64,000 bases of DNA, from positions 3,822,643-3,886,642 of the forward strand of contig NZ_CP133261.1 in NCBI RefSeq assembly GCF_030931715.1. Reading direction: 5' to 3'. The notes below the pieces were generated by a model, which saw nothing but the letters and a program-made list of their open reading frames with translations, did not search any database and was not told where the DNA came from. Source of the stretch: Tissierella sp. MB52-C2. GTDB lineage: Bacteria; Bacillota; Clostridia; Tissierellales; Tissierellaceae. Below are positions 1-64,000 of the stretch, in pieces. Position numbers and translations under genes: made by a program. Numbering within the stretch: the first letter of the stretch is position 1; each line of letters begins with the position of its first letter.

Positions 1-812
1 TAGACTTTTTAGTGGTACAGGATATATTCTTTACTGAAACTTGTGAACTAGCAGATGTAGTATTGCCGGCAGCGTCCTTTGCAGAAAAAGATGGTACTTT
101 CTCTAATACAGAGAGAAGGATACAAAGGGTGAGGAAGGCTGTTGAGCCAGTAGGTAGTGCAAAGGCAGACTGGGAAATACTAATGAATATAATGAATTTG
201 CTTGGCTATAATAAGAAATACTTTGAAACATCAGAAATAATGGATGAAATTGCATCTGTTACCCCTTCTTATGGTGGAATAGATTACAAAAGATTAGAAG
301 ATCGAATGGGAATTCAATGGCCTTGTCCAGATAAGAATCATCCTGGAACAAAATATCTCCATAAGGCTTCAATCGCTAGAGGTGTAGGATTATTTATGCC
401 ATCTGAACAGGTAAATAGTGCAGAAATGCCAGATGACGAATATCCATTTGTATTTACTACAGGTAGAATACTTTACCATTATCACACTAGAACCATGACA
501 GGTAGAGTTGATGGACTTAACAAAAAAGCTTCATCAAATTATGTTGAAATCAATGAAAATACTGCAAATAAAATGGGTATAGAGGAAGGAAATTTGGTAA
601 AGGTAACATCAAGGCGTGGAGAAGTTGTGGTGCCTGCAAAAATTACAGATATTATTGGTGAAAATGTACTATTTATGCCTTTCCATTTTGCAGAAGGAGC
701 TGCAAACTATCTTACAAATACGGCAATAGATCCAATAGCTAAAATACCTGAATTAAAAGTGGCAGCAGTAAAATTGGAAAAGGTAGACGAATCAGGGAGG
801 AAAGCAATTTGA
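1..812 (+). CDS. fdhA: Formate dehydrogenase catalytic subunit, C-terminal part (5' end outside window)
   Basis: The reading frame is open to the left edge (first full codon at base 3), so the gene begins before the window; the GTG at base 12 is internal. The first residues (LDFLVVQDIF, TETCELADVVLPAASFAEKDG) are the family signature of the fourth molybdopterin-binding segment of FdhA/FdhF-type formate dehydrogenases. The last 120 residues form the dinucleotide-binding beta-barrel domain (TGRILYHYHTRTMTGR, then a VKVTSRRGEV turn). Known role: interconversion of formate and CO2 on a bis-pterin Mo or W centre in the cytoplasm. The active-site Cys/Sec would lie upstream and cannot be seen. The stop overlaps the next gene by 4 bases, and fdhD and mobA follow, which fits a formate dehydrogenase assembly operon. 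A related molybdopterin oxidoreductase is a less likely alternative. Confidence 0.9.
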   Translation, partial: DFLVVQDIFFTETCELADVVLPAASFAEKDGTFSNTERRIQRVRKAVEPVGSAKADWEILMNIMNLLGYNKKYFETSEIMDEIASVTPSYGGIDYKRLEDRMGIQWPCPDKNHPGTKYLHKASIARGVGLFMPSEQVNSAEMPDDEYPFVFTTGRILYHYHTRTMTGRVDGLNKKASSNYVEINENTANKMGIEEGNLVKVTSRRGEVVVPAKITDIIGENVLFMPFHFAEGAANYLTNTAIDPIAKIPELKVAAVKLEKVDESGRKAI

Positions 813-1306
813 AAAGTTATGAACAAATTCTAAGATATGCTATGCAAATGGAACTAAACGGTCATAATTTCTTTAGAGAAAATGCAAAAAAGTTCAATGA
901 TCCTACTTCGGAAGCATTATTTATAAAATTAGCCAAGATAGAAATGGAGCACTATAACTACCTGGAAAGACAGTTAAATAGTTATATTGAAACTAAAAGC
1001 TTTGATATAAGTGAAGAAGTTATGAATAGGGAAGAAGATATATTTGAAGCGAGGGCAGAGGCAGAAAATATTGAAGCCACCTTGCAAGAGTCAGATATAC
1101 CAGACTTAACTATACTTAGAATGGCATATTTAATTGAGAAAGATTACAAGGAATTTTATACTAATGCTGCTGAAAATGCAGATGACGAAAATATAAAAGC
1201 TATATTCAAGAAACTTGCGTCTTGGGAAGAAGGACATGAGGAAATTTTCAAGACAGAATATGATAGAAGAATGAAAGAGTATATGACTCTTCCTTGGGGT
1301 GGTTAA
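809..1306 (+). CDS. Ferritin-like diiron protein (rubrerythrin-type fold, no rubredoxin domain)
   Basis: This 165-residue protein is predicted to be an all-helical ferritin-like bundle. The iron-ligand pattern is complete: a Glu in helix 1 (AMQMELNGHNFF), E-x2-H in helix 2 (KIEMEHYNYL), a Glu in helix 3 (LIEKDYKEFY) and E-x2-H in helix 4 (SWEEGHEEIF). It lacks the C-terminal rubredoxin Cys4 domain of classical rubrerythrin. It starts at a TTG inside the stop of the formate dehydrogenase gene, behind an AGGGAGG site, so the two are translationally coupled. Such proteins usually deal with peroxide or iron in anaerobes. A role in protecting or supplying the formate dehydrogenase is inferred from position only. 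Confidence 0.8.
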   Translation: MKSYEQILRYAMQMELNGHNFFRENAKKFNDPTSEALFIKLAKIEMEHYNYLERQLNSYIETKSFDISEEVMNREEDIFEARAEAENIEATLQESDIPDLTILRMAYLIEKDYKEFYTNAAENADDENIKAIFKKLASWEEGHEEIFKTEYDRRMKEYMTLPWGG

Positions 1307-1307
1307 A

Positions 1308-1799
1308 ATGTTTACAGTAGGTATAGTCACATCTTCAGATAAGGGATTTGTCGGAGAAAGAGAGGATAAATCTGGTGAGCTTATAGCTCAAATAGTTGAA
1401 GGTAAGGGCTATAAGGTAGAAAAGAAAATCATAGTTCCTGATGAAGAAGACATTATAATGAAGGAATTAATCTATATGGCAGACGTTTTAAAAGTAGATC
1501 TGATTCTGACTACTGGAGGAACTGGATTTAGCACTAGAGATGTAACTCCAGAAGCAACTATAAAAGTTTGTGATAAAATGGCAAATGGTATAGCTGAGGC
1601 TATAAGAAGCTATAGCCTCAGTATTACTTCAAGGGCCATGTTATCTAGGGCAGTATCAGGCATAAGATATAAAACTTTGATAATAAACTTACCTGGTAGT
1701 CCTAAAGCGGTAAAAGAAGCCTTAGATTATATATTAGACAGTGTTCATCATGGGTTAGAGATTCTAACAGATAAAGCCCATGATTGTGCCAGAAAATAA
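1308..1799 (+). CDS. mogA: MogA/MoaB-family molybdopterin adenylyltransferase
   Basis: The protein has the MogA/MoaB fold signature: an N-terminal VGIVTSSDKG strand-loop, the TTGGTGFSTRDVTPEAT pterin-binding loop near residues 67-83, and LPGSPKAVKEAL near residue 125. The family adenylylates molybdopterin before metal insertion by MoeA. I place the start at ATG 1308 because the GGGGTGG site ends just before it; an upstream in-frame GTG at 1299 lies within that site. The gene begins one base after the ferritin-like gene stops. MogA and MoaB cannot be separated confidently by eye; MoaB does the same job in many bacteria. Confidence 0.85.
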   Translation: MFTVGIVTSSDKGFVGEREDKSGELIAQIVEGKGYKVEKKIIVPDEEDIIMKELIYMADVLKVDLILTTGGTGFSTRDVTPEATIKVCDKMANGIAEAIRSYSLSITSRAMLSRAVSGIRYKTLIINLPGSPKAVKEALDYILDSVHHGLEILTDKAHDCARK

Positions 1800-1890
1800 T
1801 AAATGATGTATCTCTCATCCAGGATATAAAAGAGGATTTAATCTTTTAAATGTATATTGTTAATCGTTAATAGAAGGCTGGTGACTAAAG

Positions 1891-2493
1891 ATGAAGAAAT
1901 TTGGTACTGCTATAATACTTGCTGGTGGGAAAAGTTCTAGAATGGGATTTGATAAACAATTTCTCAAGATTGATGAGAGAAGACTTATGGAATCCCTTGT
2001 TCACAAACTAAATAGAGAGTTTGAAGAAATAATCATTGTTACTAACAAGCCAGAGTACTATATAGGATTTAGTAATAGAATAACTAAAGATATAATAGAA
2101 AGTGAAGGTCCATTAAGTGGAATACACGCAGGACTTAATTTCTCTTCATCAGAATATGCTTATGTAGTTGCCTGTGATATGCCAAATATTAATATGGATT
2201 ATGTTAGATTTATGAAAACTTCTATTGAAACCAAGAATATAGATGGATGTGTTACTAGATTTGGTAACTGGATAGAACCCTTTAGCAGCTTTTATTCTCG
2301 AGATATTATAAAAGATATAGAAGAACATTTATTATCTAATAGAAGGTCAATAAATTCTTTATTAGATAAGCTTAATATTCTATATATAGAAGAAAGTAAA
2401 GCAAGGGAGTTTAGTCCAAATTGGGATATGTTTATTAATTTAAATACTAAAGAAGATTTAAATAGTTATTTAAGTGGACTAGCAAATAGTTAG
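1891..2493 (+). CDS. mobA: Molybdenum cofactor guanylyltransferase MobA
   Basis: MobA attaches GMP to molybdopterin to make the dinucleotide cofactor used by formate dehydrogenases. The nucleotidyltransferase signature LAGGKSSRMGFDK is at residues 11-23, with GPLSGIHAGL near residue 72 and the metal-binding VACDMPN near residue 94. At 200 residues it has normal length. It lies 8 bases before fdhD and 90 bases after the mogA-type gene. Its last 37 codons have a decayed homologous copy at 8938-9057. Confidence 0.9.
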   Translation: MKKFGTAIILAGGKSSRMGFDKQFLKIDERRLMESLVHKLNREFEEIIIVTNKPEYYIGFSNRITKDIIESEGPLSGIHAGLNFSSSEYAYVVACDMPNINMDYVRFMKTSIETKNIDGCVTRFGNWIEPFSSFYSRDIIKDIEEHLLSNRRSINSLLDKLNILYIEESKAREFSPNWDMFINLNTKEDLNSYLSGLANS

Positions 2494-2501
2494 GTGATAC
2501 A

Positions 2502-3284
2502 ATGGATACTACTAAAAATATTGAAATATTAAGAGTAAAGGGCGATAGCATTACAAAGGAAGAAGATATTTTAATTATAGAACATCCCTTTACCATATTT
2601 CTAGATGATAAGGAAATAATAACTCTTTTATGTAGCCCAAAATCCCTTAAGGAGTTAACCATAGGGTTCCTTTATTCGGAGGGATTTATAGATAATATAT
2701 CTAATATAAAGGATATATATATAGACGAAGAAAAGGGAATAGCACATGTTTATTTATGGGAAAGAAAGTCTTTAGCTGAAAAGCTTCAAGGTAAAAGGAC
2801 TATAACATCTGGGTGTGGTAAAGGTACATTGTTTTATAATGTCCTAGATTCTTTTAAATCTGAGAAAATAAAAAAAACTTTAGATATAAAAATAGAAGAA
2901 ATTAAACATTTAGTTAAAGAATTTAATTATAAATCAGAGTTGTTTTTAAATACTGGAGGAGTACATAGTTGTGCTTTATGTAATAAATCTGGTATATTAA
3001 TATTCGAGGAAGATATTGGAAGACATAATGCACTTGATAAAATACTTGGTAGAGCATTTATGGATAATATGGATCTATCAGATAAACTTGTCTTAGTATC
3101 TGGAAGAATTTCCTCGGAAATGTTAATAAAAGTAGCAAAAAGAGGTATCCCAGTAATTGTTTCTCGGGCTGCTCCTACTAGCCTTTCTATTGAATTGGCT
3201 AGAGAGTTAAATATAATTATAGTAGGATTCGCAAGAGGAGAAAAAATGAACATTTATTCAAGTTTTCCGAGCTTTAACTTCTAA
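2502..3284 (+). CDS. fdhD: Formate dehydrogenase sulfurtransferase FdhD
   Basis: FdhD passes sulfur from a cysteine desulfurase to the Mo/W centre of formate dehydrogenase and is required for its activity. Family marks are TSGCGKGTLF near residue 104, the functional CxxC in GVHSCALC near residues 151-158, EDIGRHNALDKILGR, and the C-terminal SGRISSEM, SRAAPTSLSIELA and GFARGEKMNIYS blocks. The length of 260 residues is typical. The start is ATG with an AGGTGAT site 3 bases upstream, an arrangement repeated at many genes in this window. Confidence 0.93.
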   Translation: MDTTKNIEILRVKGDSITKEEDILIIEHPFTIFLDDKEIITLLCSPKSLKELTIGFLYSEGFIDNISNIKDIYIDEEKGIAHVYLWERKSLAEKLQGKRTITSGCGKGTLFYNVLDSFKSEKIKKTLDIKIEEIKHLVKEFNYKSELFLNTGGVHSCALCNKSGILIFEEDIGRHNALDKILGRAFMDNMDLSDKLVLVSGRISSEMLIKVAKRGIPVIVSRAAPTSLSIELARELNIIIVGFARGEKMNIYSSFPSFNF

Positions 3285-3310
3285 AGCAGATAATTGCATC
3301 TAGTTATGAA

Positions 3311-3403
3311 GTAAAAGCCTATGGGTAAAGAAAGAAATTTCTTTACCTCCCGTGTTTGGAAAGGAAGATGTATTAACAGCCTTTCTTTAGGCTGCTTTTT
3401 TTT
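3311..3403 (+). promoter_or_regulatory. Probable Moco/Tuco (molybdenum/tungsten cofactor) riboswitch ahead of tupA
   Basis: The 139-base leader between fdhD and tupA is highly structured. A 10-bp stem at 3324-3333/3338-3347 is capped by a GAAA tetraloop. It is followed by ACCTCCCGTG and TTGGAAAGG, which resemble conserved segments I associate with the Moco/Tuco class. AGCCTA at 3316-3321 can pair with TAGGCT at 3388-3393, closing the domain. That same 3' strand also forms the terminator stem at 3377-3394, so the two folds exclude each other. Location before a tungstate transporter fits the class. Assignment rests on motif and context, not on a covariance model. Confidence 0.6.
3377..3403 (+). 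terminator. Intrinsic terminator in the tupA leader (likely attenuator)
   Basis: CAGCCT (3377-3382) pairs with AGGCTG (3389-3394) around a TTCTTT loop, followed by CT8 (3395-3403). It ends 13 bases before the tupA ribosome binding site, as expected for transcriptional attenuation rather than simple termination of fdhD. Confidence 0.8.
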
Positions 3404-3432
3404 CCCAAGAATTTAAAAGGAGAGTGGTATTT

Positions 3433-4314
3433 ATGAAAAAATCTTTAGCATTATTACTTACCCTCTTGCTAATCATTACTACAGCAGCATGTGCACCAAA
3501 GACAGAAGTTCCACAGGAAACAGATGTAACACAAGAACCGTCAGAAACAATTGAAACAGATAGTCCAGTAGAACCTAATGGAAGGATTATCCTATCAACA
3601 ACTACATCTACTCAGGACTCAGGACTATTAGATTATTTACTTCCAATATTCACTGAGGAAACAGGTATAGAAGTAAATACTATTGCAGTAGGTACAGGTA
3701 AGGCATTACAAATGGGTAAAGATGGAGAAGCAGACGTACTTTTAGTTCATGCTAAGGCAGATGAATTAACATTTGTAGAGGAAGGACATGGAACAGAAAG
3801 ACGAGATGTAATGTATAATGACTTTATCTTAGTAGGGCCTAAATCAGGAGAAATTGAGAAAAACAAAGATATAGTGGGAGCACTGAAAAATATTAGTGAA
3901 AAGGAACTTGTATTTGTATCTAGAGGAGATGATTCTGGTACACATAAAAAAGAATTAGGTATCTGGAAAGTAGCTGGAATTGAACCAGCAGGAGAATGGT
4001 ATCTAGAAGCAGGAGCAGGTATGGGAGATGTACTTAAGATAGCTAATGAAAAGCAAGGCTATACTATAGCCGATAGAGCTACTTATTTAAGTATGAAAGA
4101 CAATCTTGAATTAGAGATTGTAGTAGAGGGAGATGAAAATCTACTTAACCAATATGGAGTAATACCAGTTAATCCAGAGAAAAATGAAAATATCAATGGT
4201 GAAGGTGCAGTAGAATTTATGAACTGGATAACTTCAGAAAGAGGACAAGCTTTAGTTAAAGAATATGGCATAGAAGAATATGGAGAATCTTTATTTATAC
4301 CAAATGCTGAGTAA
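3433..4314 (+). CDS. tupA: Tungstate ABC transporter substrate-binding lipoprotein TupA
   Basis: TupA captures tungstate outside the cell for TupBC. The N-terminus is a lipoprotein signal with a hydrophobic core and lipobox TAAC (Cys20), followed by a Glu/Thr/Pro-rich linker. The TupA signature TTTSTQDSG starts the mature domain near residue 54, and SRGDDSGTHKKE near residue 178 is also characteristic of the WtpA/TupA oxyanion group. ATG 3433 is preferred over GTG 3424, since AAAGGAGAG precedes it by 9 bases. The gene sits behind the putative riboswitch and 197 bases before tupB, separated by a repeat. Confidence 0.9.
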   Translation: MKKSLALLLTLLLIITTAACAPKTEVPQETDVTQEPSETIETDSPVEPNGRIILSTTTSTQDSGLLDYLLPIFTEETGIEVNTIAVGTGKALQMGKDGEADVLLVHAKADELTFVEEGHGTERRDVMYNDFILVGPKSGEIEKNKDIVGALKNISEKELVFVSRGDDSGTHKKELGIWKVAGIEPAGEWYLEAGAGMGDVLKIANEKQGYTIADRATYLSMKDNLELEIVVEGDENLLNQYGVIPVNPEKNENINGEGAVEFMNWITSERGQALVKEYGIEEYGESLFIPNAE

Positions 4315-4323
4315 TCATAATAA

Positions 4324-4490
4324 ATAACTAATGGTAAATGGTGGATAGTTTAAGACAGTGAATAGCCAATAGTGGATAGTTTTTAAAATATAGAAGATGA
4401 AATATCTTTTCGAATTTTTAATTATTAGTTATTCACTATTAGCTGTTACTATCTTTTAACTATTCACTATTAGTTTTTAGTTGATAATTG
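4324..4490. repeat. Imperfect palindromic repeat built from AATAGTGAATAG-like units
   Basis: The gap between tupA and tupB contains several copies of a short unit. On the left they read GGTGGATAG, AGTGAATAG and AGTGGATAG; on the right the reverse complement TATTCACTATTAG occurs twice (about 4430-4442 and 4460-4472). The arms could fold into a long imperfect hairpin. It looks like a degenerate dispersed palindromic element; no coding content is visible. Confidence 0.55.
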
Positions 4491-4511
4491 CTTTTGATGG
4501 GGTGAAAAACT

Positions 4512-5201
4512 ATGGATTATATATTACAGGGTTTTAAAGAAGCAATAAAACTTTTAATTACGCTTGATAAAGAAATTTTTAAAATAGTATTTCTATCTAT
4601 TATTGTATCTACTTCTGCTACAATTCTTGCTTCTTTAATATCTATTCCCCTAGGAATATATTTTGGAATTAAAAAATTTAGAGGTAAGAAATTATTTTCT
4701 AGAATTACATATACAATGATGAGTATTCCCTCAGTAGTGGTTGGGCTTATAGTAGCTATAATTCTTTCGAGAAGAGGACCCTTTGGATATTTAGATCTAT
4801 TATATACTAAAAATGCCATGATAATAGCTCAAACTTTATTAGTAATGCCTTTAATTTTTGGCCTTAGTTATGGACTAGCTAAAAGTAGAGGAGGAGCAAT
4901 TGAAAAGGTAGCCTTTACATTAGGTGCTAACAAATGGGATACTATAATCTTAATTATTAGAGAACTAAAGATTGATATTATGGTAAATGTTGCTACAGCC
5001 TTTTCAAGGGCTATATCAGAAGTAGGAGCTGTAATGATAGTAGGTGGTAACATAAAGGGATACACAAGAGTTATAACAACTACTATTTCTATGATGAACT
5101 CTATGGGAGACTATCCTATGGCCATAGCCCTAGGAATTGTACTACTTCTTATATCATTTATAATACATAGTATAATATATTCCTATAGCCAGGAGGAATA
5201 A
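4512..5201 (+). CDS. tupB: Tungstate ABC transporter permease TupB
   Basis: This 229-residue membrane protein has about five hydrophobic segments. The cytoplasmic coupling loop contains the EAA-like motif AFTLGANKWDTIILI (from residue 137), followed by SRAISEVGAVMIVGGNIKGYTR, typical of tungstate and molybdate permeases. It forms the membrane channel partner of TupA and TupC. One base separates it from tupC, so the two are surely co-transcribed. Confidence 0.9.
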   Translation: MDYILQGFKEAIKLLITLDKEIFKIVFLSIIVSTSATILASLISIPLGIYFGIKKFRGKKLFSRITYTMMSIPSVVVGLIVAIILSRRGPFGYLDLLYTKNAMIIAQTLLVMPLIFGLSYGLAKSRGGAIEKVAFTLGANKWDTIILIIRELKIDIMVNVATAFSRAISEVGAVMIVGGNIKGYTRVITTTISMMNSMGDYPMAIALGIVLLLISFIIHSIIYSYSQEE

Positions 5202-5202
5202 T

Positions 5203-5814
5203 ATGGAGATAAAAATTAAAAATTTAAAGAAATATTATGGAGAAAGACAAATATTAAATATAGAAGAGATGTTTATAGAAAGAGGAAAGATTACAGGTAT
5301 CACAGGATCTAATGGATGTGGGAAGACAACTCTATTAGGTATAATATCTGGATTAGATAAGGAATATAGTGGCATTGTTACATATAATGGGATTAAACTT
5401 AATAAAGAAATTATAAATAATATGACTATAGTATTTCAAAAACCTTATTTATTTAGAAGAACAGTATATGAAAATATCGAATATCCATTAAAGGTTAGAG
5501 GTGGAGATAAAAAAGAAAATAAAAATCTAGTTATGGATATAATAAAACGTCTTGAAATAGAGGATTTAATAAATAAAAAGGCACATTTATTATCTGGAGG
5601 AGAGTCTCAAAAAGTGACACTGGCCAGAGCCTTGGTATTTAAACCTAAACTGCTTTTATTGGATGAGCCAACATCAAATATAGATCCAGCTGCTATTGAG
5701 GTTTTAGAAAGAGAAATTATAAGGTTCAATAAAGAAACGAATAGCACTATAGTTATAGTAACTCATAATATGGACCAAAGTAAAAGACTTGGTCAAAGAA
5801 TAATAGAGATGTAA
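5203..5814 (+). CDS. tupC: Tungstate ABC transporter ATPase TupC
   Basis: This is a compact ABC ATPase of 203 residues. It has Walker A GSNGCGKTT (about residue 36), Q-loop VFQKPYLF, signature LSGGESQKVTLARAL, Walker B LLLLDEPTSNID and H-loop VTHN. It has no C-terminal regulatory domain, as is usual for TupC. It energises tungstate uptake with TupA and TupB. Its stop codon lies inside a bidirectional terminator shared with modC. Confidence 0.9.
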   Translation: MEIKIKNLKKYYGERQILNIEEMFIERGKITGITGSNGCGKTTLLGIISGLDKEYSGIVTYNGIKLNKEIINNMTIVFQKPYLFRRTVYENIEYPLKVRGGDKKENKNLVMDIIKRLEIEDLINKKAHLLSGGESQKVTLARALVFKPKLLLLDEPTSNIDPAAIEVLEREIIRFNKETNSTIVIVTHNMDQSKRLGQRIIEM

Positions 5815-5849
5815 ATGAACCACTATAATTCAATTATAGTGGTTCATTT
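5813..5849. terminator. Bidirectional terminator between tupC and modC
   Basis: The 18-base arms (5813-5830 and 5832-5849) are perfectly complementary around one central base. The hairpin includes the tupC stop codon and the last base of the convergent modC gene. The arms end in ATTT/AAAT, giving a short U tract in each direction. Confidence 0.75.
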
Positions 5850-6904
5850 CAATATAGCAGCAATATATCTTCTTTATTAAGCCCTATGGAAAGAGAGTCT
5901 ATAGAGTTAAAATCATAATTATATAGTTCTTCTTTAGGAATATTCATATAAATATATGAACTAGGACCTTCCGTATTCTCCCTAGATAAAACTAAAGTAT
6001 AGAATAATAAGCTTTCTACTCTATCTATGATTTTAAAATTAAAAGTATTTATAGATTTAGAGTTTAAAGAAGATCTAATATTCTGTTCATGTATTGCAAC
6101 ATATTTAATATTATTTTTTACTAGCTCATTACATTCTAGCTGAATATCCCAATCAATAGCATGAATTTTATTTATATCAACTTTTTTTGCTCTTGAGATA
6201 TTTTTATATCCTGCTAGAATAGCAGAATTGAAGGTTTGTGGTCTATTGAAGAAATTCGTTTTTTCATTTACTTCTTCTATTCTTCCATTATTTAATACAG
6301 CAATTTTGTCACATATTTTATAGACTTCATCTTTATTATGAGATACATATAAAGTGCTGCCCTTATGTTCCTTCAAGATAGAAATAAGTTCACTTTCCAT
6401 CTGCCATTTTAAATGTTCATCTAAAGCTGAAAATGGTTCATCTAACATCAAAAGCTCAGGTCTATTGACTAGCATTCTTGCTAAGGCTACTCTTTGCTGT
6501 TGTCCCCCAGATAATTGATGGGGATAGTTCCTCTCCAAACCTTCTAAGGAAAAACTTTTTATCTTTTCTTTTATAATTTCTTTTTTACTAATCTCATTTT
6601 TAGGTACTCCTATGGCTATGTTTTCTTCCAAGGTCATATTGGGAAAGAGTGCATAGCTTTGAAATAACAATCCAACTTTTCTATTTTGAGGTAATAGATT
6701 AATTTTCTTTTTGCTATGAAAAAGGACTCTGTTATTTAACACTATTTCTCCTTCATCAGGTTTCTCAATTCCAGCAATACATTTTAATGTCATACTTTTT
6801 CCACAGCCAGATGCTCCTAAAAGAGCTAAAGTTTCTCCCTTTGCTTCAAATTCTACATCTAATGTAAAATTTCCTAATTTCTTTTTTATTTTAGCATAAA
6901 GAAT
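5849..6904 (-). CDS. modC: Molybdate ABC transporter ATPase ModC (apparent ATT start)
   Basis: ModC powers molybdate import with ModAB. From the first in-frame ATG (6793) the protein would lack its Walker A motif, but the frame is open upstream and encodes GASGCGKS directly before that Met. Reading back to ATT at 6904 gives an N-terminus aligned with normal ModC (LYAKIKKKLGNF after the start). An AGGGAGG site lies 8 bases before this ATT. Other motifs are Q-loop LLFQSYALFP, signature LSGGQQQRVALARML, Walker B LLMLDEPFSALD and VSHNKDE. A C-terminal TOBE-like region follows, giving 351 residues. The gene starts one base after modB stops. A sequencing error near the start is the alternative. Confidence 0.85.
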   Translation of the reverse strand: MLYAKIKKKLGNFTLDVEFEAKGETLALLGASGCGKSMTLKCIAGIEKPDEGEIVLNNRVLFHSKKKINLLPQNRKVGLLFQSYALFPNMTLEENIAIGVPKNEISKKEIIKEKIKSFSLEGLERNYPHQLSGGQQQRVALARMLVNRPELLMLDEPFSALDEHLKWQMESELISILKEHKGSTLYVSHNKDEVYKICDKIAVLNNGRIEEVNEKTNFFNRPQTFNSAILAGYKNISRAKKVDINKIHAIDWDIQLECNELVKNNIKYVAIHEQNIRSSLNSKSINTFNFKIIDRVESLLFYTLVLSRENTEGPSSYIYMNIPKEELYNYDFNSIDSLSIGLNKEDILLLY

Positions 6905-6905
6905 A

Positions 6906-7580
6906 TTAATTACCTCCCTTCCCAGCCTTGTTGATTTTCATAGTTTCAAACTTATTCATAATCAATATAGAAATGAAAGATATTGTAACCATTATAATAA
7001 CCCATTTGTAGGCTAAAGTTCTATTTCCAGCTTGAACAGCACTGTATACTGCCACTGCCATGGTTTGAGTTTTGCCTGGAATATTTCCTGCCAACATAAT
7101 GGTAGCACCAAATTCTCCTAAAGCTCTTGCAAAAGCTAAAACTGTTCCAGCAATAATACTAGAAAAGCTATTAGGTAACATAACTTTTAGAAATATTTCA
7201 TGTTCAGTTAAACCTAAAGTTCTAGCCACATAAATCATGTTTTTATCTAGCTGCTCAAAGGCACCCCTTGCAGTTCTATACATTAATGGAAAAGACACCA
7301 CTGTAGATGCTATGATAGTTGCAGAGCCAGAAAATACAATAGAAACATTGTAAAGTTCTAATAGTTTACCAATCAAGCTATTTTTGCCTAGAAAAACTAA
7401 AAGAAAAAAACCAACTACAGTAGGAGGTAATACTAATGGCAGTGTTAATACCCCATCAATTAGACCTTTAAATCTTTTTAATTTTGTAGTCAAATAGGCA
7501 ATATAAATACCTAAAATAAAAGTAATAATAGTAGATATAATTGCTGCTTTTAGTGATAGTAGGAGAGGAAAATAACTCAT
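6906..7580 (-). CDS. modB: Molybdate ABC transporter permease ModB
   Basis: The protein is 224 residues with about five membrane segments. LTLPLVLPPTVVGFFLL and the coupling loop VARTLGLTEHEIFLKVMLPNS, followed by ARALGEFGATIMLAGNIPGKTQTM, are hallmark ModB sequences. It forms the molybdate channel with ModC and ModA. It lies 9 bases after modA and one base before the ATT start of modC. Confidence 0.93.
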   Translation of the reverse strand: MSYFPLLLSLKAAIISTIITFILGIYIAYLTTKLKRFKGLIDGVLTLPLVLPPTVVGFFLLVFLGKNSLIGKLLELYNVSIVFSGSATIIASTVVSFPLMYRTARGAFEQLDKNMIYVARTLGLTEHEIFLKVMLPNSFSSIIAGTVLAFARALGEFGATIMLAGNIPGKTQTMAVAVYSAVQAGNRTLAYKWVIIMVTISFISILIMNKFETMKINKAGKGGN

Positions 7581-7589
7581 ATTATCTTC

Positions 7590-8369
7590 CTATTTCATAG
7601 AAAAACCATATTTTTCAAATAGTTTTATAGCTTCATCAGTTGATAAAAAATCTAAGAATTTCTTTCCACTATCTACATTTTCACTAGATTTAACTACTGC
7701 CACAGGGTAGGTAACTTCTTTATGGCTATCTTCTGGTGCCTCTGTAATTATTTTTATCTTGTCCGATGTAAATGCATCGGTTGCATAAACAATACCACAG
7801 TCAACTTCTCCACTTTCAACCCAAGTAAGTACAGTTCTAACATCATTACCTAATACTAACTTTGGATTTACATCATCTAGTATATTCATATTCGTAAATA
7901 TTTCTTCACTATATTGTCCCACAGGAACATTTCCAGGATCACCTATGGCAATTTTCTTAACACTATCTGCTGTTAAATCTTGAAAGGATTTTGTATCTAT
8001 AGTGCTATTAGAAGGTGTAATAAGTACAACTTTATTCACTAATAATGTTTTTCTCGTATCATTTACAATCAGATCTTTTTCTTCTAAGGCTGTCATTTGT
8101 TTTTCTGCTGCTGACATGAATATATCAACGGGAGCTCCTTCTTCTATTTGAGCCTGTAATGCTCCAGAACTACCAAAGGTAAAAATAAGAGTTGTTTCAG
8201 GTTCCACAGTTTTATACACTTCACTTAATTCTTCTAAAACATCTGTTAAACTTGCAGCGGCGGAAACTAATAGCTCTACCTTTTCCTTTGGTTTTTGACT
8301 ACATCCAACTAAAGATGACATAACTAATACACTTACTAATAATAAAACTACTACTTTTTTAAAACTCAT
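7590..8369 (-). CDS. modA: Molybdate ABC transporter binding lipoprotein ModA
   Basis: ModA binds molybdate outside the membrane. A lipoprotein signal ends at lipobox LVGC (Cys23). The mature domain begins with VSAAASLTDVLEEL, and TFGSSGALQAQIEEGAPVDIF near residue 65 and EVDCGIVYATDA near residue 187 are ModA ligand-site blocks. The start is an ATG behind AAGGAGGACG. It is the first gene of modABC, with a promoter-like segment and dyad 30-80 bases upstream. Confidence 0.92.
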   Translation of the reverse strand: MSFKKVVVLLLVSVLVMSSLVGCSQKPKEKVELLVSAAASLTDVLEELSEVYKTVEPETTLIFTFGSSGALQAQIEEGAPVDIFMSAAEKQMTALEEKDLIVNDTRKTLLVNKVVLITPSNSTIDTKSFQDLTADSVKKIAIGDPGNVPVGQYSEEIFTNMNILDDVNPKLVLGNDVRTVLTWVESGEVDCGIVYATDAFTSDKIKIITEAPEDSHKEVTYPVAVVKSSENVDSGKKFLDFLSTDEAIKLFEKYGFSMK

Positions 8370-8397
8370 TTTAACGTCCTCCTTTTATTTATATCTA

Positions 8398-8449
8398 AAA
8401 CAAGAACAATATCTTGTTTAGTTTTATAATTAGAAAGCTAAAATCTCAA
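8398..8449 (-). promoter_or_regulatory. Candidate modA promoter with overlapping operator dyad
   Basis: On the minus strand TTGAGA (8449-8444) and TATAAA (8428-8423) are 15 bases apart, a tight but possible sigma-A promoter. The predicted transcription start falls in a dyad AAACAAGA (8398-8405)/TCTTGTTT (8412-8419). A repressor bound there would block initiation, and the ModE-type gene just upstream is the obvious candidate. The dyad does not match the classical E. coli ModE box, so this is inference. Confidence 0.35.
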
Positions 8450-8466
8450 ATGAGAGTAACGAAGGT

Positions 8467-8499
8467 ATTTTTAAATCGTCCATAGGACGATTTAAAAAT
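8467..8499. terminator. Perfect 15-bp palindrome after modE, terminator-like
   Basis: ATTTTTAAATCGTCC (8467-8481) is exactly complementary to 8485-8499 around a 3-base loop, starting 9 bases past the modE stop. A stable hairpin would form on either strand. Strong U runs do not follow, so it may stabilise the 3' end or act as a protein site instead of being a classical terminator. Confidence 0.5.
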
Positions 8500-8507
8500 T
8501 AAATATC

Positions 8508-8861
8508 TTATTCTTCAAAATGTTTATTAAAAAGCTTTTCCGCTTCCGTATTTAGTTCATAAACAAAGGCCTGGTATCTATCCAATAAATCTGCACCTTC
8601 AGGAGAAAGCTCAGACTTCCCACCACCTTTGCCACCAACAACACTAACGAATAAAGGAAATCCCAAATCTTCTTCAGCTTTTTTAATAATTTTCCATCCC
8701 TTACTTGAAGATAATCCCATAATTTTATAGGCTTCAGATAATCTGCCTGTTTCCTTGACTAATTCCATAATCCTTGAAACTCCTGGACCGAAGTTAGGAT
8801 TATCATAAAATACTCTTGTTTTTATATGATACTTTAATATATGTTTAGAATTATTAGACAT
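8508..8861 (-). CDS. modE: ModE-type winged-helix transcriptional regulator (DNA-binding domain only)
   Basis: The 117-residue protein matches the N-terminal ModE/LysR-like helix-turn-helix domain: NFGPGVSRIMELVKETGRLS, YKIMGLSSSKGWKIIKKAEEDLGFPLF, then GGKGGGKSELSPEGADLLDRYQAF. It lacks the C-terminal molybdate-binding (TOBE/Mop) domains of E. coli ModE, as is common in clostridia. It is therefore unclear how it senses metal; it may be a simple repressor or activator of modABC, which lies directly downstream on the same strand. Confidence 0.85.
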   Translation of the reverse strand: MSNNSKHILKYHIKTRVFYDNPNFGPGVSRIMELVKETGRLSEAYKIMGLSSSKGWKIIKKAEEDLGFPLFVSVVGGKGGGKSELSPEGADLLDRYQAFVYELNTEAEKLFNKHFEE

Positions 8862-8937
8862 ACTAGCAACTCCTAATATACTTACAATCTGGTATTATAT
8901 GGATATTATAGATTAAAGTTATACTATTTGCAAATAA

Positions 8938-9057
8938 AATATCAAATATATAGAGGAAAGCAAAGCAAGAGAATCTAGTCAAGATTGGTGGATGTTTAGT
9001 AATTTAAATACTCAAGATGATTTAAATTACTATTTAGATAAACTAGTAAAAAATTAA
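8938..9057 (+). pseudogene. Decayed 3' fragment of a second mobA
   Basis: Translating from 8938 gives NIKYIEESKARESS, then QDWWMFSNLNTQDDL and a LDKLVKN ending before TAA at 9055-9057. This aligns codon for codon with the end of mobA at 2382-2493 (NILYIEESKAREFS, NWDMFINLNTKEDL), and DNA identity is clearly visible. A stop at 8935-8937 and no further clear homology mark it as a remnant. No ribosome binding site or start codon precedes it. It suggests a former mobA copy next to the mod genes, later deleted. Confidence 0.75.
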
Positions 9058-9166
9058 AGAGATAGTGAATAGGATTAAAAATATATTGAAGCAAAGCAAT
9101 ATTTAAGTATCGTTAGTTCACAATCATATATGGATATACTTCTGATTAAGTAGTATAATATTATTG

Positions 9167-9191
9167 AATCCCACTTTAATGTGGGATTTTT
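9167..9191 (+). terminator. Intrinsic terminator upstream of tcdA
   Basis: AATCCCAC (9167-9174) pairs with GTGGGATT (9181-9188) around TTTAAT, followed by more T. It lies 32 bases before the tcdA start and after the mobA remnant. It could be the surviving terminator of that lost gene, or an attenuator for tcdA. Confidence 0.65.
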
Positions 9192-9222
9192 AAATTAGAA
9201 ATTGGATTAAGGAGAGAAATAG

Positions 9223-9975
9223 ATGAACGAATTTTCAAGGACAGAACTTCTGCTTGGAGCTGAAGGTGTAGATAAATTAAGGAATTCATTTGTTGCAGTA
9301 TTTGGAGTAGGTGGAGTAGGTTCCTTTACTGTAGAAGCTCTAGTAAGAAGTGGAGTAGGTAATATTGCCATAATAGACGATGATAAGGTATGCTTAACAA
9401 ATATAAATAGACAATTAATAGCTACAAGAAAGACTGTAGGAAAAAATAAAGTTGAAGTCATGAGAGATAGAATACTAGAAATAAATCCAAAGGTTAATGT
9501 AGAAATACATCAGACATTTTATACAAAAGATAATGCAGATGAATTCGATTTATCTAAATATACTTATGTGGTAGATGCAATTGACACTGTATCGTCTAAG
9601 TTGACATTAATAGAAAGGGCAAAGTCATGTAATACTCCTATTATTAGTTCCATGGGTGCAGGAAATAAGCTTGATCCAACTAAATTTCAAGTGACAGATA
9701 TATATAAAACAAGTATATGTCCCTTAGCCCGTGCCATGCGTTCTGAATTAAGAAAAAGAGGAATAGAGTCTCTAAAAGTAGTATATTCACAGGAGCCAGC
9801 ATTAAAGCCAATAGAAAATGAGGAAGATAATTGTAGTAATAAATGTATTTGCCCATCAGGTACACAAAGAAAATGTACAGTGAGACGACAAATTCCGGGA
9901 AGCGTAGCTTTTGTACCATCAGTGGCAGGGCTTATTATTGCAGGAGAAGTTATAAAGGATATAATTGAATTTTAA
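9223..9975 (+). CDS. tcdA: tRNA threonylcarbamoyladenosine dehydratase TcdA (ThiF/E1-like)
   Basis: TcdA (CsdL) uses ATP to cyclise the t6A37 modification of tRNA. The E1-like Rossmann motif GVGGVGSFTVEALVRSG starts at residue 28, with DDDKVCLTNINRQLIA at about 50, and the family segment SMGAGNKLDPTKFQVTDIYKT followed by CPLARAMRSELRKRGI in the middle. The C-terminal IPGSVAFVPSVAGL block is also typical of TcdA rather than of MoeB or ThiF. Length is 250 residues. RBS AAGGAGAG precedes the ATG. Confidence 0.88.
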   Translation: MNEFSRTELLLGAEGVDKLRNSFVAVFGVGGVGSFTVEALVRSGVGNIAIIDDDKVCLTNINRQLIATRKTVGKNKVEVMRDRILEINPKVNVEIHQTFYTKDNADEFDLSKYTYVVDAIDTVSSKLTLIERAKSCNTPIISSMGAGNKLDPTKFQVTDIYKTSICPLARAMRSELRKRGIESLKVVYSQEPALKPIENEEDNCSNKCICPSGTQRKCTVRRQIPGSVAFVPSVAGLIIAGEVIKDIIEF

Positions 9976-10067
9976 CGTATAATACTAGGATTTGCAGTTG
10001 AATATTATATAATAAAGATATAGAATAAGTATGGAAGTTAAAATATTTAATGAAAAGGGGAGGAAAT

Positions 10068-10493
10068 ATGAATATAGCATTTTTCCTAACGCCGAAAAAT
10101 GAAATAGTTTATGAGACAATAAATGCTACAATGCGTCAAGCCTTAGAAAAAATGGAACATCATAGGTATACAGCTATACCCCTTATTGATAAAAAAGGAA
10201 AATATGTTGGTGCTATTACTGAAGGCGATTTACTTTGGAAAATTAAAAACACAGATGATCTTACAATAGATGGCACAAGTAAAATACCAATAGAGGACGT
10301 TCAAAGACATACACAAAGTCAGACAGTTTCCATAAGTGCCAATATGGAAGACTTAGTCTTACTTGCAAGAAATCAAAACTTTGTTCCAGTTGTAGATGAT
10401 CAGGGAATATTTATAGGAATAATAAAGAGAAGCGATATAATCAACTATTGTGCCGACTTGCTATTGAAACAGAAGGAAGAAAGCCTAGATTAA
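10068..10493 (+). CDS. CBS-domain pair protein
   Basis: The 141-residue cytoplasmic protein consists of two CBS motifs (about residues 1-60 and 75-130), with VGAITEGDLL and GIIKRSDIINYC as the typical motif ends. CBS pairs bind adenosyl nucleotides and act as energy or ligand sensors; the partner is unknown. I choose ATG 10068 because GGGGAGGAA immediately precedes it; an in-frame ATG at 10050 lies upstream of that site. The gene stands alone, 72 bases before the Na/Pi-type transporter. Confidence 0.8.
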   Translation: MNIAFFLTPKNEIVYETINATMRQALEKMEHHRYTAIPLIDKKGKYVGAITEGDLLWKIKNTDDLTIDGTSKIPIEDVQRHTQSQTVSISANMEDLVLLARNQNFVPVVDDQGIFIGIIKRSDIINYCADLLLKQKEESLD

Positions 10494-10565
10494 GTTATAT
10501 AAAAAAAACTCTATCATATAATTATATGTATCATAAGTAGTAAGTACCGATGATGGAGGTATGAA

Positions 10566-11552
10566 ATGATAGAGTTAATATTTGGCCTGATTGGAGGAAC
10601 GGCTCTTCTGATGTATGGCGTTGATATGATGAGCGACGGAATTCAAAAAAGTGCAGGAAAAACCATGAAAAAAGTCCTTGGGACTTTAACTGGAAATGTA
10701 TGGAGTGCTTTTTTAGTAGGAACTATATTGACTAGCATAGTGCAAAGTAGTACAGCTATTACAGTTTTAACAGTTGGATTTGTAAACTCCGGAGTACTAA
10801 ATCTTTCTCAGGCAGTGGGAATCATCTATGGTGCAAATATAGGGACCACAGTATCTGCACAACTTATGGCTTTTAGCTTCAAGTTTAAACTGACAGATAT
10901 GGCTTTACCTATATTAGGAATAGGATTTGCTATAAATCAATATGTGAAAAACAAAAATATAAAAAATCTAGGTCAATCTTTAATGGGTTTTGGAATGTTA
11001 TTTTTAGGACTTAAGATTCTAAATGATGGGATTCCATATATGGAGAATAATGAATTTCTGAAATATTTCTTTACTGATTATGCAGCCAATCCAATAATAG
11101 GTATTCTTTTAGGAATTTTAACTACTGCCATGGTTCATAGTAGTACAGGTACAATCGGTTTAGGGATGATTCTTGGTCAAGCAGGGCTCTTAGACCTACA
11201 GACTGCTATATATATAATGCTAGGAGACAATATAGGGACTTGCATTACGGCACAAGTATCAAGCTTAACAGGAAATATAAACGCGCGAAGAACTGCTTGG
11301 GCACACACTTTATATAATATAGTTGGTGTAATAGTTGCTTTAATTATGTTACCTTTATTTATGAAGATTATAGTAGGAGTAACAGAGTATTTTCAGCCTA
11401 ATGCAGATATATCTGCTTATATAGCCAATTCTCACTCTTTATTTAATATATTAAATGCCATAATATTTTTGCCTTTTACAAAATATTATGTTGAATTTTT
11501 AAATAGAATCATAAGGCCTAAGGGTAAGATATATAAAAGCAAAACCTCGTAA
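10566..11552 (+). CDS. Na/Pi cotransporter-family membrane protein lacking the PhoU-like domain
   Basis: Two inverted repeats carry the family signatures: IVQSSTAITVLTVGFVNSG with GANIGTTVSAQ in the first, and VHSSTGTIGLGM with GDNIGTCITAQ in the second, among about eight hydrophobic segments. Members move phosphate or related anions with sodium. Many bacterial homologues are about 540 residues with a C-terminal PhoU-like domain; this one stops at 328, and the last codons run into its terminator. The substrate is not certain from sequence. Confidence 0.8.
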   Translation: MIELIFGLIGGTALLMYGVDMMSDGIQKSAGKTMKKVLGTLTGNVWSAFLVGTILTSIVQSSTAITVLTVGFVNSGVLNLSQAVGIIYGANIGTTVSAQLMAFSFKFKLTDMALPILGIGFAINQYVKNKNIKNLGQSLMGFGMLFLGLKILNDGIPYMENNEFLKYFFTDYAANPIIGILLGILTTAMVHSSTGTIGLGMILGQAGLLDLQTAIYIMLGDNIGTCITAQVSSLTGNINARRTAWAHTLYNIVGVIVALIMLPLFMKIIVGVTEYFQPNADISAYIANSHSLFNILNAIIFLPFTKYYVEFLNRIIRPKGKIYKSKTS

Positions 11553-11571
11553 ATTTTACGAGGCTTTTTTT
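11545..11571 (+). terminator. Intrinsic terminator overlapping the end of the Na/Pi gene
   Basis: CCTCGTAAA (11545-11553) pairs with TTTACGAGG (11555-11563), followed by C and a run of seven T. The stem includes the final Ser codon and stop codon of the preceding gene. Confidence 0.85.
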
Positions 11572-11660
11572 ATACTATTATACTTCTACGTTAAGATACT
11601 AGAAAGAATGTTATAATAGAGTTATAATATATTTAGAAAACTGGAAAGGTGGTAAGTCTT

Positions 11661-12887
11661 ATGGACTTTTTTAAAGTAGTGTCCGTAGATGAAGGAAAAA
11701 GATTACTTATAGAAAATTTTAAGGATTATGAATTACAAATAGAAGAAGTTCACATACTTGAATCTTTAGATAGAATATTAGCAGAAGAAATAAATTCCAA
11801 TATAGATGTACCAGAATTTAATCGATCCACTGTAGATGGATATGCTATAAAAGTATCTGATAGTCATGGAGCTACAGATTCTATCCCTAGTATACTAAAC
11901 ATATTGGGAGAAGTGAGAATGGGTGAAGAGGCAAAACTGCCTATTAAACCAGGACATACGTTATATGTTCCTACTGGAGGTATGATTCCAGAAGGGGCAG
12001 ATGGAGTAATAATGATTGAGAATACAGAAAAGATGGATGATAACACCTTATTAATATATAAACCTATATCTCAAGGAGAGAATATAATCTATAAAGGTGA
12101 TGATATTAGAATCGGTGAGGCCATATTAACAAAGGGAAGAAAAATTTCGCCAGAAGTTATGGGAGTATTGGCATCCTTGGGTATTTCCACAGTAAAAGTA
12201 TATAAGAAACCTAGATTTTATATAATATCAACAGGTGATGAAATAATAGATATAGACGAAGAACTTAGATTAGGAAAGGTAAGAGATATAAATGCTTATA
12301 CACTTTATGGATTGGTAGAAAACATTGGTGGAGAAACTGTGGGAAAAGCCATAATAAAGGATGATTATGATTTATTAAGAAATGAAGTAGAAAAGGCCCT
12401 TGATATTTCAGATATTGTATTGATTTCAGGAGGAAGTTCTGTAGGTACTAGAGATTATACTCATAAGGTAATAGATTCATTCAATGGAAGAGGTGTATTT
12501 GTTCATGGTGTATCCATAAGACCTGGGAAACCTACTATAATGGGTGAAGGAAAGGGTAAATTAATATTTGGACTTCCAGGGCACCCAGTTTCTTCAATCG
12601 TTATATTTAAAACCTTTTTAGAAACATTTATAAAGGACAAATTAGGAGTAGATAATCTTAAACCAAGGATAAATGCTATTATGGATTTTAATTTTCCATC
12701 ATCACCAGGAAAAGTAACATATCAGATGGTAAAGGTAAATGAAAAAGAGGGGAAATTTTACGCTATACCTACCTTTGGTAAATCAGGAATGATAAGCTTA
12801 TTATCAAATTCTCAAGGTTATATAGTAATAGATGCCCATGAGGAAGGGATTTATAAAGGTGAGGAAAGGGAAGTCTACTTATTATAA
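11661..12887 (+). CDS. moeA: Molybdopterin molybdenumtransferase MoeA
   Basis: MoeA inserts molybdate (or tungstate) into adenylylated molybdopterin. Key motifs are VPEFNRSTVDGYAI near residue 50, VPTGGMIPEGADGVIMIENTE near residue 100, FYIISTGDEI at the start of the pterin-binding domain, ISGGSSVGTRDYT, and RPGKPTIMGEG followed by GLPGHPVSSIVIF. The length of 408 residues is normal. ATG 11661 follows a GGAAAGGTGG site; an in-frame GTG (11649) lies inside that site. It opens the cofactor operon. Confidence 0.92.
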   Translation: MDFFKVVSVDEGKRLLIENFKDYELQIEEVHILESLDRILAEEINSNIDVPEFNRSTVDGYAIKVSDSHGATDSIPSILNILGEVRMGEEAKLPIKPGHTLYVPTGGMIPEGADGVIMIENTEKMDDNTLLIYKPISQGENIIYKGDDIRIGEAILTKGRKISPEVMGVLASLGISTVKVYKKPRFYIISTGDEIIDIDEELRLGKVRDINAYTLYGLVENIGGETVGKAIIKDDYDLLRNEVEKALDISDIVLISGGSSVGTRDYTHKVIDSFNGRGVFVHGVSIRPGKPTIMGEGKGKLIFGLPGHPVSSIVIFKTFLETFIKDKLGVDNLKPRINAIMDFNFPSSPGKVTYQMVKVNEKEGKFYAIPTFGKSGMISLLSNSQGYIVIDAHEEGIYKGEEREVYLL

Positions 12888-12989
12888 TGAATAGTTCAAA
12901 ATATACTATAGCTTCGATAATGCTTTGAAATTACTTAGACTTATTCGAAACTTGCTCTAACTATCAGTTAAATAAATGGAGTTGATAAA

Positions 12990-14873
12990 ATGGATAGAAA
13001 TACTTATATAGATAATATTGATATTGAATTGGCTAAGAAAATGTATTATGAGAAATTAAATATAGATTTAGATTGGGAAGAGGTGAAGGTAACAGATTCT
13101 TTAGATAGAGTCTCCTATGAAGCAATCATGGCAAAGGTATCTTCTCCCAACTATAATGCAGCTGCCATGGATGGAATTGCAGTAAGATCCTCTGATACAC
13201 TAGGAGCTACAGAGATTAATCCTATGGTTCTAGAAGAAAACAAGGATTTTATATATATAAACACTGGAAATCCTATGAGTGATCTCTATGATTCAGTAAT
13301 TATGATAGAAGATGTCATAGTTCTAGAAGAAGGTAAAATTCAAATATTAAAATCTGCTCATCCTTGGCAACATATAAGACAAATTGGTGAAGATATAGTG
13401 GCTACAGAAATGATAATACCATCAAGACACAAAATAAGACCTATAGACATAGGTGCTTTAATATCCGGTGGAATAGAAAAACTTAAAGTTTATAAAAAAC
13501 CTAGAGTCGGAATACTTCCCACAGGAAGCGAAATAATTGAAGAACTTAAAGATTTAGAAGATGGCAAAATAATGGATTCTAACTCTAGAGTTTTCGAAGG
13601 AGAAATAATTAAATATGGAGGAATACCAAATAGATATAATCCCCATAAAGATAATTATGAGCTATTAAAAAATGCAATATTAAAGGGAGTTAAAGAAAAT
13701 GATATTCTCCTAATAAATGCAGGTTCTTCTGCAGGAACTAAAGACTATACAGTAAAACTTATAAGGGAATTGGGAGAAGTTATAGTCCATGGGGTGGCCA
13801 TGAAACCAGGTAAACCAACTATTCTAGGCATTATAGATAATAAGCCTGTTATAGGAATACCTGGATACCCTGTCTCTGCATATTTAGTATTTGATACTTT
13901 TGTGAAACCATTAATTAAGAGATATATGGGTATTAGAGAAGTAGAAGAGGATTTAATAGAAGCTACTATTTCCAAGAGGATAGTATCATCCCTGAAAAGC
14001 AAAGATTTAGTAAGGGTAAATCTAGGTTATGTAAATGATAGGTTAGTGGCTACACCTCTATCTAGTGGGGCAGGGGTTACTATGAGCTTAGTAAAGGCGG
14101 ATGGAATAGCTATTATTCCAAGAAATATAGAAGGGGTAGAAGCAGGAGATACAGTAGATGTAGAATTACTAAAACCACTATCAATGATAAGAAATACTAT
14201 AGTATCTATAGGAAGTCACGATTTAATTATGGATATATTAAGTGATATGGTAAAATTAACTTCAGGACACGTAGGTAGTATGGGTGGTATAATGTCTATG
14301 AGAAGAGGGGAATGTCATATTGCACCAATCCACTTATTAGATGAAGAAACTGGAGAATATAATATATCCTATGTGAAGAAGTATTTTCCAAATACAAAAA
14401 TGGCAATTATAAAGGGAGTAAAAAGGCAACAAGGCTTCATTGTAGAAAAGGGAAATCCAAAGAATATAAAGAATTTCAATGACTTAACTAGAGAAGATGT
14501 GACCTATATAAATAGGCAAAGAGGAGCAGGAACTAGGATTTTACTTGACTATCATTTGAAAGTTGATAATATAGACTCCGAAAAAATAAAAGGATATAGT
14601 AGAGAAATGACTACACATATGGCTGTAGCTACAGGTGTAAAAACTGGTACTGCAACTACAGGTCTAGGAATATATTCAGCGGCTAAGGCACTTGATTTAG
14701 ATTTTGTAGATATTACATTTGAGGACTATGATTTCTTAGTCCCCTATAATATGTTAGAACAACCAATGATGCAGGAGTTTATTGAGGTCATAAAGTCAAA
14801 GAAATTCCAAGATAGAGTAAGGATATTGGGAGGATATGATTTTATAAATACAGGGGAAATTATAGAAATCTAA
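12990..14873 (+). CDS. moeA2: MoeA fused to a periplasmic-binding-like domain (second molybdenumtransferase)
   Basis: Residues 1 to about 405 are a full MoeA (NYNAAAMDGIAVRSSDTLG, VGILPTGSEI, NAGSSAGTKDYT, MKPGKPTILGI, GIPGYPVSAYLVFD). The remaining 220 residues form a PBP-like domain as in LysR or ModA-type ligand domains (RNTIVSIGSHDLIMDIL, NRQRGAGTRILLDYHL, TATTGLGIYSAAKALDLDF). This fusion is a known architecture in clostridia and archaea. Two MoeA proteins often occur in organisms using both Mo and W, so metal preference is a plausible but unproven split; the extra domain might bind the oxyanion. It is followed 15 bases later by moaA. Confidence 0.9.
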   Translation: MDRNTYIDNIDIELAKKMYYEKLNIDLDWEEVKVTDSLDRVSYEAIMAKVSSPNYNAAAMDGIAVRSSDTLGATEINPMVLEENKDFIYINTGNPMSDLYDSVIMIEDVIVLEEGKIQILKSAHPWQHIRQIGEDIVATEMIIPSRHKIRPIDIGALISGGIEKLKVYKKPRVGILPTGSEIIEELKDLEDGKIMDSNSRVFEGEIIKYGGIPNRYNPHKDNYELLKNAILKGVKENDILLINAGSSAGTKDYTVKLIRELGEVIVHGVAMKPGKPTILGIIDNKPVIGIPGYPVSAYLVFDTFVKPLIKRYMGIREVEEDLIEATISKRIVSSLKSKDLVRVNLGYVNDRLVATPLSSGAGVTMSLVKADGIAIIPRNIEGVEAGDTVDVELLKPLSMIRNTIVSIGSHDLIMDILSDMVKLTSGHVGSMGGIMSMRRGECHIAPIHLLDEETGEYNISYVKKYFPNTKMAIIKGVKRQQGFIVEKGNPKNIKNFNDLTREDVTYINRQRGAGTRILLDYHLKVDNIDSEKIKGYSREMTTHMAVATGVKTGTATTGLGIYSAAKALDLDFVDITFEDYDFLVPYNMLEQPMMQEFIEVIKSKKFQDRVRILGGYDFINTGEIIEI

Positions 14874-14888
14874 AGAAAAGGTGATTAT

Positions 14889-15845
14889 ATGAAAGACTCT
14901 TTTGGAAGAGAAATAAATTATCTTAGAATTTCATTAACTGATAGATGTAATCTAAGGTGTAAATATTGTATGCCTGAAGATGGTGTTTCGAAATTTCCCC
15001 ACAATGAAATATTAACTCTAGAAGAATTGTATGAAATAATAAAGGTATTTGTAGAACTGGGTATAAATAAAATAAGGTTTACAGGGGGAGAACCCCTTGC
15101 GAGAAAGGGAATAGTAGAGCTAATAGCGAAAGTATCAAAATTGGATAAGGTTAAAGATTTGGCTATGACTACTAATGGTATTCTTCTAAAAGAATACGCC
15201 ATGGATTTAAAGAAGGCAGGATTAAATAGAGTTAATATTAGCTTGGACACATTAGATGAAGAAAAGTATAGAACCATAACTAGAGGTGGCAGACTTAATA
15301 AAGTTTTAGAAGGAATAGAAGAAGCTAAAAAGGTAGGTTTAACTCCCATAAAGATAAATACTGTTTTAATAGGTGGATTTAACGATGATGAAATAGAAGC
15401 CTTAGTAAATTTAACAGAGAAAGATAATATAGATGTAAGGTTTATCGAATTAATGCCCATAGGAGAAGCTGCAAACTGGGCCAAAGAAAAGTTTATTTCT
15501 AATAATAAGGTTTTAGAAAAGCTAGATAGCCTTATAGCAGTTCCAAGGGAAGATGTATCATCTCCAGCCGTTTATTATAAGCTTCCAAATGGGAGGGGAA
15601 AGGTTGGGATAATCAATCCAATATCCTGTAAGTTTTGTGAAAACTGTAATAGGGTTAGATTAACTTCACAGGGACGACTAAAGTTATGTCTTCATTCAAA
15701 CAATGAAATAGATATAAAAGAGGCTTTAAATAAAGGACAAGACCTAAAAAAACTAATATTAGAATCCATAGAAAAAAAAGAAGAATCTCATCATTTAGAA
15801 GAAGGAAAATATATAAAAAGAAATATGAACCAAATAGGAGGTTAA
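14889..15845 (+). CDS. moaA: GTP 3',8-cyclase MoaA (radical SAM)
   Basis: MoaA performs the first step of molybdopterin synthesis from GTP, together with MoaC. The radical-SAM cluster motif CNLRCKYC is at residues 20-27, followed by [12 protein letters not shown]. The second [4Fe-4S] site is supplied by [11 protein letters not shown] and a later Cys in LKLCLH. The protein has 318 residues, slightly short of the family average. AGGTGAT lies 3 bases before ATG. Only 2 bases separate it from moaC. Confidence 0.93.
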
Positions 15846-15847
15846 AT

Positions 15848-16750
15848 ATGGAATTTACTCACTTTAATGAACATGGTAGAGCTCATATGGTGGAAGTAGG
15901 AGAAAAGGAAGATACCAAGAGAACTGCCATAGCCAGGGGAAGAATTAAGATGAAAATAGAAACCATCCAAAAAATAAGAGAAGGTCTTATAAAAAAAGGT
16001 GATGTTTTATCTGTGGCTCAAATTGGAGGAATAATGGGGGCTAAGAAAACCAGTGATTTAATTCCTATGTGCCACAATATATTTTTAACTGGAGCAGATA
16101 TTAGATTTAATATAATGGATGATTATATAGAAGTAGAGGCGGAGACAAAAACCACAGGAAAAACTGGGGTGGAAATGGAAGCCTTAACAGCAGTGTCTAT
16201 TACATGTTTAACTATTTATGATATGTGTAAAGCCATAGATAAAGATATGATAATTAGTGATATAAGATTAGTTAAAAAAACTGGAGGAAAGTCAGGGATT
16301 TATATGTCAAATGAACTAAAAGGAAAAGTATTATCTATAAATATTTCAGATAAAAAGGGAGTAGTTAAAACTCCAATTAAGGAAGGATTATTTGTTGAGA
16401 ATTTTGGATTAGAAAATGATGCTCATGGTGGAGATTGGCATAGGCAAGTAAGCTTATTAGGTATAGAAAGCTTTGAAAAAATGACAAAACAAGGTATAGA
16501 TGGATTAGTACCTGGAATATTTGCAGAAAATATAACTACTGAAGGTATAACTCTTTATGAATTACCAGTAGGGACGAAGTTAGCCATAGGAGAGACAATC
16601 CAAGAGGTCACACAAATAGGTAAAGAATGTCATACAGGATGTGAAATTGCACAAAAAGTAGGAAAATGTGTAATGCCAAAGGAAGGAATATTTACTAAGA
16701 TAATAAAAGGTGGAATTATAAAAGAAGGAGATAATATAGAGGTGATATAA
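15848..16750 (+). CDS. moaC: MoaC-MOSC fusion protein
   Basis: Residues 1-157 are MoaC (cyclic pyranopterin monophosphate synthase): [29 protein letters not shown] and the catalytic [11 protein letters not shown]. Residues about 160-300 form a MOSC domain ([39 protein letters not shown]). MOSC domains, as in the C-terminus of Moco sulfurase, are thought to bind the cofactor or carry sulfur. The fusion links precursor synthesis with a later handling step. It is known in some clostridia. The stop abuts the ATG of a second MOSC gene. Confidence 0.9.
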
Positions 16751-17179
16751 ATGGAAGTTATATCTCTTTATAAGAAAGAAGAAAAAAATAGCAAAGCAAT
16801 ACAAATAGACCAAGGATTTTTTATGGAAAATAAGGGGCTATTTGGAGATATAAATGGAAAAGGTGGAGACAGGCAAGTGTCGATTTTGACTGTAAACCAT
16901 AGAGATGCTATAGAAAAGGAAGATAAAGGTCTTTGTACAGAAAGGTTTTATGAAAATATTACTATTGAGGGTCTAGATGTAGACAAACTTCATATTGGAC
17001 AAAAAATAATTATTGGTGAGACTATTCAAGTGATTACAGCCATAGGGAAAAAATGTTTTAAGGAATGTAATTTAGTAAAATTAAATAAACAATGTTTATT
17101 ATCCACGAATGTAATATTTACTAAGGTAGTAAGGTCTGGAAATATAAAGATTGGTGATAAGATAAATAGGCTCCCTTAG
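16751..17179 (+). CDS. Stand-alone MOSC-domain protein
   Basis: This 142-residue protein is a paralogue of the MOSC half of the preceding gene: GDINGKGGDRQVSIL, CTERFYENITIEGLD and IGKKCFKECNL line up with the fusion. The conserved Cys in GKKC is retained, along with extra Cys residues (ECNL, KQC). It begins directly after the fusion stop, with AGGTGAT in the fusion's last codons as its RBS. A cofactor-handling or sulfur-transfer role is inferred. It ends in a terminator shared with murF. Confidence 0.8.
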   Translation: MEVISLYKKEEKNSKAIQIDQGFFMENKGLFGDINGKGGDRQVSILTVNHRDAIEKEDKGLCTERFYENITIEGLDVDKLHIGQKIIIGETIQVITAIGKKCFKECNLVKLNKQCLLSTNVIFTKVVRSGNIKIGDKINRLP

Positions 17180-17188
17180 GAGCCTATT
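17165..17188. terminator. Bidirectional terminator between the MOSC gene and murF
   Basis: Ten-base arms (17165-17174 and 17179-17188) with a CTTA loop contain the stop codons of both convergent genes. The core is GGCTCC/GGAGCC. Confidence 0.75.
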
Positions 17189-18564
17189 AAACTTTCCACT
17201 ACTTCTTCCATGGCCAATGCCCTAGAAGCCTTTGTTAAAATTAAAGAATTTGGTTTCATAACTTCTTTAATCTTTCTTATTAACTTATCCTTATGATCAA
17301 GAGATTTAAAGGAATATACTCTATCTTTACCAAAGTTTAAAACTGCTGATTCTGCAATATTTTGAGAAAGTGGGCCATAGGTAAATACATAATCAATTTC
17401 ATTTGAGTCAATTTTTAATCCAATTTCCTTATGCATATTGATTTCCCCATGACCTAAGCCCTGCATATCTCCAAGAACAACAATTTTTTGATCATAGTCT
17501 TTCATAAAATACATAGTATTTAGTGCCACTAAAACAGATGAAGGATTTGATTTGTAAGAATCATTTAAAATAGTAAAATCTTTTCCATGTACCAGTTCAT
17601 TTCTCATACCAGTCTTTTCTATATTTAGTAGTCCCTGTCGAATATTTTCATAGGAAATACCAAAATATCTTGCGATGGCTATGGCAGCAGTTGCATTAAG
17701 TACTTGATGTTCTCCTAACATTGGAATAAAGAATTCAGGAGATTCTGGTTCTTTTAAGTAGAATGTATCTCCAGTTTCATTTACAAATAATATTTCAGGC
17801 TGATAATCATTAGATGAATCCTTACCAAAGGTTTTTACATTGTAATCTATGGAAATAGTATTCATTTCTTTTTTAAGTAAAGACTCATCTCCATAGTATA
17901 GAAAGAAATCATTAGGTTTTAATCCCTTTAAGATTTCAAGCTTTGCCTTAGCAATATTTTCCCTAGTCTTTAAATCCTCTAAATGAGCTTCACCAATATT
18001 AGTAATTACTGCTGCATCAGGTCTAGCAATGGAAGTTAAAAGCTCAATTTGTCCAAAGTTGTCCATACCCATTTCAAGTACTGCCATTTCTGTGTCTTCA
18101 TCCATAGACAAAATAGTTAAAGGTAATCCAATATAGTTATTAAAATTGCCTAAGGTCTTATGGGTTTTATATTGAGTTTTCAAAAGACTAGCTAATATAT
18201 CTTTAGTGGAAGTCTTACCATTGCTTCCGGTAATTCCTACGACCTTTGTATTTAGCTGACTACGATAAGACTTTGCCAATTCTTGAAGAGCCTTTGTAGT
18301 ATCATCAACTAATATAAAAGGAAAGTCTAAATCAGGCATAATCTCGTTTTTATTCCATAGACAAGCAGCGGCACCTTTTCCTATAGCCATAGTAATGAAA
18401 TCATGACCGTTAAAATTTTCCCCTATTAAGGGAATAAATAGTTGGTCATGGGTTATATTTCTTGAATCAGTGCAAACTCCCTTAATTACAATATCATTAT
18501 ATTTATCTTTTAATTCTGTTCCATTACACATACTTTCTATTTCTTTTAAGTTTCTTGTTATCAC
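17176..18564 (-). CDS. murF: UDP-N-acetylmuramoyl-tripeptide--D-alanyl-D-alanine ligase MurF
   Basis: MurF adds D-Ala-D-Ala to the muramyl tripeptide in the cytoplasm. Mur-ligase motifs are VVGITGSNGKTSTKDILA, LGNFNNYIGLPLTIL, VLEMGMDNFGQIELL and ITNIGEAHLE, then the C-terminal domain with NDSYKSNPSSVLVAL and VLGDMQGLGHGEINMHKEIG. I choose GTG 18564, 4 bases after AGGTGAA; another in-frame GTG at 18573 lies inside that site. It follows ddl with overlap, so substrate maker and user are co-expressed. Confidence 0.92.
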   Translation of the reverse strand: MITRNLKEIESMCNGTELKDKYNDIVIKGVCTDSRNITHDQLFIPLIGENFNGHDFITMAIGKGAAACLWNKNEIMPDLDFPFILVDDTTKALQELAKSYRSQLNTKVVGITGSNGKTSTKDILASLLKTQYKTHKTLGNFNNYIGLPLTILSMDEDTEMAVLEMGMDNFGQIELLTSIARPDAAVITNIGEAHLEDLKTRENIAKAKLEILKGLKPNDFFLYYGDESLLKKEMNTISIDYNVKTFGKDSSNDYQPEILFVNETGDTFYLKEPESPEFFIPMLGEHQVLNATAAIAIARYFGISYENIRQGLLNIEKTGMRNELVHGKDFTILNDSYKSNPSSVLVALNTMYFMKDYDQKIVVLGDMQGLGHGEINMHKEIGLKIDSNEIDYVFTYGPLSQNIAESAVLNFGKDRVYSFKSLDHKDKLIRKIKEVMKPNSLILTKASRALAMEEVVESLIGS

Positions 18565-18569
18565 AGTAT

Positions 18570-19643
18570 TCACCTCTTATTTACTATGGCTTTTCTTTCA
18601 TTATATCTTTCAAGACCTAGCTGAATTAATCTTTCTACTAATTCTCCATAAGTAGTACCATCCGTTGCTTTCCATAAGACAGGAGTCATACTTACAGCTG
18701 TAAAACCGGGCATAGTATTTATTTCATTTACAAAGATTTTATTATTATCTGTAACAAATATATCTACACGAGCTAAGCCACTACAATTTAAGACCTTGAA
18801 AGTTTTTTCTGCAGTTCTGCAAACTAAGTCTGTTATCTCTGGCTCTAGTCTAGCAGGTACTACAGGTATAAGTTTGCCATCTATATATTTAGCATTATAG
18901 TCAAAAAATGATCTTTCCATAATAAATTCACCAGGAACGGATGCCTTAGGATTATGGTTGCCTACTACAGAGATTTGCATTTCTCTCGCGATGATTTCTT
19001 CTTCAATGATTATCTTAGAGTCGTAAAGGAAAGCTTCTTTAAATGAATTTACAAGTTCTTCACGGTTTCCTGCCATAGTAATTCCTACGCTAGAGCCACC
19101 GTTAGATGGTTTTATATAACAAGGATAGCCAATCTCCTTTTCAACCTCCTCATAAGATTTTTCCTCATCTATTTTCCAGTTATGTAGTGTAACAGAAGCA
19201 TATTTTACTTGAGGAATATTATATTTCGCCAATAAATCCTTTGCTACTACTTTATCCATAGCAACTGAAGAGGATAAAACTCCGTTTCCTACATATGGAA
19301 TACTTAATAATTCTAAAAATCCTTGAATAGTACCATCTTCTCCATTGGGTCCATGAAGGGCTGGAAAAACTAAATTGTCTTCATTCTCTTTCAATATATT
19401 AGTTAAAAATTCTCCCATGGATAGGGCTACTGTAGAGGAACTAGCACTTCTTAGTTCATCTGGATTTTCTATTTTATTCTCCCATAGTCCTAGATTACAC
19501 CATACCCCTTCATTGGTAATGTAGATTGGATAAACATTATATTTTACTCTATCTATAGCATTAATTATAGCTGATGCAGATCTTAAAGATATATCGTGTT
19601 CAACGGATTTTCCACCACATAATACATAAATATTTATTTTCAT
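18570..19643 (-). CDS. ddl: D-alanine--D-alanine ligase
   Basis: Ddl joins two D-Ala for peptidoglycan. ATP-grasp marks are LCGGKSVEHDISLRSA at the N-terminus, HGPNGEDGTIQGFLE near residue 95, PCYIKPSNGGSSVGI, an omega-loop FFDYNAKYIDGK, and VNEINTMPGFT at the metal site. The YNAKY loop favours D-Ala-D-Ala rather than the D-lactate or D-serine ligases of vancomycin resistance. It is 357 residues long and transcribed divergently from yqeC. Confidence 0.92.
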   Translation of the reverse strand: MKINIYVLCGGKSVEHDISLRSASAIINAIDRVKYNVYPIYITNEGVWCNLGLWENKIENPDELRSASSSTVALSMGEFLTNILKENEDNLVFPALHGPNGEDGTIQGFLELLSIPYVGNGVLSSSVAMDKVVAKDLLAKYNIPQVKYASVTLHNWKIDEEKSYEEVEKEIGYPCYIKPSNGGSSVGITMAGNREELVNSFKEAFLYDSKIIIEEEIIAREMQISVVGNHNPKASVPGEFIMERSFFDYNAKYIDGKLIPVVPARLEPEITDLVCRTAEKTFKVLNCSGLARVDIFVTDNNKIFVNEINTMPGFTAVSMTPVLWKATDGTTYGELVERLIQLGLERYNERKAIVNKR

Positions 19644-19824
19644 AAGTTTCCTCCTAAATTATACATAAGTTTACTATATAGATTATATCATAAGCATAAC
19701 CTAAATAAGTAAAATTAATATTACAATTACCATAAAAATATATTTTAATTATATTTAGACTATTTAGATTTAGTATAGTATAGTTATTGTTAGAACCACA
19801 ACATGGAAGATGGTGATACAAATG

Positions 19825-20541
19825 ATGATATATGATGTACTAAAATTAGATTTAAAAAATGGAGAAACAATTTCAGTTGTAGGAGGTGGAGGTAAGACTA
19901 CAACAATATTTCAATTGGCAAAGGAGTTAAAGGCATTGAATAAAAAGATACTTATTACAACAACTACTGCCATTTATATGCCAGATGAAAAAGAATATGA
20001 TTATTTATTCATAAATGATATTAAAGATTTTTCTCCAAATAATGGTACTATATCTGTTTGGGGACAGGAAGTCAAAGAAGAAAAGTTAATGGGAGTATCT
20101 TTAAAGAAGCTAGATGAAATAATAGGAAAGAGAATATTTGATTTTATATTAGTAGAGGCAGATGGTGCAAAGAAAAAACCTATTAAGGCTCCAGCAGAAC
20201 ATGAGCCAGTGGTTACAGAAAATACTACAAAGACTATAGGGGTTGTAGGATTAGATTCTCTAGGAAAAACCATAGATGAAGAAACTGTTCATAGACCTGA
20301 AATCCTTATAAAAATTACAAATACGAACCTATTAGATATAATCAAGTCAGATGTTGTAGTAAAATTAGTCTTAGAGGAAGAAGGGTTATTTAAATCCTCT
20401 AAGGGTGAAAAGATCCTTTTGTTAAATAAGGCTAATGACCATGATTTAATAAAAGAAGGAATGAAAATAAGGGAAAGTTTATTAAATAAAGGAATAAAAA
20501 ATGTAGTGATTTCAGATATACAAAGGAAGATGTTTTATTAG
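19825..20541 (+). CDS. yqeC: YqeC, selenium-dependent molybdenum hydroxylase accessory protein
   Basis: YqeC is a small P-loop protein that co-occurs with SelD and YqeB in bacteria having labile-selenium Mo hydroxylases such as xanthine dehydrogenase and purine hydroxylase. Seen here: VGGGGKTTTIFQLAKEL at the N-terminus, ITTTTAIYMP, VEADGAKKKPIKAPAEHEPV near residue 110, and VGLDSLGKTIDEETVHRP. Adjacent in-frame ATGs lie at 19822 and 19825; a GGTGAT site favours 19825. It opens the selenium/purine locus and ends 14 bases before the sigma-54 regulator start. Confidence 0.88.
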   Translation: MIYDVLKLDLKNGETISVVGGGGKTTTIFQLAKELKALNKKILITTTTAIYMPDEKEYDYLFINDIKDFSPNNGTISVWGQEVKEEKLMGVSLKKLDEIIGKRIFDFILVEADGAKKKPIKAPAEHEPVVTENTTKTIGVVGLDSLGKTIDEETVHRPEILIKITNTNLLDIIKSDVVVKLVLEEEGLFKSSKGEKILLLNKANDHDLIKEGMKIRESLLNKGIKNVVISDIQRKMFY

Positions 20542-20555
20542 TGAGGGGGAGTCTT

Positions 20556-22286
20556 GTGGATTCATTATTAGAACAAATTAAAGAAGATGTGCGAAAATAT
20601 GCAGAGATAATATCTAATACAATAAAAGTAGACGTGGAAATTGTAGATGAAAATATGAAAAGAGTTGCTGGAACAGGTATATTAAAAGATCAAATAGGCG
20701 TACTAAATGAGGGTTCGGTATATAAGAAGGTAATAGAAACAGGAAAACCTCAAATAATAGAAAACCCTCGAGAAAATGAAATATGTATAGATTGTGTTCA
20801 AAAAGATACTTGTATAGAAAAGCTGGAAATCTCAACTCCACTTATCTATGAAGATAATATAATAGGAGTAATTGGCTTAGTATGTTCCACTGATGACCAG
20901 AGAGCGCGTATTTTAGAGGACTTAGATACTCAGATGAAATTTTTATATCAGATAGGTGATTTTATATCTTCTAAGGTATACCAGCATAACGAATCTCTAA
21001 TGCAGACAGAAAGAACGATAGTTTTAGATAAAGTTCTAAATAATGTAGATAAGGGTGTAATTGTATTAGATGACCAAAATAGAATAACTATGTTAAATAA
21101 TAGTGCCATGAGAGAATTAGGATTTTCTCCAAAGGATTTAGGAAAACAAATTAGTATAATGGATAAATATGAATACATAATGGGTGGAGAGCTGCATGAG
21201 TTAAAAATAGATAAAGAAAGCTTTTTCTTAGTAGGTAATATTATACCTATCCACTCCATATCAAAGGAATATGCAAAGGTATTCATATTCAACAATATGG
21301 AAAAAATCAGCTCAGATATTAATAAAATAACTACTAGTGAGAAAAGAATAGATTTAAACTCTATAATTGGGGAATCTCCAGCTATGAAAATTCTTAAGGA
21401 GAAGATAAAAAGGATAGCACCTTCCCAATCCACAGTGCTAATAAGCGGAGAAAGTGGAACTGGAAAAGAATTAGTGGCAAGAGCTATTCACTATCTAAGT
21501 GATAGGAGACATAAACCTTTTGTGGCTGTAAATTGCAGTGCTATGCCTGAAGCTCTAATGGAATCGGAGCTATTTGGATATGTGAAGGGAGCCTTTACTG
21601 GTGCAAACCCTAATGGTAAAATAGGAAAGTTTGAATTGGCCAATGGAGGTGTAATACTTTTAGATGAAATAGGAGATATGCCTTTATATATGCAGGTCAA
21701 GCTTCTGAGGGTACTTCAAGAAAGAACAGTCACTAGAATAGGATCAAATCAAACTATTGATTTAGATATACGAGTTATTGCAGCTACTAATCTTAATTTG
21801 GAGGAAAGAATTAAGGAGAATAAATTTAGGGAAGATTTATTTTATAGATTAAATGTTATTCCTATAGAAGTACCACCTTTGAGAGAAAGAGAAGGAGATG
21901 TAGAATTAATATTAGATAAACTGGTAGATAAATATAATATTTTATTTGATAAGTATATCCATGATATAGATGAAGGATGTAAAGAGATATTGCTAAACTA
22001 TTCTTGGCCTGGGAATGTAAGAGAACTTCAAAATACAATTGAATATATGGTAAATATAGCCAGTGGCATTGGAACTCTAACTAAGGAATTGCTGCCAGAG
22101 AATATTTTAAATAATGAATCCTTACTCCATGTAAACGAAGAAAATATAAAAACACTTAAGGAAATAGAGAAGGATTATATAGAAAAAGCATTGAAAATAT
22201 ATGGAGAAACTACAGAAGGAAAGAAGCTGGTAGCAAAAAAACTAGGTATAGGAATAGCAACTCTTTATAGAAAGTTAGACTCATAA
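20556..22286 (+). CDS. Sigma-54-dependent activator (YgeV-like) with Cys-containing sensory domain
   Basis: Domains in order: an N-terminal GAF-like sensor (about 1-130) carrying CIDCVQKDTC near residues 77-86, a PAS-like segment (about 155-245), an AAA+ domain with GESGTGKE (about 297), GAFTGA (about 344, sigma-54 contact) and LLDEIGDMP, then a Fis-type helix-turn-helix (LVAKKLGIGIATLYRKL). No receiver domain is present. The start is GTG 20556 behind GAGGGGGAG. It lies upstream of a match to the sigma-54 promoter at 22645 and beside three palindromes. In E. coli the analogous YgeV neighbours ygeWXY. Likely activator of the purine locus; inducer unknown. Confidence 0.88.
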   Translation: MDSLLEQIKEDVRKYAEIISNTIKVDVEIVDENMKRVAGTGILKDQIGVLNEGSVYKKVIETGKPQIIENPRENEICIDCVQKDTCIEKLEISTPLIYEDNIIGVIGLVCSTDDQRARILEDLDTQMKFLYQIGDFISSKVYQHNESLMQTERTIVLDKVLNNVDKGVIVLDDQNRITMLNNSAMRELGFSPKDLGKQISIMDKYEYIMGGELHELKIDKESFFLVGNIIPIHSISKEYAKVFIFNNMEKISSDINKITTSEKRIDLNSIIGESPAMKILKEKIKRIAPSQSTVLISGESGTGKELVARAIHYLSDRRHKPFVAVNCSAMPEALMESELFGYVKGAFTGANPNGKIGKFELANGGVILLDEIGDMPLYMQVKLLRVLQERTVTRIGSNQTIDLDIRVIAATNLNLEERIKENKFREDLFYRLNVIPIEVPPLREREGDVELILDKLVDKYNILFDKYIHDIDEGCKEILLNYSWPGNVRELQNTIEYMVNIASGIGTLTKELLPENILNNESLLHVNEENIKTLKEIEKDYIEKALKIYGETTEGKKLVAKKLGIGIATLYRKLDS

Positions 22287-22390
22287 TTATCAATATGATA
22301 ATTATGGAAGAAATCTTTGTGAAATATGTAATTAAACATGGATACAGCAATTATCATAATGATAATTCTAATTATCATTATGATAATTAG
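22284..22390. promoter_or_regulatory. Three matching palindromes, probable activator (UAS) sites
   Basis: AATTATCA-N3-TGATAATT occurs three times: within 22284-22304, at 22349-22367 and within 22368-22390; each is a perfect dyad. Centres are at about 22294, 22358 and 22379, so spacings are 64 and 21 bp, near whole helical turns. They sit some 270-350 bp before the sigma-54 promoter at 22645, a normal enhancer distance. They are most likely bound by the activator encoded just upstream; the first overlaps its stop codon. Confidence 0.65.
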
Positions 22391-22549
22391 AAGGATTGTA
22401 GAGTGATTCTTCTAAAGAAGGGGAAAAGAAGTTACCAAGTTATAACCGTTGATAATACTTGGTTTTACAGGAGATAGGCTAATTTGAAATAAATTGTTAT
22501 AAATAAATTTTAAATAAAAAAGCTACTGATTGTATTCAGCAGCTTTTTT
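22391..22549 (+). terminator. Structured non-coding stretch ending in an intrinsic terminator
   Basis: No gene is visible here. Two inner hairpins are possible: AGAAG/CTTCT near 22389-22413, and ACCAAGT/ACTTGGT near 22434-22464. At 22516-22549 lies a clear terminator, with arms AAAAAAGCT/AGCTTTTTT and inner CTGA/TCAG. The terminator separates transcription of the regulator from the sigma-54 promoter downstream. The 130 bases before it could be a small RNA or only a long 3' UTR. Confidence 0.6.
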
Positions 22550-22644
22550 GTTTAAAATATTTTCTTTTTAAAAGATATTAAAACCTCATGTTATAGCTAC
22601 CTTAGATTAAAAGCAAACTTTCAATTTGATACAAAAAGTAAATA

Positions 22645-22660
22645 TGGCATAGGATTTGCA
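22645..22660 (+). promoter_or_regulatory. Sigma-54 (-24/-12) promoter for the purine locus
   Basis: TGGCATAGGATTTGCA has GG and GC exactly 12 bases apart, matching the TGGCAC-N5-TTGCA consensus at all key positions. The transcription start would fall near 22671, 34 bases before dpaL. A sigma-54 activator gene and three palindromes lie upstream. Confidence 0.8.
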
Positions 22661-22704
22661 AATATATAGGGCGACAATATAATAATTTTGAAAGGAGCAA
22701 CAGA

Positions 22705-23955
22705 ATGATAGATGCTATATTAATCAAAGAAGAAGTAGAGGTAGTGGATCACTTTATAAAGTGGAAGGAAAATCAATTACCTAAAACAGATATAGAATGT
22801 TGTATTGAAATTTTAAAAGAAGAGGAAATAAAAAAAGCTAGGACTTTTCATGAAAGTTTTGAACAATATTCAAAAACACCTTTACAAAATTTACAAGAAT
22901 TAGCAAAAGAAATAGGGGTTGGCGGAGTTTATTTAAAGGATGAGTCATATAGATTTGGCTTAAATGCCTTTAAGGTTCTTGGTGGATCCTTTGCAATTGC
23001 TAAACATATGGCTGAAAAACTAGGAAAAGACATATCAGAACTAGGATATGAGACATTAATATCAGATGAAACAAGGAAACAACTGGGAGATATGTTGTTC
23101 GTAACAGCAACTGATGGTAACCACGGTAGGGGAATAGCATGGACTGCTAATCAGTTGAAACAAAAATCAGTAGTGTATATGCCAAAAGGATCAGCAGAAA
23201 CAAGAGTGGAAAATATTAGAAAAGAAGGTGCTACAGTAAGTGTAGAAGATATGAACTACGATGATGCTGTAAGGCTGGCGGCAAAATATGCTGAAGAAAA
23301 TAATGGTTTAGTAGTTCAAGATACAGCATGGGATGGATATGAAGATATACCGACTTGGATTATGCAAGGATATGGAACTATGGCATTGGAAGCTGTAGAG
23401 CAGCTAAAAGAATTAGGAATAGATAGGCCAACTCATATATTTTTACAGGCAGGTGTAGGTTCACTGGCGGCAGGAGTGCAAGGAGTCTTTGCTAATGTTT
23501 ATAGTGGTAATTGCCCTACTACTACCATAGTAGAATCAAATTTGGCAGATTGTCTATATAGATCAGCAGTAGCTGGAGATGGAGAAGCTAGGGCAGTTGG
23601 GGGCGATATGCAGACAATAATGGCAGGATTAGCTTGTGGAGAAGCTAATACCATAGGCTGGGAAATATTAAAAAATCATAGCAGTATGTTTGTATCCTGT
23701 CCTGATTGGGTGGCAGCCAATGGTATGAGAGTCTTAGGAAATCCGTTAAAAAACGATCCTCATGTAATATCAGGAGAATCAGGAGCAGTAACTGCTGGAT
23801 TATTAGTGGAAATCATGAAAAATGATGAATATAAAGAGTTAAGAGAAAAATTAAATCTTAATAAAGATTCTAAAGTTTTATTATTTAGTACAGAAGGAGA
23901 TACAGATCCAGATAAATATAGAAGCATTGTGTGGAATGGAGAATGTACAAAGTAA
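22705..23955 (+). CDS. dpaL: Diaminopropionate ammonia-lyase (YgeX)
   Basis: This PLP enzyme splits 2,3-diaminopropionate into pyruvate and ammonia. The PLP lysine is in RFGLNAFKVLGGSFA (K90), with TATDGNHGRGIAW and GGDMQTIMAGLACGEAN as typical DpaL segments; length 416 is usual. Clusters with ygeX, ygeY, ssnA and hyuA are known from anaerobic urate/purine degraders, where diaminopropionate is a plausible intermediate. It is the first gene after the sigma-54 promoter, followed 30 bases later by ygeY. Confidence 0.92.
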   Translation: MIDAILIKEEVEVVDHFIKWKENQLPKTDIECCIEILKEEEIKKARTFHESFEQYSKTPLQNLQELAKEIGVGGVYLKDESYRFGLNAFKVLGGSFAIAKHMAEKLGKDISELGYETLISDETRKQLGDMLFVTATDGNHGRGIAWTANQLKQKSVVYMPKGSAETRVENIRKEGATVSVEDMNYDDAVRLAAKYAEENNGLVVQDTAWDGYEDIPTWIMQGYGTMALEAVEQLKELGIDRPTHIFLQAGVGSLAAGVQGVFANVYSGNCPTTTIVESNLADCLYRSAVAGDGEARAVGGDMQTIMAGLACGEANTIGWEILKNHSSMFVSCPDWVAANGMRVLGNPLKNDPHVISGESGAVTAGLLVEIMKNDEYKELREKLNLNKDSKVLLFSTEGDTDPDKYRSIVWNGECTK

Positions 23956-23985
23956 TAGAATTAAAATAAATTAAGGAGGATTATA

Positions 23986-25173
23986 ATGCTAAACGAAGTA
24001 AGAAAAGAACAATTAATCAAGCTATGCCAAGAACTAATAAGATGCCCTAGTGTTTCTGGTCAAGAAGATAAGGTAGTAGAAGCAATAAAAAAGAATTTTC
24101 AAGCTTTAGGATATGATGACTGTTATGTTGATTGCTATGGAAATGTAATAGGCCATATTAAAGGTACAGGAAAAGGAAAGGCTATTTTATTTGATGGTCA
24201 TATAGATACTGTTCCTGTAACAGATGAATTAAAATGGAAATTTGGACCTTTCTGTGGAGAAATCTCAGAAGGAAAGATATATGGTCGCGGAGCATCTGAT
24301 ATGAAGGGTCAACTTAGTGCTATGATTGCGGCAGCTGCTTATTTTGCAGAGGATACAAACAAGGAATTTGATGGAGATGTATATGTTGCAGGAGTAGTTC
24401 ATGAGGAAATATTTGAAGGAGTAGCCGCTAGAAAGATAAGTGATGCCATAAATCCTGACTATGTTGTAATAGGAGAATCCTCAGAGTTAAACTTAAAGAT
24501 TGGGCAAAGAGGTAGAGCAGAAATTGTAGTAGAAGTCTTTGGAAAACCAGCTCACTCAGCTAATCCAGAAAAGGGAATTAACTCAGTTTACAAAATGGCT
24601 AAGATAATAGACAGAATTCAAGGACTAAAACCAACTACTCATGAGGAGTTAGGAGATGGAATCTTAGTTCTTACAGACATTAAATCATCACCATATCCTG
24701 GAGCCTCTGTGGTACCAGAGTATTGCAGAGCTACCTTCGATAGAAGATTATTAGTTGGTGAGACAAAGGAATCGGTATTAGCACCAATAAAAGAATTTCT
24801 TGATGAAATGATGAAGGAAGATGATGAATTAAATGCGAAGGTAAGCTATGCCATAGGTTCTGAAATATGCTATACAGGTGAAACTATTACGGGAGAAAGA
24901 TTTTTCCCAGGTTGGTTATTTGATAAAGAAGATGAATTTATTCAGGCAGCATATAAGGGACTTAAAGAAGCAGGACTTAACCCAGAAATAACTAATTATT
25001 CCTTCTGTACTAATGGAAGCCACTATGCAGGAGAAAAAGGAATAAAGACCATAGGATTTGGTCCATCTCAAGAGAATTTAGCTCATACAATCAATGAATA
25101 TATTGAGATAGAGCAATTAGAAAAAGGTGCAAAAGGATATTACGGAATATTAAAATCTGTATATAGTAAGTAG
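23986..25173 (+). CDS. ygeY: YgeY-family M20 hydrolase linked to selenium/purine metabolism
   Basis: The fold is a zinc-dependent M20 peptidase/deacylase. LFDGHIDTVPVTD carries the first metal His and Asp, GRGASDMKGQLSAM the bridging Asp, and VVHEEIFEGVAAR the catalytic Glu-Glu pair; a dimerisation domain starts near GQRGRAEIVVEVFGKPAHSA. Length is 395 residues. YgeY proteins travel with dpaL and Mo hydroxylases, and probably release a diaminopropionate-type product from an acylated ring-opening intermediate; the exact substrate is not established by sequence. The end of the gene is partly duplicated just downstream. Confidence 0.85.
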   Translation: MLNEVRKEQLIKLCQELIRCPSVSGQEDKVVEAIKKNFQALGYDDCYVDCYGNVIGHIKGTGKGKAILFDGHIDTVPVTDELKWKFGPFCGEISEGKIYGRGASDMKGQLSAMIAAAAYFAEDTNKEFDGDVYVAGVVHEEIFEGVAARKISDAINPDYVVIGESSELNLKIGQRGRAEIVVEVFGKPAHSANPEKGINSVYKMAKIIDRIQGLKPTTHEELGDGILVLTDIKSSPYPGASVVPEYCRATFDRRLLVGETKESVLAPIKEFLDEMMKEDDELNAKVSYAIGSEICYTGETITGERFFPGWLFDKEDEFIQAAYKGLKEAGLNPEITNYSFCTNGSHYAGEKGIKTIGFGPSQENLAHTINEYIEIEQLEKGAKGYYGILKSVYSK

Positions 25174-25220
25174 AAGTCAAACTAAAGTGTGTATACGGTA
25201 AGTAGATAAAACCAAAGTGT
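25159..25220. repeat. Tandem duplication of the ygeY 3' end
   Basis: Bases 25159-25190 and 25191-25220 are two imperfect copies of a 30-32 base unit (GTATATAGTAAGTAG and GTATACGGTAAGTAG, then AAACTAAAGTGT and AAACCAAAGTGT). The first copy includes the ygeY stop codon. It appears to be a small local duplication. Confidence 0.65.
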
Positions 25221-25250
25221 GTCATAAAGAAAATCTAAGGAGGAAATAAG

Positions 25251-26657
25251 ATGATGGACATATTGATAAAAAACGCTACTATTGTAACAGTGAATAAGAA
25301 AAGAGAGGTCTTCTTTGATGGTGCCTTAGCCATAAAAGATGATAGAATCGTAGGAGTTGGACCTACAGAAGAAGTTTTAAAAGAATATGGAGATGCTAAA
25401 AAGATAATAGATGCAGAAGGTAAAGTTATTTTCCCAGGATTCATAAATACTCACAATCACTTATTCCAAACTTTACTTAAAGGTTTAGGAGATGACATGG
25501 TACTAAAGGATTGGTTAGCTACAATGACATTCCCAGCAGCAAAGTTCATCACAAGGGAAGATACATATTATGCAGCAATGCAAGGATGTATCGAAGGACT
25601 TCGTAGTGGAATCACCACAATGGTAGATTATATGTATCCTCATAATAGAGAAAATCTTTCTGATGGAATAATAGATGCCTTTAGAGAACTTGGTATAAGA
25701 GGAATTTTAGGCAGAGGATGTATGAATACTGGTACTCAATTTGGTGTTCCTACAGAAATAATGCAGGATGTAGAAACAGTGGAAAAAGACGTAAGAAGAC
25801 TATTTGAAGAACACCATAACTCAGAAAATGGAAGAATTAAAATATGGGTAGCACCTGCTGCCATGTGGTCAAATACAAAAGAAATGCTTCAAATGTTATG
25901 GAAGGTAACTAATGAGTACAATTCACATTTTACAGTTCATATTTCAGAAACACCTTTTGATAGAGAAGCAACAGAAGAGTTACATGGAAAAGTAGATATT
26001 GAACTATTGGAGGAATTAGGAATTGTTGGTCCAAATGTAGTAATGGTACACTGTGTATATCTGACTGAAGAAGATATGGAGCTTACTAAAAAGTATGATA
26101 TGAAGGTTTCACATAATACTGCAAGTAATATGTATTTATCATCAGGAGTAGCACCTGTGCCTCAAATGTTAAAGAAAGGCATAACTGTAAGTTTAGGAGT
26201 AGATGGAGCAGCAAGTAACAACTCTCAAGATATGATCGAGCTTATGAAACTTACAGCACTTCAGCATAAGGTAGCTAACTTAGATCCACTGGCAATATCA
26301 GCAGAGAAAGTATTGGAATTAGCAACTATAGATGGTGCAAGAGCTGTAGGAATGGAGGATGAAATAGGTTCCTTAGAAGTAGGTAAGAAAGCAGATTTAG
26401 TAATATTTAATCCATTATTAAATCCAAAGGCAATACCTCTTCACAACCCAGTATCCACATTAGTATATTCCTCATCAATGCAAAATATTGAAGGAGTAAT
26501 AGTAGATGGAAATATAATTATGGAAGACAGTAAGATATTAACTGTAGAAGATGAAAAGTCAGTTCTTAAAAAAGTACAAGAGATAGCAGACAACCTATGC
26601 GAAAGAGGAGAAATCACAAATAAAGGACCTGGACACAAGTGGAATAGCCTGTATTAA
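25251..26657 (+). CDS. ATZ/TRZ-family metal-dependent amidohydrolase
   Basis: The 468-residue protein has the ring-deaminating amidohydrolase signature: metal HxH in GFINTHNHLFQ (about residue 68), third His in FTVHISET, catalytic His in VMVHCVYLT, and the metal Asp in SLGVDGAASNNSQD. The group includes guanine, 5-methylthioadenosine/S-adenosylhomocysteine, cytosine and triazine deaminases. Position between ygeY and a purine permease points to deamination of a purine or a ring-opened product. RBS AGGAGG precedes ATG 25251. A second, SsnA-like member lies at 41026. Confidence 0.82.
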   Translation: MMDILIKNATIVTVNKKREVFFDGALAIKDDRIVGVGPTEEVLKEYGDAKKIIDAEGKVIFPGFINTHNHLFQTLLKGLGDDMVLKDWLATMTFPAAKFITREDTYYAAMQGCIEGLRSGITTMVDYMYPHNRENLSDGIIDAFRELGIRGILGRGCMNTGTQFGVPTEIMQDVETVEKDVRRLFEEHHNSENGRIKIWVAPAAMWSNTKEMLQMLWKVTNEYNSHFTVHISETPFDREATEELHGKVDIELLEELGIVGPNVVMVHCVYLTEEDMELTKKYDMKVSHNTASNMYLSSGVAPVPQMLKKGITVSLGVDGAASNNSQDMIELMKLTALQHKVANLDPLAISAEKVLELATIDGARAVGMEDEIGSLEVGKKADLVIFNPLLNPKAIPLHNPVSTLVYSSSMQNIEGVIVDGNIIMEDSKILTVEDEKSVLKKVQEIADNLCERGEITNKGPGHKWNSLY

Positions 26658-26674
26658 TATAAAGAATTAATAGA

Positions 26675-26696
26675 AGTTTACTTAAACGTTTCATAA
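26675..26696 (+). promoter_or_regulatory. Motif shared by the leaders of permeases 1 and 3 (copy 1)
   Basis: AGTTTACTTAAACGTTTCAT followed by AA is nearly repeated at 33294-33317, which differs by two single-base insertions. The AAACGTTT core is palindromic, as in LacI/CcpA-type operators. Downstream at 26712-26731 a hairpin AGGGAAAG/CTTTCCCT also occurs. The function is not known. Confidence 0.4.
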
Positions 26697-26805
26697 GCTG
26701 ACAGGATATTAAGGGAAAGTTATCTTTCCCTGTCCTACCCTAAGATTTACTAAAGTAATTGGAGTTTTAATTGTAAAACCTGAAAATTAAGAGGGGGAAT
26801 ATTTT

Positions 26806-28164
26806 ATGAGAGACAGAAGTAATACATCAAAATTTGATATTGATGGCATTCCGCCGTTGAAGGAATCGGTACCATTGGGATTGCAGCATCTTTTAGCGAT
26901 GATAGTTGGTAATATGGTTCCAGCCATATTAATAGCAGGAATTGTAGGACTTTCAGGTTCCATGTCAACTATGTTGATTCAAGGATCAATGTTAGTAGCA
27001 GGTATAGCCACGCTTATCCAGTTATATCCAGTTCCTCTATTTGGAGGATTTAAAACAGGTTCTAAATTACCTGTGATCATGGGAGCTAACTATGTGTTTT
27101 TAGGAGCCTGTTTATCTGTTGTAGGGCAACATGGAATAGGTACTCTTGTAGGGGCACAAATCGTAGGTGCCGTAGCAATGATATTTTTTGGGATGCTTTC
27201 AAAGAAGTTTAGAAAGTTCTTTACACCAGTTGTATCAGGAACTGTAGTTACTTGTATGGGTCTTGGTCTATTTCCAGCAGCAGTCAACAACTTAGCTGGA
27301 GGTCAAGGTTCTCCAACTTTTGGAGATCCTATTAACTTTTTAGTAGGAATTATTGTAGCAACTATAATAATGATGTTAATGAAGTTTGGAAAAGGACTGC
27401 TAAAGGATACAGCAATTCTAGTAGGAATTTTAGTAGGATATATGATTGCATTAGGTTTTAAAATGGTAGATTTTACAGCAGTTGGCGGTGCTGCTTGGTT
27501 TGCATTGCCGCAGCCACTGGCTTTTGGTATAGAGTTTAAATTAGATGTCATTATAACTTTCATACTAATTTATATTATTGCCATAGCAGATATTATGGGA
27601 GCATATACAGTAGCAACCATAGGAGGATTAGGCAGAGAAGTAACAGATGAGGAACTTTCATCTGGAGTAATAGGAATTGGTATAGGTTCTATTATATCAT
27701 CCTTATTTGGTTCTATTCCTTCAGGAGCATTTAGTCAAAATGCAGCTATAGTAGCTATGAATAAAGTTATAAGCAGATTTGTTGTAGCAATTGCAGCAGT
27801 TATTTTATTAGTATTAGGAGTTTCTCCAAAATTAGGAGCATTGGTTACAACTATACCTTCACCAGTAATTGGGGGAGCTACTTTAGTAATATTTTCTCAA
27901 ATAGCAATGGCAGGTATAGGAATATTATCTATGGATCTTACAAATGACAATAGAATAATAGCAGGTGTTGCCATAGCAGCTGGTGTGGGATTGACTTCTG
28001 TGCCCGGAATTCTTAGTGGTTTTCCACCTATGGTTCAGACATTAATTGGAGATTCATCTGTAGTACTAGGAGCTATAATAGCATTCATATTGCAAATAGT
28101 TTTTAACATGAAATCTGAAGATAAATGCGGAGGTACTGGCAACGCTGTAGAACCACAGTCTTAA
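26806..28164 (+). CDS. NCS2 purine permease 1 (uracil-xanthine permease family)
   Basis: This 452-residue membrane protein has about 12-14 hydrophobic segments. The N-terminal DGIPPLKESVPLGLQHLLAM contains the NCS2 QH motif, with FKTGSKLPVIMGANYVF, PVVSGTVVTCMGLGL and the substrate-contact region GAFSQNAAIVAMNKV downstream. The family takes up xanthine, urate, guanine or uracil with protons or sodium. It is followed by the first hydroxylase module, so xanthine, urate or hypoxanthine are likely cargo. Its N-terminus is almost identical to that of permease 3. Confidence 0.88.
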   Translation: MRDRSNTSKFDIDGIPPLKESVPLGLQHLLAMIVGNMVPAILIAGIVGLSGSMSTMLIQGSMLVAGIATLIQLYPVPLFGGFKTGSKLPVIMGANYVFLGACLSVVGQHGIGTLVGAQIVGAVAMIFFGMLSKKFRKFFTPVVSGTVVTCMGLGLFPAAVNNLAGGQGSPTFGDPINFLVGIIVATIIMMLMKFGKGLLKDTAILVGILVGYMIALGFKMVDFTAVGGAAWFALPQPLAFGIEFKLDVIITFILIYIIAIADIMGAYTVATIGGLGREVTDEELSSGVIGIGIGSIISSLFGSIPSGAFSQNAAIVAMNKVISRFVVAIAAVILLVLGVSPKLGALVTTIPSPVIGGATLVIFSQIAMAGIGILSMDLTNDNRIIAGVAIAAGVGLTSVPGILSGFPPMVQTLIGDSSVVLGAIIAFILQIVFNMKSEDKCGGTGNAVEPQS

Positions 28165-28303
28165 AAGGAATAACATCAAGCTATGTGTTGTCATTATTAA
28201 GGGTCAGGGCATATTTGGAACAGTATCCATTAATAGATTAATATACAAAGAGGCCATATAAGATTGTGGTCTCTAAAGAAACCTACTCAAGGAGGTTAAA
28301 TGT

Positions 28304-28783
28304 GTGTTAGTAAAATTAGATATAAATAATTTTCTATATGAAGTAGAAGTAGAGCCAAGGGAAACTTTAATAAATGTATTAAGGGAGAAACTAGATTTAA
28401 CAGGGGCAAAAAGAGGATGTAATTCTAGTAACTGTGGTGCTTGTAAAGTTTTAATTGATGGAGAAGCTGTGAAATCTTGTGGTATCTTAGCAAAAAATGT
28501 GGAAAGCAAAAAGATATATACTATAGAAGGATTTGCAACATCAGAAGGAAAGCTGCATCCTATACAAGAATCTTTTGTGGAAGCTGGAGCTGTACAATGT
28601 GGATATTGTACTCCGGGAATGATTATAACAACCCAAGCCTTATTAAATAAAAATAGTTCTCCTACAGAAGAGGAAATAAGAGAGGCTTTTAAAGAGAATC
28701 TTTGTCGTTGTACAGGATATGTAAAGATTATTGAAGCTGTAAAATTATCCGCTAAGAAATTAGGGGTGAACAAAAATGAGTAA
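28304..28783 (+). CDS. Xanthine dehydrogenase-type [2Fe-2S] subunit 1
   Basis: The N-terminal plant-type ferredoxin motif is RGCNSSNCGACKVLI with a fourth Cys in KSCGIL. The second cluster is bound by VQCGYCTPGM and NLCRCTGY. At 159 residues it is a complete small subunit carrying electrons from the molybdenum site. The start is GTG 28304, 8 bases after GGAGG; the ATG at 28300 is in another frame. It overlaps the large-subunit gene by 8 bases. No FAD subunit is adjacent. Confidence 0.92.
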   Translation: MLVKLDINNFLYEVEVEPRETLINVLREKLDLTGAKRGCNSSNCGACKVLIDGEAVKSCGILAKNVESKKIYTIEGFATSEGKLHPIQESFVEAGAVQCGYCTPGMIITTQALLNKNSSPTEEEIREAFKENLCRCTGYVKIIEAVKLSAKKLGVNKNE

Positions 28784-31004
28784 AGAAAAAATAATAGGAA
28801 ACTCCTATCCAGTTAAAGATGCTAATCTCAAGGTAACAGGTCAACTTAAATATGTTGGAGATATGAAACTCCCTAATATGTTATATGCAAAAATGCTCTT
28901 TAGCTCAGTGGCTCATGCCAATATAAAAAATATAGATATATCTGAGGCGCTGAAAGTACCGGGAGTAAGAGCAATAGCTACTTGTTTTAATACTCCCCAG
29001 ACTAAATATAACAGTGCCTTGAGATTTTTCGAACATGATATTCCAAAAACAGAAGCAGTATTTCCACGAACAGTAAGATATGTAGGAGACAGAGTTGCCG
29101 CAGTTGCAGCAGAAACTGAAAAAGCAGCAAAGGAAGCCATAAAACTAATAAAAGTTGAATATGAAGAATTACCAGTAATCCTTGATGTGGAAGAAGCTAT
29201 AAAAGAAGAAGCCATTCATATTCATCCAGGTGGAAATAAGGTAATAGAAATGACTGCCAATGCAGGAGATGTAGATAAGGCATTTGAAGAATGTTATAGA
29301 ATATTTGAAGACAAGTATGAAGTACCTCCAATACACCATGGAGCCATAGAAACTCATGTAGCCATAGCTCAGTATGATTATACAGATAAACTTACACTAT
29401 GGACACCAACACAAAATACCTTCGCTTTTAGAATATTATTATCTCAAATAATGGATATGCCATTACATAAGATAAGAGTAATAAGACCAACAATAGGTGG
29501 AGCTTTTGGCGGTAAGCTTGAAATGACTATAGAGCCTGTTGCAGCAATATTGTCAAGAATGACAAAGCGACCTGTAAAACTTGTGTTAGATAGAACAGAA
29601 ACCATTTTAACTACAAGAGTTCGTCATGGTGCAGTAGTCTATATGAAAACTGGAGTAAAAGATGATGGAACTATTTTAGCTCAAGATATTAAGATGTATA
29701 CCAATACTGGAGCCTATGCTTCCAGTGCATTAAATGTTATGGGGGCTCTTAGTCATAAAATATATAAAGTATATAAGATACCTAATATGAGATTTAGTGG
29801 AATACCAGTATATACAAATACTATTACTGCTGGAGCCATGAGAGGATATGGTTCTCCCCAAGTATTTATGGCACAGCAAACTCAACTAGGAAAAATAGCA
29901 AGGGAATTAAACTTGGATTTAATAGAAATACAAAAGAAAAACTCAGTTGAGCCTAATGGAGTAGACCAAAGGTTTAACTCACCTTTAGGTAATCCAAGAT
30001 TATTAGATTGTATTGAAAAAGGAAGAGAATTATTTAAATGGGATGAAAAGAAAAATTCAAAGACTGAAGAAGGAAGCTGGGTCAAAGGTATAGGAATGGC
30101 AATAGGAGCTCATGGAAATGGAGTATTTGGAGCCCATAGAGATGTAATAACTTTAATTCTAAAGCTAAATGAAGATGGAACCTTAACTCTTATTACAGGA
30201 ACTCATGATATGGGAAATGGAACTGTCACTATGCAAACTCAGATGATAGCAGAAGTATTAGGAGTTACTCCAGATAAAGTAGAAACTTTTGAAACTGATA
30301 CAGATGCCTGTGCTTGGAATTTAGGAGACTATGCTAGTAGAGGTGTATTTGTGGAGGGGGCTGCTGCTAAAAAGACTGCCGAGAAACTTAAAGAATTAAT
30401 AATATCTGATGCTAAGGAATTGTTAGAGGTTGAAGATGAACTGGAGTTAGTAGAAGGATTTGTTGTAAGTAAGTCTAATTCAGAAAAGAGAGTATCTCTA
30501 TCGGATATAGCAGTAAATAGCCAAAAAGTAAAAAACAGAGAACTTACAGTAATAGAAGATTATGCGTCACCTGCTGGACTTACATCCTATGGTGCTCACT
30601 TTGCAGAAGTTTTAGTAAATAAAGAGACAGGAGAAATAAAAGTTATAGATTTTGTAGCAGTACATGATGTAGGCAGAATGATTAATCCTATATCTTTAGA
30701 GGGGCAGCTTGAAGGTGGAATACAAATGGGATTAGGATATGCTTTAAGTGAAGGTTATGTATTTGATGAAAAAGGAAAGCCAATAAATAATAGTTTCACA
30801 ACTTATAAGATGTTTAGGACAGTAGATATGCCAAAGATTACAACATTCTTTATAGAAGAATTAGAGGAAAAAGGTCCTTATGGTGCAAAGAGTATTGGAG
30901 AATGTGCAGTAGTTCCTGTAGCACCTGCAGTATGTAATGCAGTGGCTGATGCACTTAATATTGATGTAAATGAATTACCTATAAAAATAAAAAGAGGTGT
31001 GTAA
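28776..31004 (+). CDS. Molybdenum hydroxylase large subunit 1 (XdhA-like)
   Basis: The 742-residue protein carries Moco-binding segments TIGGAFGGKLEM near residue 240, GAMRGYGSPQVFMAQQTQLG, DMGNGTVTMQTQM and the catalytic Glu in GPYGAKSIGECAVVPVAP near the C-terminus. These hydroxylate purines at carbon using water. The presence of yqeB, yqeC and an xdhC-type gene in the locus suggests a selenium- or sulfur-activated centre. Only a [2Fe-2S] partner is next to it, followed by a flavoprotein that may replace the missing FAD subunit. Substrate could be xanthine, hypoxanthine or purine. Confidence 0.9.
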   Translation: MSKEKIIGNSYPVKDANLKVTGQLKYVGDMKLPNMLYAKMLFSSVAHANIKNIDISEALKVPGVRAIATCFNTPQTKYNSALRFFEHDIPKTEAVFPRTVRYVGDRVAAVAAETEKAAKEAIKLIKVEYEELPVILDVEEAIKEEAIHIHPGGNKVIEMTANAGDVDKAFEECYRIFEDKYEVPPIHHGAIETHVAIAQYDYTDKLTLWTPTQNTFAFRILLSQIMDMPLHKIRVIRPTIGGAFGGKLEMTIEPVAAILSRMTKRPVKLVLDRTETILTTRVRHGAVVYMKTGVKDDGTILAQDIKMYTNTGAYASSALNVMGALSHKIYKVYKIPNMRFSGIPVYTNTITAGAMRGYGSPQVFMAQQTQLGKIARELNLDLIEIQKKNSVEPNGVDQRFNSPLGNPRLLDCIEKGRELFKWDEKKNSKTEEGSWVKGIGMAIGAHGNGVFGAHRDVITLILKLNEDGTLTLITGTHDMGNGTVTMQTQMIAEVLGVTPDKVETFETDTDACAWNLGDYASRGVFVEGAAAKKTAEKLKELIISDAKELLEVEDELELVEGFVVSKSNSEKRVSLSDIAVNSQKVKNRELTVIEDYASPAGLTSYGAHFAEVLVNKETGEIKVIDFVAVHDVGRMINPISLEGQLEGGIQMGLGYALSEGYVFDEKGKPINNSFTTYKMFRTVDMPKITTFFIEELEEKGPYGAKSIGECAVVPVAPAVCNAVADALNIDVNELPIKIKRGV

Positions 31005-31007
31005 TTT

Positions 31008-31682
31008 ATGGTTAAAATATTAGGAATTAGTGGAAGTCCTAGACATGGAGCAACTGAATATGCAGTACAAGAAGCATTGAAATCAGTTCAAGAAACAGTA
31101 CCGGGAATTGAAATAGAATATTGGAGTGTAAGAGGTAAAAAAATAGGACCTTGTGTTCACTGTGATGCTTGTATTAGAAATAAAACCATGTGTATTATAA
31201 AAGACGATTTACAAGAACTAGAGCCTAAGATACTAGAAGCTGATGCCCTTATTATTGGCTCGCCAGTATATGATATGAATATAACGGCTCAACTTACAGC
31301 AATATTCAATAGACTACGTCCAATTTATTTGGTACACGCCGGAAAATTACAAAATAAGGTAGGGGCTGCTATTACTACAGGTGGAACTAGATACGGTGGT
31401 CAAGAACTGGCTAAACTTCCTATAATAAACTTCTATTTAATGCACGAAATGCTTGTTTCTGGAGGTTTAGGAGGTTGTTATATAGGAGGAACTATTTGGA
31501 GTAAAGATGCAAAGGCAAAAGGAGCAGAGGAAGACACTGTAGGAATGGATACTATAAAAAGATTAGGTAAGGGAGTAGCCGAGGCGGTAATGGTTTCCAA
31601 ATATGGACTAGATGCTTGGAATCAGCAAAAAGAGACTCTAGGTCTTATAGCTACCGATAAATCACCACTAAGAGACCACTAA
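31008..31682 (+). CDS. Iron-sulfur flavoprotein (flavodoxin-fold NADPH-dependent FMN reductase family)
   Basis: LGISGSPRHGATEYAV at the N-terminus is the FMN phosphate loop. It is followed by the compact cysteine motif CVHCDACIRNKTMC (C-x2-C-x2-C-x6-C, about residues 47-60), typical of Isf-type proteins that bind a [4Fe-4S] cluster beside FMN. GSPVYDMNITAQLTAIFNR completes the flavin site. It starts 3 bases after the hydroxylase large subunit, which lacks its own FAD subunit. I infer that it passes electrons from that enzyme to another carrier. General redox function is sure, partner is not. Confidence 0.82.
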   Translation: MVKILGISGSPRHGATEYAVQEALKSVQETVPGIEIEYWSVRGKKIGPCVHCDACIRNKTMCIIKDDLQELEPKILEADALIIGSPVYDMNITAQLTAIFNRLRPIYLVHAGKLQNKVGAAITTGGTRYGGQELAKLPIINFYLMHEMLVSGGLGGCYIGGTIWSKDAKAKGAEEDTVGMDTIKRLGKGVAEAVMVSKYGLDAWNQQKETLGLIATDKSPLRDH

Positions 31683-31836
31683 AAAATTTTCCAATATATA
31701 AACTATCTCAGTTAGACTTGAGTTAGTAGAATTTAGATGCTTTAATGTAAGAAAGTCAATGTGTAAATATAATATTTTAAAATACTAAGGAGAAAAACAA
31801 GCAGGTAATAAAATAAAATCTATGGAGGGACATTGA

Positions 31837-33186
31837 ATGTTGAAAAAGAAAGAGTATAGTACTTCACCTTTCGATATTAATGGAGTACCACCTATTGCAA
31901 AAGCATTACCTTTATCATTGCAACATATTTTAGCAATGATAGTAGGAACAGTAACTGTACCTATAATTATTGCTGGAGTAACAGGTGCAAGTCCTCAAGA
32001 AAAAACGTTACTTGTTCAGGCTGCTTTAATAGTTGCCGGATTAGCAACATTATTACAGCTTTATCCTATTGGTAATTTAGGATCTAAGCTGCCAATTATA
32101 TTTGGCGTAGGATTTACTTATGTACCTACATTAACAGCTATAGGATCAGAATATGGATTATCGGGTATATTTGGAGCACAATTATTAGGTGGTATTTTCA
32201 CCATATTAATAGGTGTGACAATTAAAAAGTATATAAAATACTTTCCGCCTCTTGTAACGGGAACAGTAGTTACTACAATTGGATTATCACTATATCCTAT
32301 AGCCATAAACTATATGGCTGGTGGGATCAATGCACCAGACTATGGTTCGCCTTCTAATTGGGGCATAGCACTATTAACATTAGTAGTAGTAATTATTTGC
32401 AGTCAATTTGCAAAAGGATATTTAAAATCAGCTTCAATGATAGTAGGAATTGCAGTAGGATATATTGCAGCTTTAGCCATTAATAAAGTAGATTTCGGAC
32501 CCATTGCTGAAGCAACTTTGATTTCAATACCTAAAATAAACAATTTTTCAATGTCCTTTCATGCTCCAGCCATAGTTAGTATGTTAGTATTAGCTTTGGT
32601 AAATGCACTACAAAGCATAGGTGATTTGTCTGCAACTACTATGGGTGGTATGAATAGAAGAATTACTGAAGAAGAATTATCAAGAGGAATTGTAGGTAGT
32701 GGAATAATTACGGCGGCAGGTGTATTAATTGGAGGTTTGCCACCATCTTCTTATAGTCAAAATGTTGGGTTATTATCAATGAATAAAGTTATTAGCAGAT
32801 TTGTATTTGGCATAGCAGGAGGATTTATGTTATTGGCAGGATTTGTACCAAAGTTTGGTGCATTAATGACAACTATTCCTACATCTGTACTTGGTGGGGC
32901 AACAGTAAGTATTTTCGGAATGATAACTATGACTGGATTTAAATTAATAATTCAAGAAGAGCTTACTGCAAGAAATGTTACTATAGTTGGTCTTGCTTTA
33001 GCCATGGGTATGGGAGTGACTACAGTACCTGAATGCTTAGACCAGTTTCCAGAGATTGTATCAATGATATTTGGTAAATCACCTATAGTAATAGCTACAA
33101 TAGTTGCATTTACATTAAATATTATATTACCAAATAAAACATTACAGGATGAAGAAAATGAGAGAATACAGATGGATGCTAATTAA
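31837..33186 (+). CDS. NCS2 purine permease 2
   Basis: The 449-residue protein is of the same family: DINGVPPIAKALPLSLQHILAM, GNLGSKLPIIFGVGFTYV, TGTVVTTIGLSLYPIAINYMAGG and SSYSQNVGLLSMNKVISRF. It differs more from permeases 1 and 3 than they do from each other, suggesting a different purine (for example urate against xanthine). A strong AUG start is preceded by ATGGAGGGAC. It lies 154 bases after the flavoprotein; nothing else is visible in that gap. Confidence 0.87.
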   Translation: MLKKKEYSTSPFDINGVPPIAKALPLSLQHILAMIVGTVTVPIIIAGVTGASPQEKTLLVQAALIVAGLATLLQLYPIGNLGSKLPIIFGVGFTYVPTLTAIGSEYGLSGIFGAQLLGGIFTILIGVTIKKYIKYFPPLVTGTVVTTIGLSLYPIAINYMAGGINAPDYGSPSNWGIALLTLVVVIICSQFAKGYLKSASMIVGIAVGYIAALAINKVDFGPIAEATLISIPKINNFSMSFHAPAIVSMLVLALVNALQSIGDLSATTMGGMNRRITEEELSRGIVGSGIITAAGVLIGGLPPSSYSQNVGLLSMNKVISRFVFGIAGGFMLLAGFVPKFGALMTTIPTSVLGGATVSIFGMITMTGFKLIIQEELTARNVTIVGLALAMGMGVTTVPECLDQFPEIVSMIFGKSPIVIATIVAFTLNIILPNKTLQDEENERIQMDAN

Positions 33187-33293
33187 CTATGCTAGAAGTG
33201 TACTAAATACAGAGATTAGGATAAATGAATATAACAATAACAGCAAATGCAAAAGGTTGGCATTAGATGTTAAGGAGTATTAGATACATTTAA

Positions 33294-33317
33294 AGTTTTA
33301 CTTAAATCGTTTCATAA
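33294..33317 (+). promoter_or_regulatory. Motif shared by the leaders of permeases 1 and 3 (copy 2)
   Basis: AGTTTTACTTAAATCGTTTC followed by ATAA is nearly the same as 26675-26696. Both sit about 65-130 bases before the two most similar NCS2 permease genes. It may be an operator or a relic of the permease duplication. Confidence 0.4.
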
Positions 33318-33379
33318 AATTTAATATAATTTAGATTTCCAAAATGAGTTATAAACTAATAAACGGAGGAGGAAATTTT

Positions 33380-34765
33380 ATGAGAGACAGGAGTAATACA
33401 TCAAAATTTCACTTAGATGGTATTCCACCATTAAGGGAAGCATTTCCTTTAGGACTACAGCATGTTATAGCAATGTTTGTTCCAAATCTAGTACCTATGA
33501 TGCTTGTTTCACAGGCAGCAGGTTTAGATCACTATCATACAACATTATTAATCCAATGTGCCATGATAGGTGCAGCAATAGGAACACTATTGCAAGAATA
33601 TCCTATTTCATTGGGGAAGGAATATAGAATAGGCTCAAAGTTACCAGTTATGCTAGGATTAACTTATGTATTTATGCCAACTTGTATTGCTGTAGCTGGG
33701 CAATATGGTATGGCAACAATATTTGGTGCTCAAATGGCGGCAGGATTAATATCAATTATTTTTGGCGTGGTTTTTAAGAAGGTTAGAAAATATTTTCCAC
33801 CGGTGGTAACAGGAACAGTGGTATTATCTCTAGGACTTTCTGTGTTTAGTTTAGCAATAAACAATATAGCAGGTGGAGCTAATTCAGCTACTTATGGATC
33901 ATATCAAAATTGGATAGTAGGTATGACTGTTGTAGTTATTGTATTGTTTTTACAACAATGGGGAAAGGGACTACTTAAGGATTCTGCCATATTGGTAGGT
34001 ATGCTAGTGGGATACATTGTTGCATTTGGATTTAAAATGATAGACTTTTCACCAATAGCAGAGGCAGCTTGGTTTGCACTACCAAAGCCATTAGCCTTTG
34101 GATTGGATTTTAGGTTAGATATAATTGTAATGTTTGTATTACTGTATTTTATTGTATCAGTCCAAATAGTTGGAGATTTTTCTGTTTCAGCAATGGGTGG
34201 TCTTGGAAGAGAAGCAACAGACGAGGAACTTACTGGCGGAATAATAGGAAATAGTTTCTCAAGTATCATAACAGCTTTATTAAATAATTTCCCAACAGCT
34301 ACATATAGCCAAAATTCTGGATTAGTTGCATTGAATAAGGTGGTAAGTAGATATGTTTTGGGTGTGGGAGCAATAATATTACTTATTGCTGGTCTTTGTC
34401 CTAAGATTGGAGCAGCATTTTCGACTATCCCTAATTCAGTAGTTGGAGGAGGAACTCTTGTAGTATTCTCAATGATAGCTATGTCAGGAGTAAGTCTTGT
34501 AAATATGCAGGAATTTGGTGCTAGATCTAAATTGATAGTGGGAATATCATTGGCATTTGGACTTGGCATAGTTAATGCTAAAGAATCTATAGCAATGTTT
34601 CCTGATACATTTAAATTGTTATTTGGTCAATCCAGTGTAGTACTAGCCACGACTGTTGCAGTTATACTAAATCTCATATTCCCTAAAGAAAAGGAAGAGA
34701 TAAATGAAGCAGTGGATAAAAATAGTGGTAAGATGAACCAAAGCAGTGTAGAGGTTTTATCTTAG
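33380..34765 (+). CDS. NCS2 purine permease 3
   Basis: The 461-residue protein begins MRDRSNTSKFHLDGIPPLRE, near-identical to permease 1, which fixes the start at ATG 33380 behind GGAGGAGG; the longer frame from 33344 starts upstream of that site. NCS2 segments include LGLQHVIAM, RIGSKLPVMLGLTYVF, PVVTGTVVLSLGLSV and ATYSQNSGLVALNKV. Compared with permease 1, the first membrane region is quite different (FVPNLVPMMLVSQAAGL), so specificity may have changed. It directly precedes the second hydroxylase module. Confidence 0.88.
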   Translation: MRDRSNTSKFHLDGIPPLREAFPLGLQHVIAMFVPNLVPMMLVSQAAGLDHYHTTLLIQCAMIGAAIGTLLQEYPISLGKEYRIGSKLPVMLGLTYVFMPTCIAVAGQYGMATIFGAQMAAGLISIIFGVVFKKVRKYFPPVVTGTVVLSLGLSVFSLAINNIAGGANSATYGSYQNWIVGMTVVVIVLFLQQWGKGLLKDSAILVGMLVGYIVAFGFKMIDFSPIAEAAWFALPKPLAFGLDFRLDIIVMFVLLYFIVSVQIVGDFSVSAMGGLGREATDEELTGGIIGNSFSSIITALLNNFPTATYSQNSGLVALNKVVSRYVLGVGAIILLIAGLCPKIGAAFSTIPNSVVGGGTLVVFSMIAMSGVSLVNMQEFGARSKLIVGISLAFGLGIVNAKESIAMFPDTFKLLFGQSSVVLATTVAVILNLIFPKEKEEINEAVDKNSGKMNQSSVEVLS

Positions 34766-34797
34766 AATAGTTGTATATTTAATAGAGAGGTGAGAAT

Positions 34798-35253
34798 ATG
34801 AATATGACATTAACTATAAATAATAAAAAAGTCACATTAGATATAAAGCCAGATGAAGTTCTACTTGACACATTAAGAGCAAATGGATATTTAAGCGTAC
34901 AAAGAGGATGTGATACTAGCTCTTGTGGATTATGCGCAATATGGGTCAATGATGAGGTAGTACTATCTTGTACTTATCTTACTGTAAGGGCAGCAAATAA
35001 AAATGTAACTACACTGGAAGGAGTACAAAAAGAAGCTAAAGAATTTGCAGATTTTCTTGCAGATGAAGGTGCAGATCAATGTGGATATTGTGCACCAGGA
35101 TTTATAATGACAGTTTTGGCTATGGCAAAAGAACTAAATAATCCTAGTGAAGAGGAAATATATCATTACTTAAACGGAAACCTTTGTAGATGTACAGGCT
35201 ATAAAGGACAGATTAGGGCTATAAAGAAATATTTAGAATTCAAAAATAATTAA
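34798..35253 (+). CDS. Xanthine dehydrogenase-type [2Fe-2S] subunit 2
   Basis: Both cluster motifs are intact: RGCDTSSCGLCAIWV with a later Cys (LSCTYL), and DQCGYCAPGF with NLCRCTGY. Length is 151 residues. It is the electron-transfer small subunit of a three-subunit hydroxylase with the FAD and molybdenum subunits immediately downstream. An AGAGAGGTGAGAAT site precedes ATG. Confidence 0.92.
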   Translation: MNMTLTINNKKVTLDIKPDEVLLDTLRANGYLSVQRGCDTSSCGLCAIWVNDEVVLSCTYLTVRAANKNVTTLEGVQKEAKEFADFLADEGADQCGYCAPGFIMTVLAMAKELNNPSEEEIYHYLNGNLCRCTGYKGQIRAIKKYLEFKNN

Positions 35254-35274
35254 ATAGGGAAAGGGGGAAAGAAA

Positions 35275-36057
35275 ATGATTACCATAAAAGAATATGTTGC
35301 ACCTGAAAGTTTAGAAGAAGCATATGAAATACTAATGTCTGGAAAAACCAACTTAATTTTAGGTGGTTTTGGATTTATTAAAATGGGTTCAAGAGCAGTA
35401 AATAAGGCAATAGACTTATGTAATTTATCCTTAGATTATATTACTGAAACTGAAGATGAAATACTAATAGGAGCAGAAACATCTTTAAGAGCTTTAGAAA
35501 TCAATGATATAATTAGAAATTACTGTGGTGGAGTAATTAGTCAAGGTGTTTCAAATATTGTAGGAGTACAGTTTAGAAATATGGCTAAGGTTGGGGCAAG
35601 TGTATTTTCTAGATATGGATTTTCCGATTTATTACCATCCCTATTGGTTTTAGATGCAAAGGTAAGACTTTATAAAGGTGGACTAATGAACTTAGATGAT
35701 TTCTTAGAAAGAGACTTTGAAAAAGATATATTAGTAGAAGTTATATTACCTAAGAAAAAAGGTATGGCAGTATATGATTGCATTAGAAAATCAACTGGAG
35801 ATTTCCCGATTATAAATGGAGCAATCTTTAAAGGAGAAAATGGACAATACAGAATAGCCATTGGCTCAAGACCTCAAAGAGCTAAGTTAGCCATAAAAGC
35901 AGCAAAGGCATTGGAAAATGGTGATGATATAGAAGCAGTTGTAGAAATCATACCAGAAGAATTACATTTTGGTACCAATATTCGTGGAAGCAAAGAATAT
36001 AGAGAAGATATGAGTAAGGCTCTGTTAAGCAGAATGTACGGCAAGGTAGGTGTTTAA
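35275..36057 (+). CDS. FAD-binding subunit of molybdenum hydroxylase (CoxM/XdhB-like)
   Basis: The 260-residue protein fits the FAD-binding subunit family: LILGGFGFIKMG replaces the usual pyrophosphate loop, and GVQFRNMAKVGASVFSRYGFSD matches the second FAD motif (normally RNxATxGGN). It is divergent at these loops, so FAD binding is probable but not assured. It is the only such subunit in the window and may serve both large subunits at 36059 and 38724. Confidence 0.85.
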   Translation: MITIKEYVAPESLEEAYEILMSGKTNLILGGFGFIKMGSRAVNKAIDLCNLSLDYITETEDEILIGAETSLRALEINDIIRNYCGGVISQGVSNIVGVQFRNMAKVGASVFSRYGFSDLLPSLLVLDAKVRLYKGGLMNLDDFLERDFEKDILVEVILPKKKGMAVYDCIRKSTGDFPIINGAIFKGENGQYRIAIGSRPQRAKLAIKAAKALENGDDIEAVVEIIPEELHFGTNIRGSKEYREDMSKALLSRMYGKVGV

Positions 36058-36058
36058 T

Positions 36059-38365
36059 TTGGTAAATAAAAGTGTAAGGAAAAAAGACAGTGAATCTTTA
36101 TTAAGTGGTAAGCCTGTATATATGGAAGATATGATTTTTCATAAAGATGTTTTGACATTAAAGGCTTTGAGAAGCCCCTATGCTTTTGCCAAAATAAGAA
36201 ATATAGATATAGAAACGGCAAAAAAAGTACCTGGAGTAGTAGATATATATACTTATAAAGATGTTCCTTACAATAGATTTACAGAATGCTGTGAATCCTA
36301 TACTGAAGCATCACCTTATGATAGATGTTTATTAGAGCCATTACTAAGATATGTGGGAGATGAAGTTGCAATAATTGCGGCTGAAACTGAAGACGCTGCT
36401 GAGAAAGCCTTGAAACTAATAAAAGTTGATTATGAAGTTTTAGAACCTATATTAGACCCAAGAATTGCAGAAGGACATAGTTCCATAATACATCCAGAAG
36501 AAGATATTTTCTGTTCATTTCCTTACGGACACAATCAGCTCAAAAATATAGTTTCTGAATTTAACTATGGCAAAGGTGACGTAGATGAAGAGTTTAAAAA
36601 CTGTGACGTAATTATAGAAAGAACATACAAAACTCAAGCCCAATCCCACTGTATGCTAGAAACTCATAGGGCTTATACCTATATAGATGCCAATGGAAGA
36701 ATAGTAATTATTTCCCCTACCCAAACTCCTTATCACATGAGAAGACAGGTTTGCAGAGCCATAGGAATTCCCGCATCAAAGGTAAGACTTATAAAACCTA
36801 GAGTTGGTGGAGGATTTGGAGGAAAGAAAATAGCATTAGTAGAACCTTTCGCAGCTTTTGTTACTTGGAAAACAGGAAGACCTTGTAAATTTATATATAC
36901 AAGAAATGAAACATTTGTTGCAACAAACACAAGACATCCTATAATATTTGATGTAAAAATTGGGGCAGACAAGGAAGGTAATATTAAAGCTATTGAGGTA
37001 AACTCTTTGAACAATGCAGGGGCTCATGGTGGAGATTCGGTTATAATCACCATGGAAGCAGCACAAAACTCATTACCCACCTATAACAAGGTTCCTGCCA
37101 TAAAATATACTGGGAAAACTGTATATACAAATTTACAGCCAGGAGGTGCCCTTAGAGGATATGGTGCAACTCAAGGAACTTTTGCTTTAGATTCAGCAAT
37201 AAATGAGTTATCTGTTGTCCTTAATATGGACCCTGTAGAAGTTAAACTGAAAAATACAATTCGTGCAGGAGAAGTAGGAGGAGTTGTTCATAATACCATT
37301 AGAAGCTTCAATATAGAAAGATGTATAGAAAGAGGAAAAGAATTAATAGGATGGGATGAAAAATTTCCAAGAAAAGAAGTAGGAGATAACAAAGTTAGGG
37401 GTATAGGAATGGCTCTAGGTACTCATGTGTCTGGAGTTGCAGGTATAGATAAATCAGGAGTCAGCATTAGATTAGTTGAAGATGGAACTTATATGATGCT
37501 AACCAGTTCAGGGGATACGGGAACAGGGTCAGATACAATCTTATCTCAGATTGCAGCAGAAGCCCTAAACACAAGTGTAGATAATATTCAAATATATGCA
37601 GGAGATACAGATGCCTGTCCTTATGATACAGGAGCATTTGCTGCCTCCACAACTTATGTTTCTGGAAACGCAGTTATAAGAGCAGCCAAGGAAATGGAAA
37701 CTTTAGTTTTAAAGGCAGCGGAGAAGAAATTAAATATTCCTGCTGCTACACTGGAACTAAAGGAAGATAGAGTTTGTTTAAAGGGAAATCAAGATGTGTT
37801 TGTAACATTACAAACATTGGCTGAGGATTCTCAAGCAGGGCCAGATTATCCAATTTTAATAGCCAGTGCAAGTTCAGGAATAACTGAAAGTCCTAGACCA
37901 ATAATGGCTGGATTTGCTGAAGTAGAAGTTGATAAAATCACAGGAGAAGTAAAACTTGTGGGCTATGTGGCAGTTATTGATTGCGGAACTGTTATAAATC
38001 CTGCTTTGGCAAAGATTCAGGCTGAAGGTGGATTGACTCAAGGTATAGGTATGGCAATGTTTGAGGAGGTAATTCATTCAGATACTGGAAAACTTATTAC
38101 CAATAATTTTATGAACTATAATGTTCCAAATAGAAAAGATATAGGAAATATAACAGTAGAATTCCAACCTCAATATGAACCAACAGGGCCATTTGGTGCT
38201 AAATCCCTTGGAGAAATAGTAACTCATACTCCATCGCCAGCAATAGCAAGTGCTATTTATAATGCTGTAGGAGTACAAATAAGAGATTTGCCAATGACAC
38301 CAGAGAAGGTTTATAAAGCAATGAAGGAAAAAAATCTAAATGATGTTGTTAATAAAGCTATTTAA
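36059..38365 (+). CDS. Molybdenum hydroxylase large subunit 2 (CoxL/XdhA-like)
   Basis: The 768-residue protein has RVGGGFGGKKIALVEPFAA, PGGALRGYGATQGTFALDSA, SGDTGTGSDTILSQIAAEAL and the catalytic Glu in GPFGAKSLGEIV. I place the start at TTG 36059, one base after the FAD-subunit stop and 6-7 bases after GGTAGGTG; this aligns exactly with the start of its paralogue at 38724. An in-frame GTG at 36050 lies in the Shine-Dalgarno sequence. It forms a complete three-subunit enzyme with the two genes before it. Confidence 0.9.
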   Translation: MVNKSVRKKDSESLLSGKPVYMEDMIFHKDVLTLKALRSPYAFAKIRNIDIETAKKVPGVVDIYTYKDVPYNRFTECCESYTEASPYDRCLLEPLLRYVGDEVAIIAAETEDAAEKALKLIKVDYEVLEPILDPRIAEGHSSIIHPEEDIFCSFPYGHNQLKNIVSEFNYGKGDVDEEFKNCDVIIERTYKTQAQSHCMLETHRAYTYIDANGRIVIISPTQTPYHMRRQVCRAIGIPASKVRLIKPRVGGGFGGKKIALVEPFAAFVTWKTGRPCKFIYTRNETFVATNTRHPIIFDVKIGADKEGNIKAIEVNSLNNAGAHGGDSVIITMEAAQNSLPTYNKVPAIKYTGKTVYTNLQPGGALRGYGATQGTFALDSAINELSVVLNMDPVEVKLKNTIRAGEVGGVVHNTIRSFNIERCIERGKELIGWDEKFPRKEVGDNKVRGIGMALGTHVSGVAGIDKSGVSIRLVEDGTYMMLTSSGDTGTGSDTILSQIAAEALNTSVDNIQIYAGDTDACPYDTGAFAASTTYVSGNAVIRAAKEMETLVLKAAEKKLNIPAATLELKEDRVCLKGNQDVFVTLQTLAEDSQAGPDYPILIASASSGITESPRPIMAGFAEVEVDKITGEVKLVGYVAVIDCGTVINPALAKIQAEGGLTQGIGMAMFEEVIHSDTGKLITNNFMNYNVPNRKDIGNITVEFQPQYEPTGPFGAKSLGEIVTHTPSPAIASAIYNAVGVQIRDLPMTPEKVYKAMKEKNLNDVVNKAI

Positions 38366-38723
38366 TTTTTAAAAATAGGTCTATAGCCATTTTCTGATGG
38401 CTTAGAAAATGGTTATAGAATATATTGATAATATTAAATAAAAACTATTGAGCTTTATTAGATGATAGTCTGGGGGTTCTTTGGATTTTAAAGGACTCGT
38501 AGGTTTAGAATGTGTATAGAAAGACTATACCATAAAACTGAAAGGGGATATCATTATGAAAAGTAAGGATAATTATTTAGGGAATGAGAGAAATTTCTTA
38601 TTTAAAGAATATATTTTAAAACCAACTGACTTTTGTACATGAAATTATACTTTGATATAAAAATTAACTATTTATAATCCTAAACACTTATAAATAGAAT
38701 TTATAATAAGATAGGTGATTATT
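38366..38723 (+). other. 358-base gap between hydroxylase large subunits
   Basis: The gap holds a strong stem at 38382-38395/38404-38417 (TATAGCCATTTTCT pairing with AGAAAATGGTTATA, one G-U), which may end transcripts although no U run follows. It also holds one small open frame (38556-38642), described separately. The rest is AT-rich with no recognised promoter or riboswitch. The third large subunit may thus be expressed separately from module 2. Confidence 0.5.
38556..38642 (+). CDS. Possible 28-residue small protein or leader peptide
   Basis: ATG 38556 is preceded by AAAGGGGATATCATT, a good ribosome binding site, and encodes a 28-residue peptide with several aromatic residues (LGNERNFLFKEYILKPTDFC). 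It has no recognisable family, signal sequence or membrane segment. It could be a leader peptide for the following gene, a remnant, or chance. Confidence 0.3.
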   Translation: MKSKDNYLGNERNFLFKEYILKPTDFCT

Positions 38724-41015
38724 ATGATAGGTAAAGGAATAAGAAAAACTGATAGCGAGGCACTTTTAGGCGGAAAACCTGTATATACAGATGACTTAGT
38801 CTTTCATAGAGATGTTTTAATAGTAAAAATCTTAAGAAGTCCCCATGCATTTGCTAGGATAAAAAATATAAATGTAGATATTGCAAAAAAAGTACCTGGA
38901 GTAGTAGATATATATACCTATAAAGATGTTCCGCAGACAAGATATTCAGAATGTGGAGAATCTTTACCAGAGGCTTCTCCCTATGATAGATTAATTTTAG
39001 AAGAGATTGTAAGATACGTAGGAGATGAAGTTGCAATAATTGTAGCAGAAGATGAAAAAACAGCGGAAAAGGCAAAGAAGCTAATAAAAGTAGAATATGA
39101 AGTATTTGAGCCAATATTAGACCCAGAGAAAGCTGAAAATAGTACAATCAGAATCCATGAAGATGATAGTATCATTTCCCCCTTTGACTTTGGATATAAC
39201 AATAAGAAAAACATAGTATCTGAGTTTAATTATGGTCACGGAGATGTAGAAGAAGAATTCAAAAATTGTGAAGTTATAATAGAAAGAACTTATCAAACAC
39301 AGGCTCAAGCTCATTGTATGATGGAAACTCTTAGGGCTTATTCTTATCTTGATGAAAGAGGAAGAATGAATATAATATCAGCAAATCAATCTGTTTACCA
39401 TATGAGAAGACAAACGGCTAAAGCTATAGGGCTTCCCATATCAAAGGTTAGAGTTATAAAACCAAGAATAGGCGGAGGTTTTGGCGGAAAGAATGTGGCA
39501 ATTACAGAACCCTTTGTAGCCTTTGCAACATTAAAAACTGGAAGACCTTGTAAACTAATATTAAGCAGAAAAGAAACTTTTAGTGCAACCAGTGTTCGTC
39601 ATCCTATAAAAGTAAGTGTAAAAATAGCTTCAGATAAGGAAGGAAATATAAAAGCTATTTATATGAAAGCCCTAAACAATACAGGTGCATATGGGTCAAA
39701 TGGTCCAGCTGTAACTATGGAAGTAGGACAAAATTCATTGCCTCTATATGCTAAAGTACCTGCCATAAAATTTGAGGGAAAAACCGTTTATACAAATATG
39801 GTGCCCTCAGGCCCCCTAAGAGGATATGGTGCAACTCAAGGTAGTTTTGCTATGGATTCAGCCATAAATGAGTTGGCTATTGAATTGGGAATGGACCCTA
39901 TAGAACTTAAATTAAAGAACACCATAAGAAAAGGTGCTGTAGGAGGAATTATTCCTCAATCCATTAAGAGTTTCAATATAGAAAAATGTATAGAAAGAGG
40001 TAAAGAATTAATAGACTGGGATGAAAAATATCCTAGAAAAGAAATATCACCTAACAAGGTTAGGGGAATAGGTATGGCTACTGCTATTCATAGTTCAGGA
40101 ATCTCAGGAATAGATGCTGCTTCTGTATTGATGAGATTAGAAGAAGATGGAACATATAGACTATTCACCGCTTCTTCAGATTTAGGCACAGGCTCAGACA
40201 CCATACTTTGTCAAATAGCAGCTCATGCCTTAAATACCGATATGGATGGAGTAAATATTCATGTGGGAGATACAGATGCTTGTCCTTATGATACGGGAGC
40301 ATATGCTTCATCTACAACTTATGTAACTGGAAATGCAGTAGTTAGAGCAGCAGAAAAATTAAAATTAAAAATAATAGATAAAGCATCTAAAAAACTTAAT
40401 ATGCCTAGTATAGACTTAGTTCTTGAAAAGGACAGAGTAAGACATAAAGAGGATGAAAGTATGTTTATACTTCTAAGGACAATAGGTGAAGAAGCTGTAG
40501 TAGGTCAAGATGCAGAAGTTTTAATGGCAGATGCTACCTATGGAACTGATTATACTCCAAGACCTTTTTTAGCAGGATTTGCAGAGGTAGAAGTCGATAC
40601 ATTTACTGGGCAAGTAGAACTTGTTAATTATGTAGTAGCAGCAGACTGTGGAACAGTGATCAATCCAACTTTAGCAAAGATTCAATTGGAAGGCGGATTA
40701 ACTCAAGGTATAGGTTTAGCAATGTTTGAGGATGTTAAATACACTAAAGAAGGAAAATTGATTACAGACAGTTTCCTTCAATATAATGTTCCCACTAAGA
40801 AAGACATAGGCAATATAACTGTAGAATTCCAATCTGATTATGAGCCAACAGGACCTTTTGGAGCAAAGTCTATTGCTGAATCGGCAGTTCATACGCCACC
40901 ACCAGCTATAGCCAATGCTATTTATAATGCTGTAGGTGTATATATAAGAGATTTGCCCATAACTTCAGAGAAAGTTTATAAAGGTATGAAAGAATTAAGA
41001 GGCCAAAAAAGTTAG
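38724..41015 (+). CDS. Molybdenum hydroxylase large subunit 3, paralogue of subunit 2
   Basis: The 763-residue protein is strongly similar along its whole length to the large subunit at 36059 (GKPVYTDDLVFHRDVL, RIGGGFGGKNVAITEPF, SGPLRGYGATQGSFAMDSA). The catalytic Glu is kept in GPFGAKSIAESAV, where the preceding Gly is Ala. The start is ATG 38724 after TAGGTGATT; a GTG at 38715 lies inside that site. No small subunits accompany it, so it probably borrows the [2Fe-2S] and FAD subunits of module 2, giving the cell a second substrate specificity. Confidence 0.88.
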   Translation: MIGKGIRKTDSEALLGGKPVYTDDLVFHRDVLIVKILRSPHAFARIKNINVDIAKKVPGVVDIYTYKDVPQTRYSECGESLPEASPYDRLILEEIVRYVGDEVAIIVAEDEKTAEKAKKLIKVEYEVFEPILDPEKAENSTIRIHEDDSIISPFDFGYNNKKNIVSEFNYGHGDVEEEFKNCEVIIERTYQTQAQAHCMMETLRAYSYLDERGRMNIISANQSVYHMRRQTAKAIGLPISKVRVIKPRIGGGFGGKNVAITEPFVAFATLKTGRPCKLILSRKETFSATSVRHPIKVSVKIASDKEGNIKAIYMKALNNTGAYGSNGPAVTMEVGQNSLPLYAKVPAIKFEGKTVYTNMVPSGPLRGYGATQGSFAMDSAINELAIELGMDPIELKLKNTIRKGAVGGIIPQSIKSFNIEKCIERGKELIDWDEKYPRKEISPNKVRGIGMATAIHSSGISGIDAASVLMRLEEDGTYRLFTASSDLGTGSDTILCQIAAHALNTDMDGVNIHVGDTDACPYDTGAYASSTTYVTGNAVVRAAEKLKLKIIDKASKKLNMPSIDLVLEKDRVRHKEDESMFILLRTIGEEAVVGQDAEVLMADATYGTDYTPRPFLAGFAEVEVDTFTGQVELVNYVVAADCGTVINPTLAKIQLEGGLTQGIGLAMFEDVKYTKEGKLITDSFLQYNVPTKKDIGNITVEFQSDYEPTGPFGAKSIAESAVHTPPPAIANAIYNAVGVYIRDLPITSEKVYKGMKELRGQKS

Positions 41016-41025
41016 GAGGTTTTCA

Positions 41026-42336
41026 ATGTTAATTATTAAAGGTAAGTACTTAGTAGCTTCAGCAGAAGATATTTATATAGATTATTCCTTAGTAGTAGAA
41101 GGAGAAAATATAGTAGAATTATTACCAAATAGTGAAGCAGAAAACAAATATCCCAATGTAGAAGTCATAGATAAATCTGACTCTATTATTATGCCAGGAT
41201 TTATCAATGGTCATATGCATCAGTATGGTGTTCTTTCAAGAGGAATACCTGCAAATGTGGAATTCAAGGATTTTGAAGGTTTTCTATGGGATTATTGGTG
41301 GCCTTTCATAGAGAATAGAATCGGACTAAAGGAAGTAAAGGCAACGACTAAGGCTTCGGCAATTGAACTTATAGAATCGGGAGTAATAGGATTTTGCGAT
41401 ACATTAGAGGCTCCTAATACTGAAGAGGGTACTTTAATAGAACAAGGAAAAATTCTAGAGGAAATAGGAATGAAAGCAGTTTTATCACTAGAAAGTTGTG
41501 AAAGAATAAGTTATGACAATGGAGTTAAATGTTTAGAAGAGAATGAATCATTAATAAATTGGAGTAGAAAAAACAGCAAAAATATTGGTGGAATTATGTG
41601 TACACATACTACTTTTACCTGTTCAGATAAGTTTCTAAAATTAGCTCAGGAAAAGGCAAATAGTCTAGATGCACCATGGCAATTTCATTTATCTGAAAGC
41701 ATATATGAAGTAAACCATTGTTTAAAAGATTATGGGAAAAGACCGGTTAATTATTTAAATGATTTAGGACTACTGAATGAGAATGTCTTAGCATCTCAAT
41801 GTGTGAAGGTAGATAAAAATGAAATCAAAATTTTGAAGGAAAAAGGTGTCAAGGTAGTTCATATGCCTTTAAGTAATTGTGAAGTAGGTGGAGGATTTGC
41901 TCCAATACCAGACTTATTAGAGGCTGGGGTAGAAGTAGCCCTTGGAACTGATGGATATATAAATGATTTCTTTACTGTAATGAAAGCAGCATTTTTGCTG
42001 CATAAGGCAAGTAAAGAGGATGCATCTGTGATGCCAGCCAATAAGGTTTTCCAAATGGCTACAGAATACGGTGCTAAAGTACTTGGGTGGAATAATACAG
42101 GAAAGTTAGTTGAAGGAAATAAAGCAGATTTCATAATTATGGAAGATAAGTTTAAAACTCCCGTTACAATAGATAATATATTTGATCAAATAGTAGTTCA
42201 GGGACAAAAGGAATTTATCCATAGTGTTTATATAGATGGAAATCCAATATTAAAAGATAGAAGGTTACAAGGTATAAATAAGGAAGAAGTCTCACAAGAC
42301 ATGAGAAAAGTGGCAGAAGAATTTTGGAAGTTCTAA
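41026..42336 (+). CDS. ssnA: SsnA-like amidohydrolase with altered catalytic residue
   Basis: The 436-residue protein resembles E. coli SsnA: PGFINGHMHQYGVLSRGIPAN and the WWP segment, FHLSES, and a C-terminal DNIFDQIVVQGQ block leading to IHSVYIDG. Metal ligands HxH, His in HLSE and Asp in LGTDG are kept. However, the His normally found in the AHC/AHG segment is Gln (VLASQCVKVD), so proton transfer or substrate may differ. SsnA belongs to purine/urate gene clusters and is thought to hydrolyse a ring intermediate. It follows the third large subunit by 10 bases. Confidence 0.8.
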   Translation: MLIIKGKYLVASAEDIYIDYSLVVEGENIVELLPNSEAENKYPNVEVIDKSDSIIMPGFINGHMHQYGVLSRGIPANVEFKDFEGFLWDYWWPFIENRIGLKEVKATTKASAIELIESGVIGFCDTLEAPNTEEGTLIEQGKILEEIGMKAVLSLESCERISYDNGVKCLEENESLINWSRKNSKNIGGIMCTHTTFTCSDKFLKLAQEKANSLDAPWQFHLSESIYEVNHCLKDYGKRPVNYLNDLGLLNENVLASQCVKVDKNEIKILKEKGVKVVHMPLSNCEVGGGFAPIPDLLEAGVEVALGTDGYINDFFTVMKAAFLLHKASKEDASVMPANKVFQMATEYGAKVLGWNNTGKLVEGNKADFIIMEDKFKTPVTIDNIFDQIVVQGQKEFIHSVYIDGNPILKDRRLQGINKEEVSQDMRKVAEEFWKF

Positions 42337-42354
42337 ATCGAAGGAGGAATTCAA

Positions 42355-43437
42355 ATGTACAATTTATTAGGGGTTGAATTAAAATCACCAATTATCATAG
42401 GCTCAGGCCCTTTATCATATAATGCAGAATCTATGAAAAGATTATCAGATGCAGGAGCAGGTGCAGTAGTTACAAAGACAATTAGAAAAGAAAGAGCAAT
42501 AAATCCGGCACCTCATATGGTGAAAAGTACAAATAGCTCTCTTATAAACAATGAGAAGTGGACAGATTTTGAACCGGAAAGATGGATAGATGAAGAAATA
42601 CCAAAACTAAAGGAAATGGGAGTTGTGACCATAGCATCTGTTGGACATACATTAGAGGAAAGTAGTGAGCTAGTAGAAAAGGTAGCAAAAGCTGGAGCAG
42701 ACATAATTGAACTAGTATCCTATGATTATACAGATCTTATTCCAATAGTTAAAGATACAAAGAAAAGAGTTAGTATTCCAGTTATAGCAAAGCTTCCACC
42801 TATGATTGAAAACATAGGAGATTTCTGTAAGGAACTAGAAGAAGCAGGGGTAGATGCTATTACTGCTTGCGATTCAGTAGGACCAGCCTTTAGAATCGAT
42901 ATAGAAACTGGAAAACCTCTATTAGGTGGAAATGGATTTGGATGGTTAACAGGTGAAGTTATAAAGCCAATTACTCTTCATAAAATATATGAAATAAGAA
43001 GAAAAGTAAATGTACCTATTATTGGACTAGGCGGATGTATGACAGGTAGCGATGCAGTGGAGATGGTAATGGCAGGAGCTAACTTCATTGGAGTTTGTAC
43101 TTTACCTATATTAAGGGGAGAAGCTTCATTAGGTAAATTATTTAATGATTTTAAGGCTCATCTTCATAGACTTGGATATAACTCCATAGACGAAGCTTGT
43201 GGTATAGTTCATCAATATATGGGTGATATAAATGAAAGAACTAAGTTTGAATTTATATATGATGAAGAAAAATGTACTAGATGTAATCTTTGTGTAAAAG
43301 TATGTGCCTATAAAGCAAGGACTTTAAACGAGACTATGGAATTAGATAAAGAAGAATGCAGATATTGTGGACTTTGTGCTTCTGTATGTCCAACTAAGGC
43401 TCTTGAAGTTCATGAATTACAAAAGGCATATAATTAA
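42355..43437 (+). CDS. Dihydroorotate/dihydropyrimidine dehydrogenase-like flavoprotein with two [4Fe-4S] sites
   Basis: Residues 1 to about 290 are a PyrD/PreA-type FMN barrel (LKSPIIIGSGPLSYNAESMKR, GADIIELVSYDYTD, IGLGGCMTGSDAVEMVMAGA). The C-terminus has a bacterial ferredoxin with CTRCNLCVKVC and CRYCGLCASVC. Dihydropyrimidine dehydrogenase reduces or oxidises the C5-C6 bond of pyrimidines. The usual partner PreT is not here. In this purine setting it may act on a dihydro-intermediate; E. coli has the unrelated-looking YgfK at a similar place. Exact substrate unknown. Confidence 0.82.
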   Translation: MYNLLGVELKSPIIIGSGPLSYNAESMKRLSDAGAGAVVTKTIRKERAINPAPHMVKSTNSSLINNEKWTDFEPERWIDEEIPKLKEMGVVTIASVGHTLEESSELVEKVAKAGADIIELVSYDYTDLIPIVKDTKKRVSIPVIAKLPPMIENIGDFCKELEEAGVDAITACDSVGPAFRIDIETGKPLLGGNGFGWLTGEVIKPITLHKIYEIRRKVNVPIIGLGGCMTGSDAVEMVMAGANFIGVCTLPILRGEASLGKLFNDFKAHLHRLGYNSIDEACGIVHQYMGDINERTKFEFIYDEEKCTRCNLCVKVCAYKARTLNETMELDKEECRYCGLCASVCPTKALEVHELQKAYN

Positions 43438-43455
43438 TATAAAGTTGGTGGACAA

Positions 43456-45036
43456 ATGAAAATCTTAATAAAAAATGGATTAATAGTAGATGGAAGCTTG
43501 AATAAGCCATTTATAGGAGATATTTTAATAGAAGATAATAGAATTAAAAAGATTGGAATAATAGCTGAAGATGCAGATGAAATAGTTGATGCTAGGGAGA
43601 GAGTAATCTCTCCTGGCTTCATAGATACCCATAGTCATTCAGATACCACTATACTAGTGAATCCATATAATGAAATAAAAATCAGACAAGGTATAACTAC
43701 TGAAATACTAGGACAAGATGGTCGTTCCATGGCTCCTTTACCAAAGAAGTATATAAATCAGTGGAGGAAAATCAATGCTGCCTTCAATGGGGATAGTGAT
43801 GAAATAGACTGGAGTTATGAAACTACAGAAAACTATTTAAATATGATGAAAGAAAAAGGTGTAGGATTAAATCAAGGATATTTAGTTCCCCATGGAAATA
43901 TTAGACTAGAAGCTATAGGACTAGAAGATAAAAAAGCAAGTTCTAGTGACTTAGAAAAGATGAAGGAAATTACAAGGAGAGAAATGAAAGGTGGGGCACT
44001 TGGTCTTTCTACTGGACTTATTTATGCTCCTTGTGTTTATGCAGATACAGAAGAATTAATTGAAATCTGTAAAGTGGTAGCTGAATTTAATGGAATATTT
44101 GCAATACATCAAAGATCAGAAGCCGATACTATTATTGAGTCTATGAAGGAAGTAATCAAAATAGGAAGAGAATCGGGAGTAAAAATACATTTTTCACATT
44201 TTAAAGTATGTGGGAAGAATAACTGGAAGTATTTAGATGAGGCTTTTAAATTATTGGAAGAAGCTAAAAAAGAAGGTATTAGAGTTTCCTTTGACCAATA
44301 TCCTTATGTGGCAGGAAGCACCAGTCTAGGGGTTATATTACCACCTTGGGTTCACGAAGGTGGAACAGAAAAGCTGCTAGAAAGATTAGAGAGTAAGGAA
44401 AATAGGGAAAGAATAATAAAGGATATAGAAAATGGTATTCCGGGGTGGGATAATTTTGTTGACTTTGCAGGACTAGACCAAATTTTTATTACTTCAGTAA
44501 ATAAGGCTAAAAATAAATCTCTAGTAGGTAAAAATCTTATTGAATTAGGAGAAGTAAAAGGTAAAGACCCTTATAATGCTACCTTTGACCTTATTTATGA
44601 TGAAGGAAATTCCATAAATATGGTTGATTTTTATGGATTAGAAGAACATATTATAAAGATACTAAGAAGACCAGAGCATAATCTTTGTACAGATGGAATG
44701 CCATCGGATAATCCTCATCCAAGATTATACGGTTCATTTCCAAGGGTACTAGGTAAATATGTAAGGGAAGAAAAGGCTCTTACTTTAGAAGAAGCCATAT
44801 ATAAAATGACTAAAAAGCCAGCAGAAACTTTAAAGATTAAAGATAGAGGAGAAATAAAAGAAGGTTATTTTGCAGATATTGTAATTTTTAATTTAGAAAA
44901 AATAGCAGATAAAGGAACTTATGTAGAACCTAAACAATATCCAGTGGGGATAGATTATGTTATAATAAACGGAAACATAGTAATAAATAACGGAGAGTAT
45001 AATGAAATTTTAGCTGGAAGTATATTAAGGAGTTGA
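43456..45036 (+). CDS. D-aminoacylase/N-acyl-D-amino-acid deacylase-family amidohydrolase
   Basis: The 526-residue amidohydrolase has metal site GFIDTHSHSD near residue 58, IHFSHFKVCGKNNW, FDQYPYVAGSTSL, and the diagnostic C-terminal block CTDGMPSDNPHPRLYGSFPR. The family removes acyl or carbamoyl groups from D-amino acids. In this locus it may cleave an N-carbamoyl or N-formyl product of ring opening, which is inference. Five bases separate it from the dihydropyrimidinase. Confidence 0.85.
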   Translation: MKILIKNGLIVDGSLNKPFIGDILIEDNRIKKIGIIAEDADEIVDARERVISPGFIDTHSHSDTTILVNPYNEIKIRQGITTEILGQDGRSMAPLPKKYINQWRKINAAFNGDSDEIDWSYETTENYLNMMKEKGVGLNQGYLVPHGNIRLEAIGLEDKKASSSDLEKMKEITRREMKGGALGLSTGLIYAPCVYADTEELIEICKVVAEFNGIFAIHQRSEADTIIESMKEVIKIGRESGVKIHFSHFKVCGKNNWKYLDEAFKLLEEAKKEGIRVSFDQYPYVAGSTSLGVILPPWVHEGGTEKLLERLESKENRERIIKDIENGIPGWDNFVDFAGLDQIFITSVNKAKNKSLVGKNLIELGEVKGKDPYNATFDLIYDEGNSINMVDFYGLEEHIIKILRRPEHNLCTDGMPSDNPHPRLYGSFPRVLGKYVREEKALTLEEAIYKMTKKPAETLKIKDRGEIKEGYFADIVIFNLEKIADKGTYVEPKQYPVGIDYVIINGNIVINNGEYNEILAGSILRS

Positions 45037-45040
45037 AACC

Positions 45041-46432
45041 ATGGGAATTATAATAACTAATGGAAGAATAGTAAGCTCAGAAGGTATACTAGAAAAAGAC
45101 GTTCGTATAGTGGGAGAAAAAATAGTAGAAATAGGATTAAATATATCTAAAGCTGGAGATAAAATAATAGATGCTAAAGGCTCATATATAATGCCAGGAG
45201 CCATAGATGTCCATACGCATTTTGATGCAGATGCCTGTGGAATTGTGGCAGATAGCTTCTACACAGGAACTAAAGCTGCTATTTCAGGTGGAACAACTAC
45301 TATTATTGATTTTGCTGAACAAGTGAAAGGTGGCACATTGAGAGAAGCTTTAAACCAGTGGAATGAGAAAACCGAGGATAATACATATACCGATTATGGA
45401 TACCATATGACCATATCCGATTGGAATAAAGAAACGCAAAAGGAAATGGAAGATATGGTGAAAGAAGGTATAACTTCCTTTAAGATGTTTTTTGCATATA
45501 AGGATTTGCAGGTTGGCGATGGAGCTATATATGAAGCCTTAAAAAAATCTAAAGAATTAGGAGTTTTAATATCATTTCACTGTGAAAATGGCTATATAAT
45601 AGATAAGCTTAGGGAAGAGGCTATATTAAATGGAAATATAGAACCCATATTTCATATGGAAACAAGACCTCCAGCCTTAGAAAGAGAATCTATATCAAGG
45701 CTTATTTCCATAGGAGAAGTGGTAAATACTCCTGTTTACATAGTTCATTTAAGTTCAAAGGAAGGTTATGAGGAAATTCAGAGGGCTAAGGAAAGGGGAC
45801 AAAAGGTATTAATAGAAACATGTCCTCAGTATCTATTACTAAATAAGGACTATTATTTACCTAGGGGTCAAGACTCCTTTGAAGGAGCAAAGTATGTAAT
45901 GTCACCACCCCTAAGAGATATTGAAAGCAATAAAGTTTTATGGAAGGGATTAAATCTAGGTGAAATAGATGTAGTAGCTACAGATCATTGTGCTTTTAAT
46001 TACAAGGTGCAAAAAGAATTAGGTATAGATGACTTTACTAAAATTCCTAACGGGGCTCCTGGAGTAGAGAATAGATTTAAACTTATATATACTTATGGGG
46101 TCAGGGAGAAAAAAATTACAATGGAGAAACTAGTGGAAGTTCTTTCAGAAAATCCCGCAAAGATATTTGGATTATATCCTAAGAAAGGGGTTATCAAAGA
46201 AGGAAGTCATGCTGATATTGTAATATTTAATCCAGAATATAAATCTATAATAAAGGCAGAAGAACAAATTCAAAATGTAGACTATAATTTATATGAAGGA
46301 TTTATCCAATATGGAAGGTTCGAATATATCTTTTTAAGGGGGCAGATAATAGTTGAAAAAGAAAAAATAATAAATTCTACACCTACTGGAAAATATCAAA
46401 GAAGAGGTAAACCTAAATTTCATAACAACTAG
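45041..46432 (+). CDS. hyuA: Dihydropyrimidinase/hydantoinase (HyuA-like)
   Basis: The 463-residue cyclic amidase has IDVHTHFDADACG (metal HxH), ITSFKMFFAYKDLQVGD with the Lys expected to be carbamylated, SFHCENGYIID, VHLSSKEGYEEI, and DVVATDHCAFNYKVQK near residue 310. Dihydropyrimidinases open hydantoin or dihydropyrimidine rings. E. coli hyuA (ygeZ) stands with ygeX and ygeY, so an allantoin- or hydantoin-like purine product is a reasonable target. Confidence 0.9.
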   Translation: MGIIITNGRIVSSEGILEKDVRIVGEKIVEIGLNISKAGDKIIDAKGSYIMPGAIDVHTHFDADACGIVADSFYTGTKAAISGGTTTIIDFAEQVKGGTLREALNQWNEKTEDNTYTDYGYHMTISDWNKETQKEMEDMVKEGITSFKMFFAYKDLQVGDGAIYEALKKSKELGVLISFHCENGYIIDKLREEAILNGNIEPIFHMETRPPALERESISRLISIGEVVNTPVYIVHLSSKEGYEEIQRAKERGQKVLIETCPQYLLLNKDYYLPRGQDSFEGAKYVMSPPLRDIESNKVLWKGLNLGEIDVVATDHCAFNYKVQKELGIDDFTKIPNGAPGVENRFKLIYTYGVREKKITMEKLVEVLSENPAKIFGLYPKKGVIKEGSHADIVIFNPEYKSIIKAEEQIQNVDYNLYEGFIQYGRFEYIFLRGQIIVEKEKIINSTPTGKYQRRGKPKFHNN

Positions 46433-46443
46433 GAGGTATCAGT

Positions 46444-47466
46444 ATGAAGAAAGTTCCTGTTAAAGAAGCTATAGGTATGGTCCTATGTCACGATATTACT
46501 GAAATTATACCAGGAGAGTTTAAAGGAGTCGCCTTTAAAAAAGGCCATATAATCAAGGAAGAAGACGTAGAAAGATTATTAAACCTAGGGAAAAACAATA
46601 TATATATTTGGGAAGTAAAAGAGGGAGTCATACATGAAAATCAAGCTGCCGGAAGAATAGCTAAAGCCGCCATAGGTTCACATATAGAAATAACTGAACC
46701 GAAGGAAGGAAAGGTTTCCCTTAAGGCAAAGATAAAGGGTTTATTAAAGGTAAATATAAAAGCTTTAGAAATGATTAATGATATTGATGAAGCCATGTTT
46801 GCCACTCTTCATACTGATATTATAGTAAATAAAGGGATGGAGTTAGGAGGAACAAGAATTATTCCTCTTGTTATTGAAGAAACTAAGATAATAGAAATAG
46901 AAAACATATGTAAAGAAGAAGGGCCGATTATAGAAGTTTTGCCTCTAAATCCTATGAAGGTAGGGATTATCACTACAGGAAGTGAAGTATTTACAGGTAG
47001 AATAGAGGATAAATTTGGTCCAGTATTAACTAAAAAAGTAGAAGACCTAAATGGAAAGGTCATAAAGCAAGAATTCGCCCCAGACGATGCTTCTATTATA
47101 TCTAATAAGATAAAGCAGCTTATTGACTTAGGTGTAGATATTATCCTAACCACAGGTGGAATGTCTGTTGATCCAGATGATGTCACTCCAACGGGAATAA
47201 AAAATGCAGGAGCAAATATAGAGACTTATGGAGCACCTACTCTTCCTGGAGCCATGTTTTTATTATCATATATTGGAGATGTACCAGTACTAGGATTACC
47301 AGGATGCGTTATGTACTGTAAGACAACAATATTTGATTTAGTGCTTCCAAGATTAATGGCTGGAGAGAGAATAAGTAAAAAGGATATACGTAGACTTGGA
47401 CATGGTGGACTTTGTCTAAACTGTGAAATCTGTATATTTCCTAATTGTAGCTTTGGTAAATGGTAA
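46444..47466 (+). CDS. Molybdopterin-binding protein with C-terminal cysteine cluster
   Basis: An N-terminal region (VKEAIGMVLCHDITEIIPGEFKG) resembles the start of MoeA-like proteins. The MoCF-biosynthesis (MogA/MoeA) domain spans about residues 170-310: VGIITTGSEVFTGRIEDKFG, LTTGGMSVDPDDVTP, GLPGCVMYCKTT. The tail CLNCEICIFPNC (C-x2-C-x2-C-x4-C) could bind an iron-sulfur cluster or metal. Homologues accompany xanthine dehydrogenase genes in clostridia. A role in handling the hydroxylase cofactor is inferred; the gene sits directly before yqeB. Confidence 0.8.
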   Translation: MKKVPVKEAIGMVLCHDITEIIPGEFKGVAFKKGHIIKEEDVERLLNLGKNNIYIWEVKEGVIHENQAAGRIAKAAIGSHIEITEPKEGKVSLKAKIKGLLKVNIKALEMINDIDEAMFATLHTDIIVNKGMELGGTRIIPLVIEETKIIEIENICKEEGPIIEVLPLNPMKVGIITTGSEVFTGRIEDKFGPVLTKKVEDLNGKVIKQEFAPDDASIISNKIKQLIDLGVDIILTTGGMSVDPDDVTPTGIKNAGANIETYGAPTLPGAMFLLSYIGDVPVLGLPGCVMYCKTTIFDLVLPRLMAGERISKKDIRRLGHGGLCLNCEICIFPNCSFGKW

Positions 47467-47490
47467 TAGACTATAATAGAAGGTGATATA

Positions 47491-48288
47491 ATGGATACAA
47501 TAGTCATAAGAGGTGGTGGAGACTTAGCCACTGGAATTGGATATAGATTATTTAAATCAGGATATAAGGTTATAATTTTAGATATAGATAAACCTTTGGC
47601 TATTAGACGAACTGTAGCCTTTAGTGAAGCTGTATATAATGGAGAAATAACAGTGGAAGGGGTTAAGGCTATATTAGGAAGGGATATAGAAGATATTTAT
47701 GAAATATTAAATAGAAATTGTATTCCTGTATATATAGATGAAAAGGGAGATATTATAAAAGAAATAAGACCTTTAGCAGTAGTAGATGCTATTATTGCCA
47801 AGAAGAATTTGGGAACCAATAGGGCAATGGCTCCCATAACCATAGGAGTAGGTCCAGGATTTGAAGCAGGAGTAGATGTTGATTTAGTAGTAGAAAGTAA
47901 AAGGGGACATTATTTGGGAAAAGTTATATATAAGGGAAAAGCAATAGAGAATACAGGAATACCAGGAGAAACGATGGGATATAGGGAAGAAAGAATAGTT
48001 AGAGCGCTGGATAGTGGAATGGTAGAAACATTTTTTAACATAGGAGATACTGTAGAAGTAGGAGATATAATTTGCAAAGTAGGAAATGTAGATGTAAAGG
48101 CTCAGATACCAGGTATACTTAGAGGAATGATAAAGGAAGGTCTAAAGGTACCAAAGGGATTAAAAATAGGAGATATTGATCCTAGGGGAATAAGAGACTA
48201 TGCCTTTACCATTTCAGATAAGGCTATGGCTATTGGTGGTGGAGTATTAGAAGGAATACAGTATTTGAAAATGGAAAGGGGAATTTAA
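47491..48288 (+). CDS. yqeB: YqeB, selenium-dependent molybdenum hydroxylase system protein
   Basis: YqeB proteins (EF2563 family) co-occur with SelD, YqeC and molybdenum hydroxylases and are taken to help place selenium in the cofactor. Family marks are VIRGGGDLATGIGYRLFKSGYKVIILD, ETLAVRRTVAF-like PLAIRRTVAFSEAVY, DAIIAKKN, GVGPGFEAGVDVD and the C-terminal ISDKAMAIGGGVLEGIQYL. Length 265 is normal. AGGTGAT stands 3 bases before ATG. It overlaps functionally with the XdhC-type gene starting 2 bases later. Confidence 0.92.
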   Translation: MDTIVIRGGGDLATGIGYRLFKSGYKVIILDIDKPLAIRRTVAFSEAVYNGEITVEGVKAILGRDIEDIYEILNRNCIPVYIDEKGDIIKEIRPLAVVDAIIAKKNLGTNRAMAPITIGVGPGFEAGVDVDLVVESKRGHYLGKVIYKGKAIENTGIPGETMGYREERIVRALDSGMVETFFNIGDTVEVGDIICKVGNVDVKAQIPGILRGMIKEGLKVPKGLKIGDIDPRGIRDYAFTISDKAMAIGGGVLEGIQYLKMERGI

Positions 48289-48289
48289 T

Positions 48290-49084
48290 ATGGCAGATTT
48301 GTTTGTAATGAAAAAGGCTTTAGAGGATATAGAAAATGGAAAAGACTTAGCTATAGCAACTATTACTAAAGCCGAAGGCTCTGCTCCAAGGAGAGAGGGA
48401 ACAAATATGGCAGTATTAGAGGATGGAACTATTCATGGTACTATTGGTGGTGGAAAACTGGAAAAAAAGATTATAGAATTATGCATTGAAGCCATAAAAG
48501 AAGGAAAGAGTTATGGTATAAATCTTCCATTAAATTCAGAAGGGTTAGGAATGATTTGTGGTGGAGAAGTAGATGTATTTATAGACGTATATAAACAAAA
48601 ACCAAAGCTATTAATTGCTGGTGGAGGTCATGTAGGATATGCTATATATGAGCTTGCTAATTTTTTAGGTTTTAATACAGTAATTTTTGAAGATAGGGAA
48701 GAATTTCTAAATGAAGAAAGATTTCCTTTAGCCCACGGATTAATTTTAGGAGATATAAAAGAAAAGTTAGAGAGTTATCCTATAGACGATAATACCTATG
48801 TTGTTATAGTTACTAGAGGTCATGCATATGATGAAGAGGCCATAGAAGCAGTAGCCAATAGTAATGCAAAATATATTGGAGCTATGGGCTCTAAGAAAAA
48901 GGTAATAACCATGATGAAGAGTTTAAAAGAGAAGGGATTATCTGAAGAAAACTTAGACAAAATATATGCTCCAATAGGTCTTAAAATATCTGGTGGAAGT
49001 CCAGAAGATATAGCCATGAGCATAATGGCTGAAATCCAACTAATAAGAAATAATGGGGAACCTGCGCATATGAAATATAGCTAA
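48290..49084 (+). CDS. xdhC: XdhC/CoxI-family molybdenum hydroxylase maturation factor
   Basis: XdhC binds molybdenum cofactor, promotes its sulfuration and hands it to xanthine dehydrogenase. Motifs are ATITKAEGSAPRREGTNMAV, GTIGGGKLE, GMICGGEVDVFID with the conserved Cys, and a Rossmann part LLIAGGGHVGYAIYELA leading to IGAMGSKKK and IGLKISGGSPEDIAMSIMAEI. Length is 264 residues. It is the last gene of the purine/selenium locus, and a hairpin repeat begins 2 bases past its stop. Confidence 0.9.
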   Translation: MADLFVMKKALEDIENGKDLAIATITKAEGSAPRREGTNMAVLEDGTIHGTIGGGKLEKKIIELCIEAIKEGKSYGINLPLNSEGLGMICGGEVDVFIDVYKQKPKLLIAGGGHVGYAIYELANFLGFNTVIFEDREEFLNEERFPLAHGLILGDIKEKLESYPIDDNTYVVIVTRGHAYDEEAIEAVANSNAKYIGAMGSKKKVITMMKSLKEKGLSEENLDKIYAPIGLKISGGSPEDIAMSIMAEIQLIRNNGEPAHMKYS

Positions 49085-49085
49085 T

Positions 49086-49130
49086 AATAATTCCGATTTC
49101 TGGTGTGGGCTACCAAAAATCGGAATTATT
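49086..49130. repeat. Dispersed hairpin repeat, copy A (also xdhC terminator)
   Basis: The 19-base arms (49086-49104, 49112-49130) match with one mismatch around a 7-base loop. The core is CCGATTT...AAATCGG flanked by AATAATT/AATTATT. It ends 14 bases before the next start codon. Confidence 0.8.
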
Positions 49131-49144
49131 TGTGGAGGGGTAGA

Positions 49145-49822
49145 ATGGAAAGATATAAGAGAAATTATTCATCTGTATCAAAAGAAGAACAAGAAACTCT
49201 AGGAAATGTTACAGTAGCCATAGTAGGTTTAGGCGGTCTTGGAGGTTATGTTTTAGAAAACTTAGTTAGACTAGGAGTAAGAAATTTTCACCTAATAGAT
49301 AAGGATGTATTTGATATAACCAATTTGAATAGACAAGTATTGGCAACTGAAAAGAATTTAGGTAAAATTAAAGTAGAAGAAGGACTAAATAGAGCATTGG
49401 CAATTGATCATAATGTGAAAGCTAAGATATTCCATTCTAAGATAGATGACAATAGTATTGAAATGTTAGAAGGGGTAGATATAGTTGTTGATTGTTTGGA
49501 TTCTATTGAAGGAAGGTGTCAACTTGAAACCTTATGTGATAAAATGGACTTATATTTAATACATGGAGCCATAAGGGGATACTATGGACAAGTGGCTGTT
49601 TCAAAACCAGATAATAGGATTTTCACTAAAATATATGGAAGATCCAAGATAGATGATGAATCCTTAGGAAACCTTCCCATGACTTGCATGATGACTGCTT
49701 CATTACAAGTAAATTTATTGTTAAAGGTTTTATTTAATAAGGCAATAGAAGATGAATTAATATTATTAGATTGTAAGGACATGGAAATAGAGAAATTAAA
49801 AATAAACGGAGACCTTATGTAG
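49145..49822 (+). CDS. ThiF/MoeB/HesA-family E1-like activating enzyme
   Basis: The 225-residue protein has the adenylation motif VAIVGLGGLGGYVLENLVRLG, the DKDVFDITNLNRQVLA block with the ATP-contact Asn-Arg pair, and DIVVDCLDSIEGR. These enzymes activate the C-terminal Gly-Gly of small sulfur carriers (MoaD, ThiS). A MoaD-like protein ending in GGG is encoded at 53200, and both flank the aldehyde oxidoreductase. ATG 49145 after GGAGGGG is preferred; the longer frame begins inside the hairpin. The C-terminal CxxC zinc motifs of MoeB are not seen. Confidence 0.85.
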   Translation: MERYKRNYSSVSKEEQETLGNVTVAIVGLGGLGGYVLENLVRLGVRNFHLIDKDVFDITNLNRQVLATEKNLGKIKVEEGLNRALAIDHNVKAKIFHSKIDDNSIEMLEGVDIVVDCLDSIEGRCQLETLCDKMDLYLIHGAIRGYYGQVAVSKPDNRIFTKIYGRSKIDDESLGNLPMTCMMTASLQVNLLLKVLFNKAIEDELILLDCKDMEIEKLKINGDLM

Positions 49823-49831
49823 GTGATAGAG

Positions 49832-51139
49832 TTGAATTCTAATGAATATATAAAAAAATTAATAGAAAACATACCTTTAGGAATAGCAATAACAGATAAA
49901 AATGGTTTTATTAAGAATGTAAATAATGCACTATTAGATATGTTTGGATATGAAATAGATGAATTATTAAATCAGGCTATATCCAATATCTTTGAAGGAT
50001 ATAAGAAGGTGCAAGATGTATTATTATCAGGAAATAATATTATAGATGAAGAAGTATATGTAAATGCGAGAAGGAATAAGTTGAGATTTAATTTATCTGT
50101 TTATCCTATTTTGAATTCCAACAAGAAAATTATTGATATTGTCTATATATTTAATGATATAAAAAAGGAAAGAAAGTTAGCAAGCCATATAATGGATAAT
50201 CATGCCATATATACATTTGATAAAATTGTTTCTAAAGATAAAAACTTTAGTAAACTTATAGAATTTGCAAAAAAAGTGGCTGACTCCAAATCCACCATAC
50301 TTATTATGGGGGAATCAGGTACTGGAAAAGAGATATTAGCTCAATCAATTCATAATTACAGTAATAGAAAAGATGAGGCCTTTATAGCCATAAATAGTGG
50401 TGCCATACCTAAGAGCCTTATAGAGTCGGAACTATTTGGTTATGAAGAGGGAGCATTTACAGGAGCAAAAAAGACAGGTCAGCCAGGTAAGTTTGAAATA
50501 GCTCATAAGGGAACTATATTCTTAGATGAAATAGGAGAAATGCCCTTAGAATTACAAACTAGGTTACTTAGGGTAGTTGAGGAAGGAATAGTCTCTAGAA
50601 TAGGTTCTACAGACCAAATAGCAGTAGATGTCAGGATTATAGCTGCAAGTAATAAGAATTTAAAAGAAGAAGTAAAAAAAGGAAATTTTAGAGAAGATTT
50701 GTTTTATAGACTAAATGTTCTTCCTATGACCATATTACCCCTAAGGGAAAGAATAGAGGATATTCCATTATTGGTAGAATATTTTATGAAGAAAATATCA
50801 AAAAGATTAAATAAAAAAGAAGTTGAAATTACTAAAGAACAAATGGATAGATTAATGGAATATTCTTGGCCTGGTAATGTAAGGGAATTGGAAAATCTAG
50901 TGGAATTTATAATAAATTTAGAATATGTACCAATTAATTTATTAATTGAGAAGGAAACTTATAAGCCTATAGAACTAGTATTAGTATATAATGATTTATC
51001 CTTAGAAACTATGGAGAAAAACCATATTATAAAGGTGCTTAAAATAAATAATGGAAATATAACTACTACTGCCGAGGCCCTTGGCATAAGTAGAAATACC
51101 TTGTATAGAAAGATTGAAAAATACGAAGTGGATTGTTAG
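49832..51139 (+). CDS. PAS-domain sigma-54-dependent activator, probable regulator of the aldehyde oxidoreductase
   Basis: Residues about 8-110 form a PAS domain (IENIPLGIAITDKNGFIKNVNNAL). The AAA+ part has GESGTGKE (about 160), EEGAFTGAKKTG and FLDEIGEMP, and the C-terminus is a Fis-type helix-turn-helix (TTAEALGISRNTLYRKI). I start it at TTG 49832, 4 bases after AGGTGAT; a GTG at 49823 lies in that site. No receiver domain is present. A sigma-54 promoter and a dyad lie between it and the oxidoreductase gene, making a simple regulatory unit. Confidence 0.87.
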   Translation: MNSNEYIKKLIENIPLGIAITDKNGFIKNVNNALLDMFGYEIDELLNQAISNIFEGYKKVQDVLLSGNNIIDEEVYVNARRNKLRFNLSVYPILNSNKKIIDIVYIFNDIKKERKLASHIMDNHAIYTFDKIVSKDKNFSKLIEFAKKVADSKSTILIMGESGTGKEILAQSIHNYSNRKDEAFIAINSGAIPKSLIESELFGYEEGAFTGAKKTGQPGKFEIAHKGTIFLDEIGEMPLELQTRLLRVVEEGIVSRIGSTDQIAVDVRIIAASNKNLKEEVKKGNFREDLFYRLNVLPMTILPLRERIEDIPLLVEYFMKKISKRLNKKEVEITKEQMDRLMEYSWPGNVRELENLVEFIINLEYVPINLLIEKETYKPIELVLVYNDLSLETMEKNHIIKVLKINNGNITTTAEALGISRNTLYRKIEKYEVDC

Positions 51140-51152
51140 TTTATGGGACATA

Positions 51153-51191
51153 GTTCCAATATGGAACGGAAGAATTGCGCTATAATGGAAC
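51153..51191. promoter_or_regulatory. Dyad GTTCCA-N3-TGGAAC and a half-site, probable activator sites
   Basis: GTTCCA (51153-51158) and TGGAAC (51162-51167) form a perfect dyad with a 3-base spacer; a further TGGAAC at 51186-51191 has a poor partner. They lie 75-90 bases before the sigma-54 promoter. The 6-3-6 layout parallels the three palindromes of the purine locus but has another sequence, consistent with a different activator. Confidence 0.5.
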
Positions 51192-51197
51192 TAAATT

Positions 51198-51241
51198 AAA
51201 GTAAAGTCCTTGGAATTCAGTAATTCCAAGGACTTTACTTT
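51198..51241 (+). terminator. Long perfect hairpin ending the regulator gene
   Basis: Arms of 20 bases (51198-51217, 51222-51241) are fully complementary with a CAGT loop. The 3' arm ends in ACTTT followed by T. It abuts the -24 element of the sigma-54 promoter, insulating that promoter from upstream transcription. Confidence 0.8.
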
Positions 51242-51257
51242 TGGCATATATATTGCA
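51242..51257 (+). promoter_or_regulatory. Sigma-54 (-24/-12) promoter for the aldehyde oxidoreductase
   Basis: TGGCATATATATTGCA has GG and GC exactly 12 bases apart and matches the consensus at all key positions. Transcription would start near 51268, 55 bases before the gene. The upstream neighbour encodes a sigma-54 activator. Confidence 0.82.
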
Positions 51258-51322
51258 ATATATTTAGAATAATTAAATACTAAACAAAGTTATTTTAATA
51301 TTCAAATAAAGGAGGCAGTTAT

Positions 51323-53155
51323 ATGTATGGTTATATGGGTAAAATTTTAAGGGTTAATCTCACAGATAGAACATGGAGCGTAGAGGATCTAGATATTAAT
51401 GTGGCACAAAAGTATCTTGGTTCTAGGGGACTTGGAGTTAAGATTATGATGGATGAAGTGCCAGCTAATGTAGATCCTTTCAGTCCAGAAAATAAATTAA
51501 TAATAGCTTCTGGTGGATTAACAGGTGCGCCAGTGCCGACATCAGGTAGATATATGGCAATTACAAAATCACCTTTAACAGGTACAATTGCCATAGCGAA
51601 CTCAGGTGGACATTGGGGCCCTCAATTTAAGGCTACAGGTCATGATTTAGTTATATTTGAAGGTAAATCAGATAGGCCAGTATATTTATATATTAACGAT
51701 AATACAGTAGAAATAAGAGACGCAGAACATCTTTGGGGGAAAACTTTATCTGAAACTACTGAAATACTACAAGAAGAATTTGAAGGGTGTAAGACTTTAG
51801 CCATAGGGCCTGCAGGAGAAAGATTATCTTTACTATCTGCCATAATGAATGATGTAGATAGAGCAGCAGGTCGTGGTGGAGTTGGTGCTGTAATGGGCTC
51901 AAAGAATCTAAAGGCCATAGCTGTAAAGGGAACAAATAAAGTAAAGTTATTTAATGAAGAGAAAACAAAAGAAGTATCACAAGGAAAGGTGAAAATACTT
52001 CGAGAAGACCCAGTTGCAGGTGAAGGACTTCCAACCTATGGTAGTGCTGTATTAGTTAATATAATAAATGAATCTGGTATACTACCAGTTAAGAATTTCC
52101 AGGAGTCCTATACTGATAAGGCAGATATAATATCTGGAGAATCACTGACTGAAAATCATTTAGTTAAGAAGGCGGCTTGTTATAGATGCCCTATAGCTTG
52201 TGGTAGAGTTGTAAAATTAGCTGATGGCACAGTAGTTGGAGGACCTGAATATGAAACTTTATGGGCATTTGGTTCAGATTGTGATATATATGACTTAGAT
52301 GCAATAAATGAAGCAAATATGCTTTGTAACGAATATGGTATAGATACTATTTCCACAGGCGCAACTATTGCAGCAGCTATGGAACTTTATGAAAAAGGAT
52401 ATATTAAGGATGAAGATATTGAAGCCGATGGACTTAGCCTAAAATGGGGAGATAGAGATGCTATAATTGGTTGGACTAAGAAAATGGCATTAAAGGAAGG
52501 CTTTGGAGCTAAACTTTCCGATGGTTCCTATAGATTGGCAGAATCCTTAGGAGCACCAGAATTATCTATGACGGTAAAGAAACAGGAACTACCAGCTTAT
52601 GACCCTAGAGGAGTGCAAGGCCATGGTTTAACCTATGCTGTAAATAATAGAGGTGGATGTCATATTAAGGGATATATGATAAGTCCTGAAATATTAGGAT
52701 ATCCTGAAAAATTAGATAGATTCTCATTAGAAGGTAAGGCGGCTTATACTAAAATATTCTTAGATTTAACAGCAGTAATAGATGCCATTGGTCTTTGTGT
52801 ATTTAGTACATTTGGACTTGGATTACCAGATTATGTAGATATGTATAATGCAGTAGCAGGAGATATATATACTAATGAAACATTATTACAAGCAGGAGAA
52901 AGAATCTGGAATTTAGAGAAACTTTTCAACCTAAGAGAGGGAATAGATAGTTCCCATGATAAACTTCCTAAGAGACTATTAGAAGATCCGATACAAAATG
53001 GACCGTCTAAAGGGCACACTCATAAACTTAGTGAACTTCTACCAGAATATTATGCTGCTAGAGGCTGGGATGAAGGTGGAATACCTACAGAAGAAACCTT
53101 AGAAAGATTAGGTCTAGAAGAATATAAAGAATATATAATGAAAGAAATGGCATAA
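51323..53155 (+). CDS. aor: Tungsten-containing aldehyde:ferredoxin oxidoreductase
   Basis: AOR oxidises aldehydes to acids with ferredoxin, or reduces acids in reverse. The 610-residue protein has the N-terminal family motif GKILRVNLTDRTWSVED, GRYMAITKSPLTG, the pterin segment DRAAGRGGVGAVMGSKNLKA, and [4Fe-4S] ligands in CYRCPIAC (C286, C289, C293) plus C492. Tungsten use is inferred from the family and fits the tupABC genes. It is driven by a sigma-54 promoter and followed by a GGCTCC-TTCG-GGAGCC hairpin. Confidence 0.93.
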   Translation: MYGYMGKILRVNLTDRTWSVEDLDINVAQKYLGSRGLGVKIMMDEVPANVDPFSPENKLIIASGGLTGAPVPTSGRYMAITKSPLTGTIAIANSGGHWGPQFKATGHDLVIFEGKSDRPVYLYINDNTVEIRDAEHLWGKTLSETTEILQEEFEGCKTLAIGPAGERLSLLSAIMNDVDRAAGRGGVGAVMGSKNLKAIAVKGTNKVKLFNEEKTKEVSQGKVKILREDPVAGEGLPTYGSAVLVNIINESGILPVKNFQESYTDKADIISGESLTENHLVKKAACYRCPIACGRVVKLADGTVVGGPEYETLWAFGSDCDIYDLDAINEANMLCNEYGIDTISTGATIAAAMELYEKGYIKDEDIEADGLSLKWGDRDAIIGWTKKMALKEGFGAKLSDGSYRLAESLGAPELSMTVKKQELPAYDPRGVQGHGLTYAVNNRGGCHIKGYMISPEILGYPEKLDRFSLEGKAAYTKIFLDLTAVIDAIGLCVFSTFGLGLPDYVDMYNAVAGDIYTNETLLQAGERIWNLEKLFNLREGIDSSHDKLPKRLLEDPIQNGPSKGHTHKLSELLPEYYAARGWDEGGIPTEETLERLGLEEYKEYIMKEMA

Positions 53156-53159
53156 GATT

Positions 53160-53177
53160 AGGCTCCTTCGGGAGCCT
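53160..53177 (+). terminator. UUCG hairpin after the aldehyde oxidoreductase gene
   Basis: AGGCTCC (53160-53166) pairs with GGAGCCT (53171-53177) around a stable TTCG loop. Only a weak T-rich stretch follows, so some transcription may continue into the MoaD-like gene 22 bases on. Confidence 0.6.
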
Positions 53178-53199
53178 GAATATTTATTATGGAGGTGAA

Positions 53200-53430
53200 A
53201 TGGTGATTAATATTGAAGTAAGGCTCTTTGCAACCTTTAGGGAAGGTCGGGAGAAAAAGTACTTTTTGAGACTTCTTGAGGGAACTAGTATATTAGATAT
53301 ACTTAAGATGCTAAATATAGATGAAAAGGAAGTAAGTATAATGTTATTAAATGGAATGGATGGTGAGTCAGATAGGGAACTTTCTGATGGAGATGTATTA
53401 TCTTTATTTCCACCAGTAGGTGGTGGATAA
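53200..53430 (+). CDS. MoaD/ThiS-family sulfur carrier protein
   Basis: The 76-residue ubiquitin-like protein has VRLFATFREGREK at the start and ends DVLSLFPPVGGG, the Gly-Gly tail that is adenylated and thiocarboxylated in MoaD. MoaD-type proteins commonly lie next to AOR genes and supply sulfur for the pterin dithiolene. Its activating enzyme is probably the ThiF-family protein at 49145. ATG 53200 and GTG 53203 are both possible starts, directly after GGAGGTGA. Confidence 0.88.
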   Translation: MVINIEVRLFATFREGREKKYFLRLLEGTSILDILKMLNIDEKEVSIMLLNGMDGESDRELSDGDVLSLFPPVGGG

Positions 53431-53474
53431 AATAACTCCGATTTTTGGCGCTTGTACCAGAAATCGGAGTTATT
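53431..53474. repeat. Dispersed hairpin repeat, copy B
   Basis: Arms AATAACTCCGATTTTTGG (53431-53448) and 53457-53474 are complementary except for one G-U pair, around an 8-base loop. It starts at the first base after the stop of the MoaD-like gene and ends in TTATTTTATTT, so it can act as a terminator. Confidence 0.85.
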
Positions 53475-53577
53475 TTATTTATCTATATTAGAATATTTCT
53501 TATAAAGAACTCTTATTTGATTATATCTACTTTACTCCTATATAATAATATGAGAAATTGTTAAAGGAGTGACATTC

Positions 53578-54726
53578 ATGCTAAAATTACCAGAGAACTT
53601 TGAGAGCTACGAAGAAGCTAGAAGGGAAGGCTTCTTAAAGGTAAAGGCTTTAAAGGAAAAAGGAACTCCAGTAGTTGGAGTTTTTTGTACATATACACCT
53701 ATTGAACTTATTCATGCTGCGGGGGCTGTGGCAGTTAGTCTATGTGGTACTTCTGATGTACCAATACATCATGCAGAAAAACATCTGCCTAAAAACCTAT
53801 GCCCCCTTATAAAGTCTAGTTATGGATTTGCAGTATCAGATACCTGTCCATATTTTTATTTCTCTGATTTAGTAGTTGGCGAGACAACCTGTGATGGTAA
53901 AAAGAAAATGTATGAATTATTAAATGAATTAAGACCTACTCATGTCATGCACTTACCTCAAGGACAAGATAAAGAACATGGATTTAAATATTGGAGAGAA
54001 GAATTAGTTAGACTAAAGGAAGTCCTAGAAGAAAAATTCAATTTAGAGATTACAGAGGAAATGTTAAGAGATGAAATAAGGGAAAGAAATAGAGAAAGAA
54101 AAGTACTACTAGACTTCTATGAACTAGGTAAATTAAATCCTTCGCCAATATCAGGTCACGAAGTAAATGAAACCATGGAAGCTTTAGGTTTTCAATTCGA
54201 TAGAAAAGCTCAATGTGACTTTATAGAAGAAAGAACTAAAGAGTTAAGAAAGAAATATGAAAACGAATTAAAAGGAACAAAGTCAAATAGACCGAGGATA
54301 CTTATTACTGGCTGCCCTGTAGGAGGAGTAAGGGAAAAGGTTCTAAAAACCATAGAGGATTCAGGAGCGGATATAGTTGCTTTTGAAAACTGTAGTGGAG
54401 TAAGAGAAAAAGCTAACTTAGTTGATGAAACCATAGACCCAATAGATGCCTTAACAGAAAAATATTTAAATGTAAGTTGTTCTGTTATGACGCCAAACCC
54501 AAGGAGATTTGAAGCCTTAGATGAAATGATAGATGAATATGAAATTGATGGAGTAATAGAAGTAGTCCTTCAAGCCTGTCATACATTTAATGTAGAGTCA
54601 TATAATATAAAAAGGTTTGTAACAGAGAAGAAGGATAAACCATATCTATATATTGAAACAGATTATTCAAAGTTAGATGTGGGGCAGATAAACACCAGAA
54701 TAAATGCATTTTTGGAGATGATATAA
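53578..54726 (+). CDS. Double-cubane-cluster-type reductase (2-hydroxyacyl-CoA dehydratase/BcrC family)
   Basis: The 382-residue protein matches the HgdB/BadD/YjiM family: [24 protein letters not shown] at the N-terminus, [45 protein letters not shown], and [12 protein letters not shown]. Cysteines at these places bind the double-cubane [8Fe-9S] cluster in known members. Usual activity is a low-potential ATP-driven reduction that needs a partner ATPase activator; none is in the window. The start is ATG 53578 after AAAGGAG. The substrate is unknown. Confidence 0.82.
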
Positions 54727-54760
54727 TAAATCCGATTTTTGAAGCCTGGCTCCAAAAATC
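54727..54760. repeat. Dispersed hairpin repeat, copy C, truncated
   Basis: The left arm TAAATCCGATTTTTG and the inner GAAGCC/GGCTCC stem are present, but the right arm stops after AAAAATC (54754-54760). The expected continuation GGATT appears 143 bases later, after a second AAAAATC at 54904-54910. It starts immediately after the stop of the preceding gene. Confidence 0.65.
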
Positions 54761-54815
54761 AAAAAGTACAGCTAAAGAGTTATTGACAATGATATTGTAA
54801 AAAAGCATCTCGCAG

Positions 54816-54844
54816 TTGACAGTTTAAATTTATTATGATATAAA
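54816..54844 (+). promoter_or_regulatory. Sigma-A promoter upstream of the phospholipase D-family gene
   Basis: TTGACA (54816-54821) and TATAAA (54839-54844) are 17 bases apart, close to a perfect consensus. Transcription would start near 54851, 93 bases before the TTG start of the next gene. Confidence 0.65.
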
Positions 54845-54881
54845 AACTATTAGCATTTCAGCTGAAATTGCTAATAGTTTT
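54843..54881 (+). terminator. Hairpin with T-rich tail between the reductase and phospholipase D-family genes
   Basis: AAAACTATTAGCA (54843-54855) pairs with TGCTAATAGTTTT (54869-54881), with a 12-base palindrome TTTCAGCTGAAA inside and one bulged T. ATTATTTT follows. It would stop read-through from upstream, while transcripts from the overlapping promoter start inside its left arm and escape it. Confidence 0.6.
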
Positions 54882-54943
54882 ATTATTTTAAATGAGGATA
54901 TGAAAAAATCGGATTAATACCTGTGATTAAAGAGGGTGAAAAA

Positions 54944-56383
54944 TTGACTAAAAAAATATACTTAAAAACAATTTCTAAAAAGATTTTTAATATCTATTTA
55001 ATATATATATTCATATTTTCCATATTAATATTTGCTATTCATAAACCTAAAGAAAAACAATATAGAGAATTTACCAACTTAAATGAATCATTTATAGAGG
55101 ACTCAGGACAAGATAGAGTAGCCCTTGTGGAAGAAAGAACTGATGCCTATTTAAGTAGGCTAAATATTGTGGGAAATGCTAAAAAGACCTTGGATATTTC
55201 TTATTATCTTTTATCTGATGGAGTGTCTACAGAAACTTTTTTAGGAGGTATTTTAGACGCAGCAGATAGAGGAATCGAAGTAAGAATTTTATTAGATGGA
55301 TTATTTCATAATTTAAGAGGAGATCTTGGTGATACCATATATACATTTAAAGAACATCCTAATATTCAATTAAAACTTTATGAACCTTTTAATTTTTTGA
55401 CACCTTGGACATGGAACAATAGACTACATGATAAGTTCATAATTGCAGACAGTGAAATTGCCATTATAGGAGGTCGAAATATAGGGGATAAATATTTCTT
55501 ACAGGATTCTACGGAAATTGAATTGGTAGATGATAGAGATGTACTTATATTTAATGATAATCCTTCTAACAATTCTAACAGTGTCATATATAAGATGGAG
55601 AAATATTATAACGACTTATGGAATTATGATTATTCAAAGCCAGTAGCAAAGAAAATGACAAATAAACGAAAAAATAGAGGACAAGAATTTGGTAAGAAAT
55701 TAAGAGCCAGATTTAATAGTTTCGAAGATGAAAATCCTAAAATTTTAAATGGTGTAGATTGGTATAATGAAACTATACCAACTAAAAATATAGACTTTGT
55801 TCATAATCCTATAGGTAGATTGAACAAAGATCCAAATTGTTTAAAAGAACTACTAAGGCTAGCTTCAAATGCAGAAGATTCAATACTTGTTCAAAGTCCA
55901 TATATAATACCTTCAAGAAATATGAGGAATAAACTAAATATGTATGATATAGATTTAGAGAAAGTAAATATATTGACTAATTCCTTTGCATTAAGTCCAA
56001 ATCCCTTGGCAGTTTCAGGATACGCAAATCATAGGAATAGAATAATAGATGCTAAGATAAGACTCTATGAATTTCAAGGGGAAGAATCTTTGCATACTAA
56101 AACTTATGTATTTGATAATAATATAAGTGTTGTAGGTTCCTTTAATTTCGATCATAGAAGCTCTTATATTAATACTGAATCTATGGTAATTATCCATAGT
56201 AAAGATTTTACAGAACAGTTAAAAGATACAATATCTGTAGATATAAATTGCAGCCTTCAGGTAGGCGAGGATTATAACTATATTCATGATGAATATGTTG
56301 ATGAAAAAAATATATCGTTGATTAAAAAAGCCCTTATAACCATACTATCAAAAGGTGTATTCTTTGTAGAATACCTGTTATAA
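54944..56383 (+). CDS. Phospholipase D-family protein (cardiolipin synthase-like)
   Basis: A single N-terminal membrane segment (IYLIYIFIFSILIFAI) is followed by two HKD catalytic motifs: HDKFIIADSEIAIIGGRN near residue 170 and HTKTYVFDNNISVVGSFNFDHRS near residue 390. Both His, Lys and Asp sets are intact. Such proteins make cardiolipin or cleave phospholipids at the outer membrane face. I place the start at TTG 54944 after GAGGGTGAAAAA, giving 479 residues; GTG 54923 lacks a site. Cardiolipin synthase against a different phospholipase cannot be decided. Confidence 0.82.
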   Translation: MTKKIYLKTISKKIFNIYLIYIFIFSILIFAIHKPKEKQYREFTNLNESFIEDSGQDRVALVEERTDAYLSRLNIVGNAKKTLDISYYLLSDGVSTETFLGGILDAADRGIEVRILLDGLFHNLRGDLGDTIYTFKEHPNIQLKLYEPFNFLTPWTWNNRLHDKFIIADSEIAIIGGRNIGDKYFLQDSTEIELVDDRDVLIFNDNPSNNSNSVIYKMEKYYNDLWNYDYSKPVAKKMTNKRKNRGQEFGKKLRARFNSFEDENPKILNGVDWYNETIPTKNIDFVHNPIGRLNKDPNCLKELLRLASNAEDSILVQSPYIIPSRNMRNKLNMYDIDLEKVNILTNSFALSPNPLAVSGYANHRNRIIDAKIRLYEFQGEESLHTKTYVFDNNISVVGSFNFDHRSSYINTESMVIIHSKDFTEQLKDTISVDINCSLQVGEDYNYIHDEYVDEKNISLIKKALITILSKGVFFVEYLL

Positions 56384-56385
56384 AT

Positions 56386-56430
56386 AATAACTCCGATCTT
56401 TGAAGCCTGGCTTCGAAAATCGGAGTTATT
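56386..56430. repeat. Dispersed hairpin repeat, copy D (bidirectional terminator)
   Basis: Arms of 22 bases (56386-56407, 56409-56430) with two mismatches carry the AATAACTCCGAT...ATCGGAGTTATT core and the GAAGCC/GGCTTC inner stem of copy C. It fills the 53-base gap between convergent genes. Confidence 0.85.
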
Positions 56431-56436
56431 GTATTA

Positions 56437-58206
56437 TTATTTACTTGCTAATTCTATAAATCTATCTATATCTTTTTCTATTAATCTTAGTGAATTTCTG
56501 AAAAACTCTGGATCATGTACGTCTATATTCATTCTTAGAGCCACGTCTTTAATATTATTCTTACCTGTAGCATTTAGTAGTTCATCATATTCTTTTACAA
56601 ATTCTTCTCCACGTTTTAGATATTCTGCATATAATCCTTTAGAGAATAATAGACCAAAAGCATATGGGAAGTTGTAGAAATTAAGTCCTGCTGAGTAATA
56701 ATGAGGTTTATTTAGCCACATATATGGATGAAGAATATTATGGTCTAATCCATTACCATAAGCCTCTTTTTGTGCATCCATCATTATTTCTCTAAGCTCA
56801 TTTACTGAAAGAGCATGGGTCTTTCTTCTTTCAAATAGCTCTGATTCAAATAAGAATCTACTATATATATCTACAATAACTTGACCCGCATCAGATATGG
56901 ATGATTCTAATATACTTAAAGCTTCCTCGTCACTTGCTTCTTTTAAAGCTGCATTAACAACGATGGTTTCGCAGAATATGGAAGCTGTTTCTGCTATGGG
57001 CATAGGATATCTACTATTTAGTATAGATTCATCTCTCAAATTAAGTCCATGATAAGCATGACCTAATTCATGGGCTAAAGTAGTCATATTTGAGAAGCTG
57101 CCGTTGAAATTAGAAAGAATTCTACTTTCTTTTATAGGATGTAAATTGGAACAAAATGCTCCACCTCTTTTTCCTTCTCTAGGCTCTATATCTAACCAAT
57201 TGTTTTTGTAGGCATTTTCAACGAAGTCTGCTAATCTATTGGAGAATGTTCTAAAGTTGCTGATTATATATTCCATGGCTTCGCTATAGGTAAAGGTTCT
57301 ATTAACTTCTCCCATAGGTGCAAACATTTCATAAAATGGAAGTCCATCTTTATATCCGAGTAATTCAGCTTTCTTTCTATAGTATTTATGAAATACTGGA
57401 AGAAATTCTTTCATTGCTGTAAGCATGGCACCTAAAGTTTCTTCATCCATTCTAGATTTCACTAGAGTTTCATCTAAGGGAGATTTATATCCTCTCAATG
57501 ATGAAGTAGTGATTACCTCACCTTTAATTCCATTTAATGCAGCCGCCGAAGATTCTTCTATTTTTTTATATGCTTTTAATTCAGCTTCATATCCTGCTTT
57601 CCTCTTTAGAGGATCCTTGTCATAAGCCAAGTTTCTAGCTGCTGGAAATGGTAATTGTTTGTCTTCTCCGTCTATATTTATATCTACCATAAGGGTTGAT
57701 GATACCATATTTTGAAGATTTGACCATGCAGAAGAACCAGTATTAGACATCTTTGATATAAGTACTTCTTCTTTCTCACTAAGCATATATTTCGTTCTAT
57801 CTTTAATTTGTTCTAAGTAAAATTTATGCTCCTTTAATAATTCTGATGAATCTATTATTCCATCTAAATTATTTATATCTTTCATAAAGTCTTGGAACTT
57901 TACATCAGGCTTAGTTAAATCTGAACTTTTTACTCTTAATCTATCAAGATATTTAAGAGCATCTTCATTCTTAGCCTCTACTGCGTTAGTAAGAGAAGCA
58001 AAGGAAAAGAGTTTTGAAGACAAGGAGCTTAACTCCTTAGAGTATTCAATAAATTTTTCCATTTTTTCTACTGGATTATCAGTATAGTTTAAGCTTTCAT
58101 CAGCCCATTTACTATATTCTACTATTAGATTGTCAAACTTTTCTAAATCAGAAGTATATTCCTTAGAATCAAAGGAAGTATATAATTCATCTAAACTCCA
58201 ACGCAT
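56437..58206 (-). CDS. pepF: Oligoendopeptidase F (M3 family)
   Basis: This cytoplasmic zinc metallopeptidase of about 589 residues degrades peptides. The zinc site is TLAHELGHAYHG (HExxH), followed by the third-ligand Glu in PIAETASIFCET; the C-terminal LNFYNFPYAFGLLFSKGLY is also typical. I start it at ATG 58206 behind GAAAGGCGGGA; the longer frame to 58260 is upstream of that site. It is transcribed alone on the minus strand. Confidence 0.9.
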   Translation of the reverse strand: MRWSLDELYTSFDSKEYTSDLEKFDNLIVEYSKWADESLNYTDNPVEKMEKFIEYSKELSSLSSKLFSFASLTNAVEAKNEDALKYLDRLRVKSSDLTKPDVKFQDFMKDINNLDGIIDSSELLKEHKFYLEQIKDRTKYMLSEKEEVLISKMSNTGSSAWSNLQNMVSSTLMVDINIDGEDKQLPFPAARNLAYDKDPLKRKAGYEAELKAYKKIEESSAAALNGIKGEVITTSSLRGYKSPLDETLVKSRMDEETLGAMLTAMKEFLPVFHKYYRKKAELLGYKDGLPFYEMFAPMGEVNRTFTYSEAMEYIISNFRTFSNRLADFVENAYKNNWLDIEPREGKRGGAFCSNLHPIKESRILSNFNGSFSNMTTLAHELGHAYHGLNLRDESILNSRYPMPIAETASIFCETIVVNAALKEASDEEALSILESSISDAGQVIVDIYSRFLFESELFERRKTHALSVNELREIMMDAQKEAYGNGLDHNILHPYMWLNKPHYYSAGLNFYNFPYAFGLLFSKGLYAEYLKRGEEFVKEYDELLNATGKNNIKDVALRMNIDVHDPEFFRNSLRLIEKDIDRFIELASK

Positions 58207-58293
58207 ATTATCCCGCCTTTCAAAATATTTAGTCAATTCTATTATAACACAAATTTCCAAATATTAAAGAAATATTTTGAGAGTCGAAATAAA

Positions 58294-58338
58294 AACAACT
58301 CCGATTTCTGGTGTATATCACTAAAAATCGGAGTTATT
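58294..58338. repeat. Dispersed hairpin repeat, copy E
   Basis: The arms 58294-58313 and 58319-58338 pair with a few mismatches and carry the CTCCGATTT...AAATCGGAG core. It lies 7 bases past the stop of the minus-strand ABC-F gene and would serve as its terminator. Confidence 0.8.
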
Positions 58339-58345
58339 ATATTCA

Positions 58346-59902
58346 TTAAAATATTTTAGTTGTCCAAGTTTCACAGTTCCATATATCTGTAGCTACATCT
58401 TTGTAGAAATCAGGTTCGTGAGATATAAGGAGTATGCTTCCTTTATATGCTTTTAATGCTCTCTTTAGTTCTTCCTTAGCATCTATATCTAAATGGTTAG
58501 TAGGCTCATCTAGGATTAGTAAATTGGTTTCTTTGTTGATGAGTTTGCAAAGTCTCACCTTTGCCTGTTCTCCTCCACTTAGTACCATTACTTTTGATTC
58601 TATATGTTTAGTAGTTAATCCACATTTAGCTAAGGCTGCCCTGACTTCATATTGAGTAAATCCTGGAAACACTTGCCAAATTTCATCTATACAGGAGTTG
58701 TTGTTTTTATCTTTGATTTCCTGTTCAAAATATCCTATTTCAAGATTATCTCCTAATTCTACTTCTCCAGATACAGATTTAATTTCTCCTAATATACTTC
58801 TTAGCAAAGTAGTTTTACCAAGACCATTGGCACCAATTAATGCTATTTTTTGTCCTCTTTCCATTGTCAGATTAAGAGGTTTTGATAATGGCTCATCATA
58901 TCCTATGACTAAATCTTTAGTTTGAAATATTAACTTACCAGCAGTTCTTCCTTCTTTAAAATTAAACTCTGGCTTTGGTTTTTCACGAGCCAATTCGATT
59001 AATTCCATTTTATCTAGTTTCTTTTGTCTAGACATGGCCATGTTTCTTGTTGAAACTCTAGCCTTGTTTCTTGCGACAAAGTCTTCTAAATCTGCTATTT
59101 CCTGTTGTTGCTTTTTATAGGCTGCTTCTAATTGAGCCTTTTTAGCTTCATATATTTTTTGGAAATTGTCATAATCTCCTACATACCTAGTTAATTCCTT
59201 ATCTTCCATATGGTATATTAAGTTAATAACAGAGTTTAAGAAGGGGATGTCATGGGATATAAGGATAAATGCATTTTCATATTCCTGTAAATACCTTCTT
59301 AACCAAATAATATGAGGCTCATCTAGATAGTTAGTAGGCTCATCAAGAAGTAAAATATCTGGCTTTTCTAAAAGAAGTTTAGCCAGAAGTATTTTCGTTC
59401 TTTGTCCTCCTGATAAATCATTTACATCCCTATCTAAGCCTATATCATCAAGACCAAGTCCCCTTGCTATATCTTCAACCTTAGCATCTATTATATAAAA
59501 ATCATTGTGGTCTAATATATCCTGTATAGTTCCTACTTCTTCAAGTAAAGCTGTAAGCTCATCTTCTGATACTTCACCCATTTGTAAATACATTTCCTGC
59601 ATTTCCTGTTCTAAATCAAATAGGTATTTAAAGGCACCCTTTAATGCATCCCTGATGGTCTGCCCTTTTTCCAATGATGTATGCTGATCTAAATATCCAA
59701 CTCTGACTCTCTTTGCCCATTCTATTTGACCTTCATCTGGTTCTAATTTTCCCGTTATTATATTCATAAAAGAAGATTTTCCTTCTCCATTGGCACCAAT
59801 TAATCCTACGTGCTCACCCTTTAATAATCTAAAGGACACGTTTTTTAATATTTCTCTATCACCAAAGCCATGACTTAAGTTTGTTACTGTTAAAATACTC
59901 AT
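58346..59902 (-). CDS. ABC-F family ATPase (ribosome-associated, YbiT/YkpA-like)
   Basis: Two ABC domains lie on one 518-residue chain without membrane segments. The first has GANGEGKSSF, LSGGQRTKILLAKLLL and ILLLDEPTNYLD; the second has GANGLGKTTL, LSGGEQAKVRLCKL and LLILDEPTNHLD. The charged linker (AKKAQLEAAYKKQQQEIADLE) is the P-site tRNA-interacting motif region. ABC-F proteins act on stalled or slow ribosomes; some confer antibiotic resistance. The sequence looks like a housekeeping YbiT-type member, not a Vga or Msr resistance type, but this is a judgement by eye. Confidence 0.87.
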   Translation of the reverse strand: MSILTVTNLSHGFGDREILKNVSFRLLKGEHVGLIGANGEGKSSFMNIITGKLEPDEGQIEWAKRVRVGYLDQHTSLEKGQTIRDALKGAFKYLFDLEQEMQEMYLQMGEVSEDELTALLEEVGTIQDILDHNDFYIIDAKVEDIARGLGLDDIGLDRDVNDLSGGQRTKILLAKLLLEKPDILLLDEPTNYLDEPHIIWLRRYLQEYENAFILISHDIPFLNSVINLIYHMEDKELTRYVGDYDNFQKIYEAKKAQLEAAYKKQQQEIADLEDFVARNKARVSTRNMAMSRQKKLDKMELIELAREKPKPEFNFKEGRTAGKLIFQTKDLVIGYDEPLSKPLNLTMERGQKIALIGANGLGKTTLLRSILGEIKSVSGEVELGDNLEIGYFEQEIKDKNNNSCIDEIWQVFPGFTQYEVRAALAKCGLTTKHIESKVMVLSGGEQAKVRLCKLINKETNLLILDEPTNHLDIDAKEELKRALKAYKGSILLISHEPDFYKDVATDIWNCETWTTKIF

Positions 59903-59949
59903 TAGTATCTCCCTTCATTAAATAAAATCATCTCTAAAAATTATACAAA

Positions 59950-59973
59950 AAAACTAGATTATAGTCTAGTTTT
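59950..59973 (-). terminator. Terminator after the C_GCAxxG_C_C gene
   Basis: AAAACTAGA (59950-59958) pairs with TCTAGTTTT (59965-59973) and is flanked by A and T runs on both sides. On the minus strand it directly follows the gene at 59974. Confidence 0.7.
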
Positions 59974-60369
59974 TTATTTAACCATTAGTTTATCCAATAT
60001 TTCAGCAGCCTTTAAGACTATATCAAAACAGCCTATATCCTCTTTCCTATGAGTTAATTTAAGATGGGTACATTTAATACTATCCATCTCTGCTATAAAT
60101 TCCCTAAAAAATCTTTGATTTATTTCTTTGATTTTATTATTTTGATGTCCTGCACCTTCCACGTATCTATGGCTCAATACCATAATCCCAGCAGTAAGTG
60201 CACCACATACAGATTCTATTGCCATACCTCCACCAAATCCAGTAGATAATTTTAAGGCTTCAGGACTTAAATTCAGATTATAAGAAATATTAGCTCCATA
60301 TAATATTTTTTCAGCACAATTAAAATCTTCCTTTTCTCCAAATCCATCTTGGATTAAATCCCTTAACAT
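59974..60369 (-). CDS. C_GCAxxG_C_C family redox-type protein
   Basis: The 131-residue protein shows the family cysteine pattern: FNCAEKIL, GFGGGMAIESVCGALTAGIMVL, a Cys in SIKCTHLK and one in DIGCFDIVLKAAEIL. Members are common in anaerobes and are thought to be disulfide, heme or metal proteins; function is not established. It stands alone upstream of the ABC-F gene with its own terminator. Confidence 0.85.
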   Translation of the reverse strand: MLRDLIQDGFGEKEDFNCAEKILYGANISYNLNLSPEALKLSTGFGGGMAIESVCGALTAGIMVLSHRYVEGAGHQNNKIKEINQRFFREFIAEMDSIKCTHLKLTHRKEDIGCFDIVLKAAEILDKLMVK

Positions 60370-60617
60370 TTCATTCCTCCCAAATAGTTTACTATAATTA
60401 GTATAACATTTGATATACTAATTATATAGAATAAAATTCACGTTTTAATTAGATAAATAATCAAATATTGTTAATGTAAATAAAATAGGAAAAATATTTA
60501 ATTAGGGTATACTAATCTATGTAAATAAGTGGACATAATTAAATATTTTTCTTGCAATTAGACAACATTATATGTATACTTAATAGGTTATAGATTAAGG
60601 AGGACGAAAATATATAT

Positions 60618-62234
60618 ATGGAAAAATTAAGATTTGAAGAGATTAATTTATCAGAGGAAATACAAAGGGGAATTAGAGATATGGGATTTGAAGAAATGTC
60701 TCCAATTCAATCACAGGCTATTCCAATAGTTTTAGCGGGAAATGATATTATTGGTCAAGCACAGACAGGAACAGGCAAAACGGCAGCCTTTGGTATTCCT
60801 ATTATTGAAAGATGTAATCCAAACGAAAAATATGTTCAAGCATTGGTTCTATGCCCAACTAGAGAACTTTCAATACAAGTAGCAGAAGAAATCGGAAAAC
60901 TTGCAAAGCATAAAAAAGGCATAACTGTAGTACCTATTTATGGTGGGCAGCCTATAGATAGACAAATTAGAGCACTTAAAAAAGGAGTTAATATTGTAAT
61001 TGGTACACCTGGAAGAGTAATAGACCATATTAAGAGAAAGACTTTAAAGGTAGACAATGTAAATATGATGGTCCTAGATGAAGCAGATGAAATGTTTGAT
61101 ATGGGATTTAGAGATGATATAGCTCTTGTAATGAATGAATTAGGAGAAGATAGACAGACAATATTTTTCTCAGCAACTATGCCACCAGAGATCATGAAAT
61201 TTGCAGGACAGTACCAAACTAATCCTGAAATAATCAAAGTAGTTCATAAGGAACTTACAGTACCAAAGGTAGAACAGGCTTATTTTGAATTAAAGCAACA
61301 TATGAAAACTGAAATATTATCTAGACTTATAGATATGTATAATCCAAAATTAACCATAGTATTCTGTAATACTAAGAAAAAGGTAGATGAATTAATAGAA
61401 GAACTTCAAAGCAGAGGCTATTTTGCAGATGGACTTCATGGAGATTTAAAACAAACTCAAAGAGATACAGTAATGAATAAATTTAGAAAAGGAACCATAG
61501 ATATTTTAGTGGCTACAGATGTGGCTGCAAGAGGTATAGATGTAGATGACATAGATTTAGTTATCAACTATGATATGCCACAGGATGAAGAATACTATGT
61601 TCATAGAATAGGAAGAACAGCTAGAGCAGGTAGAGAAGGAAAGGCTTTTAGTTTTGTAGCTGGAAGAGATATTTACAAACTAAGAGATATTCAGAGATAT
61701 ACTAAGACTAAAATAGCTAGAAAAGATTTACCAACATTGAAAGATATACAAGAGAACTATACATCTATTATGTTGGAGAAAATAAAGGAACAGATAGACA
61801 ATGAAGATTTAGGTAAATATGAAAAAATCATAGAAACTTTACTTGAGGAAGATTATACTTCCTTTGATATTGCAGCGGCATTACTAAAGTCATATATGTC
61901 TAATAATAAATTAGAAGGTCATGAAGAATTGGATATGGTAGATTTTAGCAGTAAGCCTAAATCTAAAGGAAAGGGTTCTGGTTCTTCTTCTATGGTAAGA
62001 ATGCATATAAATATTGGAAAGAGAAAAGGTGTAAGTCCAAGACATATCTTATCAGCATTACTAGAAGTAACTGGGCTTCCTAAGAAATCAGTGGGAGATA
62101 TAGATGTATATGATAAATTTACATTTATAGAAGTGCCAAGAGAATATGAAGACGAAGTATTAGATGGATTAAATGGTTCAAGGATAAAAGGAACAAGAGT
62201 AAAAGCTGAAATAGCAAATCCAAAAAGAAAATAA
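60618..62234 (+). CDS. DEAD-box ATP-dependent RNA helicase with DbpA-type RNA-binding domain
   Basis: All helicase motifs are seen: Q motif MSPIQSQAIP, AQTGTGKTAA, PTRELS, GTPGR, VLDEADEMFDMGF, FSAT, ATDVAARGIDVDD and HRIGRTARAGREG. A Lys/Gly/Ser linker leads to a C-terminal DbpA RNA-binding domain from about residue 460 (VRMHINIGKRKGVSPRHIL and KFTFIEVPREYEDEVL). It remodels RNA in ribosome assembly or mRNA decay, often more at low temperature. An AAGGAGG site precedes the start, and the 248-base upstream gap holds AT-rich promoter-like sequence only. Confidence 0.92.
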   Translation: MEKLRFEEINLSEEIQRGIRDMGFEEMSPIQSQAIPIVLAGNDIIGQAQTGTGKTAAFGIPIIERCNPNEKYVQALVLCPTRELSIQVAEEIGKLAKHKKGITVVPIYGGQPIDRQIRALKKGVNIVIGTPGRVIDHIKRKTLKVDNVNMMVLDEADEMFDMGFRDDIALVMNELGEDRQTIFFSATMPPEIMKFAGQYQTNPEIIKVVHKELTVPKVEQAYFELKQHMKTEILSRLIDMYNPKLTIVFCNTKKKVDELIEELQSRGYFADGLHGDLKQTQRDTVMNKFRKGTIDILVATDVAARGIDVDDIDLVINYDMPQDEEYYVHRIGRTARAGREGKAFSFVAGRDIYKLRDIQRYTKTKIARKDLPTLKDIQENYTSIMLEKIKEQIDNEDLGKYEKIIETLLEEDYTSFDIAAALLKSYMSNNKLEGHEELDMVDFSSKPKSKGKGSGSSSMVRMHINIGKRKGVSPRHILSALLEVTGLPKKSVGDIDVYDKFTFIEVPREYEDEVLDGLNGSRIKGTRVKAEIANPKRK

Positions 62235-62270
62235 AATATATAGGGTTCCATTAATGGAACCCTATATATT
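62235..62270. terminator. Bidirectional terminator between the helicase and plsY
   Basis: A perfect palindrome with 18-base arms (62235-62252, 62253-62270) starts right after the helicase stop and includes the plsY stop codon. The core is GGGTTCC/GGAACCC, followed by TTTTG. Confidence 0.8.
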
Positions 62271-62894
62271 TTGTGCTTTTTTCTTTAATACATCCCGTAA
62301 TCCTTTTTCTGTCTTATTTAAAATTCGCTGTATATTTGGTATATGAAGATAAATCCCTATAAATAAAATAATCAAAGATATAATTATAGAATTTAGACCC
62401 ATATTAAGATATATAGCTGATAATACAAGAAGGATATTTAAACCTAAAGTACCTAAGGCTATATAGTTTGCCAAAATTGTTATAATTAAAATAACAAAAA
62501 AACCTAATATTCCTAGTTTATAATTTAATCCTATTAAGATTCCCAAGAGAGATGCAGCACCTTTTCCTCCTTTGAAATTCATAAAGAAAGGAAAATCATG
62601 TCCTAATATAACAAATAATCCATTTAAATAGAGAAAAAAACTATTTTCTTCTATAAAGGAAATTTTAAATAAATATTTTATAATAAAAATAGAAATAATT
62701 GCTTTTAATATATCTAGAATGCCAACTAAGACACCCCATTTCCAACCTAGAGAAATCACTGTATTAGATGCTCCCGCATTACCTGCACCAAGAGTTCTAA
62801 TATCTACATTTAAAAATGTTTTACTCAATATATAAGACCACTGTAAACATCCAAATAAATATCCTATAATTATAGCAATAAGATAGGATTTCAA
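62262..62894 (-). CDS. plsY: Glycerol-3-phosphate acyltransferase PlsY
   Basis: PlsY uses acyl-phosphate to acylate glycerol 3-phosphate, the first step of phospholipid synthesis. The 210-residue membrane protein has about six hydrophobic segments and the family motifs GNAGASNTV near residue 38 and GHDFPFFMNFKGGKGAA near residue 97. It has normal length. An AGGTGATATTTTGAA sequence precedes its ATG. Confidence 0.9.
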   Translation of the reverse strand: MKSYLIAIIIGYLFGCLQWSYILSKTFLNVDIRTLGAGNAGASNTVISLGWKWGVLVGILDILKAIISIFIIKYLFKISFIEENSFFLYLNGLFVILGHDFPFFMNFKGGKGAASLLGILIGLNYKLGILGFFVILIITILANYIALGTLGLNILLVLSAIYLNMGLNSIIISLIILFIGIYLHIPNIQRILNKTEKGLRDVLKKKAQNI

Positions 62895-63129
62895 AATATC
62901 ACCTCCTATTATATTTAGATTATACCATATAAAGAATATTTATTATATATCCTATAATTGTTTAAATTAATTGTCGAATATATTATAATAATGTTTATAA
63001 TGGGTAATTACATAATGTGGAATAGATGTAAAAAATTGGAGTTTTGCACAGTTTATCTATATAAATAATGTATATGTACAATGAAAAGTAGAATAAAGGA
63101 AGAAATAGCGAACTTAAAGGAAGGATAAT

Positions 63130-64000
63130 TATGAATCCGGTTATTAAAGAAAGAAAAATCATAATGCTATTAATATTAACTTTAGTCTTATCTACGGGTA
63201 TATTTGTAGAGGCTAAGGATATAAATACCATAGAATATACAAGGACCATTAAATTAGCTGGAGACCAGAATCATCCTCCATATCAATATGTAGATAAAGA
63301 TGGAAATCCTGCAGGGTTTAGTGTTGATGTAATAAATGCAATTGCTGAAGAGATGAATTTAGATATAGAGCTTACTCTTATGGAATGGAGTGAGGCAGTA
63401 AAGACTCTTGGAAATGGACAAGTTGACGGTGTAATATATATGGGGCAAAGAGAAGAGTGGCGTAGATCATATAAGTTTATACCTCCAATAGCTGTAGACA
63501 GACAAGTAATATTCGTCAATAGAGAAACAGTAAATATAAATAATTTAGAAGATTTAGCAGGACTTAGAGTAGCTTACCAAGAAAGTGACTATAGTGAACC
63601 CTATATAAAGGAGATACCCTATGTAGAAACTTTTCCAATGGTAAACTTGCAAGATGCAATGATAGACCTTAAAATGAAAAACGTAGATGCAGTAGTTGGA
63701 AATAAACTAGTAGGTGTGTATTACCTGCAAAAATATAAACTTACAGACCACATTAAGATTGCAGGTGAGCCTGTGCTTACAGTGACTTATGGGACAGCTA
63801 TATCTAAAGAGAATGAAGAACTTAGCATTGTATTAGAAGAAGGCTTCAATATAATCAAAGAAAACAGGGTTTATGACCAAATATATAAAAAATGGTTTGG
63901 AGAAGATGTAGGAAGTATCAAAGTTATTTATATAAAATATAGAAATTCAATAATAATTATTGTGGCATGTATAATTACAACTATTTTTCTTTTATATATA
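63130..64000 (+). CDS. Membrane sensor with periplasmic solute-binding domain (3' end outside window)
   Basis: ATG 63130 follows AAAGGAAGGATAATT. An N-terminal signal or membrane segment (IIMLLILTLVLSTGIFV) precedes a bacterial family-3 solute-binding domain: IKLAGDQNHPPYQYVDKDGN, FSVDVINAIAEEMNLDIEL, VDGVIYMGQREEWRRSY and a closing KKWFGED. A second membrane helix (NSIIIIVACIITTIFLLYI) begins at the window edge. This layout is typical of histidine kinases or diguanylate cyclases with an extracellular amino-acid-type sensor, so the output domain should lie just outside. Confidence 0.8.

Follow-up and report, generated by a model that had tools for sequence, protein, structure and literature searches.

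The window, by which we mean the entire 64,000 nt stretch of Tissierella sp. MB52-C2 that was analysed (NZ_CP133261.1; coordinates are window positions unless another locus is named), opens part-way through a predicted operon for formate dehydrogenase and its cofactor. This operon starts approximately 8 kb upstream of the switch described below, past a promoter-like site (TTGACA-17-TAGAAT), and its layout as read from the sequence is nuoE-nuoF-fdhF(Sec)-mogA-mobA-fdhD, followed by the switch and then tupABC, with a gene for a 2Fe-2S-type protein between the nuoF-like gene and fdhF, and a ferritin-like gene between fdhF and mogA. The formate dehydrogenase alpha subunit ORF, which is cut by the window start (window -1896 to 812; 12747-15455 of locus L218), contains one in-frame UGA, within VDHCARL-U-HSSTVAGL, that evidently encodes selenocysteine. 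The formate dehydrogenase accessory sulfurtransferase gene fdhD occupies 2502-3284 (+; TIGR00129, 222.5 bits; PF02634, 274 bits). Beyond the switch, tupA, encoding a tungstate-binding lipoprotein, spans 3433-4314 (+; PF12849), with its ATG at 3433 in an ORF open from a GTG at 3424; its match to TupA (NF041772, 245 bits) is below the 400-bit cut-off of that family, which is still the best and only one matched. The permease gene tupB (4512-5201, +) matches NF038017 at 209 bits, and TupB (NF041773) at 169 bits, below the latter's cut-off, while the ATPase gene tupC (5203-5814, +) matches TupC (NF041774) at 144 bits, also below cut-off, in an order kept in relatives. Indeed, relatives repeat the order mog-mobA-fdhD-switch-tupABC-moeA-moeA-moaA. 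Two further non-coding features were observed: imperfect repeats of the TATTCACTATTAG type in the tupA-tupB gap (4320-4480), of which the genome contains several partial copies at other places, and a long leader ahead of the nuoE-like gene (approximately 9510-9697 of L218), which has a promoter-like site as well as a GACAGCA...TGCTGTC hairpin with a T-rich stretch behind it, and is possibly another attenuator.

The sole Rfam match in the whole window, found with cmscan, is to RF01055, the molybdenum/tungsten riboswitch aptamer or Moco RNA motif, at 3253-3382 (+). The match spans the complete model (1-135) with 81.3 bits (E 3.8e-18), relative to a gathering threshold of 36, and is the only RNA of this type in the genome. 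An earlier note had proposed a Moco/Tuco riboswitch here, to be checked by such a covariance-model search, and the strength of the match bears this out: judged by its alignment, the window RNA belongs to this known riboswitch class. Both the alignment and the minimum free energy (MFE) structure contain P1, in which GUUUUCC (3262-3268) pairs with 3363-3369; P2, in which 3271-3281 pairs with 3308-3318 around a conserved internal loop; the P4 hairpin (3323-3348); and the conserved 3' core, in which GGAAAGG adjoins the P1 3' strand (3358-3369). P4 corresponds to the GAAA-capped stem previously noted, although it comprises 11 pairs (3323-3333/3338-3348, one of them G-U, with the loop at 3334-3337) rather than 10 bp, and the CCTCCCG (3346-3352) and GGAAAGG (3358-3364) segments are likewise both present. 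However, the layout described as complete at 3311-3403 omitted the 5' half of the aptamer, comprising the 5' strands of P1 and P2 and the P2 internal loop; the true start is at 3253, 58 bases further 5', within fdhD. The conserved CCUCCCG...UUUGGAAAGGA is intact, and the P3 columns are deleted in the alignment, making this a P3-less RNA with tungsten genes (tupABC) directly downstream, as in the proposed Tuco subtype. Its linked molybdenum/tungsten cofactor genes are tupABC, fdhD, mobA, mogA and fdhF. The leader has a folding z-score of -4.0, with none of 200 shuffles being equally stable. The CUAA of the P2 internal loop resembles a GAAA-tetraloop receptor (compare CCUAAG/UAUGG receptors and PMC2408646). 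Adjacent to tupABC, a modABC locus with a ModE-like regulator lies on the (-) strand (5849-8861), where there is no Moco RNA; hence the uptake of tungstate and molybdate appears to be differently controlled at one locus.

The first third of the switch doubles as the coding end of fdhD. The last approximately 10 codons lie inside the aptamer, such that the 5' strands of P1 and P2 encode the C-terminal residues ...S-S-F-P-S-F-N-F (S-F-N-F being encoded by P2), and the stop codon, UAA (3282-3284), falls within the CUAA that is conserved in the P2 internal loop. This overlap recurs in relatives. In a survey of 60 relatives and the genome itself, 20 of 61 aptamers in the order, distributed across six families, overlap fdhD at the same base (model start +29). 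Only one of 89 aptamers from elsewhere in the class overlaps an ORF, and this is again fdhD (L185, in G463). With 11 more named genomes, including Clostridium ultunense, Thermohalobacter berrensis, Tepidibacter formicigenes and Peptoclostridium litorale, the overlap is found at 32 distinct loci, in as many genomes, and almost invariably at one and the same base; in P. litorale, the stop is a TAG 9 nt earlier. All convincing ORFs overlapping an aptamer are fdhD, the few others listed being short and out of frame, and the aptamers at overlap loci were re-confirmed with Rfam in a sample (L074, L080, L085, L089, L091, L097 and L221). An exact-pattern scan of 391 genomes of the class matched the window alone, the covariance-model scan being more productive. 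In a separate pattern scan of named genomes, four matches, in Flavobacteriaceae, Fibrobacter, Endozoicomonas and Saprospiraceae, were discarded as unrelated chance occurrences, with pathway genes absent nearby. A search of open-licence papers found no account of any aptamer that is joined to the fdhD terminus, and the conserved overlap appears to be undescribed.

Variants of this arrangement were also observed. An approximate script classified 131 of 138 aptamers as lacking P3, four as having it and three as unreadable; a further two, L019 (G022) and L048 (G016), were judged by eye to bear P3 among the mostly P3-less aptamers of the order. The fdhD-overlapping aptamer precedes moeA, not tup, at L185/L221 (G463) and L065/L082 (G025). 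At two loci that have lost fdhD, L058 (G020) and L078, the aptamer and tupA remain, together with a short remnant of the tail that is still in frame. At L078, this remnant accompanies a tandem of two P3-less Moco RNAs, both complete, upstream of tupA (1260-1379 and 1487-1606 of that locus), with a terminator after each and a promoter-like site between them. In G020, the aptamer (4696-4810 of L220) retains a brief fossil of the FdhD tail, fdhD having been lost from the locus, and a different fdhD, with another tail, is encoded elsewhere (L122).

The shared sequence is constrained at the level of RNA as well as protein. Among 27 overlapping fdhD genes of full length, CCG encodes the tail proline in 26 of 26 cases, compared with eight of the 139 other prolines in these genes, and the tail phenylalanine and asparagine are TTT and AAT without exception. 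Synonymous entropy is zero at the tail phenylalanine and proline, against an upstream mean of 1.3 bits. FdhD orthologues lacking the aptamer instead have NF(D/P)... or different C-termini, using other codons (CCT-ACT in G039, for example). The P1 5' strand is in paired cells in 98% of cases over the 32 overlap loci, and the coding 5' strand of P2 covaries with its 3' strand beyond the stop codon, with 9.5 of 11 pairs formed compared with 7.9 (maximum 8.4) over 2000 reassignments among these loci; the encoded residues vary between loci while the pairing persists. This combination of codon bias and P2 covariation with changing residues indicates that the RNA dictates the FdhD tail, and that codon choice within the overlap is RNA-driven.

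Downstream of the aptamer, and ahead of tupA as the earlier note had claimed, is an intrinsic terminator, consisting of a CAGCCT/AGGCTG hairpin (3377-3394, present in the MFE structure together with P1) and a U8 tract (3396-3403), with CTTTTTTTT following the hairpin. Of 37 copies that are linked to tup or overlap fdhD, 34 yielded a terminator, and imperfect ones were recognised by eye at L009 and L027. This structural conservation in relatives, the lack of which had been named as grounds for doubt, is complemented by the joint absence of elements from three genomes of the same genus, in which a full TupA orthologue, FdhD and the aptamer were all not found. A fold exclusive of the terminator also exists, as the earlier note held, but its conserved competitor differs from that proposed. 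The 5' arm and loop of the terminator, UCCUUUCC or shifted versions of it, have their complement in the aptamer strand GGAAAGGA(AG); in the window, AAAGGAAG (3360-3367), across GGAAAGG and the P1 3' strand, faces CUUUCUUU (3381-3388). This complementarity has a median rank of 0.003 (0.3%) among 321 control terminators drawn from the same fetched loci, compared with 0.44 (44%) for the AGCCTA/TAGGCT type, and CCTTTC occurs in 21 of 34 switch terminators, compared with 0.3% of controls. The GGAAAGGA strand is near-invariant, hence the antiterminator is supported by complementarity on the side of one partner, rather than two-sided covariation, except in shifted versions such as GAUAG/CUAUC at L021 and L024. 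The outer helix emphasised previously, of AGCCUA (3316-3321) with UAGGCU (3388-3393), does exist, but is not part of the aptamer; it is an antiterminator element, competing with the terminator and with P1 and P2. Being kept only in the nearest relatives, it was rejected as a general switch helix. Nevertheless, both competing helices nest within one antiterminator in the window, so that AGCCUA/UAGGCU is real but auxiliary.

Thermodynamic folding, which leaves out ligand, pseudoknots and kinetics, is consistent with these alternatives. In transcripts ending before the 3' arm of the terminator, the mean antiterminator probability is 0.92, compared with 0.20 when control terminators are swapped in. 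For the unliganded window transcript to 3390, the antiterminator fold is favoured over the P1 fold by 2.0 kcal/mol (-34.7 vs -32.7 kcal/mol), whereas at full length the MFE structure combines P1 and the terminator (-42.3 vs about -37 kcal/mol). Hence sequence and folding together present an intrinsic terminator and a mutually exclusive antiterminator that uses the P1 strand, as expected for a transcription-terminating OFF switch.

We therefore favour, with a probability of roughly 0.8, the interpretation that this is a P3-less Moco/Tuco-class transcriptional OFF riboswitch embedded in an operon for formate dehydrogenase and the tungsten cofactor, and of an arrangement usually reached by read-through. 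Bound cofactor would hold P1 (3262-3268/3363-3369), and with the P1 3' strand thus occupied, the terminator at 3377-3394 would form and transcription would end before tupA. When cofactor is lacking, the strand GGAAAGGAAG would capture the 5' arm and loop of the terminator (CCUUUCUUU), assisted in this genome by AGCCUA/UAGGCU, so that termination is blocked and the tungstate uptake system is made. With read-through entry from the fdh operon, plentiful cofactor would cut expression of the distal genes alone, those for uptake and cofactor synthesis.

The route by which transcription reaches the switch is the part of this interpretation for which the spread of promoters is informative. Sigma-70-like sites were scored in the 100 nt upstream of each aptamer, with 10 points as the mark, which was reached by 61% of 92 free-standing aptamers, compared with 6% of shuffles. 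By contrast, it was reached by 6% of 32 overlapping aptamers, compared with 3% of shuffles, and this lack of enrichment means overlapping switches are probably entered from the fdh operon, attenuating mid-operon behind a translated gene. Promoter-like sites are present at L058 and L078, the loci lacking fdhD. Two overlap loci are exceptions with a 10-point site, and the window is among them, having a possible internal promoter in fdhD (TTGAAT-16-TATAAT, 3190-3217, +, a 10/12 match), so that a private promoter is conceivable here. The same switch could then be driven from within fdhD, with transcripts starting at approximately 3224, the aptamer always being an untranslated leader and the overlap mere compactness, in keeping with the promoters preceding free-standing aptamers. 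We regard this as unlikely, as 10/12-type matches are no commoner than expected in the region, the synonymous sites at 3190-3217 are not conserved, and the two overlapping loci reaching the mark equal the shuffles within error and share no common position; correspondingly, no conserved promoter inside fdhD was found among the 32 overlapping loci scored. Somewhat more doubtful still is that the fusion to the fdhD stop codon functions as a two-input device, in which the ribosome finishing FdhD at 3282-3284 covers the 5' strands of P1 and P2, overriding the cofactor signal such that translated transcripts have tup on at any cofactor level, and only ribosome-free ones are sensitive. When 3264-3297 is held unpaired at full length, the antiterminator fold (-29.9 kcal/mol) is indeed preferred to the terminator fold (-26.1 kcal/mol), and both the fixed position of the FdhD stop and the missing promoters at overlaps are compatible with such gating. 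Yet aptamer conservation alone also explains the fixed stop, which is 9 nt earlier in P. litorale, and L058 and L078 retain the switch without fdhD. Among relatives with near terminators, the same treatment lowers the mean terminator probability from 0.89 to 0.51, but several stay at approximately 1.0; hence a universal ribosome override was set aside as too variable in its folding effect, and is kept as a conjecture.

Read-through attenuation by a cofactor-sensing switch also has to be weighed against alternatives concerning the ligand. A conserved leader that does not sense cofactor, such as a simple attenuator or processing signal, would be compatible with the window RNA's ligand having been deduced indirectly, but is highly improbable given that the aptamer match is full-length and includes every conserved loop, and that the aptamer stays with tup or moeA and is missing from the same-genus genomes in which tupA is missing. 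Which cofactor is sensed is a closer question. The class, P3-less type, terminators and tup linkage all support the earlier suggestion that uptake is tied to cofactor level, and we infer that the window RNA senses Tuco rather than Moco, as P3-less RNAs correlate with tungsten genes and most overlapping copies precede tup. The specificity of P3-less RNAs for Tuco is nevertheless itself a proposal, and deleting P3 from the Escherichia coli RNA broke it rather than switching its specificity (PMC2408646). Moreover, the same overlap precedes moeA, which serves both cofactors, in G025 and G463, and ModABC is encoded next door in the window. Hence a response to Moco, or to either cofactor, is a substantial, if less probable, alternative.

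This work confirms a rarely studied riboswitch subtype and provides it with a concrete, conserved antiterminator. It also adds an unusual architecture, in which the last codons and stop of the preceding gene have long housed a metabolite aptamer that has no promoter of its own. The overlap makes two ideas testable: the sensing of Tuco by P3-less Moco RNAs, and the gating of a riboswitch by translation of the upstream gene. Were the latter true, tungstate would be taken up in step with continuing production of the machinery that matures the tungsten enzyme, as FdhD matures the cofactor-requiring formate dehydrogenase.

The Moco RNA motif was described by Regulski et al. in 2008, with cofactor-dependent control shown for the copy preceding E. 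coli moaA, and terminator-type expression platforms noted (PMC2408646). The window RNA resembles this class (RF01055) in its full covariance match, conserved CCUCCC...UUUGGAAAGG, P1, P2 and P4, GAAA loop, and context of cofactor synthesis and transport, but differs in that the 5' part of its aptamer lies inside fdhD, mid-operon, whereas the text of PMC2408646 does not mention fdhD. The P3-less copies were proposed to be tungsten-cofactor sensors because they accompany tup or wtp genes (PMC2408646), and the window RNA shares with this Tuco subtype the absence of the P3 columns and the adjoining tupA, that paper's marker of tungsten use. The ligand is deduced in both cases, although a specific antiterminator is identified in the present case and is conserved. 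The triple P3-less arrangement of Syntrophomonas wolfei (PMC2408646) also has terminator-type platforms, and tandem copies similarly occur upstream of tupA at L078, whereas the window copy is single. Reading frames inside aptamers are likewise known from the Mycobacterium tuberculosis B12 riboswitches with uORFs (PMC11260477), which share with the window RNA a translated reading frame within the aptamer. Yet those are short uORFs associated with translational control, whereas the window aptamer takes in the terminal part of a complete enzyme gene lying upstream, and is predicted to act through transcription termination.
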